Shown here piece after piece: positions 1 through 32,174 of a stretch of 32,174 bases of DNA (positions are counted from its first letter, which is position 1; every line of letters starts with the position of its first letter). This stretch comes from Candidatus Woesebacteria bacterium. Its GTDB lineage: Bacteria > Patescibacteriota > Microgenomatia > UBA1406 > HO2-37-13b. The translations under genes and the position numbers were made by a program. The notes beneath the pieces were generated by a model, which searched no databases, was not told the DNA's origin, and saw only the letters and a list, made by a program, of their open reading frames with translations. Location of the stretch: NCBI GenBank assembly GCA_018062135.1, contig JAGOSW010000004.1, positions 9,025 through 41,198 on the forward strand. Direction: 5' to 3'.

Positions 1-2
1 TC

Positions 3-599
3 GGGGATACCGACGAACAGTTGGTAGCGCTCAACGAAGCCTTCGACAACTCCGGCACCATCAACGGCCTCACGCTCAAGTTTCCGCTCGATGTCATGGC
101 GCCTTACGTGCGCCCGAACAATGCGGCGTGCTGGGTATACGGCAACGAGGGCGAGGAGGTGTTTCTGGGTCGATCCGGTGACAGCGACTATCTCGATGTC
201 TTCGTCTGTCGTGATCGTGGTGTCGGCGACGCTATCCTCGGGATCGGCCCCTGCATACCGACGTGGGGAGACCCCATGCGCTCGCTTACGCGCTCATGGT
301 TCCACGAGTGCGCTCGTCTCTCCGAAGACAACCTGCCTTACGGCACGGGTACGATGCTGACTGCTTTGCTCGCAGACCTGAAGCGCCAGCGCGCCGAACC
401 GGCCGAGGAGACCGATGGCGCTGACGAGGAGTGGCCGATGGTGATGGTGATGGGCTTGCCTCACCTCCATCCCAGCGATCCCCGCGTTCGTTCCAGAATG
501 GCCCGGATGGGCCTGCGGCACCGCGTCGAGGAGGGTGACCCACACGGGGAAGGCTACAGGCCTCACGGAAGGCCGCCGGGGCAGACGCACGTCGGCTGA
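3..599 (+). CDS. GC-rich hypothetical protein, 5' end outside window (cassette A)
   Basis: The frame is open from the left edge of the window (first whole codon at 3) to a TGA at 597-599, so the true start is not visible; an in-frame TTG at 21 is only a possible start. The protein is acidic in its middle and Arg/His/Gly/Pro-rich at its C-terminus, with no signal peptide, membrane segment or family I recognise. Codons are strongly G/C-ending, quite unlike the AT-rich ATP synthase genes next door, and the gene runs opposite to them. The stop codon is the first part of a long stem element that recurs after the next small gene, which ties the two together. Foreign origin or a special gene class is inferred from composition. 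That it is coding rests on a long open frame in GC-rich DNA, where chance open frames are common, so confidence is moderate. Confidence 0.55.
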   Translation, partial: GDTDEQLVALNEAFDNSGTINGLTLKFPLDVMAPYVRPNNAACWVYGNEGEEVFLGRSGDSDYLDVFVCRDRGVGDAILGIGPCIPTWGDPMRSLTRSWFHECARLSEDNLPYGTGTMLTALLADLKRQRAEPAEETDGADEEWPMVMVMGLPHLHPSDPRVRSRMARMGLRHRVEEGDPHGEGYRPHGRPPGQTHVG

Positions 600-698
600 C
601 GGAGTGAGCGAGGCCTGGGCCTAGACAATATGGTTCGTGACTTAGGGTATATCTCGACAGTCGCAAGCCTGAGTCTAGGCTCAGGCCGTCACTTTTAC
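597..698 (+). terminator. Structured 3' element of cassette A (type I), terminator-like
   Basis: It begins in the TGA stop codon of the preceding gene. TGACG (597-601) pairs with CGTCA near 690-694. Inside it, a 14-bp stem with one G-U pair joins GCCTGGGCCTAGAC (from about 612) to GTCTAGGCTCAGGC (from about 676). About 45 nt of loop contain the conserved strings GACAATAT and CGACAGTCGC. A CACTTTTA tract follows, as expected for an intrinsic terminator. A diverged copy lies at 973-1075 with compensating changes in the stem. It is longer and more complex than an ordinary terminator, so an additional RNA role is possible. Confidence 0.7.
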
Positions 699-794
699 TA
701 ATAAATTCTTATATATCTTCTATTAAACTTTTAAATATTCTGTTTACTTCACTAAATCATTTAAATAAATTTCCTATAAAGTCCAATTAACACT

Positions 795-829
795 GCAACG
801 TTGCGCTAAAGCTATTTTAGACGTATAAT
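795..829 (+). promoter_or_regulatory. Promoter of cassette B with overlapping palindrome
   Basis: TTGCGC (801-806), a 17-nt spacer and TATAAT (824-829) form a good sigma70-type promoter for the small gene at 868. The perfect 10-nt palindrome GCAACGTTGC (795-804) overlaps the -35 hexamer and could be an operator; that is inference. The 699-794 stretch upstream is very AT-rich and holds nothing else I can identify. Confidence 0.65.
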
Positions 830-867
830 TTCTCCTGGCATTCCTGCCTCTAGAAAGGATGGACGCA

Positions 868-975
868 ATGCTCAAGTGGATCATCGGACTCACGGCAGTC
901 GCGGCAGTTGTCGTCGTCGTGCTGGTGGTGCTCGACCAGGGGGACGTTCCCTCTCCGAGCTACCCCTCCGACTGA
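868..975 (+). CDS. Small single-helix membrane protein, 35 aa (cassette B)
   Basis: This ORF was found by eye. The ATG at 868 is preceded by AAAGGATGG (about 855-863), a clear ribosome binding site, and by the promoter at 801-829. The protein has a short N-terminal Lys-Trp segment, one hydrophobic helix (residues ~4-22, rich in Val, Ala and Leu) and a short polar tail with Asp, Pro and Ser. That is the layout of a one-pass small membrane protein; I cannot say what it does. It is 63% GC by hand count (68 of 108 bases), far above the flanking genes. Its TGA begins the structured element at 973-1075. Promoter, ribosome binding site, ORF and terminator together make a complete, independent plus-strand unit. 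Confidence 0.7.
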   Translation: MLKWIIGLTAVAAVVVVVLVVLDQGDVPSPSYPSD

Positions 976-1075
976 CGAAGTGCGCGAAGGCTCGGGCTAA
1001 GACAATATTGTGAGCGGATTAGGTTGAAAAAAACCGACAGTCGCGAGCATGAGTCTGGCCCGAGCCGTCACTTTA
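973..1075 (+). terminator. Structured 3' element of cassette B (type I), terminator-like
   Basis: This is a homologue of the element at 597-698. TGACG at the stop codon pairs with CGTCA near 1066-1070. GGCTCGGGC pairs with GCCCGAGCC over 9 bp, and AGAC with GTCT after a small bulge. The loop conserves GACAATAT and CGACAGTCGC. GGTT/AACC closes a small inner hairpin where the first copy has a weaker equivalent. A CACTTTAT tract follows. The T-tract overlaps the stop codon of atpC, which converges from the other strand. Confidence 0.7.
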
Positions 1076-1483
1076 TTTATTTCTTCTGTATTTTACTTTT
1101 GAAAGAAGTTTGAGATCTACTGTTGATCTGCGGAGCATTTGCATCGCGTCTTTGCGCTCTTGTTCAGTAATATTCTTTGAAAGAAGTTCTTCTGCCTGTT
1201 TCTGGGCCTTCTTTATTTCTTCCTCATTAATTTCATCTTGTCCAAAAGCTCTTGAAACCAAAACACTGACTTGTTTTCCATCCGTTTCAACATATCCCCC
1301 TCCAATAGAAAAAAATGTTTCTTCCTTACCTTTTAAAACCGTCACAAGGCCCTCTTTTAACATTGAGAAAAGCGCGACGTGCTTAGGGAGAATAGTAATT
1401 TCGCCGTCAAAACCAGGAACATTGATTTCGTCAATCGTATCTTCAAAGACTACTTTCTTAGGCGTAATAATTTTAAGATCCAT
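1073..1483 (-). CDS. atpC: ATP synthase F1 epsilon subunit
   Basis: Last gene of the ATP synthase operon. The epsilon subunit sits at the foot of the central stalk with gamma, couples it to the c-ring and can inhibit ATP hydrolysis. The N-terminal beta-sandwich is recognisable from 'MDLKIITPKK', followed by 'VPGFDGEITILPKHVALF', the family hallmark (GxxGxxxxLPxH). A helical, charged C-terminus follows (residues ~90-137). I chose the ATG at 1483, which fits the family start. An upstream ATG at 1519 would add 12 residues that overlap atpD. A GGAGG lies about 21 nt before the chosen ATG, rather far, so the start is not certain. The gene lies 10 nt after atpD. Its stop is shared with the T-tract of the convergent plus-strand element. 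Confidence 0.93.
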   Translation of the reverse strand: MDLKIITPKKVVFEDTIDEINVPGFDGEITILPKHVALFSMLKEGLVTVLKGKEETFFSIGGGYVETDGKQVSVLVSRAFGQDEINEEEIKKAQKQAEELLSKNITEQERKDAMQMLRRSTVDLKLLSKVKYRRNK

Positions 1484-1493
1484 ACTATTTAAG

Positions 1494-2888
<1,395 letters not shown>

Positions 2889-3764
2889 TTAATTGGCTTC
2901 GGTTGATTCCTTGGCTGCAATCATATCAAGCAGCTCGTTTGTAATTTGGCTTTGTCTTATTTTATTTCGTTGCAGCGTTAGTGAGAATACAATGTCTCCT
3001 GCACTATCGGTAGCGTTTTTCATGGCGATCATGCGCGCTGAATGCTCTGATGCCTCACTGTCGGCGAGCGCACTACGAATTTTTTCTTTAATGTAATCTT
3101 CGACAAGAGGTCCAAGCAGTTCTTCAACTGATGGCTCTATGACATAGTCAGAAACATCACCTTTCTTATCACTCTTAGTTTCTAGCTTTTCAAGTGGCTC
3201 CAAATCCTTAACTGGCAAGAGCTGTGATATTGTAGGCTCACTTTTTAAGGATGAGATGAATTTATTAAACACAATGTAAATTGCTTTGTATTGCCCTGAA
3301 AGGAATTTCTCCTCAATGAGTGCGAAAACTGGAGAAACGCTGTCAGAAAGATCCTCATCAGAAAAGTCCGCAATAACTTCTCGCTTTGTGAGTGCAATAA
3401 AACTTGCTCCTTTTTTACCAATCGTAATAAATTCCGCTGAATTGCCTTTTATCTGAGCGAAAACATGTTTAAAAAGATTTGTGTGGAATGAACCGCATAA
3501 GCCTTTATTTGAAGAAACAAGGATGTATAGCTCCTTGGTTCCTTCTGACTCTTTAAGCCAAGGAATATTCAAAGATGCAATTTCAGATGCATTTGCAAGA
3601 ATTTTCTGTAAAATCTCGTCAAGCATCGTGCGATATAAACGGCCTTCTAAGGCTGCTTTCTGTGCTTTCTTCATTTTCACTGCTGATACCATTTGCATAG
3701 CATTTGTGATTTTCTTCACATTTTCAACAGTGCCAATTTTCTTTCGTATATCTTTCGCGTTCAT
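2889..3764 (-). CDS. atpG: ATP synthase F1 gamma subunit
   Basis: Central rotor shaft of F1, two long helices inside the alpha3beta3 ring. 291 aa, normal for the family. The N-terminal helix 'MNAKDIRKKIGTVENVKKIT' followed by 'AMQMVSAVKMKKAQ' is diagnostic, as is the C-terminal 'ARMIAMKNATDSAGD', followed by 'LQRNKIRQSQITNELLDM'. The middle Rossmann-like part (residues ~75-190) is more diverged, and a charged stretch near residues 190-205 looks like a small insertion. It starts 1 nt after the atpA stop codon, so translational coupling is likely. Confidence 0.96.
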   Translation of the reverse strand: MNAKDIRKKIGTVENVKKITNAMQMVSAVKMKKAQKAALEGRLYRTMLDEILQKILANASEIASLNIPWLKESEGTKELYILVSSNKGLCGSFHTNLFKHVFAQIKGNSAEFITIGKKGASFIALTKREVIADFSDEDLSDSVSPVFALIEEKFLSGQYKAIYIVFNKFISSLKSEPTISQLLPVKDLEPLEKLETKSDKKGDVSDYVIEPSVEELLGPLVEDYIKEKIRSALADSEASEHSARMIAMKNATDSAGDIVFSLTLQRNKIRQSQITNELLDMIAAKESTEAN

Positions 3765-3765
3765 A

Positions 3766-5274
3766 TTAGTCTACTTTGTAACCACTCATGAATGTTTCGA
3801 CTGCTTTTTTAAGAGCTTTTTCATTTTCGTCACTGATAACTCGAGATTTTTGGATGTCTAGTAAGATTTTCTTGTGCGAAAGTCGCATAAACTCTAAGAA
3901 CTTCTTTTCAAAGTCGACAATATTATCAGCTGGCATCTTGTCAAGATAGCCATTTCCGCCAACCCAAAATACTGCAACTTGACTGCCAAGATCGTATGGC
4001 ACATTCTTTCCCTGTTTAAGAAGCTGTGTCATGCGCGCTCCGCGATCAATAAAGCGCTTTGTCTCCTCGTCAAGATCAGATTCAAATTGTGCAAAGGCAG
4101 CGAGCGCTCTGTATTGAGCTAAATCATTTTTTAATGATTTAACAACAGACTTCATTGCTTTTGTTTGCGCGCTACTTCCTACACGAGATACAGAAAGACC
4201 GACGTTAATAGCTGGTCGAATTCCAGCGTTAAACAGATCTGATTCAAGATACACCTGGCCGTCAGTAATAGAAATAACGTTTGTAGGAATGTAGGCTGAT
4301 ACGTCGTTTTCTTGTGTTTCAATAATAGGTAGTGCAGTCAAAGAACCGCCTCCTGACTTTTCATCAAGACGACACGCACGCTCCAAAAGTCTTGAATGAA
4401 GATAGAAGACATCTCCAGGATACGCCTCACGTCCTGCTGGACGGCGAAGAATAAGTGAGATTTGTCGATATGCCCATGCATGTTTCGTTAAATCGTCATA
4501 GACGACCAATACATCTTTTCCTTTATTCATGAAATATTCACCAATAGCGGTAGCTACATATGGAGCCATAAACTGCATAGATGCAGGATCGGATGCCGTA
4601 GCAGCAACTATTACCGAATATTCCATCGCGCCGCGAGACTCAAGCAGCTGTGCAACAGCGGCCGTATTTGAGCGGCGCTGACCTATTGAACAATAAATAC
4701 ATATCATGTCTTGGTCCTTTTGATTCAAAATTGCGTCAATAGCCACTGTTGACTTTCCCGTGCGTCGGTCGCCAATAATTAATTCTCTTTGTCCTCTTCC
4801 AATAGGAATAAGTGTGTCGATTGCCTTTACTCCTGTTTGCACAGGTTCGCTTACTGGTTTTCGTTGCATAACGCCGGGAGCAATTGGGTCAAAGAACGTA
4901 GACTCTTTTGCTTCGATTTTTCCTTTTCCATCAATTGGCTTACCGACACCGTCAACGATTCTTCCAATGTAGTTGTCAGAAATTGGAATCATGAAAACTT
5001 CACCAGATCCGCGAACTTGCGCACCTTCTTGAATTTTTTCATAATCTCCAAAGACTATTGCACCGACTGAATCTTCATATAGATCGACAATCATTCCCCT
5101 AATATTATTGCCGAAGTCAATCATTTCACCATAAGGCGAATCATTGAGTCCATCTATAAAAACAACTTCGTCTTTCACTTCACGAACGTAACCTACATTT
5201 TTTGCAGTAACTTTTGTCTTCGAAGTATTAATTTCTGCTTCTACTTCTCGGAGAATATCATCAACTATTTTCAT
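3766..5274 (-). CDS. atpA: ATP synthase F1 alpha subunit
   Basis: Non-catalytic nucleotide-binding subunit alternating with beta in F1. 502 aa, full length. The N-terminus carries the helix that binds the delta subunit. The P-loop GDRRTGKS is near residue 170. The conserved 'VVYDDLTKHAWAYRQ' and the arginine-finger region 'AINVGLSVSRVGSSAQ' are intact. It lies between atpH (9-nt gap) and atpG (1-nt gap). Confidence 0.97.
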   Translation of the reverse strand: MKIVDDILREVEAEINTSKTKVTAKNVGYVREVKDEVVFIDGLNDSPYGEMIDFGNNIRGMIVDLYEDSVGAIVFGDYEKIQEGAQVRGSGEVFMIPISDNYIGRIVDGVGKPIDGKGKIEAKESTFFDPIAPGVMQRKPVSEPVQTGVKAIDTLIPIGRGQRELIIGDRRTGKSTVAIDAILNQKDQDMICIYCSIGQRRSNTAAVAQLLESRGAMEYSVIVAATASDPASMQFMAPYVATAIGEYFMNKGKDVLVVYDDLTKHAWAYRQISLILRRPAGREAYPGDVFYLHSRLLERACRLDEKSGGGSLTALPIIETQENDVSAYIPTNVISITDGQVYLESDLFNAGIRPAINVGLSVSRVGSSAQTKAMKSVVKSLKNDLAQYRALAAFAQFESDLDEETKRFIDRGARMTQLLKQGKNVPYDLGSQVAVFWVGGNGYLDKMPADNIVDFEKKFLEFMRLSHKKILLDIQKSRVISDENEKALKKAVETFMSGYKVD

Positions 5275-5283
5275 ATGGTACGG

Positions 5284-5565
5284 TTAACTCTGTAATAATG
5301 AATCTATAATATCGTTCATCTTTCCCTTAACTGACAAATCTATTATACGAGAACCATCAGTTATGATAATTCCTCCAATGAGACTTTCATCTATCTTATT
5401 TACTAATTGCGCATCTTTTAGAAAATCTGCTTTACCTAAAGAAGACAGCTCGCCTTGGCTAAGTGGAAAGGCCGATGTCACAACGACATCCCTATCTCTT
5501 GGGTTCTTAATCTGAGCTAACAGATTCTTCTTTAATTTTGCTTTAAAAGCTGCATTAATTTTCAT
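5284..5565 (-). CDS. atpH: ATP synthase delta subunit, C-terminal domain only
   Basis: 93 aa, about half of the usual ~180 aa. The part present matches the delta C-terminal region: 'LVNKIDESLIGGIIITDGSRIIDLS' shortened to the family pattern of a Lys-Ile-Asp, then GGxxI..G...D.S, then a terminal helix. In other bacteria the N-terminal six-helix domain of delta binds the tip of alpha and the C-terminal part contacts subunit b. Here the N-terminal domain is missing and the start (MKINAAFKAK) overlaps the end of atpF by 11 nt, so there is no room for a hidden upstream part in frame. It sits in the normal operon position between atpF and atpA. It is either a reduced stator subunit or one whose missing domain has moved elsewhere. 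Confidence 0.85.
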   Translation of the reverse strand: MKINAAFKAKLKKNLLAQIKNPRDRDVVVTSAFPLSQGELSSLGKADFLKDAQLVNKIDESLIGGIIITDGSRIIDLSVKGKMNDIIDSLLQS

Positions 5566-6061
5566 ACGCTTTCGTTTTCTGTAGTTTTTCGAAAACCTTA
5601 TTCAAGATTCCCTTATGCTGTTTTTCATCAATAAACTCTCGCAATGCTGAACTCGCAAGAATCTCACTAGTCTTTACAACTTTTTCACGAATATCGTCCT
5701 GCATTCGTGCACGATCATCCTCAATATCTTTCTCAGCTTTTTGCTTGAATTTTATAACTTCTTCTTGAGCGGCCTTCATCATTTCTTCTCTCTTGGCATG
5801 AGCCAAAACCTCAGCTTCTTTTACTATAGAAAGTGCCTGTGCACGCGCTTCTGCAAGTACTTCCTTTTGCCTCACATCCAGTTTCTCCTCTTTCTTTTGG
5901 AGTTCAGCGAGAAGTCGGGTTTTCTCATTTTCTTCGCCCTGTTGCTTTTCAAGATAAGCCTTAAATGGCTTATACATAAACTTTTGAAATATAAATGCAA
6001 ACAAGCCGAAATTAATTAATTGTGCTACGAGTAGCTTTGGATCAATGCCAAGTGCTTCCAT
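5555..6061 (-). CDS. atpF: ATP synthase F0 subunit b (peripheral stalk)
   Basis: Membrane-anchored stator that links F0 to F1. 168 aa, typical length. One membrane helix (residues ~8-28, 'LLVAQLINFGLFAFIFQKFM') precedes a long, highly charged helix (residues ~35-165) rich in Glu, Lys and Ala, as expected for the coiled-coil dimer. It overlaps the start of atpH by 11 nt. A gap of 17 nt separates it from atpE. Confidence 0.93.
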   Translation of the reverse strand: MEALGIDPKLLVAQLINFGLFAFIFQKFMYKPFKAYLEKQQGEENEKTRLLAELQKKEEKLDVRQKEVLAEARAQALSIVKEAEVLAHAKREEMMKAAQEEVIKFKQKAEKDIEDDRARMQDDIREKVVKTSEILASSALREFIDEKQHKGILNKVFEKLQKTKAYEN

Positions 6062-6078
6062 AATTTTTTAATAATTTA

Positions 6079-6312
<234 letters not shown>

Positions 6313-6324
6313 TCACCCCTTTCC

Positions 6325-7152
6325 TTAATGCCCGTCGTGACTTTCCACGGCGGAACTAATAAATACGCCTGTCAACATACTAAATACTAGTGCCTGTACT
6401 AGTCCTACAAATACTTCCATTACAAGAAAAGGGAATGAGGCGAGAACGGGTATTAAGAATGCAATGACTGCTAAAAGTACCTCGCCCGCAAAAATATTAC
6501 CAAATAAACGGAAAGCAAACGAGAGGATTTTTGAAAATTCAGAAACAAGCTCAAGTATACCAATGAAAAAATTGATTGGATTCGTTAAGTTGATGAATTT
6601 TTTTCCATAACTCATTGGTCCTAGCGTTGTAACTCCATAGAACTGGATCATTAGGAAGGCAACAATAGCAAGCGCCAAGGTCGTATTTAAGTCTGCCGTT
6701 GAGCCTCTGAGAAGTGGAATTCTACCATGCGCTTCTTCTTTTTCTTCGTGCTTTTCTTCAACTACAGCAACTTCCCCATGACTACTCTCAGGTTTTACTT
6801 CTACTTCATTGCTATGCGTTTCCTCAAGGAAAGGTTGTACGGTTATACTCCCAACGCCTGGCAAAAGACCAAACCAGTTAGAAAATAAGATAAAAAAGAA
6901 GAACGCTGCTAATAGTGGAAAGGCCTTTTCGTGAAGACTTCCCAAAATTGTCTTAAAAGTCGAATGCAACATAGTTAACACGTATCGAATGAAGAAAACA
7001 AGTTTGGAGGTTGTTGAATTTATGTTGGCTTTAAAGTACATTCCAAGGAGCAAAGTGAGGATAAGAACAATAAAGCTTGTAAGAAGGGAGTTGGTTATTG
7101 GAAAACCATTAATAAAGAAAACTGTTTCCGGTTTTATGCTCACGTGTAGCAT
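6325..7152 (-). CDS. atpB: ATP synthase F0 subunit a
   Basis: Membrane subunit with the two proton half-channels. 275 aa with about five to six membrane helices. The essential Arg is in 'FRLFGNIFAGE' (helix 4), and 'GLVQALVFSMLTGVFIS' is the typical last helix. A hydrophilic Glu/His/Lys-rich stretch (residues ~112-148) interrupts the loop before 'LRGSTADLNTTLALA'; it is low-complexity and longer than in E. coli-type subunits. It starts 4 nt after the atpZ stop codon. A GTG three codons downstream is an alternative start. Confidence 0.95.
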   Translation of the reverse strand: MLHVSIKPETVFFINGFPITNSLLTSFIVLILTLLLGMYFKANINSTTSKLVFFIRYVLTMLHSTFKTILGSLHEKAFPLLAAFFFFILFSNWFGLLPGVGSITVQPFLEETHSNEVEVKPESSHGEVAVVEEKHEEKEEAHGRIPLLRGSTADLNTTLALAIVAFLMIQFYGVTTLGPMSYGKKFINLTNPINFFIGILELVSEFSKILSFAFRLFGNIFAGEVLLAVIAFLIPVLASFPFLVMEVFVGLVQALVFSMLTGVFISSAVESHDGH

Positions 7153-7156
7153 TATT

Positions 7157-7438
7157 TTAGCTTTGCGTATCTTTAACTAGCTTATATAAACTGTACGCTG
7201 CTGAAATAAAACCGAGGGCTATTCCGACTAGCGTAAACAGTGGTTTAGTGTGGAAGTACGAATCCGCCCCTAAACCAACAAAAACTCCTAATAAAAGAGG
7301 AGTTATCAAATAATAACCTATGCTACTATATTTTGCAAGTAGAAGCGTATCTGTTTTAGAAGAATTTTCAGGTGATTTTTCCCTTTTTTCGAGTTTTAGT
7401 GAAAAATCTTTACCGACCCTATGATGAGTATTCGACAT
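7157..7438 (-). CDS. atpZ: AtpZ/AtpI-like ATP synthase accessory membrane protein
   Basis: 93 aa. A charged N-terminal tail of ~35 residues is followed by two membrane helices (residues ~42-60 and ~68-86). The 'GVFVGLGADSYFHTKPLFTLVG' region, here shortened, follows the AtpZ pattern: G-x-G-x-x-x-D at the end of helix 1, then a second helix with G-x-x-x-G. Its place directly before atpB supports the call. AtpZ/AtpI proteins are linked to c-ring assembly or Mg2+ transport; which applies here cannot be read from the sequence. It overlaps the preceding gene by 20 nt. Confidence 0.8.
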   Translation of the reverse strand: MSNTHHRVGKDFSLKLEKREKSPENSSKTDTLLLAKYSSIGYYLITPLLLGVFVGLGADSYFHTKPLFTLVGIALGFISAAYSLYKLVKDTQS

Positions 7439-7712
7439 AAAGCTTTTCTTTTTCGGCTGCTAATTCGTGAATACTTCGCTGAATATTGTCTAAAACAATC
7501 TTGAGCTCAGGTTTCTTACTAAAGTCGAGAACATTGGTTACTTCAGCGTACTGTGCTACAAGGTCACGATGGCGAATGTCGCAGGCTTTTCGAATGAGAT
7601 GAAATTGCATTATGCGTGAAAGCTCATTCCATTCCTCGAAGCCCGAAAGAATTTCTGGATGATACTCTCCAGCTTGAATTGCTTGTTCCAGTGTTTTGAA
7701 TGTAGATTTCAT
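7419..7712 (-). CDS. Hypothetical helical protein between dnaE and the ATP synthase operon
   Basis: 97 aa, no family recognised. It is predicted by eye to be mostly helical and charged, with conserved-looking Trp and His residues ('EEWNELSRIMQFHLIRKAC') and a C-terminal amphipathic helix. There is no signal peptide or membrane helix. Its ATG overlaps the dnaE stop by 4 nt and its end overlaps atpZ by 20 nt, so it is translated as part of a dnaE-atp operon. It shares the AT-rich composition of its neighbours, so it looks native. Confidence 0.75.
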   Translation of the reverse strand: MKSTFKTLEQAIQAGEYHPEILSGFEEWNELSRIMQFHLIRKACDIRHRDLVAQYAEVTNVLDFSKKPELKIVLDNIQRSIHELAAEKEKLYVEYSS

Positions 7713-10700
7713 ACAGACATTTTTTCTAGGTCAACTGCCTTTTCGACAATAACTGATAATCCTTCATCTTTCTCGTCGACTCTTCCTTTAAATAGGATAA
7801 CAGCATTTTCGCGCCATGTTGACTGCGATACTGCATAAAGTCGTGGAAAAATTATCAGATCCAATGAACCGGTTTCATCGAACACCGTCACGAAAGCCAT
7901 TTTATCATTATTCTTTTTGGTCGTAACCTGTTTAATTGCGCCGATAGAACCTGCAAAAATATATGTTTTTCCAATATCTTCTTCAGTTATTTCGCCTAAT
8001 TTCTTCTGAACTTTTGTGTCAATAATGTGAGCATACTGTTGAAGGGGATTTCTACTGATAGAAAAGCCAACGACTTCTTTTTCCATCTCAAGTAGAGTAT
8101 TGTCTGGGTGTTCTGGGATTGCAATCATGTCTGTATCTAGAAGAAATTCTTGCTTTACTTCCCCGAAAAGACCAAACTGACCACTTGCCTGCTGTGAACG
8201 ACGAGACACTGCCTCAGTAAGTGCCTGGGGATAATATTGAAGAAGGGATGCGCGCGTGCCAAATGCATCGAAAGCGCCAGCCTTTATGAGGCTCTCTATT
8301 GTTTTCTTATTTGCCTTTCTTGTATCGACTCTGCTCAAAAAATCTTTTAAGCCAATAAACTCCTTTTCGGCACGTGCAGAAAGTATTGAATCAATAGCGG
8401 CCGTCCCAACGTTTTTTATTGCGGACATACCGAGTCGAATGGCTCCTTCTTCAATAGAAAAGTCGTGTTCAGATTTATTAATGTCTGGTGGCATTACTGA
8501 TAGTTCCATAGATTTACACTCCTCAATTGCCTGGAACATTTTTGCCTCTCTCTGAGCACCTGCTGAACCCTGAAGCTCCGCAGTTAGTAACGCTGCCATA
8601 TATTCGATTGGGTAATTTGCTTTAATGTAGGCTGTCCAATAGGCAATTAACGCGTATGAGGCAGCGTGAGGTTTATTAAAACCGTAGGCGGCAAATTTTT
8701 CAATTGCGGCATACAATTTTTCTATCATGGTTTTTGAGTAGCCGCGCTGTTCTGCCTGCTCAGTAAATTTAATTTTTTCTTTCTTCATTAATGCTTTTTT
8801 CTTCTTACCCATTGCCATTCTAAAGCCATCTGCTTCGCTCATTGTGTAGCCTGCAATACCATGTGCAATTGCCATGACCTGTTCTTGATAGACTAAAACA
8901 CCATATGTTTCTGCTAAAAGTGGCTCAAGATCTTTATGTAGATATTTAATGCTTCGTGGACTTCTCTTGCCTTGCAAGAAACTAGGAATAAGCTCCATAG
9001 GACCAGGTCGGTAGAGAGCTACCATAGCTGTAATATCTGACAGCTTATTCGGCTTTAGGTCTTTAGCAAGACGCCGCATTCCCCTCGATTCTAATTGGAA
9101 GACACCGACGGTCTTTCCTTGGGAGAGTAATTCAAATGTTTTTTTATCATCAAGTAACACATTGTGGATATCAATCAAGGTTCCCGTTTTCTTTTTTACA
9201 AATTGCAAAGCGTTTTCGATAATTGTTAGATTTCTTAAGCCAAGAAAGTCGAATTTAATAAGACCAACGGCTTCATTATTAGAAACAGCATTAAGATCCA
9301 GACAGTACATGTCAAACTGCGTAACAATCTTTCCTCCACGCGCCTCTTGTTGCAGCGGGACATACTCTGTCAAATCTTTATCCGCGATCATGACACCGGC
9401 CGCATGCACTGATGAGTGGCGTGCGATGCCTTCTAGTCTCTTCGCGACATCAAGCACTTTTCGCACTTCCTCTTCTTCGTTATACGCCATGCGAAGTTGC
9501 GGGTTTTCTTGCATTGCTTGATCTATGTTTATGTGAAAGCCCTGCTTTCCAACTGGAATCATCTTTGAAATTCTATCGCCATGGCTATATGACATTCCCA
9601 ATGCTCGCGCGACATCGCGAATAGCCATTTTTGCCTCCATGCGACCGAAAGTAATAATTTGCGCCACTTTTTCTTTTCCATATTTTTCTGTGACGTATTC
9701 TAAGACGCGGTCCCGATGGATATCAGCAAAATCAACGTCGATATCTGGCGGACTAGGGCGATCTGGGTTTAAGAATCGTTCAAATGGCACATCGTATTCA
9801 AGAGGGTGAATATCAGTAATTTTCAGACTATATGCGACAAGTGATCCTGCAACAGATCCTCTCCCTGGCCCAACTCCTATATTGTTTGATTTAGACCAGT
9901 TAATAAAATCCTGAACTATCAGAAAGTATGTCGCATAACCTTTATCACAAATAATGTCGAGCTCATATGCAAGGCGTGTTTTTTCTTCTTGTGTTAAGGC
10001 AATTCTTTCCTTTGCTTTTGCATACGTTAACTCGCGTAATTGCTCTTCAGCAGTCTGTCCTTCTTTCAAGGGATAGATAGGGAGAATAAGTTTTCCATAT
10101 GGAATTTCTAAATCGCATTGATCTGCAATTTTTTGTGTATTTTCAATGGCTTCTGGCAAATCGCGAAAAAGATCTTCCATCTCTTCAGAAGACTTAAAGT
10201 AGAATTCTGGCGTATCGATGTTTGAAAGCGGCCTATTTTCTTCATAAACTGTATGTCCAGTTTGAATGCACAAAAGGACATCCTGGGCATATGCGTCTTC
10301 TTTGTTTACATAATGCACATCATTTGTTGCAACGAGTGGAATATTATATTTCCTTGATAATGCGACTAGTTCTGTATTGAGCTCTTCTTGATCATGCATT
10401 CCTGGAGCTCGTTGAAGTTCTATATAGTAGTTTTCTTTAAAAATCTTATGATATTGCTGAAGTAAATTTTCTGCTTTTTCTTTTTGGTTGTTTCGTATTG
10501 CTACGGCGATCTCTCCGCTCATACAGCCAGAAAAGGCAATAATGCCTTCACTATATTTTTCAAGAAGCTCAAAATCCACGCGCGGCTTATAATAATAACC
10601 TTCCAGATGCGCGTAAGTAGTTAGCTTCATCAAGTTTTTATATCCGGCATAATTCTTTGCGAGAAGTGTCAAGTGGTAGCTATTTCTCTCGCCTTCTTCT

Positions 10701-10936
10701 GATGAATGCTCAAAACGAGATCCGGGTGCTTTATATGTTTCCATTCCGATAATCGGCTTTATCCCAGCTTTTCGTGCTGCTATATAGAAGCGAAATGCGC
10801 CGTACATGGCTCCATGGTCTGTGAGCGCGACTGAATCCATATTGTGTTCTTTTGCTTTCTCGATTAGCTCATCAATGCGGGACAAGCCATCCAATAGAGA
10901 GTATTCACTATGAACATGGAGATGGATAAATGACAT
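7709..10936 (-). CDS. dnaE: DNA polymerase III alpha subunit
   Basis: Replicative polymerase, 1075 aa from the start chosen here. The N-terminal PHP domain starts 'FIHLHVHSEYSLLDG' and includes 'ALTDHGAMYG'. The palm motif GPGRGSVAGS is near residue 356, and the catalytic 'PDIDVDF' is at 397-403. A tandem helix-hairpin-helix region lies near 'YGFNKPHAASYALIAYWTAY' and after it. The C-terminal OB fold is near 'AGSIGAIKQVTTKKN'. The frame runs upstream to 11101, but that extension has no PHP character and is antisense to cassette C. The ATG at 10936 sits exactly 6 nt after a TATACT -10 box and has no ribosome binding site, so a leaderless mRNA is likely. The 3' end overlaps the next gene by 4 nt, which puts the polymerase upstream of the ATP synthase genes. 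Confidence 0.96.
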   Translation of the reverse strand: MSFIHLHVHSEYSLLDGLSRIDELIEKAKEHNMDSVALTDHGAMYGAFRFYIAARKAGIKPIIGMETYKAPGSRFEHSSEEGERNSYHLTLLAKNYAGYKNLMKLTTYAHLEGYYYKPRVDFELLEKYSEGIIAFSGCMSGEIAVAIRNNQKEKAENLLQQYHKIFKENYYIELQRAPGMHDQEELNTELVALSRKYNIPLVATNDVHYVNKEDAYAQDVLLCIQTGHTVYEENRPLSNIDTPEFYFKSSEEMEDLFRDLPEAIENTQKIADQCDLEIPYGKLILPIYPLKEGQTAEEQLRELTYAKAKERIALTQEEKTRLAYELDIICDKGYATYFLIVQDFINWSKSNNIGVGPGRGSVAGSLVAYSLKITDIHPLEYDVPFERFLNPDRPSPPDIDVDFADIHRDRVLEYVTEKYGKEKVAQIITFGRMEAKMAIRDVARALGMSYSHGDRISKMIPVGKQGFHINIDQAMQENPQLRMAYNEEEEVRKVLDVAKRLEGIARHSSVHAAGVMIADKDLTEYVPLQQEARGGKIVTQFDMYCLDLNAVSNNEAVGLIKFDFLGLRNLTIIENALQFVKKKTGTLIDIHNVLLDDKKTFELLSQGKTVGVFQLESRGMRRLAKDLKPNKLSDITAMVALYRPGPMELIPSFLQGKRSPRSIKYLHKDLEPLLAETYGVLVYQEQVMAIAHGIAGYTMSEADGFRMAMGKKKKALMKKEKIKFTEQAEQRGYSKTMIEKLYAAIEKFAAYGFNKPHAASYALIAYWTAYIKANYPIEYMAALLTAELQGSAGAQREAKMFQAIEECKSMELSVMPPDINKSEHDFSIEEGAIRLGMSAIKNVGTAAIDSILSARAEKEFIGLKDFLSRVDTRKANKKTIESLIKAGAFDAFGTRASLLQYYPQALTEAVSRRSQQASGQFGLFGEVKQEFLLDTDMIAIPEHPDNTLLEMEKEVVGFSISRNPLQQYAHIIDTKVQKKLGEITEEDIGKTYIFAGSIGAIKQVTTKKNNDKMAFVTVFDETGSLDLIIFPRLYAVSQSTWRENAVILFKGRVDEKDEGLSVIVEKAVDLEKMSV

Positions 10937-10942
10937 GGGTAT

Positions 10943-10948
10943 AGTATA
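10943..10948 (-). promoter_or_regulatory. -10 box of leaderless dnaE
   Basis: On the minus strand GC-TATACT is followed by 6 nt (ATACCC) and the dnaE ATG. Transcription would start at or within a base of the start codon. It is back to back with the plus-strand promoter at 10954-10983. Confidence 0.65.
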
Positions 10949-10953
10949 GCATT

Positions 10954-10983
10954 TTGAGCTGAATATAGCATAAATGGTATAAT
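10954..10983 (+). promoter_or_regulatory. Promoter of cassette C
   Basis: TTGAGC (10954-10959), an 18-nt spacer and TATAAT (10978-10983). It predicts a leader of about 44 nt before the ATG at 11034. Only 5 nt separate it from the divergent dnaE -10 box. Confidence 0.65.
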
Positions 10984-11033
10984 CTCTCGCAATAGACTGG
11001 GAATCCGTCCTAGCTATCAAATGGAGCAATTCA

Positions 11034-11300
11034 ATGCACATCGTAGACGAGAAAGCCCTGTTCGACTGCGAGCATGGGGCCGACATTACGGGTGATGACA
11101 TTCAGTGGGACGTCCTCATTGACCGACGCGTCAAAGCTGCATGCGCCGAAGACGGGATCGACCCCGATCGGGTTCGACGTGATTCGTTCCACGTAACTGG
11201 TGCCATCATCACGGCAACCTATTTCGAGGTCGACAAGGGCATCTGTGCTGTGGCTACGCTCGACATGAGCAGCAACTCCCTTTCGATCAAAGAGGAGTGA
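11034..11300 (+). CDS. GC-rich hypothetical protein, 88 aa (cassette C)
   Basis: The ATG at 11034 follows TGGAGCA (11022-11028), a usable ribosome binding site, and the promoter at 10954-10983. The product is acidic with three cysteines, no signal peptide and no membrane helix. The C-terminal half alternates hydrophobic and polar residues as beta strands would ('SFHVTGAIITATYFEVDKG'). I recognise no family. Codons end mostly in G or C, unlike dnaE and gatB on either side, and orientation is opposite to both. After the stop codon come a sequence complementary to its own ribosome binding site and a pseudoknot, an arrangement repeated in cassette D. A real, independently transcribed gene of alien composition is the likeliest reading. 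Confidence 0.72.
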   Translation: MHIVDEKALFDCEHGADITGDDIQWDVLIDRRVKAACAEDGIDPDRVRRDSFHVTGAIITATYFEVDKGICAVATLDMSSNSLSIKEE

Positions 11301-11303
11301 TCC

Positions 11304-11342
11304 TGCTCCACACCTCGAGCCGGCGCGAGGACATTCGCCGGC
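11304..11342 (+). other. 3' UTR anti-SD sequence plus H-type pseudoknot (cassette C)
   Basis: TGCTCCA (11304-11310) is exactly complementary to the ribosome binding site TGGAGCA (11022-11028) of the same gene. Stem 1 pairs CCTCG (11313-11317) with CGAGG (11326-11330). Stem 2 pairs GCCGGCG (11319-11325) with CGCCGGC (11336-11342). The order is stem1-stem2-stem1'-stem2', with connecting loops of 1, 0 and 5 nt. This is the geometry of a classical H-type pseudoknot. No T-tract follows, so it is not an ordinary terminator. Confidence 0.65.
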
Positions 11343-11373
11343 ACTATTTCTATATGTTTGTCCTCAAATCTGC

Positions 11374-11379
11374 TATAAT
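11374..11379 (+). promoter_or_regulatory. -10 box of cassette D
   Basis: TG-C-TATAAT (11374-11379) resembles an extended -10 element; no convincing -35 hexamer is present 16-18 nt upstream. It predicts a leader of about 50 nt before the GTG start. Confidence 0.5.
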
Positions 11380-11434
11380 TATACCCCATAGTCATAGGCA
11401 CTAAGCCAAGTGACATTGTTTGCTGGAGGCGACT

Positions 11435-11722
11435 GTGCACACCAATATACCTTTGCCGGATCTTGCGAAAGACCGATCAGCAGGCGCAGACGTAACGGGT
11501 ATGAAGAGCTGGCTGATCCAGATACTACCAGGTGTCCTATGGGGATTTCGGGAGCAAGACCCGAACTTCAGAGGACACGAGACTACAGCTCCACTAATCA
11601 GTCGACATGATGGCGACTGGGGTGGGACCTGTGGGGTCCTGGACAGTGGAAATCACATAGTTGGATCGCTGAAGTTCACTTCCGGCTCTGAGGACATGCT
11701 CATCGAGTATTTCCCTAGCTGA
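11435..11722 (+). CDS. GC-rich hypothetical protein, 95 aa (cassette D)
   Basis: I chose the GTG at 11435, 5 nt after a strong GGAGG (11425-11429). A TTG at 11420 in the same frame would put that site inside the gene. The protein has a central hydrophobic, Trp-rich stretch ('SWLIQILPGVLWGF') too short and mixed to call a membrane helix. After it come His/Asp/Trp/Gly residues and a strand-rich C-terminus ('VGSLKFTSGSEDMLIEYF'). No family is recognised. It follows cassette C on the same strand with its own -10 box. It ends in the same type of pseudoknot element, so C and D look like members of one gene class even though their proteins are not visibly alike. Confidence 0.68.
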   Translation: MHTNIPLPDLAKDRSAGADVTGMKSWLIQILPGVLWGFREQDPNFRGHETTAPLISRHDGDWGGTCGVLDSGNHIVGSLKFTSGSEDMLIEYFPS

Positions 11723-11727
11723 AGATT

Positions 11728-11766
11728 GCTTCCAAACTCGCCGCCGGAGACGAGTAATTCTCCGGC
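11728..11766 (+). other. 3' UTR anti-SD sequence plus H-type pseudoknot (cassette D)
   Basis: GCTTCCA (11728-11734) pairs with TGGAGGC (11424-11430), the gene's own ribosome binding site, over 7 bp with one G-U. Stem 1 pairs ACTCG (11736-11740) with CGAGT (11751-11755). Stem 2 pairs GCCGGAGA (11743-11750) with TCTCCGGC (11759-11766). Loops are 2, 0 and 3 nt. Relative to the cassette C element, stem 1 changes C-G to A-T and stem 2 changes C-G to A-T while pairing is kept. AAAATTTCAAAA follows, a poor terminator tail. Confidence 0.65.
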
Positions 11767-11778
11767 AAAATTTCAAAA

Positions 11779-13098
11779 TTAACTAGAAGAAAGTGCGCGT
11801 TTTAAAACTTCCTGGACTTTTTGTGCATCTGCTTGACCCCTCATTCCCTTCATGACTTGTCCTACAAAGAACATCAAGACAGTCTCTTTACCTTGTTTAT
11901 AGCTCTCAACTTGTGAAGGATTTTGCGCTATAACTTCTGCAACAACACTATCTAGAAGACCTTGATCAGTTTCCTTCGGTTGCAGTAGCTCTTTCATTTC
12001 CTTAACAGCTTTTTCGATATCATCTGTCAAAGCAAATTTCTTATTCACCACTAACTTTGATGCCTTTGCCGCCATTGCATCGTCGAGACCTTCAATAAGT
12101 TTGTCAAAGAGCAGGCCTCCATCCCGATCTCTTGTAATAATATATGCCTCATCTGCAGAAATTCCTTTATCAACATATCGTTTTACTTTTTCATGTGGAA
12201 GCTCCAACATTTGTTTACGAATACTCTCGAAAAAAGCATCATCAAAAACAAACGGTGGTATATCTGGTTCTGGAAAATAGCGGTAGTCCGCCGCTTCTTC
12301 TTTTATTCGCTGGGAAACAGTAATTCCCTTACTTTCATTGTAGCCACGTGTTTCCTGCTGTGGAGTTTCATCGCGATCGAGCATTTCTGCGTGTCGCTTT
12401 ATTTCAAAGTCGATCGCTCTCTTTGCAAAGTTAAACGAGTTAATGTTTTTTACTTCTACTTTATAATTTGGAAGCTCCGTCTCACCTTCTCTTCGTAGAG
12501 AAATATTCGGCTCTAAGCGCATCGATCCTCGCTCCATGTCTGCCTCCGAAACTCTCTGAGATCGTATAATCGTCTGCAGTTCTTCTAAAAATTGTTTTAC
12601 ATCGTCAGAATTATCAAAATCAGGTTCGGTAACAATTTCGACGAGCGGCATTCCTGAGCGATTAAAATCAACAAGCGTTTCGTCACCTTCATGAATAAGT
12701 TTTCCCGTGTCTTCTTCAAGATGAACGCGCTTTATACGAACCCTTTTAGGTTCTCCTGAAGCTTTAGAAATAAATTCATAGTAGCCATCAAATGAAAATG
12801 GCTGGTCGTACTGACTAATTTGATAGCCTTTTGGAAGATCTGGATAGAAATAATGTTTTCTGTCAAATTTAGAAACCTTATTTTGCTCGCAGTTCAGCGC
12901 CATACCAATAAGAATTGCCCATTCTATTGCTTTTTTATTCGGTACTGGAAGTGCTCCTGGCAAACCTAGAGAGACTGGGCAGATAACAGTATTTGGCGCT
13001 TTCCCAAACCAATCAGCAGAACAGCGACTGAACATTTTAGATTTTGTTGCGAGCTGCACATGAATTTCTAGACCGATAACAGGAGTATATTTACTCAT
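11779..13098 (-). CDS. gatB: Asp-tRNA(Asn)/Glu-tRNA(Gln) amidotransferase subunit B
   Basis: Transamidation subunit of GatCAB, which turns mischarged Glu-tRNA(Gln) and/or Asp-tRNA(Asn) into the correct amide. 439 aa from 'MSKYTPVIGLEIHVQL', the family N-terminus; the frame extends 9 codons further up but into gatA. 'CPVSLGLPGALPVPN' and 'HLEEDTGKL' are conserved, and the C-terminal GatB/YqeY tail domain is present. The cradle Zn cysteines are only partly represented near residues ~25-45, which is common. The start overlaps the gatA stop by 8 nt. The 3' end faces the cassette D element. Confidence 0.95.
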   Translation of the reverse strand: MSKYTPVIGLEIHVQLATKSKMFSRCSADWFGKAPNTVICPVSLGLPGALPVPNKKAIEWAILIGMALNCEQNKVSKFDRKHYFYPDLPKGYQISQYDQPFSFDGYYEFISKASGEPKRVRIKRVHLEEDTGKLIHEGDETLVDFNRSGMPLVEIVTEPDFDNSDDVKQFLEELQTIIRSQRVSEADMERGSMRLEPNISLRREGETELPNYKVEVKNINSFNFAKRAIDFEIKRHAEMLDRDETPQQETRGYNESKGITVSQRIKEEAADYRYFPEPDIPPFVFDDAFFESIRKQMLELPHEKVKRYVDKGISADEAYIITRDRDGGLLFDKLIEGLDDAMAAKASKLVVNKKFALTDDIEKAVKEMKELLQPKETDQGLLDSVVAEVIAQNPSQVESYKQGKETVLMFFVGQVMKGMRGQADAQKVQEVLKRALSSS

Positions 13099-14470
13099 AT
13101 TTCTGCATAACTGATAGTCGATCAAAGTTAACTAATTGTTCGAGTTGATGAGCTGCTTGCAATACTGTTACTTCATCAAGAAATTTCCCCATGAATTGAC
13201 CGCCAATGGGCAGTCCATTTGAATGCATGCCAATTGGTAATGAAATTGCTGGAATTCCTGCGGCAGATGCTGGCTCAGTTAATACGTCCATCATTTCGCC
13301 ATAGAATGCAAATTTCTCATTATCCCCAACTTTGGTTGCGGTAATTGGTGTTGTTGGAGCAAATATAACATCAACATCTTCGAATACTTTTTCAAAATCT
13401 TGCTTAATAAGATAGCGAACTTTTTGAGCTTTTTTATAAAAAGCATCATAATAGCCTGCAGATAACGCGTAGGTTCCTAAGAGAATACGTTTTTCGGCCT
13501 CTTTTCCAAAGAAACTTCTGTTTTTGCCAAACCTAATGCCATCATAACGCGCAAGATTTGAAGAAACTTCTGATCTTTGCAGCAGCATATATACAGATAT
13601 TGCGTATTTTGGGTGCATAAGTTTAACTTTCTTTATTGTATGGCCGCTTTTCTCAAGAAGCTTTATAGACGCTTCAACTGCAGACATTATTTCAGAATCC
13701 ACATTTTCGAAGTATTCTTCAGCAATACCAATCGCTAAAGTTCGTTGTTTTTTTACTTCCTCAATATATGACGGCACGCTTTCATCTATTGTCGATGCAT
13801 CATGTGAATCTTTTCCAGCAAGAAAGCCAAGTAGAAGTGCTGCATCCTCAACTGTTTGTGTTATGGGGCCAGGGCAGTCCCAAGAAGATCCCATTGCAAC
13901 AATGCCATATCGTGGAACACGGCCATAGGAGGGCTTAAAGCCTACTACTCCGCTCCAGGCTGCTGGAAGACGAGTTGAGCCGGCGGTTTCTGTGCCTATG
14001 GCTGCTGGAATAAGGCCGGCAGCTACTGCGGCGGCGGAGCCGCCTGATGATCCACCAGGAACGAAGTCCATGTTATATGGGTTGCGCGTGGGCCCAAAAT
14101 CTGATGTTTCTGTCGATGAACCATGTGCCCATGCATCTAAATTTGTTTTTCCTAAAATTGTCGCCCCTGCTTCACCCAATCTATGCGTGATTGTTGCTGC
14201 ATAGGGAGCTGTGTATTCTTCCAAAATCTTAGACGATGCTGTAGTTGGGGCATATAAAGTGCCGATATTATCTTTAAGTGATATAGGTAAGCCTTTTAGT
14301 TTTCCGTTAGCCCTTTCTGACTTGATTTGAGGCACTTCCTCGTCAACATACGTATATGCAAAAAGATCTTCATTGTTACCCTTTATTCTTTTATGAAAAA
14401 ATTCTACAACTTCCTGCGAGTTGGCATTTTCTTGCAACAATTCCGTAAGGCTCTTTCCTAAAAAACTCAT
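13091..14470 (-). CDS. gatA: Asp-tRNA(Asn)/Glu-tRNA(Gln) amidotransferase subunit A
   Basis: Glutaminase/amidase subunit of GatCAB. 459 aa. The amidase signature triad is visible: Lys in 'LPISLKDNIGT', Ser in 'GGSSGGSAAAVAAGLIP', and the nucleophile Ser in 'ETAGSTRLPAAWSGVVGFKP'. The signature has AGS where GGS is usual, a mild change. It overlaps gatC by 4 nt and gatB by 8 nt, so the three subunits are translationally coupled in order C-A-B. Confidence 0.96.
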   Translation of the reverse strand: MSFLGKSLTELLQENANSQEVVEFFHKRIKGNNEDLFAYTYVDEEVPQIKSERANGKLKGLPISLKDNIGTLYAPTTASSKILEEYTAPYAATITHRLGEAGATILGKTNLDAWAHGSSTETSDFGPTRNPYNMDFVPGGSSGGSAAAVAAGLIPAAIGTETAGSTRLPAAWSGVVGFKPSYGRVPRYGIVAMGSSWDCPGPITQTVEDAALLLGFLAGKDSHDASTIDESVPSYIEEVKKQRTLAIGIAEEYFENVDSEIMSAVEASIKLLEKSGHTIKKVKLMHPKYAISVYMLLQRSEVSSNLARYDGIRFGKNRSFFGKEAEKRILLGTYALSAGYYDAFYKKAQKVRYLIKQDFEKVFEDVDVIFAPTTPITATKVGDNEKFAFYGEMMDVLTEPASAAGIPAISLPIGMHSNGLPIGGQFMGKFLDEVTVLQAAHQLEQLVNFDRLSVMQKYE

Positions 14471-14760
14471 AAAATTCGCTTGACAACAAAATAACCTTTT
14501 TTTGTAGATGTAGCATTACTCATCGCATCTTCATGACTAAGCATGTCTTCTTCTCGCACCTCGTCTTCTTCCATAACATTGTGTGCATTTGTCGTGTAAA
14601 AATTATCAGGAACATTACTCGTATCAATTTCAACTAAATTTTTTACATATTCAAGACTTTCTGAAAGTTGTTCAGGATATTGGGCAGCTTCCTCATCGGT
14701 AAGCTTAAGATTTGAGAGTTTTGCTAGTTTCTGAACTAATTTAAGATCCACTGTAGACAT
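14467..14760 (-). CDS. gatC: Asp-tRNA(Asn)/Glu-tRNA(Gln) amidotransferase subunit C
   Basis: Small clamp subunit that wraps around GatA and GatB. 97 aa, normal length. The N-terminal 'VQKLAKLSNLKLTDEEA' helix pair is the family hallmark, and the central extended part contains the conserved 'VDTSNV'-like segment ('IDTSNVPDN'). The ATG at 14760 is preceded by TACAAT with a 6-nt gap and no ribosome binding site, so gatCAB probably has its own leaderless promoter although nth ends only 18 nt upstream. Confidence 0.93.
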   Translation of the reverse strand: MSTVDLKLVQKLAKLSNLKLTDEEAAQYPEQLSESLEYVKNLVEIDTSNVPDNFYTTNAHNVMEEDEVREEDMLSHEDAMSNATSTKKGYFVVKRIL

Positions 14761-14766
14761 GGGTCT

Positions 14767-14772
14767 ATTGTA
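14767..14772 (-). promoter_or_regulatory. -10 box of leaderless gatC
   Basis: Minus strand GC-TACAAT, then AGACCC, then ATG: the same 6-nt spacing as dnaE, peptidase E and others in the window. Confidence 0.6.
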
Positions 14773-14778
14773 GCGTAC

Positions 14779-15423
14779 TTAGAGTAAATTTTCAGCAAGG
14801 AGCGCCTGGCTTACCGGATCAGAATTGTCTTCTTTTTTATGTGCTGGTGAGTATTGTCTTCCGTAGTCAATTATTCTGTGGGTAAATTCAAGCCATTCCT
14901 TTTGAGGAAGAATTTCCATAAGATCTTTTTCAATTTTTCCTTGATCTTGTTTATCGGTCAAATTAAACTTTTGCGATAAGCGAATGACATGCGTGTCGAC
15001 TGCAACACCTTCCATTTTTCCAAATATCTCACCCATGACAACATTTGCAGTTTTTCTTGCAACGCCGGAAAGTGTTAATAGTTCGTCCATTTCTTGCGGA
15101 ACTTTACCATTAAATTCTTCCGCAATTTTTTTTGTCGTTGCCAATACATTTTTCGCTTTATTTTTATAGAAACCCGTTTGGCGAATATCCTGACAGAACT
15201 CCTCAAAATCGGCTTTATTGTAATCTTGAAGTGTTGGGTATTTTTTAAAAAGCTTCTCTGTCACCTCATTCACTTTCTTGTCGGTGCATTGCGCCGAAAG
15301 AATAACTGCGATAAGAAATTCAAGTTCGTTACTGTAATTAAGGGCTGACTGAGTTGTTGGGAATAGTTTTTTGAGAGTTTTAAGAACAATTTCTGCTCTT
15401 TTTTTGCGTAGTTCTAATTCCAT
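14779..15423 (-). CDS. nth: Endonuclease III, without the [4Fe-4S] cysteines
   Basis: Base-excision-repair DNA glycosylase/AP lyase for oxidised pyrimidines. 214 aa. The HhH-GPD core is complete: 'LSGVARKTANVVMG' holds the hairpin and the catalytic Lys, and 'AVDTHVIRLSQK' the catalytic Asp. The C-terminal cluster loop (C-x6-C-x2-C-x5-C in most Nth) is present in length but reads 'YGRQYSPAHKKEDNSDPVSQ'; the four positions align with Ser, Asp, Asp and Leu. A cluster-free enzyme is expected. The catalytic residues argue against a dead gene. It starts just after htpX (1-nt gap). Confidence 0.92.
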   Translation of the reverse strand: MELELRKKRAEIVLKTLKKLFPTTQSALNYSNELEFLIAVILSAQCTDKKVNEVTEKLFKKYPTLQDYNKADFEEFCQDIRQTGFYKNKAKNVLATTKKIAEEFNGKVPQEMDELLTLSGVARKTANVVMGEIFGKMEGVAVDTHVIRLSQKFNLTDKQDQGKIEKDLMEILPQKEWLEFTHRIIDYGRQYSPAHKKEDNSDPVSQALLAENLL

Positions 15424-15424
15424 A

Positions 15425-16321
15425 TTACATGCTGCGTAGTATACGCACTCGTTCTTCCATTGGAGGGTGCGTACTAAATAGATTCATAAGAAAATCACGG
15501 GTTTTTGACGTTCCAAAGGGATTTCCGATAAAAAGATGTGCTGTTGCATGAGATGCAGTATGAAGCTTGTGTGGATCACCTGCAATTTTTTCCAACGCAT
15601 CTGCGAGCGCGTCGGGATTTCGTGTCAATAATGCGCCCGACGCATCTGCTAAAAATTCGCGTCTGCGAGAAACTGCCATTTGAATAAGCGATGCCATAAG
15701 CGGCAAAATTATTAGAAAAGCAATAAAGACTATTCCTCCAAAAACATTGCCTTTTCTATTATCATCATCGCCGTGACCCCATATCATGCTACGCATAACA
15801 AAATCTGAAACAAAAACTAATGTGCCAACAAGCACACCAACCATACTCATCACCAAAATGTCATAGTTTTTTACATGCGATAATTCATGGCCTATGACTC
15901 CTTCAATCTCAGTGCGATCCAAACGTTTTAAAAGACCAGTAGTCGCCGCTACGGCTGCATGTTTTGGATCGCGGCCTGTTGCAAAGGCATTAACAGCATC
16001 GTCTTGCATTACGTAGAGTTTTGGCATAGGCATTCCTGCGGCAATAGCAAGATTCTCGGTGACAGTATAAAAATCGAAGTACTCTTCTTTACTTGCTGGC
16101 TTTGCCCCGGTCATTGTAAGAACAATTTTATCGGAGTAAAAATAACTGCCAAAACTTGAAACCAAAGAAAAGATAATACCAATGGTAAAATACATTTCTG
16201 GATTTCCCATATACTTACCAACCCCATAGAAGGCTACAGAAAGCAACCCTATAAAAATAGCAATAATAAGATACGTCTTCAGCTTATTGCTGTTTATTTG
16301 CGAATACACATTCATAGTCAA
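15425..16321 (-). CDS. htpX: HtpX-like membrane zinc metalloprotease
   Basis: M48 protease of membrane quality control, active site in the cytoplasm. 298 aa. Two N-terminal membrane helices (residues ~15-33 and ~38-56) precede the zinc motif HELSH in 'IEGVIGHELSHVKNYD', two further helices follow (~155-175, ~195-215), and the third ligand lies in 'RRREFLADASGALLTRN'. The C-terminal 'STHPPMEERVRIL' is typical. AGGA lies before the ATG. It follows lemA by 8 nt, a common lemA-htpX pair. Confidence 0.95.
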   Translation of the reverse strand: MTMNVYSQINSNKLKTYLIIAIFIGLLSVAFYGVGKYMGNPEMYFTIGIIFSLVSSFGSYFYSDKIVLTMTGAKPASKEEYFDFYTVTENLAIAAGMPMPKLYVMQDDAVNAFATGRDPKHAAVAATTGLLKRLDRTEIEGVIGHELSHVKNYDILVMSMVGVLVGTLVFVSDFVMRSMIWGHGDDDNRKGNVFGGIVFIAFLIILPLMASLIQMAVSRRREFLADASGALLTRNPDALADALEKIAGDPHKLHTASHATAHLFIGNPFGTSKTRDFLMNLFSTHPPMEERVRILRSM

Positions 16322-16329
16322 TCCTTTCT

Positions 16330-16881
16330 TTAAAACTGAACTTTTACATTCGCACGCTCTTCTGGCTGTGCTTCAAAAAATTGCTCTTCTCCGAAACTGA
16401 ATACTCGAGCAACAAGATTTGAAGGGAATGTCATTAGGCGCGTGTTGTATTGTAAAACGTTACTGTTATAGAATTGTCGTGAATATGCGATTTTGTCCTC
16501 TGTGTCTTCAAGCTGACGCTGTAAATCTGCAAAATTCGTATTTGCCTTAAGGTCTGGGTAGGCCTCTGCAATAGCGAATAAGGATTTAAGTGTATCTGAA
16601 AGCATATTGTTTGCTTCAGCTTTTTCTTCCATTGATTTTGCTCCCATAAGCGCCGATCGTGCTTTGGTCACATTCTCAAATACACCTTTTTCGTGTTTTG
16701 CGTAGCCTTTTACCGTTTCAATCAAATTAGGAATTAAGTCTATACGTCGCTTAAGTTGAACATCAATACCAGACAATGCTTCTTTTATGCGCATTTTCAG
16801 CGTCACAAGTGTATTGTAGGTTGTCCAAACAAAAAGAAGGATAAGTCCTACTAAACCGATAATATACCAAGTTGTTGTCAT
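16330..16881 (-). CDS. lemA: LemA family protein
   Basis: 183 aa. An N-terminal membrane helix (residues ~6-24) precedes a four-helix coiled-coil domain. Hallmarks are '[20 protein letters not shown]', shortened, '[20 protein letters not shown]' and '[14 protein letters not shown]'. LemA proteins are widespread and often sit next to htpX as here, but their molecular role is not established. GGGAGGTGA (about 16889-16897) ends 7-8 nt before the ATG, a strong ribosome binding site, so this gene is not of the leaderless type. Confidence 0.94.
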
Positions 16882-16916
16882 AAATAATTCACCTCCCTTA
16901 ACTATATTTTACCATG

Positions 16917-18695
16917 TTATCGACCAACCCACGAGCTGATAAAGGTAGAATTTTGTGCGTTAATAACATCCTTTTTTTCCGCCCAGCCTCTCCTTGCAAC
17001 AGAGACACCAAATATCATATTTGTCATTTGATCATTATGATGCGCATCTGTGTCTATAACTATTTTGCAGCCAAATGATATTGCACGGCGTACCATTGCA
17101 TCAGGTAAATCCAACCTATCAGGATATGCGTTAACTTCTAGTGCAATATCTTTTTTTGCAACTTCTTTAAAAATCGAATCCCAGTCAGCGTCAATCTCTT
17201 CGCGCTTATTTATTAAACGCGCCGTAGGATGGGCAAATATTTTGACTTTTGGAAAAGTCAGGGCCTTCAGGATTCGTTTTGTCATCGTCGCTCTATCCTG
17301 TGTAAATGCACTGTGAATTGATACAACGACCATATCTAAATATTTAACATCTGATTCTGGAATAGCCAGGCTTCCATTTGGAAGAATATCTACTTCTAAT
17401 GAATTCAATAGCAACATTTTCGGATACTTTTTTTCAAGCAAAGTAAGGGCTTCCTTTTTCTTTTTAACAAGTTCTACGATTTCTTCTTCTGAATGCTTAC
17501 TAACTGATGGATTATGTTCGGAAAAACCTAAATATGAATACTTTAACTCTTGTGCTAGTGCAATCATCTCTTCAAAAGTATTTGCTCCTAGATCGTGAGA
17601 TGGTTCGATAGGAAATGAAGAATGAATATGAAATTCTCCCTTAATATCTTTTAGTTCAACCAAGTCTGGTAATTTTTTATCAGCAGCACGTCGTACTTCG
17701 TCAGTGCCCTCACGTAGTTCGGGTACGATATAAGGAAGTTTTAGATAGGCATAAAAGTCTTCTTCGTTTTCTATCGAAACTGTTTCTCCCGTCTTAACAT
17801 TCTTGATGCCAAACTCATTAAGTGAGAGCCCTTTCTTTAATGCAAACTCCCTGAGTTTAATATTGTGACCCTTACTACCTGTAAAGTACTGTAGCATAGC
17901 TCCGTATCGTTCCCTATCAACAATCCTCAGATCAATTCTCTTGCCATTTTTAGTAATTATCGCCGCCTTATTTACTCCATGTGCTTCGATGGTTTGTGTT
18001 TGTGGATAACTTACAAAATGTGCGAGAATTTTCTCGTACGTATCTTCTTTTGCAATTACAGCTAAATCCACGTCTCCAATAGTCGCCATCATCCTTCTGA
18101 GAGAACCCAGCGCTTCAATTTGCTCTACATCATCCTGCTTCATCATGTAGCTAATAATGTCCTGTGCTAAAGAAAATGCTTCTGGCAGAGCCATGCGCTC
18201 TTCTTTATCTTGACGGCCCAAATGCACATTTATCGCTTTTACTATGTCTGCTTCAGATTTCTCTCCAAACCCTTCTAATACCGAAATTTTATGCGCAGCA
18301 GCTAGCTTTTTTACATCTTCGAAAACAGTTTTAATATCGGTCAGATTAAATTCTTTCGCTATGCGAAATGCTTTCTTTGGTCCTATTCCAGGAGCACGCA
18401 TTAATTCATATACCGGTGCAGGGATGCTTTGAAGTTGTTCATCGAGATACGATCCTTCACGCTTAGTAAAATATTCATTCAAATGCTGGCTTATGGTAGG
18501 GCCTATTCCGGCAGTTTCTGCAATTCCCTTAACACCATTGTTCTCCCAGATATCGTACACTTCTTGATTCAAGAGCTCAACGGTATCAGCGGCCTTTTCA
18601 TAGGCAATAATGCGAAAGCGATTTGCTCCTGTTAATAAGTATGCTGCTGCAACAGAACGAAGTAAATGCGCGAGATCTTTATTGGTTATGTGCAT
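16917..18695 (-). CDS. polX: PolX: family X DNA polymerase with PHP exonuclease domain
   Basis: Gap-filling repair polymerase with 3'-5' exonuclease/phosphatase PHP domain. 592 aa, normal for bacterial PolX. The N-terminal 8-kDa-like and HhH region includes 'PGIGPKKAFRIAKEF'. The nucleotidyltransferase motif is 'GSLRRMMATIGDVDLAVI', with a third carboxylate in 'KRIDLRIVD' and the helix 'FTGSKGHN'. The PHP domain begins near residue 350 at 'GEFHIHSSF' and ends near 'IVIDTDAHHNDQM'. The ATG follows TATAAT by 6 nt with no ribosome binding site. It lies 35 nt before lemA. Confidence 0.95.
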   Translation of the reverse strand: MHITNKDLAHLLRSVAAAYLLTGANRFRIIAYEKAADTVELLNQEVYDIWENNGVKGIAETAGIGPTISQHLNEYFTKREGSYLDEQLQSIPAPVYELMRAPGIGPKKAFRIAKEFNLTDIKTVFEDVKKLAAAHKISVLEGFGEKSEADIVKAINVHLGRQDKEERMALPEAFSLAQDIISYMMKQDDVEQIEALGSLRRMMATIGDVDLAVIAKEDTYEKILAHFVSYPQTQTIEAHGVNKAAIITKNGKRIDLRIVDRERYGAMLQYFTGSKGHNIKLREFALKKGLSLNEFGIKNVKTGETVSIENEEDFYAYLKLPYIVPELREGTDEVRRAADKKLPDLVELKDIKGEFHIHSSFPIEPSHDLGANTFEEMIALAQELKYSYLGFSEHNPSVSKHSEEEIVELVKKKKEALTLLEKKYPKMLLLNSLEVDILPNGSLAIPESDVKYLDMVVVSIHSAFTQDRATMTKRILKALTFPKVKIFAHPTARLINKREEIDADWDSIFKEVAKKDIALEVNAYPDRLDLPDAMVRRAISFGCKIVIDTDAHHNDQMTNMIFGVSVARRGWAEKKDVINAQNSTFISSWVGR

Positions 18696-18701
18696 GATTG
18701 T

Positions 18702-18707
18702 ATTATA
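18702..18707 (-). promoter_or_regulatory. -10 box of leaderless polX
   Basis: Minus strand GG-TATAAT, 6 nt, then the polX ATG. It is divergent from the plus-strand promoter at 18721-18748. Confidence 0.6.
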
Positions 18708-18720
18708 CCTTCATCTTGGA

Positions 18721-18748
18721 TTGAAATAATCTATAAAAAAGGTACAAT
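18721..18748 (+). promoter_or_regulatory. Promoter of the GIY-YIG / tRNA-Asp unit
   Basis: TTGAAA (18721-18726), 16-nt spacer, TACAAT (18743-18748). Transcription would run through the tRNA-like leader, the GIY-YIG gene, tRNA-Asp and the second tRNA-like copy. Confidence 0.6.
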
Positions 18749-18767
18749 ATGGGTTGCACTAGTAGCT

Positions 18768-18842
18768 TTCCGATGTTAGCTATACTAAATCGGAATCTAC
18801 GACAGTGGTTAGAGCGGTCCGACATCACGTCGGACAGGTCGC
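18768..18842 (+). repeat. tRNA-Asp-like element, copy 1
   Basis: A 7-bp hairpin (TTCCGAT 18768-18774 with ATCGGAA 18789-18795) leads into a 40-nt core (18803-18842). The core matches the tRNA-Asp D-arm (CAGTGGTTAGAGCG) and the sequence after the anticodon stem (AGGTCGC). The anticodon stem is replaced by GTCCGAC/GTCGGAC around a 5-nt loop ATCAC. The core is 36/40 identical to copy 2 at 19206-19245. There is no tRNA-like acceptor 3' half, so it is not a working tRNA. It ends 6 nt before the GIY-YIG ATG and so forms that gene's leader. Confidence 0.65.
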
Positions 18843-18848
18843 AGAAAT

Positions 18849-19112
18849 ATGCCTTGCGTTTACATTATCAAATCCGATAAAAACAATAGGTGTTATATTG
18901 GCTCAACAACCGATATTATAAGGAGATTAGACGAGCACAATATTGGAAAAACACCTTCTACTAGATATCTTGGGCCTTGGAAAATTGTGTTTACGCAGGA
19001 ATTTGACTTGCTTTCCGATGCAAGAAGGATGGAAAGAAAGCTAAAAAGCTTCAAAAGTAGGAAAATTATTGATAGAATAGTCACTACAGGAATATTAAAC
19101 CTAAAAGTTTGA
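18849..19112 (+). CDS. Small GIY-YIG domain nuclease
   Basis: 87 aa, a single GIY-YIG domain. 'CVYIIKSDKNNRCYIGSTTD' gives the two signature strands (Val-Tyr-Ile and Tyr-Ile-Gly). 'IIRRLDEHN' carries the catalytic Arg and the UPF0213/YhbQ-type Arg-x-x-x-His motif, and Glu in 'ARRMERKLK' is the metal ligand. Such stand-alone domains occur both as homing-type nucleases and as housekeeping YhbQ-like proteins; the sequence alone does not decide. Context: it sits between a tRNA-Asp-like repeat (ends 6 nt upstream) and the real tRNA-Asp (starts 5 nt downstream). No good ribosome binding site precedes the ATG; AGGTCGC of the tRNA-like core is the only purine-rich stretch. Confidence 0.88.
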   Translation: MPCVYIIKSDKNNRCYIGSTTDIIRRLDEHNIGKTPSTRYLGPWKIVFTQEFDLLSDARRMERKLKSFKSRKIIDRIVTTGILNLKV

Positions 19113-19117
19113 GTATT

Positions 19118-19190
19118 GGGATTGTAGCTCAGTGGTTAGAGCGCTGCCCTGTCAAGGCAGAGGTCGCCGGTTCGAGCCCGGTCAGTCCCG
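19118..19190 (+). tRNA. tRNA-Asp (GTC)
   Basis: Full cloverleaf: acceptor GGGATTG with CAGTCCC (one G-U), D-arm GCTC...GAGC, anticodon stem CTGCC/GGCAG with loop CTGTCAA, T-loop TTCGAGC and discriminator G73 as expected for Asp. CCA is not encoded. It lies 5 nt after the GIY-YIG gene and shares its transcript. Confidence 0.93.
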
Positions 19191-19200
19191 CCCATCTCAG

Positions 19201-19277
19201 TTATTCAGTGGCTAGAACGGTCCGACGTCATGTCGGACAGGTCGCTCCGATGATTCGAATATCGGAGTCAGTCCCGC
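19201..19277 (+). repeat. tRNA-Asp-like element, copy 2
   Basis: The D-arm-like core (19206-19245) is 36/40 identical to copy 1. GTCCGAC/GTCGGAC closes a loop GTCAT. A T-arm-like hairpin CTCCGAT/ATCGGAG (19245-19251, 19261-19267) has loop GATTCGAAT, and the 3' end GTCAGTCCCGC is the same as in the adjacent tRNA-Asp. The matching 5' acceptor strand is absent, and the loop lacks U33 in the right place, so decoding is unlikely. It looks like a diverged tRNA-Asp copy. It ends 4 nt before the stop of the convergent metallopeptidase gene. Confidence 0.65.
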
Positions 19278-19280
19278 ATT

Positions 19281-21344
19281 TTAAAGTGTAACGCCATACC
19301 ATTTTACGATAATCGTGTAATCTATGGCGTTTGTTGACCCGTCTCCATTTATATCTGCTCCTGGAGTTCCATACGCATCAATGAGAGTAGCCAGATCAAT
19401 CGTTGTGATTGCACCATCGCCGTCAAAATCAGCTTTTTGAAGCTCGCTTTTTTCCACTGCTGGAGCCCCACAATCAACCGCACAGCTATTTGAATTTTCA
19501 CCTATCGCCGCATCACAAACGGCATTTCCACAAAGATTTTGATTATTATCTACAATTCGCAAATCATAAGCTTCTAAAGGAATATCTAGAACCGCATCTC
19601 CAACTTCGTTGGTAACCTGAATGCTCTTCCCATTTTCAAAATAGGGTAAATACAACTCTATCTCACTTTGTAATCCATGACTTCTTTGCCCATCTTCTAA
19701 GTAAATTATTTCTTTGTCCTCTTTTCTTTGAAAAAGAATGTTACCTTGAGCATCAAGAATCGAGAACGTATAGTATGTATCACTTAAGAGATCAGTTGTA
19801 GTTATCGGATAGGATGCTGTATTCTCAACCGAGTCAAGCGTCAGAACATTCACTGCATTTTGCTTTAAAACTACGCGGGTGCTTGTATGATATGTGGGGA
19901 TATTTATATCTGAAAATGAGCGAACTCCAGCCAATGCCAATCTATTCCTCCACTCATTTAGTTGCATTGTGTTCCATACAGCTCCAGTTCCCATTCTGTA
20001 GTTCGCCGCGTTCATTAAACTAAATTGATCGATTGGTCTATACCAATCTCTATGCGAACATCCTTTAAAACATCCAAGTTCTGGATTGTTTTCAGCATTC
20101 CACTTTTTACATGTGGGGTCTGTTGAAGGAGCGCAATTAACTCTATCTGTTAATGGTTGTTGTCCATCTGGCCAAAAGAATTGATCATCATACACGTACT
20201 CATCATACAGGCGCGCAACTGCATGCCCCATCTCATGCGATGTTGAAATAGTTACACGTGGTACCGGGACAATCGCGACACCAGCTCCAGCCTGTGCAAA
20301 CTTATCAAAGCTGTTATTCCAAATAAATACGACTGTTGAGGGATCGCCTCCGCAGTCAGACCTAGGTGTAGCAGCCCCAGTACAAGATAGGCTTGTCCAT
20401 GTATGACCCTCCTCTTCGTCAGTCACAGGCTGACATTTATAATCTGCTTTTACATTGGTATGCATAAGAAAAGTAAGTTTCGATTCAATATCTTTGAGTC
20501 CTGAGCTACGAATGTTAGCAACTGCCGCTTTTGCTTGAGTTTCAAAATCTGCTAAGTTAGCAAAATCATCAGGAATAAAGATTATCTTATATGCTCCATT
20601 TCCACCAAGTTTTTTACATTTATCTCCTGGAAGTGGTGCTGAAGGTGGAGGAATTGGGCTTGCACCAGGACACGTAACTTGCTTTGCCGGGGTACATTGA
20701 GGCGTATAGCGACAATTCGTATTAAATCCACAGGTACTTGCACCAACTGGACAAGTTCCTTCAAAACATTTAGTTGCACCGCCCTGAACTTCACTATACA
20801 CACACTTCTGTCCGCAGCTTGGTCCCGAAGTCGGCCTTGGTAATCTGACAGTTGGACTAGGTCGAACTGTCGTAGGCCTTGGTGGCATAGCTGTGGGTCT
20901 TGACACAACATTTGTTGGACTTGGTATTGGAGGAGCTATAGGTTCTGTTCTTTTACCTTCTGGGTAATAACAAAGAATATTACTAATGTCTTGCACTATA
21001 TTTGCCCTTCCTCCTTGATCTTTACACCATTGTTCAGTTGATTGGTCGTCGTATATGCCGTTTGCGAAATTTTCTAAAATAACAACACCACTTTTATTTG
21101 TAGTACCATTTTGCACTTCAAACTCTTTATTTACGCAACCTGACCATTCTTTAAACCCTCTTTCCTCGATATCTTCCAGTTCCAAAGTATACTTTCCGGT
21201 TGGCAGATTAGAAAAAGTGACATATCCGCTTCTTTTTTCTGCATTTGCTTCGTAGGTTTTCCCTTGTGGACAATCACCCGACATGCATGTAGCGATAACA
21301 GTGAAATTGTAAAGATACAAAGGCCTTAATTGACCAGAAGTCAT
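19281..21344 (-). CDS. M64-like secreted metallopeptidase with dockerin-like tail (main part of a frameshifted gene)
   Basis: 687 aa from the first ATG, but the frame is open upstream to at least 21410 and fits as the continuation of the gene at 21374-21952. In order: a Cys-containing beta-rich domain (residues ~1-130), a Pro/Thr-rich linker (~134-175), a Cys-rich segment (~176-245), and a metallopeptidase domain (~250-480). The zinc motif HEMGHAVARLYDEY at 370-383 has the HExGH...LxDEY form of IgA peptidase M64. Then come 'FSLMNAANYRMG' (possible Met-turn), beta-rich domains, and a dockerin-like pair of calcium loops ('DFDGDGAITTIDLATLI' and 'DINGDGSTNAIDYTIIV', residues ~638-687). It is probably exported and cell-surface attached or released; the substrate is unknown. 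It converges with tRNA-Asp. Confidence 0.82.
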   Translation of the reverse strand: MTSGQLRPLYLYNFTVIATCMSGDCPQGKTYEANAEKRSGYVTFSNLPTGKYTLELEDIEERGFKEWSGCVNKEFEVQNGTTNKSGVVILENFANGIYDDQSTEQWCKDQGGRANIVQDISNILCYYPEGKRTEPIAPPIPSPTNVVSRPTAMPPRPTTVRPSPTVRLPRPTSGPSCGQKCVYSEVQGGATKCFEGTCPVGASTCGFNTNCRYTPQCTPAKQVTCPGASPIPPPSAPLPGDKCKKLGGNGAYKIIFIPDDFANLADFETQAKAAVANIRSSGLKDIESKLTFLMHTNVKADYKCQPVTDEEEGHTWTSLSCTGAATPRSDCGGDPSTVVFIWNNSFDKFAQAGAGVAIVPVPRVTISTSHEMGHAVARLYDEYVYDDQFFWPDGQQPLTDRVNCAPSTDPTCKKWNAENNPELGCFKGCSHRDWYRPIDQFSLMNAANYRMGTGAVWNTMQLNEWRNRLALAGVRSFSDINIPTYHTSTRVVLKQNAVNVLTLDSVENTASYPITTTDLLSDTYYTFSILDAQGNILFQRKEDKEIIYLEDGQRSHGLQSEIELYLPYFENGKSIQVTNEVGDAVLDIPLEAYDLRIVDNNQNLCGNAVCDAAIGENSNSCAVDCGAPAVEKSELQKADFDGDGAITTIDLATLIDAYGTPGADINGDGSTNAIDYTIIVKWYGVTL

Positions 21345-21373
21345 TCGCTCGCATGATGCGGGTTCTCTACTTG

Positions 21374-21952
21374 CTATGTGTGCATCATTAAAATACTTAA
21401 GTTTCTGGGGTAATTCAGCGCAGTAACTTGAACTTCCAGATTGCCCTGACCTGCCACATGTGGCTTTTTAACTTGTACTCCATAGGTCACGATACCATTC
21501 TTTGTAAGTTCAATGTTTTTTCGGATAAGCGGATTTTCAGTTGCCGTCGAAAGTGCACAAATTCTATCGGGTGTACTATCACAAAAAGGCTTTACAACAG
21601 TGTATCCAGGAGGTAAAGAAATCGTCACCGTTGCAAGCGTATTACGAATATCTTCCTGCATGCTACTAGTTTCCCACGTTAAACGAGCAAGATTTTGATT
21701 GGAATCTTTTATGTTTCCAAGATTTTTTGTCGTCGTAAAATTATTGGTCCATTTCATTCCTTCGACCCAAGGTAAAACCACACCATTTTCATCACGAATT
21801 TCCAAGACTGCTTTATACGGAAATGAATCTGCAGAGGAAGTATTAACTGAAGTTCTGTTTACAAGCGCTGTGCCGACACCAATTCCTATTAATGATACAA
21901 ATATTCCTACAATAGAAAGTAAAAGAGATATTTCGCCTCTTTGTCGCAACAT
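21374..21952 (-). CDS. N-terminal part of the frameshifted M64-like protein (membrane anchor plus extracellular domain)
   Basis: 192 aa from the ATG at 21952. 'MLRQRGEISLLLSIVGIFVSLIGIG', cut here, is a short positive N-terminus and one membrane helix (residues ~9-30), followed by a beta-rich domain with two Cys. The ATG is preceded by TACACT with a 6-nt gap, as in the leaderless genes; a GTG at 21970 would overlap peptidase E. Near 21407-21410 the frame reads TAC CCC AGA on the minus strand. A shift back by one base (or one extra C in the CCCC run) joins it to the downstream frame, which continues 'QKLKYFNDAHIASREPASC' without a stop into the peptidase. The last residues before the TAG at 21374 are therefore probably not native. 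Assembly error, mutation or programmed shift cannot be told apart here. Confidence 0.7.
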   Translation of the reverse strand: MLRQRGEISLLLSIVGIFVSLIGIGVGTALVNRTSVNTSSADSFPYKAVLEIRDENGVVLPWVEGMKWTNNFTTTKNLGNIKDSNQNLARLTWETSSMQEDIRNTLATVTISLPPGYTVVKPFCDSTPDRICALSTATENPLIRKNIELTKNGIVTYGVQVKKPHVAGQGNLEVQVTALNYPRNLSILMMHT

Positions 21953-21958
21953 TGTAAA

Positions 21959-21964
21959 AGTGTA
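21959..21964 (-). promoter_or_regulatory. Possible -10 box of the metallopeptidase gene
   Basis: Minus strand TACACT, then TTTACA, then ATG at 21952. Same spacing as the other leaderless starts; the hexamer overlaps the region just after the peptidase E stop. Confidence 0.4.
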
Positions 21965-21969
21965 CCACA

Positions 21970-22584
21970 CTAGGCCCTTACAGCTCTAATAGTTTTTCCG
22001 TTTATAAGGATTGCTTCACCGTCATTTAGAAGATATAAGCGCTCCAGTCCATTCCATTCATTAATAATGGTCTGCCAGTAAGCCTGATATTCTTTTTTGT
22101 CGAAGTGAGGAATGATACAAAAATCTACAAATCCTAAACCTGTTAAGTCTTTCAGATCAGGTGCAATTGTTGCGTCGTCAGCATCCTTTGCGCTTTCAAT
22201 TGTTGGCGTTGCCAGAATAGCTCCTGCGCTCGTACCAGCATAAATTTTTCCCATGTTAACAAGATCTTTAATGACTTTATCAAATCCACTTTTAAGAACA
22301 TGGTCTAAAAGAAAATAGGTATTTCCACCGCTTACGAAAATAACATCATAGAGCTCAAGCTTTTCACGCAATTCCCCTTCATGTAGCCCTTCAATGTCAA
22401 GAAGATCTACTGGACAACCCAATGCTTTCAATGCGTCGATATCCGCATGCATCCAAGGAACATCGTCACCATATGGTTTTGCTGCGGTTGTAATGAAAAT
22501 AATTGAGGTATCTTCCGGTCTCTTATCGAAAAGTTCTGTTAAGAATTTGTTTGTATGACTTGAAGATCCGAGAAGTGCTTTCAT
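21970..22584 (-). CDS. pepE: Peptidase E-like serine peptidase (family S51)
   Basis: 204 aa. S51 enzymes cleave dipeptides with N-terminal Asp (PepE) or related bonds (cyanophycinase). 'VIFVSGGNTYFLL' is the family loop near residues 81-93, the nucleophile is S119 in 'AGTSAGAILA', and 'IIPHFD' carries a conserved His. The length suits PepE rather than the longer cyanophycinases. I chose the ATG at 22584: the frame runs to 22695, but the extra part is antisense to cassette E's leader and lacks family character. A TATACT box lies 6 nt before this ATG with no ribosome binding site. It is cytoplasmic by lack of a signal peptide. Confidence 0.9.
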   Translation of the reverse strand: MKALLGSSSHTNKFLTELFDKRPEDTSIIFITTAAKPYGDDVPWMHADIDALKALGCPVDLLDIEGLHEGELREKLELYDVIFVSGGNTYFLLDHVLKSGFDKVIKDLVNMGKIYAGTSAGAILATPTIESAKDADDATIAPDLKDLTGLGFVDFCIIPHFDKKEYQAYWQTIINEWNGLERLYLLNDGEAILINGKTIRAVRA

Positions 22585-22590
22585 AGTGAA

Positions 22591-22596
22591 AGTATA
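22591..22596 (-). promoter_or_regulatory. -10 box of leaderless peptidase E gene
   Basis: Minus strand GC-TATACT, then TTCACT, then the ATG at 22584. The divergent -10 box of cassette E is only 12 nt away. Confidence 0.62.
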
Positions 22597-22608
22597 GCAA
22601 ATATTGTT

Positions 22609-22614
22609 TATAAT
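22609..22614 (+). promoter_or_regulatory. -10 box of cassette E
   Basis: TATAAT (22609-22614) on the plus strand; no clear -35 hexamer. It predicts a long leader of about 95 nt before the ATG at 22717. The leader contains AGGC/GCCT pairing near 22630-22646. Confidence 0.5.
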
Positions 22615-22677
22615 GTTCTTCCCGATACAGAGGCCTAAAGCAAGCCTGGCTAATCTGTTAAGGAAACATCGATACCA

Positions 22678-22690
22678 ACCCGGGAGAGGG
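22678..22690 (+). promoter_or_regulatory. 5' leader segment complementary to the 3' hairpin of cassette E
   Basis: ACCCGGGAGAGGG is the exact reverse complement of CCCTCTCCCGGGT at 22887-22899, which includes the loop and part of the stem of the hairpin after the gene. The segment lies 14 nt upstream of the ribosome binding site AGGAGA (22704-22709). Confidence 0.6.
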
Positions 22691-22716
22691 TTCATCAGAA
22701 ACTAGGAGAAGCCCAA

Positions 22717-22863
22717 ATGGCCAAGCATAAGAAGGACGGCGTAAGAGCCGTTCAGAAACCTAAATCACCCTGCCCATGCAAGCAGGGTGTGTGGGAAGCA
22801 ATCTTCGAAAAAGGCTTCAAGGTCGTAGGCTACAAGTGTAGCCACTGCGGCAATAAAGCCTAA
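22717..22863 (+). CDS. Small Zn-ribbon-like protein, 48 aa (cassette E)
   Basis: ORF found by eye: ATG at 22717, 7 nt after AGGAGA (22704-22709), stop TAA at 22861-22863. The N-terminus is Lys/Arg-rich (~17 residues). Cys pairs 'CPCK' and 'CSHC', about 20 residues apart with aromatic and hydrophobic residues between, look like one small zinc ribbon. Such a basic, single-ribbon protein could bind nucleic acid or ribosomes, but no family is recognised. Composition is richer in G/C than the flanking genes, though less extreme than cassettes B-D. It is plus-strand, divergent from peptidase E and upstream of the LysM gene. A strong hairpin follows the stop. Confidence 0.75.
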   Translation: MAKHKKDGVRAVQKPKSPCPCKQGVWEAIFEKGFKVVGYKCSHCGNKA

Positions 22864-22876
22864 CCAACCATCGGTT

Positions 22877-22904
22877 TCGTCACCCTCCCTCTCCCGGGTG
22901 ACGA
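22877..22904 (+). terminator. 3' hairpin of cassette E with leader-complementary loop
   Basis: TCGTCACCC (22877-22885) pairs perfectly with GGGTGACGA (22896-22904) around a 10-nt pyrimidine loop TCCCTCTCCC. Nine loop bases (22887-22895) match GGGAGAGGG at 22682-22690 in the leader. No T-tract follows (CACAATATTC), so it may be a 3' stabiliser or a pairing device rather than an intrinsic terminator. Confidence 0.65.
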
Positions 22905-22962
22905 CACAATATTCATACCTAGTGTGAACCCATTTCTATCACTTTTGTATAGTAATGATATA

Positions 22963-22990
22963 TTGCATTCGCCTCACAGCTATGTATAAT
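22963..22990 (+). promoter_or_regulatory. Promoter of the LysM gene
   Basis: TTGCAT (22963-22968), 16-nt spacer, TATAAT (22985-22990). It predicts a leader of about 32 nt with the ribosome binding site at its end. The 22905-22962 stretch holds nothing else I can see. Confidence 0.65.
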
Positions 22991-23028
22991 GGCTGTAGTT
23001 TTACGGACGTGAAAGGAGGTGAACATAT

Positions 23029-23625
23029 ATGGCACAAACACAAAATTCAGAAGCCTATAGGGAAGAATTAATGAACAAAATTAAGGAAAACTACCTTTCG
23101 GTAGCTCTTGGATTTCTCGTATTCCTCGTTGCAGTAACCCTTATCTACCGCTCTACAAGCACTCGCCAAAAGACAAAACTCGAACAAGAACAAGCACAAG
23201 AACAGATGGAACAGAAGAAAAATGTTCACGTTGTGAAACCTGGCGAATCCGTTTCAAGTATAGCGCGTGATGTATTGGGCTCAACGGATTATGCAGACGA
23301 GATCGTAGCAGCAAATTCTTTAAAGAATCCTGAAGTTATTGAAGTAGGTCAAGAACTTACCCTTCCAGAAGTCGGCACCCAACCAACTGTTGCTGTAACA
23401 GCAAAAGTTGAAGAAAAGATGGAAGGTAAAGTAGAAACCACCGCAGCAACAACTGGCGGAAAGATTGAAGGAACATCTTACGTTGTTCAAAAAGGAGATA
23501 CACTTATGACAATCGCGGAACGTGCATATGGCAATAAAAGCTTATACACACGCATCATGAGTGCAAATGGTTTAAGAAATCCTAATAGAATTGAAGTCGG
23601 CATGACTTTAAAACTATCAAGATAA
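23029..23625 (+). CDS. Membrane-anchored protein with two LysM domains
   Basis: 198 aa. A short cytoplasmic N-terminus (~22 residues) precedes one membrane helix (residues ~24-43, 'YLSVALGFLVFLVAVTLIY'). A Gln/Glu/Lys-rich coiled-coil stretch (~48-68) and LysM 1 (~70-117, 'VHVVKPGESVSSIARDVLG') follow. An Ala/Thr/Lys-rich linker and LysM 2 (~150-198, 'SYVVQKGDTLMTIAERAYG') end the protein. LysM binds N-acetylglucosamine in peptidoglycan, so this is probably a cell-wall-binding anchor on the outer face; no enzyme domain is present. AAAGGAGGTGA lies 7 nt before the ATG, the strongest ribosome binding site in the window. tRNA-Gly follows on the same strand. Confidence 0.9.
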   Translation: MAQTQNSEAYREELMNKIKENYLSVALGFLVFLVAVTLIYRSTSTRQKTKLEQEQAQEQMEQKKNVHVVKPGESVSSIARDVLGSTDYADEIVAANSLKNPEVIEVGQELTLPEVGTQPTVAVTAKVEEKMEGKVETTAATTGGKIEGTSYVVQKGDTLMTIAERAYGNKSLYTRIMSANGLRNPNRIEVGMTLKLSR

Positions 23626-23637
23626 ATCAATTATGAA

Positions 23638-23682
23638 CGCATACGGCAGGGCTGGTGTATAATGCATATGCTGCCGTATGCG
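23638..23682 (+). promoter_or_regulatory. tRNA-Gly promoter inside a 12-bp inverted repeat
   Basis: CGCATACGGCAG (23638-23649) and CTGCCGTATGCG (23671-23682) are a perfect inverted repeat. The TATAAT of tRNA-Gly (23658-23663) lies in the 21-nt loop, and the last three bases of the repeat are the first three of the tRNA. Possible roles are an operator, or a hairpin closing the LysM transcript; it has no T-tract. Confidence 0.55.
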
Positions 23683-23750
23683 GGCGTAGTTGAGTGGTAC
23701 AATGTCTCCTTCCCAAGGAGAAGCCGGGGGTCCGATTCCCCTCGCCCGCT
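23680..23750 (+). tRNA. tRNA-Gly (CCC)
   Basis: Acceptor GCGGGCG/CGCCCGC is fully paired. D-arm GTTG/CAAT has one G-U. The anticodon stem TCTCC/GGAGA holds loop TTCCCAA with anticodon CCC. The T-stem GGGG/CCCC closes the loop TCCGATT, which has C at position 55 where T (pseudouridine) is nearly universal. CCA is not encoded. 71 nt. Confidence 0.88.
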
Positions 23751-23758
23751 CTTACATA

Positions 23759-24322
23759 TTAGAAGAATAATCTAATCACTGCAATTTCCACATATGGAAT
23801 TACAGTTCCCCAGAAAAGCTGTTTAGGAGTATGCTTCTCAAGTTTTAGTCGAGACCAAGCAACCAACGGTATGAGCGCATAGAGCCAAATGTAATGCCAC
23901 CCGGTTGCCATGTTTATAAACGTTATACCAATAACATTTATGGACATATGCAAACTTATCTTCCAATAAAAAGTGATTATATAAATCGTAGTATAGGCAA
24001 TAGTTATAATGAGTAGTTTCTCGACGAATTCGGGAGTCGTGTAGAGAAACGCGAGAAACAAATTTAATATATGAGCGACAAGGTATATTGACATAATGCC
24101 ATAGCGTTCTTGGCGATTCGTAACATCGATATCCTCAATATAGCCCTTCCTCATTGCGTAAATCACAAAAACCCCAGGTACAAGTACATAAAGAAGCGTA
24201 AACGCAACCATCATAAATAGTATTTGTGCTTTTACAAGTCCTGAACTAAATAATAGTGCCCATCCAATGATGAAAATCCAAGGAGCGCCAAAAATGATCG
24301 AAACTGCTTCTGCTAATAACAT
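23759..24322 (-). CDS. PAP2-like polytopic membrane protein
   Basis: 187 aa with about six membrane helices. Features fit the diverged PAP2 phosphatase group: 'DIDVTNRQERYG' (a D..xxRxxR motif after the second or third helix), 'WKISLHMS' (Lys-Ile-Ser-Leu-His, the PSGH-equivalent), and 'WSRLKLEKHTPKQLFWG' (S-R-x5-H, motif 3). These keep the His and Arg of the usual lipid-phosphate phosphatase site. The substrate is unknown; undecaprenyl or phospholipid phosphates are typical for the family. The ATG at 24322 follows TATACT by 7 nt and has no ribosome binding site. The gene lies between tRNA-Gly and tRNA-Thr on the opposite strand. Confidence 0.72.
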   Translation of the reverse strand: MLLAEAVSIIFGAPWIFIIGWALLFSSGLVKAQILFMMVAFTLLYVLVPGVFVIYAMRKGYIEDIDVTNRQERYGIMSIYLVAHILNLFLAFLYTTPEFVEKLLIITIAYTTIYIITFYWKISLHMSINVIGITFINMATGWHYIWLYALIPLVAWSRLKLEKHTPKQLFWGTVIPYVEIAVIRLFF

Positions 24323-24329
24323 GACCTTC

Positions 24330-24335
24330 AGTATA
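24330..24335 (-). promoter_or_regulatory. -10 box of leaderless PAP2-like gene
   Basis: Minus strand TATACT, 7 nt, ATG. Divergent from the tRNA-Thr -10 box at 24348. Confidence 0.55.
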
Positions 24336-24347
24336 AATGAAACTTGT

Positions 24348-24353
24348 TATAAT
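24348..24353 (+). promoter_or_regulatory. -10 box of tRNA-Thr
   Basis: TATAAT (24348-24353) ends 12 nt before the mature tRNA, leaving a leader of about five bases. No strong -35 hexamer. Confidence 0.5.
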
Positions 24354-24365
24354 ATCATCACGTTA

Positions 24366-24441
24366 GCCAGCGTAGCTCAGTGGCCAGAGCATTCCCTTCG
24401 TAAGGGAGTGGTCGTGGGTTCGACTCCCACCGCTGGCTCCA
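24366..24441 (+). tRNA. tRNA-Thr (CGT), CCA encoded
   Basis: Acceptor GCCAGCG/CGCTGGC, D-arm GCTC...GAGC, anticodon stem TTCCC/GGGAG with loop TTCGTAA (anticodon CGT), T-stem around TTCGACT, discriminator T and encoded CCA at 24439-24441. It is the only one of the four tRNAs here with CCA in the gene. Confidence 0.92.
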
Positions 24442-24457
24442 GTATAATTTACATAAC

Positions 24458-25159
24458 ATGAAACCAATTACCCCAACAAGACGACGGCCAAATACTCAGA
24501 AACAAACAGTAACGTACGCCATATTGCTCGTTCTACTTATTATCTTTTTAGCAACTGTTGGTATTCAGATTGTCATAAAAACCTCTTTATTTTTTGCAGG
24601 ATTTTCGTCGAAGAAAACTGTAAAAAATATCGACGAATCAACTGTTCTTATTGAACCAGCAATAGACAATCTACCAGACGCGACAAGTTCAGCTAAAATC
24701 ATCATTGACGGCAGCGCGTCTGAAAAAACAGTAATTGAGGTATATGTTAATGAAGATAAGGTAGAAGAAACAGAAGCACCTGACGGGTCTTTCTCAACCA
24801 ATGTACAACTTGATCCCGGTGAGAATTCCATTTATATAAGATCCCTTGATGAGAAAAAGGTAAAATCTAAAGATTCCCAAGTATATAAGGTCGTATACAT
24901 TAACAAAGAACCTGAACTTACCATTACAAGTCCTTCTGATGGTTCAGAAGTTGATAAGGAAGAAGTAACAATAAGTGGCACAGTTACAGAAAATATGACC
25001 GTTAAGGTTAATGGTTTACCAACAATAGTTAATACCACAGGCCAATTTAATCGAAGCGTTCAACTAACTGAGGGGGATAATACTATAATTGTGATCGGTA
25101 CAGATCTCGCCGCAAAAACAGTAGAGAAGCAAATTAAGGTTATCTACAGAAAAGATTGA
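24458..25159 (+). CDS. Membrane-anchored protein with bacterial Ig-like repeats
   Basis: 233 aa. A basic Pro/Arg/Thr-rich N-terminus (~20 residues), one membrane helix (~20-43), then two Ig-like domains of the glucodextranase-B/'bacterial Ig' type: residues ~65-145 ('FSTNVQLDPGENSIYIRSLD') and ~150-230 ('FNRSVQLTEGDNTIIVIGTD'). Each ends in the typical G-x-N-x-I...D strand. It is probably surface exposed, with a binding or structural role. TATAAT (24443-24448), placed directly after the tRNA-Thr CCA, leaves only 9 nt to the ATG, so the mRNA is nearly leaderless. Its stop is 1 nt from the convergent glycosyltransferase stop. Confidence 0.85.
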   Translation: MKPITPTRRRPNTQKQTVTYAILLVLLIIFLATVGIQIVIKTSLFFAGFSSKKTVKNIDESTVLIEPAIDNLPDATSSAKIIIDGSASEKTVIEVYVNEDKVEETEAPDGSFSTNVQLDPGENSIYIRSLDEKKVKSKDSQVYKVVYINKEPELTITSPSDGSEVDKEEVTISGTVTENMTVKVNGLPTIVNTTGQFNRSVQLTEGDNTIIVIGTDLAAKTVEKQIKVIYRKD

Positions 25160-25160
25160 T

Positions 25161-25850
25161 TTAAGATTGAAGTAGGAATAATTTTGATCGGACAAGAAAC
25201 GAATGGAATGACATCATAAAACTATATACAAAGCCCCTAGCTCTATCTCGAAACCCCCCCAGAATAAAGAAAGAAAATAAAAACTTAACTATTGGAATTG
25301 TAGCAATCGCTACAACATTTGTTCTTTCGTTTCGTGCATGAAGCTCATCGGCACGAAGTGAAGAGTAGAAATTAATCTTTGCTAAGAACCCAGCAATAGA
25401 ACTATGCGCATTATGCTGAAGAGGGTGTTCAAGTTGTCCGACTGAATTCGAAGTTATAAATTCTTCATGCACCTTCCCTTTCCATGTACCTGAATTTTTA
25501 TGTATAAGACGGATAAGTCCTTGTTTTCGAGCTTTTAATACCTCACCATACATGACAGGCTTTCCCCAAAATACATCCAGACGCTTAATTCTATAAGCTT
25601 CTCGCAACGGATTCTTCACAACCGATAAAATTTCACTTTTTAAAGGTTCGGAGATAGTTTCATCTGTATCAACATACAAAACCCATTCATTCTTTGCGTC
25701 TTTAAGTGCCTTATTGCGAAGGGCACTAAAATCTATTTCTACTTCGCCTTTGTTTTCCATTACAAGCACTTCGTCACAAAAGTCTAATGCTTGTATAAAT
25801 TGTTTCAGCCGTTTTTCTCCTTTGAGTGCGATTATTACACCAGTAAGCAT
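25161..25850 (-). CDS. Family 2 glycosyltransferase
   Basis: 229 aa from the second ATG. The GT-A fold is compact: 'MLTGVIIALKGEKRLKQFIQ' (nucleotide strand), 'CDEVLVMENKGEV', then the metal-binding DxD in 'WVLYVDTDETIS' (near residue 87), and 'HEEFI' (acceptor/catalytic region). A C-terminal hydrophobic segment ('VVAIATIPIVKFLFSFFILGG', cut here) suggests membrane association, as in small LPS/KDO-like glycosyltransferases of the WaaE/KdtX group. The substrate is unknown. I chose the ATG at 25850, 6 nt after TACAAT; the ATG at 25856 abuts the -10 box and cannot be in the transcript. Confidence 0.87.
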   Translation of the reverse strand: MLTGVIIALKGEKRLKQFIQALDFCDEVLVMENKGEVEIDFSALRNKALKDAKNEWVLYVDTDETISEPLKSEILSVVKNPLREAYRIKRLDVFWGKPVMYGEVLKARKQGLIRLIHKNSGTWKGKVHEEFITSNSVGQLEHPLQHNAHSSIAGFLAKINFYSSLRADELHARNERTNVVAIATIPIVKFLFSFFILGGFRDRARGFVYSFMMSFHSFLVRSKLFLLQS

Positions 25851-25856
25851 ATGCAT

Positions 25857-25862
25857 ATTGTA
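25857..25862 (-). promoter_or_regulatory. -10 box of leaderless glycosyltransferase gene
   Basis: Minus strand GC-TACAAT, then ATGCAT, then ATG at 25850. The spacing decides between two candidate start codons. Confidence 0.6.
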
Positions 25863-25876
25863 GCGTATATGAAGTG

Positions 25877-25950
25877 TGGTCGCACCTGGATTCGAACCAG
25901 GGACCTTTCGAATGTGAATCGAACGCTCTAACCAACTGAGCTATGCAACC
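25877..25950 (-). tRNA. tRNA-Val (CAC)
   Basis: Minus strand: acceptor GGTTGCA/TGCGACC (one G-U), D-arm GCTC...GAGC, anticodon stem TTCGA/TCGAA with loop TTCACAT (anticodon CAC), T-stem CCTGG/CCAGG with loop TTCGAAT, discriminator A, CCA not encoded. A TATAAT box lies at 25960-25965. Confidence 0.92.
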
Positions 25951-26010
25951 TATTTGTACATTATATCATGCTTGTTTTTTTCACCCTCTGTGACGTAGAA
26001 TAAGACAATT

Positions 26011-26652
26011 ATGGAGATCCTTAAAAAGCTATTGGAGTTTGTAATGGAAATACTCGAAACAGTCACTTTTGTAGGGTCGCTTTTTATAGTCATTTACCTT
26101 TTCTTCATGCAGCCCCACCAGGTACGAGGATCCTCAATGGATACAACATTTAGAAACAACGAATACATTCTTACAAATAAGTTATCGTACCGTTTTGGCG
26201 CTCCCCAGAGAGGAGATGTTGTAGTATTTAAGTCGCCCGAAAATAAAGATATTGATTTTATTAAGCGAATCATTGGACTACCCGGTGATAAAATAATGGT
26301 TGAAGAGGGTCAGGTATATCTAAATGGATCCCCTCTCACTGAAAAATACATCCTCGGAAACACTCAGGTTCATGAAGGCGGGTTTCTTCGAAGTGGACAG
26401 GCAGTTACTGTGCCGACGGGGCACTTATTTGTCATGGGAGATAATCGAGCACGATCCTCGGATTCGCGTACCTTCGGACCAATTCCTCAGCAAGATATTA
26501 TTGGAAAAGTATTTTTCCGATACTTCCCTTCAAATAGAGTAGGAACAATCAAGACACCTAATTACTCTTCGGAAAGCTTGCGCAAAAATTCATTTGTTTT
26601 TAGACGATTACCCTTAACTTCAATCACCACCTTTGACTTAACTCGTGTCTGA
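26011..26652 (+). CDS. lepB: Signal peptidase I
   Basis: Membrane serine protease that removes signal peptides during export. 213 aa. One N-terminal membrane helix (residues ~12-33), then the nucleophile Ser in 'VRGSSMDTTF' (near residue 43). The general-base Lys is in 'FIKRIIGLPGDKI' (near residue 85), with box D 'GHLFVMGDNRARSSDSR' and box E 'IIGKVFFRYFP'. The last ~28 residues after 'IKTPNY' have no counterpart in the family. They are antisense to the 3' end of the ParB-like gene; the two genes overlap tail to tail by 91 nt. TAGAAT (25996-26001) lies 9 nt before the ATG with no ribosome binding site. Confidence 0.94.
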   Translation: MEILKKLLEFVMEILETVTFVGSLFIVIYLFFMQPHQVRGSSMDTTFRNNEYILTNKLSYRFGAPQRGDVVVFKSPENKDIDFIKRIIGLPGDKIMVEEGQVYLNGSPLTEKYILGNTQVHEGGFLRSGQAVTVPTGHLFVMGDNRARSSDSRTFGPIPQQDIIGKVFFRYFPSNRVGTIKTPNYSSESLRKNSFVFRRLPLTSITTFDLTRV

Positions 26653-27098
26653 ATAACTTTAATATCTGCATCTGGAAGTAGAACCTTAAATTTACGAATA
26701 ATAGCTGCTTTTATTGGTGTAGCGATTGGATCTCCCTCTGACACAGTGGCATAGAGAATATTTCGTACTGCTTCCTCAAGATCTAAAGCAGACATTTCAT
26801 GCGCCAGTACCTGTTCATATAGCGATATAACACCATCCCCATCTTTTATACGCGATAATATAAACAAGTGAGTTAAGGATATGCTTTCTGCATAGTAACC
26901 ATCGAGAACAAGAGAAGGGAGGCGCAAAAGTCTAAGATAATTACTTATGTATGCAGGCGATACTTCTAGTTCTTTTGCAAGCAGACCATAGGGAACATCA
27001 TGTTCATCATGAAGATTTTTAAACAGCTGCGCTTTCTTAATAGGATCACCTTCGTTTTGAATCAGGGTTGCATACTCTGAAATTGTGGAGCTCTCCAT
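26562..27098 (-). CDS. Short ParB-like HTH protein
   Basis: 178 aa. The helix-turn-helix and following helices match the ParB/Spo0J/KorB DNA-binding core: 'YGLLAKELEVSPAYISNYLR', then 'LLRLPSLVLDGYYAESISLT' and 'HLFILSRIKD' (residues ~35-85). The N-terminal ParB nuclease/CTPase domain with its GERR box is missing, as only ~30 residues precede the core. The C-terminal ~60 residues are strand-rich and not recognised. It may bind DNA without clamp loading; a role in segregation is unproven. TATAAT lies 6 nt before the ATG, so it appears leaderless. The 3' end overlaps lepB by 91 nt. Confidence 0.78.
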   Translation of the reverse strand: MESSTISEYATLIQNEGDPIKKAQLFKNLHDEHDVPYGLLAKELEVSPAYISNYLRLLRLPSLVLDGYYAESISLTHLFILSRIKDGDGVISLYEQVLAHEMSALDLEEAVRNILYATVSEGDPIATPIKAAIIRKFKVLLPDADIKVIQTRVKSKVVIEVKGNRLKTNEFLRKLSEE

Positions 27099-27104
27099 GA
27101 AACC

Positions 27105-27110
27105 ATTATA
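27105..27110 (-). promoter_or_regulatory. -10 box of leaderless ParB-like gene
   Basis: Minus strand TATAAT, then GGTTTC, then ATG at 27098. It lies between the end of rpmA and this gene. Confidence 0.6.
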
Positions 27111-27119
27111 CAGTGAGCA

Positions 27120-27380
27120 TTAAGAAGTTTTTGGCGCGATCACAGATACGAATTTTTTACCAAGTCTTACAAAGAAAGTTACCGTACCGTCGATGCTAGA
27201 ATGAATAGTGAAGTCTTTGCTAAGATAGGCGCCGGGGCCTGCTCTAAAGGTCATACCACGCTGTCTAATAATGATATTTCCTGGTTTTGCTGCCTGACCA
27301 CCATAAAGCTTAACACCGAGTCGCTTCGCGATAGAATCTCGATTTCCTTTAGCTGCTTTCTGGGATTTTGTATGCGCCAT
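27120..27380 (-). CDS. rpmA: Ribosomal protein bL27
   Basis: 86 aa. 'MAHTKSQKAAKGNRDSIAKR' and 'LGVKLYGGQAAKPGNIIIRQ' are the bL27 hallmark, with 'RGMTFRAGPG' following. The N-terminus reads MAHTKSQKAAKG where many species have MAHKKAGGSTRNGRDS, so the Gly/Ser-rich part is shortened. It lies 6 nt after rplU. Confidence 0.95.
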   Translation of the reverse strand: MAHTKSQKAAKGNRDSIAKRLGVKLYGGQAAKPGNIIIRQRGMTFRAGPGAYLSKDFTIHSSIDGTVTFFVRLGKKFVSVIAPKTS

Positions 27381-27386
27381 TTTAGA

Positions 27387-27695
27387 TTATAGACTAACAA
27401 TTTTTACTTTTGTAAGCTGAGCTCTAAAGCCTCTTACTTTTCGTGAACGAACTTTTGACTTGAATCGTGCAACTCTAATTTTATCACCTTTAACGTTTTC
27501 AAGCACCTTACCTTTAACTTTTTTAGTTAGAAATGGCTTTCCAACAGTTATGTCATTTTTTTCATCATCACCTTCTGCAAGTGTTTCGAATACAACTTCT
27601 TCGTCTAAAGCTAAGTTAAGATTATCAACGGTAATCTCATCGTCAGCTTTTACAACGTACTGCTTTCCACCAGTCTGAATAACGGCAAATTTCAT
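27387..27695 (-). CDS. rplU: Ribosomal protein bL21
   Basis: 102 aa. 'MKFAVIQTGGKQYVVKADDE' is the canonical start, and 'VRSRKVRGFRAQLTKVKI' corresponds to the conserved 'KYRRRKGHRQ' region, more diverged than usual. A TATAAT box lies 8 nt upstream of the ATG (27704-27709), with no ribosome binding site. rplU-rpmA is the standard pair. Confidence 0.94.
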   Translation of the reverse strand: MKFAVIQTGGKQYVVKADDEITVDNLNLALDEEVVFETLAEGDDEKNDITVGKPFLTKKVKGKVLENVKGDKIRVARFKSKVRSRKVRGFRAQLTKVKIVSL

Positions 27696-27733
27696 AGATA
27701 GTAATTATAAAGTATCATCCCTTATTTAACAAG

Positions 27734-28765
27734 TCATAGAGCTGCAGCTATTCCCAACAATATCATCGTCGATAAAAGTGAAGATCCTCCATATGATATA
27801 AATGGCAAAGCTATTCCCGTAACAGGCATTAAGCCTAAATTCATACCCATATTAATGACAAGTTCGAAGAAAATTAATGCGATTGTGCCTACAAGAAATA
27901 GAAATTTAAAGTCATTGTCTTTATTTTGGAACATTTTCATGATAAGTCTAAAAAACAAGAGCGAAAAAGCTAAAAGTAAGAGCAAGCCACCCATAAACCC
28001 AAATTGCTCTATGAATGCAGCAAAAGCAAAATCAGTATGAAATTCAGGTAAAAACCGATACTGAGCCTGAGTTCCTAATCCCAACCCTTTCCCCAAGAGA
28101 CCGCCTGACCCTATTGCAATAATAGCCTGAGTTATATTGTAAGTAAGACCACGAGGGTCTAGATCGGGATTAAGAAAGCCAATAATGCGTGCTTTTTGGT
28201 AGTCCTTCATGACAAACCACAAAAGCGGTATAAGTGAAACTAGAACTCCCCCTATTATCGCTGTTAATTTTGATGAAAGTCCAGAGAAGTAAAAAATCGT
28301 CGCAAAAACTGTTGAATAGATTATGGCGCTGCCGAGATCAGGCTGTAGGAAAATAGCGCCAGCAGGAATTAGAAACATTGAAATAACCGCAAATAGCTTT
28401 AGCTTTCCAAAACGGTTTTGGGCATTTAGAATCGCAGCTAAACAAACAATAAAAAAAGGTTTGAAAAACTCTGAAGTTTGAAATTGAAAAAATCCAAAGT
28501 CTATCCATCTTTTTGACCCTCGAATACTATCTGTAAAGAGCGTTATGAAAAGCAATACAACAAAAATGAGGAAAATAATTTTGTAATTTTGCTCAAGAAG
28601 CTCGGGCTTAATGCGCGAAAAAAGTGTGAAAAGAACTACTCCAACAAAAGTAAATAGGAGGGTTTGAGGCAATAGATCTGATCTCAAACCTGTTAAATTC
28701 AAAAGGCCAAATAGATTAAGAAGAATTATAGAAATAAGATACCAAATATCGTAGCGACGTCTCAT
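27734..28765 (-). CDS. rodA: RodA/FtsW family SEDS peptidoglycan polymerase
   Basis: 343 aa, about ten membrane helices. SEDS glycosyltransferases polymerise lipid II for cell-wall elongation (RodA) or division (FtsW). 'GSKRWIDFGFFQFQTSEFFK' corresponds to the conserved GA.RWI.....QPSE motif. 'FLQPDLGSAIIY', 'GSGGLLGKGLGLGTQAQYRF' and 'LPEFHTDFAFAAFIEQFG' follow, the last carrying the catalytic Asp. The 'PFISYGGSSLLS' end is typical, but the protein stops ~10 residues later. It starts inside the ileS stop (4-nt overlap). RodA rather than FtsW is preferred from the QPDLGSA form, but the closeness of ftsZ keeps FtsW possible. Confidence 0.9.
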   Translation of the reverse strand: MRRRYDIWYLISIILLNLFGLLNLTGLRSDLLPQTLLFTFVGVVLFTLFSRIKPELLEQNYKIIFLIFVVLLFITLFTDSIRGSKRWIDFGFFQFQTSEFFKPFFIVCLAAILNAQNRFGKLKLFAVISMFLIPAGAIFLQPDLGSAIIYSTVFATIFYFSGLSSKLTAIIGGVLVSLIPLLWFVMKDYQKARIIGFLNPDLDPRGLTYNITQAIIAIGSGGLLGKGLGLGTQAQYRFLPEFHTDFAFAAFIEQFGFMGGLLLLLAFSLLFFRLIMKMFQNKDNDFKFLFLVGTIALIFFELVINMGMNLGLMPVTGIALPFISYGGSSLLSTMILLGIAAAL

Positions 28766-31608
28766 AATTTCTCAACTTTTATTTCGGGACCGGTTTCAAT
28801 ACGCGATGCTGATAGTTTTTTCATTAGATAGCTTTCCATACTTTTATGGAACGAAGGTACAGTCAGCACTATTGAATCACCTTGGGATAGATTTAGCTTT
28901 CGTCGCTCACCCTGCACAAGTCGTACAAGCTCTCGTGTTTCGCCTTCTATTTTCAATTCTTCAGATATAGTTGTGTCAAACACGGCGCCGAAATCATCTT
29001 TATCAGAAGAAATTACCGTGCAATTCTTTACGTTTAATTCGTCTTGAATAATATTCTTTGCGCGATCAAGATTCTCCGGCTTGTTTATTACCACGCCTTT
29101 TGCAAGAGAGAGCTCAACATGTGCAAGAGGTTGACGCACTTTAATCTTCGTTTCCTTTCGTATACGATGACCTGCCTCGACTAGTTTGCGAATGGTATTC
29201 ATATCCTCAATGAGTTCCTCATTGATTTCATCTTTAACTTCTGGCCAATCTTCAAGATGAACTGATTCTGCTTTTGTTAGGAATTTGTACAGTGTATCGC
29301 TAAGGAAAGGGGCAATAGGTGCTGATAGTTTAAGGAAATTTGAAAGCACGAAATACATTACTTCGTAAAATGCTTTTTTATCTTCTAGATTTTCCGCTGC
29401 AGCACCAACTCTATCACGCGAACGCCTTACATACCACTTTGACATTTCATCAATAAATGCATTGAGTTTATCCACGGCAGCCATCGTGTCATATTGTTCT
29501 AAATCTACAGATACTCCTTTGATTAACTTGTTCAATACTTCTAGTATCCATTCGTCAAGAATATTATTTACTGATTGAATTTGATCGGAATTTTTTTCGA
29601 ATGAAAGTGCATCGATCTCATTGAATAATTCATAAAATTTAACAATGTTCCAAAGAGTTAGATGGAAGACTTTAATTTGATTTCGATATTCTTCTTCAGA
29701 AATAGCTAAATCTTCTCCACGAACAACTGGACTTCCGAGAAGATATAAGCGCAATGCATCTCCCCCATACTTCTCGAGCATCATACGAGGATCAGGATAG
29801 TTACCAAAATTCTTACTCATTTTTCTTCCATCAGTGCCCAATATAACCCCAGTTACCAGTACGTTCTTGAATGAATGCGAATCAAAAAGACCGGTTGATA
29901 GTACATGAAGAACATAGAACCATGCGCGAATTTGACCTGTGTACTCGACAATGAAATCTGGGGGGAAGAAATCTTCAAGTTTTTGAGATGAATCAAAAGG
30001 AAAATGGCGTTCTGCAAAAGAAGCAGATCCTGCTTCGATCCAGCTATCCAGTACTTCTGGAACACGATGCGCATCTTTTCCACATGCTGCACATTTTACA
30101 ATCACATCATCGATATCAGGGCGGTGAAGCTCATCGATTTTTCGTCCAGAAGCATTTTCAAGTTCTTGGATCGATCCTGCTACAAAACGCTCGCCACATT
30201 CACATTCCCATACTGGTACTGGCGAGCCCCAGTAGCGACTGCGCGAAATACACCAGTCGGGAGCAGACTCCATACTTTTAAGAAAGCGCCCATATTTAAA
30301 ATGCGCTGGAAACCAATTGACTGCCTCATTATTCTTAAAGAGTTGCGGCTTAAGTTGTTGCACATCAACATACCATGCATCTTGTGGCGCATAGTAGAGT
30401 TGCGTACCGCAGCGCCAACAATGTGGCATGGAATGCATATGCTCTTCTTCTTTTAAAACAAGCCCACGCTTACTTAAATCTTCATTAACGGCTTTATTTG
30501 CCTTTAAATAGTACATGCCTCCAAAAAGCGGAACTTCTTTCTTAATATGCCCCTCTTCATCAACATGCAATACAGTTTGAATATTATTCTCTTTCATTGC
30601 TTTCAAATCGTCTTCACCATAGGCCGCTATTGTGACGATACCCGTTCCTTCATCTGCAGTTACGAAATCGCCATTTATAACTACCCAAACTTTCATCCCT
30701 TCTTCTGCTTTATAGAAATCGTAATGAGGCTCAAATTCCTTTCCAATAAGTTTTGCTCCCTTAAAAGTCTCTAAAACCTTGTGCGGAATTCCTTCAAGAA
30801 TTGATAGCGTTGTCTTTGCAAGAATATATTGTTCTACTCCATTCTCACTTTTTACTTCGACTTTAACATAGTCTAATTTCTCATTAACTGCTAGGGCTGG
30901 TGTAGCGATTTTGTTCCAGGGTGTCGTTGACCATGCAAGCAGATACGTATTTTCTTCATCCTTCAGTTTATATTTGTATGTGGTTCCTAAATCCTTAACG
31001 TCTTTGTAGTTGTCGGCATCCATTGCAACTTCGAAATTAGAAATTGGCGTTGAACAATGCGGACAATATAATGAAACACGAAGGCCTTTATAGATATACT
31101 TCTTTTCATACATTTGTTTAAATACCCACATGACAGTTTCCATGTAATCCCTATCCATGGTTTTATAGGCATTCTTAAAATCTACCCATCTACCAATATG
31201 GTCAACGTACCACTCCCATTCACCAGAAACGTCTTTAACATATAATTTACATTCGTCGATAAATTTCTTAATGCCAATTTTTTCTTCAATGTCTTTCTTT
31301 CGAGTAATACCAAGTTTATTCTCAACTTTATTTTCAGCAGGAAGCCCATGGCAATCCCATCCCCATACACGTCGGACACGATACCCTTTCATTGTCCAGA
31401 ATCGAGGAAAGACATCTTTAGGAATACTAGAAAGAAGAGTGCCGTAATGTGGAAGTCCTGTTATGAATGGTGGACCATCTAAAAAAGTCCATGGCTTATC
31501 AGTCGGTCGACCTTCTATCGACTTCTCAAAAATTTTATTCTTCTTCCAAAAAGCGAGAATCTCTTCTTCAAGTTCTGGAAAGTTCGGTTGTGACGGTAGT
31601 TCTGCCAT
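28762..31608 (-). CDS. ileS: Isoleucyl-tRNA synthetase
   Basis: Class Ia synthetase charging tRNA-Ile. 948 aa. The HIGH motif appears as HYGT in 'GPPFITGLPHYGTLLSS' (near residue 54), and KMSKS as 'GRKMSKNFGNYPDP' (near residue 600). 'RVWGWDCHGLPAENKVE' and the CP1 editing domain ('WSTTPWNKIATPALAVN') are intact. Zn-binding pairs are visible in 'PHCWRCGTQLYY', 'ECECGERF' and 'VKCAACGK'. The anticodon-binding domain and an amphipathic C-terminal region complete it. The HYGT/KMSKNFGNYPDP pattern resembles the eukaryote-like IleRS2 class. TATAAT lies 7 nt before the ATG, leaderless type. Confidence 0.96.
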   Translation of the reverse strand: MAELPSQPNFPELEEEILAFWKKNKIFEKSIEGRPTDKPWTFLDGPPFITGLPHYGTLLSSIPKDVFPRFWTMKGYRVRRVWGWDCHGLPAENKVENKLGITRKKDIEEKIGIKKFIDECKLYVKDVSGEWEWYVDHIGRWVDFKNAYKTMDRDYMETVMWVFKQMYEKKYIYKGLRVSLYCPHCSTPISNFEVAMDADNYKDVKDLGTTYKYKLKDEENTYLLAWSTTPWNKIATPALAVNEKLDYVKVEVKSENGVEQYILAKTTLSILEGIPHKVLETFKGAKLIGKEFEPHYDFYKAEEGMKVWVVINGDFVTADEGTGIVTIAAYGEDDLKAMKENNIQTVLHVDEEGHIKKEVPLFGGMYYLKANKAVNEDLSKRGLVLKEEEHMHSMPHCWRCGTQLYYAPQDAWYVDVQQLKPQLFKNNEAVNWFPAHFKYGRFLKSMESAPDWCISRSRYWGSPVPVWECECGERFVAGSIQELENASGRKIDELHRPDIDDVIVKCAACGKDAHRVPEVLDSWIEAGSASFAERHFPFDSSQKLEDFFPPDFIVEYTGQIRAWFYVLHVLSTGLFDSHSFKNVLVTGVILGTDGRKMSKNFGNYPDPRMMLEKYGGDALRLYLLGSPVVRGEDLAISEEEYRNQIKVFHLTLWNIVKFYELFNEIDALSFEKNSDQIQSVNNILDEWILEVLNKLIKGVSVDLEQYDTMAAVDKLNAFIDEMSKWYVRRSRDRVGAAAENLEDKKAFYEVMYFVLSNFLKLSAPIAPFLSDTLYKFLTKAESVHLEDWPEVKDEINEELIEDMNTIRKLVEAGHRIRKETKIKVRQPLAHVELSLAKGVVINKPENLDRAKNIIQDELNVKNCTVISSDKDDFGAVFDTTISEELKIEGETRELVRLVQGERRKLNLSQGDSIVLTVPSFHKSMESYLMKKLSASRIETGPEIKVEKL

Positions 31609-31615
31609 GTGGAGT

Positions 31616-31621
31616 ATTATA
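31616..31621 (-). promoter_or_regulatory. -10 box of leaderless ileS
   Basis: Minus strand GC-TATAAT, 7 nt (ACTCCAC), ATG at 31608. It lies just past the end of the TfoX-N gene. Confidence 0.62.
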
Positions 31622-31629
31622 GCTTTCTT

Positions 31630-31971
31630 TCAAGAAGTGAGCAAGCGAGTTTTCTTCTTCTTTGGTTTGGGCAACGGTAACACATCTGCAGTTACTCGCA
31701 GTAATTTTTGTAGCCAGTTGCGATCGTCAAGTTCCTCAATAAGCATGTATGGTTTTGCTCCAGGGTAAGGAGCCCCTTCTTCATAAGCTTCACCCATATG
31801 CAGCTTCCCAGGTTCTGTTATTTTTATGAAAAGTTGATCATCACATACAAGCCCCACGACTTTTTCATCACAATACAATGCATATTCGCCAAACATTTTT
31901 CTTACGCGGATATTTGTAAGATTTGAAAGCTGATCAAGTATGTAATCTACTGTAGATTGTTGTGTAGGCAT
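31630..31971 (-). CDS. TfoX N-terminal domain protein
   Basis: 113 aa. 'RVRKMFGEYALYCDEKVVGL' and 'DQLFIKITEPGKLHMGEAYE' are the TfoX-N signature (MFGxxxLY.dgk.fgl, then lylK). 'APYPGAKPYMLIEELDDRNW' follows, and a basic Pro/Lys-rich tail (~residues 98-108) ends it. In Gammaproteobacteria TfoX regulates competence; stand-alone TfoX-N proteins elsewhere have no settled function. It starts 6 nt after the ftsZ stop, so it is probably in the same transcript. Confidence 0.87.
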   Translation of the reverse strand: MPTQQSTVDYILDQLSNLTNIRVRKMFGEYALYCDEKVVGLVCDDQLFIKITEPGKLHMGEAYEEGAPYPGAKPYMLIEELDDRNWLQKLLRVTADVLPLPKPKKKKTRLLTS

Positions 31972-31977
31972 TGATAA

Positions 31978-32174
31978 TTAACGCTGACGTCTTCGCAAAA
32001 ACGCAGGAACATCAAATTCTGTTTCATCATCAGTTGTTTTTACTTCATCTGTTTCTTCCTCGTAAAGTGATGGGAGCGGCTTGTTTTCCTCTTTCTTGAG
32101 ATCCTCGTCATCATCATTACTTACATGGCGACGGGTAATGTGAGGAAATCGCATATCAGTTCCATCTATTCGCG
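31978..32174 (-). CDS. ftsZ: FtsZ, C-terminal tail (partial)
   Basis: Only the last 65 codons are in the window; the gene continues past the right edge. After a Glu/Asp/Lys-rich linker the protein ends 'FDVPAFLRRRQR', the conserved FtsZ C-terminal peptide (D-x-P-x-F-x-R) that binds membrane tethers and regulators such as FtsA or SepF, followed by the basic terminal residues. FtsZ is the division-ring GTPase. The stop is at 31978-31980, 6 nt before the TfoX-N start. Confidence 0.92.
   Translation of the reverse strand, partial: RIDGTDMRFPHITRRHVSNDDDEDLKKEENKPLPSLYEEETDEVKTTDDETEFDVPAFLRRRQR

Follow-up and report, generated by a model that had tools for sequence, protein, structure and literature searches.

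What are the two small transcription units that lie on the plus strand between the minus-strand housekeeping genes dnaE, which starts at 10936, and gatB, which ends at 11779, and what role do the tails that they have in common play? All positions given without a locus name refer to the window, that is, the whole 32,174-nt stretch of DNA that was analysed, which comes from a bacterium with a 736-kb genome (35.7% GC, 82% complete), whose apparent place in the candidate phyla radiation rests on the initial annotation and on genome size and gene content; no genus-mate of this genome was present among the relatives searched. Since gatB lies directly next to dnaE, on the same strand, in each of the seven other family genomes, the two units, here called C and D, are most simply explained as a lineage-specific insertion into the gatB-dnaE junction (Table 1), and 12 nt separate the end of the D tail (11766) from the gatB stop codon.

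Table 1 Features of the C and D units and their 3′ tails, in window coordinates.
Feature	Position	Strand	Basis or detail
Lineage-specific insertion (most simply) between dnaE and gatB	10937..11778		gatB and dnaE directly adjacent in 7/7 other family genomes
C −10 promoter element TATAAT (TTGAGC, 18-nt spacer, extended −10)	10978..10983	+	consensus scan, 10/12 matches
C ribosome binding site TGGAGCA	11022..11028	+	sequence
Gene C, 88-aa orphan protein	11034..11300	+	open reading frame; no relatives
TGCTCCA, exact complement of the C ribosome binding site	11304..11310	+	sequence, pairing test, full-length fold
C H-type pseudoknot (probable)	11313..11342	+	loops 1/0/5
C stem 1, CCTCG/CGAGG	11313-11317/11326-11330	+	
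C stem 2, GCCGGCG/CGCCGGC	11319-11325/11336-11342	+	
−10-like TATAAT before D	11374..11379	+	sequence
D ribosome binding site TGGAGGC	11424..11430	+	sequence
Gene D, 95 aa, GTG start	11435..11722	+	model pLDDT 92.8; no relatives
GCTTCCA, pairs with the D ribosome binding site, one G-U	11728..11734	+	sequence, pairing test, full-length fold
D H-type pseudoknot (probable)	11736..11766	+	loops 2/0/3
D stem 1, ACTCG/CGAGT	11736-11740/11751-11755	+	
D stem 2, GCCGGAGA/TCTCCGGC	11743-11750/11759-11766	+	

The initial annotation had described, behind each gene, a heptamer complementary to the gene's own ribosome binding site (the Shine-Dalgarno sequence, SD), followed by a pseudoknot, and the letters of both heptamers, the order a-b-a′-b′, the listed base pairs and the loop lengths are all present. 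Both tails have two exactly pairing stems and sterically possible loops in the order that characterises an H-type pseudoknot. Between C and D, each stem carries one compensatory change from C-G to A-U, altered on both sides and with no pair broken (stem 1 alone, p ~0.04; both stems, ~7e-4, by a simple independence count over two related sequences), so that the covariation proposed for the stems comes to one pair per stem. A compact knot with the observed short loops arose in only 6 (C) and 56 (D) of 200,000 dinucleotide shuffles of the tails. Counting the other way, minimum-free-energy folding without knots yields stem 2 only. From the pairing, the compensatory changes and the shuffles, we infer that the C and D tails probably form a small H-type knot.

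A search for the tail pattern across 380 genomes, namely this one and 379 others of the phylum, returned C and D only; three further matches were judged to be plain hairpins from the matched letters, their upstream sequence being unread. The lack of further copies behind other GC-rich genes, in this genome as in the 379 others, is one of the outcomes that the initial annotation had itself named as refuting its proposal. Rfam searches at the C and D tails, at gathering and at permissive thresholds up to E 10, showed no ribozyme, riboswitch or terminator family, and no ligand domain was found for the element. In its two stems, its a-b-a′-b′ order and its short loops, the knot resembles the H-type pseudoknots of the preQ1 and SAM-II/SAM-V classes of riboswitch, whereas it lies at the 3′ end rather than in a 5′ leader, is without their conserved ligand-binding loop and is known from two sequences.

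The two proteins had been taken to be unrelated, with the RNA module as the only part shared, a view that is probably wrong. The 3′ tails of C and D are homologous throughout (alignment z of 5.1 when global and 8.1 when local), and AlphaFold2 models made without an alignment predict a common order of elements in the two proteins, consisting of a short helix, a long helix and four strands. A motif precedes the long helix in both (GAD[I]TG at residues 15-20 of C, GAD[V]TG at residues 17-22 of D). The C model has a pLDDT of 73 and is poor in its first 18 residues, and the more confident D model (Table 1) has an extra first strand compared with C. Counting against homology of the proteins, their sequences show no significant similarity (BLASTP E 0.12; alignment permutation p 0.09-0.13), and helix-plus-four-strand folds are common. 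The predicted architecture suggests that the proteins are homologous, and C and D are probably diverged tandem duplicates of one gene, for which a tandem duplication of the whole unit followed by fast divergence of the proteins is the simplest account. Such a duplication suffices to explain the tail common to both genes, and it deprives the idea of a portable RNA device, joined to genes of separate origin, of its main support. No homologs of C or D were found in 96 related genomes, GTDB contigs, viral contigs or phages, nor with a C+D profile. The C protein had no Pfam or PHROG match, and a comparison of both models with PDB and viral folds gave no confident match, with cystatin-like or NTF2-like folds weakly listed for both.

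About 20 further GC-rich units occur in this genome, and in many of them the GC-rich stretch starts just past a native −10 element and runs to a structured tail. A 3′ stem was found in 21 units (unit B gave none, and the entries for L041, L046a and L046b are inner stems picked by the program), and around 14 of these stems are GC-rich, with 10-15 pairs, at 2-55 nt past the stop codon. Adjacent GC-rich units elsewhere in the genome are clearly paralogous: small proteins on contig 9 reach z values of up to 8.2, two proteins on contig 11 give z 5.1, those of L015a/b give z 6.4 with their tails at z 6.1, and the zinc-ribbon proteins of L046 on contig 17 give z 3-7, with the tails of the two L046 units at z 8.6. 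Related tails are found in some of the adjacent paralogous units; tails of adjacent units are more alike than those of non-adjacent units (p 0.007), and tails of different clusters are unrelated. L046a and L046b end in homologous, larger putative pseudoknots of a type other than that of C and D, with one compensatory and one lost pair per stem and a shuffle control that was not significant (124/500), which suggests that C and D are not the only units with a knotted tail. These pseudoknots lie at 4449-4532 and 5700-5783 of L046, in two adjacent units, and have a long, hairpin-bearing first loop; the second unit is an operon of small Cys-rich zinc-ribbon paralogs. In the roughly one-third of the relative G004 that was read (294 kb), there were no GC-rich units of this kind.

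At the end of C and D, stem 2 consists of 7-8 GC-rich pairs located 18 and 20 nt past the respective stop codons, with energies of -13.7 and -15.5 kcal/mol, as in the stable GC-rich hairpin of an intrinsic terminator. U is scarce in the stretches that follow the stems (ACTATTTCTATA, AAAATTTCAAAA), with counts of 4 and 3 T in 8 directly after the hairpins; a count of 5, as in a U-rich tract, is reached at no site, and no classical terminator was found at C or D. Because a good U tract is absent, stem 2 is no textbook intrinsic terminator. The tails resemble intrinsic (Rho-independent) terminators in having a GC-rich hairpin where a transcription unit ends, soon past the stop codon, and differ from them in a weak or missing U tract, a short stem and a loop that is engaged in the putative pseudoknot.

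The reading that we favour, with a probability of about 0.5, is that C and D arose by tandem copying of one inserted small unit and have since diverged, and that their inherited, pseudoknotted tail marks and protects the 3′ end of the message. An ancestral unit, made up of its own promoter, one small gene and a structured 3′ tail, would have entered the conserved junction of gatB and dnaE on the opposite strand, with C and D as its diverged copies in tandem, each keeping the tail of the ancestor. Stem 2 stands in the position where other GC-rich units bear a terminator-like hairpin, and its loop would pair with the 5 nt just upstream to give the compact knot. The tail could then act in termination or keep 3′ exonucleases off the message, stabilised by the knot, and the D tail also separates two convergent genes. 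We infer that a role at the transcript end of this kind, in termination or in stability, is the most likely one.

A possible, if somewhat doubtful, variant holds that stem 2 is a real 3′ hairpin and stem 1 a chance match between its loop and upstream sequence, kept in D because the C and D tails are young duplicates. The knot geometry was found 11 times in the genome compared to 6-10 times in shuffled controls (1.5 million strand positions), so that the pattern alone is not rare and its position is what counts, two of the 11 matches being the C and D tails, right where two neighbouring genes end. Stem 1 has only 5 bp, for which conservation alone is at the p value of 0.04 given above, and among some 20 units examined, one event of ~2% would be unsurprising. 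This variant does not readily accommodate the exact compensatory change in stem 1 with zero broken pairs, the rarity of the knot among shuffled tails, or the pseudoknots in which another, independent pair of units (L046a/b) ends. We consider it unlikely, in turn, that the tails exist to shut off translation, by a 3′ anti-SD sequence that would pair with the gene's own ribosome binding site as in icaR, perhaps modulated by the knot. The precedent itself is proven: in Staphylococcus aureus icaR, the sequence UCCCCUG in the 3′UTR, 260 nt past the stop codon, pairs with the SD of its own mRNA, as established by gel shift, RNase III sites and protein levels (PMC3868564). C and D likewise have an anti-SD heptamer in their own 3′UTR, and unconstrained folds of the full-length mRNAs are dominated by its predicted pairing with the SD, at mean pair probabilities of 0.59 for C and 0.74 for D. 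The icaR motif, however, has no pseudoknot and is backed by experiment, whereas in C and D the pairing is predicted and the match is at chance level. A local test of the 7-nt complement gave p 0.04 for C and p 0.26 (Watson-Crick only) or 0.014 (with G-U) for D, which has just five Watson-Crick pairs in a row; in a broad test over 41 GC-rich segments, the C match was not significant (p 0.40), and 15 of 40 foreign tails matched equally well. Over 16 units, pairing with the SD region showed a small excess of own over swapped tails (0.26 vs 0.17, p 0.036), while a length-corrected energy test of 5′-3′ pairing over 21 units showed none (p 0.30). A longest-match measure still stood at p 0.007, most of the signal coming from the single unit L029, and the p 0.05 of an annotation-free test of 5′-3′ closure was driven by one unit. 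The absence of a third copy also counts against the shut-off. In sum, what survives of the cis-acting proposal is a probably knotted 3′ structure behind both genes and folds that place the SD against the anti-SD, the complementarity being at chance in the broad test; a 3′ translational shut-off of C and D is weakly supported and, the mechanism being known from icaR, would even if real be a further case. General 5′-3′ closure of GC-rich units, for which an early permutation gave p ~0.005, was rejected, since that value was confounded by units with both ends long.

Two other readings give the folded element a different role, and we regard both as far less probable. That the tails are attC-like recombination sites marking the boundaries of mobile gene cassettes is very unlikely, even though C and D form a clean insertion with a knot at its edge, single-gene GC-rich units are scattered through the genome, and the genome encodes two large serine recombinases. 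Nothing ties these recombinases to the GC-rich units, and the 82% complete genome has no tyrosine recombinase (no match to PF00589), on which ground an integron/attC cassette was set aside, and no Y1 transposase, on which ground an origin of the IS200/605 type was set aside as well. As with integron attC sites, small single-gene units carry a folded element at their 3′ end; unlike those sites, the C and D tails have no GTTRRRY/RYYYAAC core boxes and no integrase, and the element is not common between clusters, the tails of which are unrelated. Only a slight chance remains, in our estimate, that the message is trimmed by its own tail, acting as a self-cleaving ribozyme of an undescribed kind. 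Small ribozymes are typically compact knots of two stems, and the complete hammerhead core in which L041, another GC-rich unit, ends and a hammerhead candidate at L052 (E 1.6e-6) indicate that ribozyme tails may occur in this genome. C and D themselves, with about 30 nt of structure and no conserved unpaired core beyond short loops, have no Rfam ribozyme match.

The evidence from C and D for a new translational switch is weak, and the more interesting lead is the set of GC-rich units, in which two pairs may have pseudoknotted tails and one unit may end in a hammerhead-like sequence. If the knot does form, the inherited tail of C and D would be a pseudoknotted 3′ end of a bacterial message that has no proper U tract, a little-described way of ending or protecting a transcript, in bacteria of the candidate phyla radiation, which are hard to study genetically. 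The wider pattern would matter more: some 20 orphan GC-rich units running from promoter to tail, with groups of tandem paralogs and related tails, suggest gene gain by duplication of whole small transcription units together with their structured tails. It is improbable, in our view, that this set makes up a class of self-contained, lineage-specific GC-rich units of a patescibacterium, with knotted or ribozyme-like 3′ ends, in which the C and D tails close on the SD and couple 3′-end formation to translation.

Several further observations concern the other GC-rich units. The hammerhead core of L041 lies at ~13795-13870 on the minus strand of contig 12, in the tail of a GC-rich gene for a 333-aa orphan protein; it reads CTACCC-TC-ACTTGG..CCAAGT-CTGATGA-stem-GAAA-GGGTAG and was unreported by the Rfam models. 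The L052 candidate (RF00008, 35.6 bits, below the gathering score), at ~12020-12080 on the minus strand of contig 17, is downstream of a tRNA and a GC-rich stretch. At 9066-9495, L052 also contains 92-nt tandem repeats that are identical over the readable copies and resemble the 5′ part of the following tRNA (pattern GGGTGTGTAGCT..hairpin..GGTAGAGCGGTCCGAC..GTCGGAC), and diverged single copies of this repeat flank a tRNA in the window (18750-18845 and 19200-19275). GC-rich units at L022 17192-18145 and L029 10582-12015, minus strand, encode recognisable proteins, an SPFH/Band 7 protein and one like class II fructose-bisphosphate aldolase.

Within the window, cassettes A and B have in common a long 3′ structure that is unlike that of C and D (597-705 and 972-1080; tails z 16.9) and strongly folded (z -6.0 and -4.9); the frame of cassette A has at least 192 aa and that of cassette B 35 aa. 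Cassette A is partly repeated across an assembly gap, where a run of Ns in the scaffold is flanked on either side by an identical stretch of ~130 bases (L007 8920-9025 and window 1-130). Another GC-rich unit, at 22609-22907, encodes a 48-aa protein with Cys pairs (22717-22863). Its 5′UTR contains, in ACCCGGGAGAGGG (22678-22690), a perfect 13-nt complement of CCCTCTCCCGGGT (22887-22899), which forms the loop and 3′ arm of the unit's own 3′ hairpin; this is the strongest 5′-3′ complementarity of the 41 segments (p 0.005), and no swapped tail equals it.
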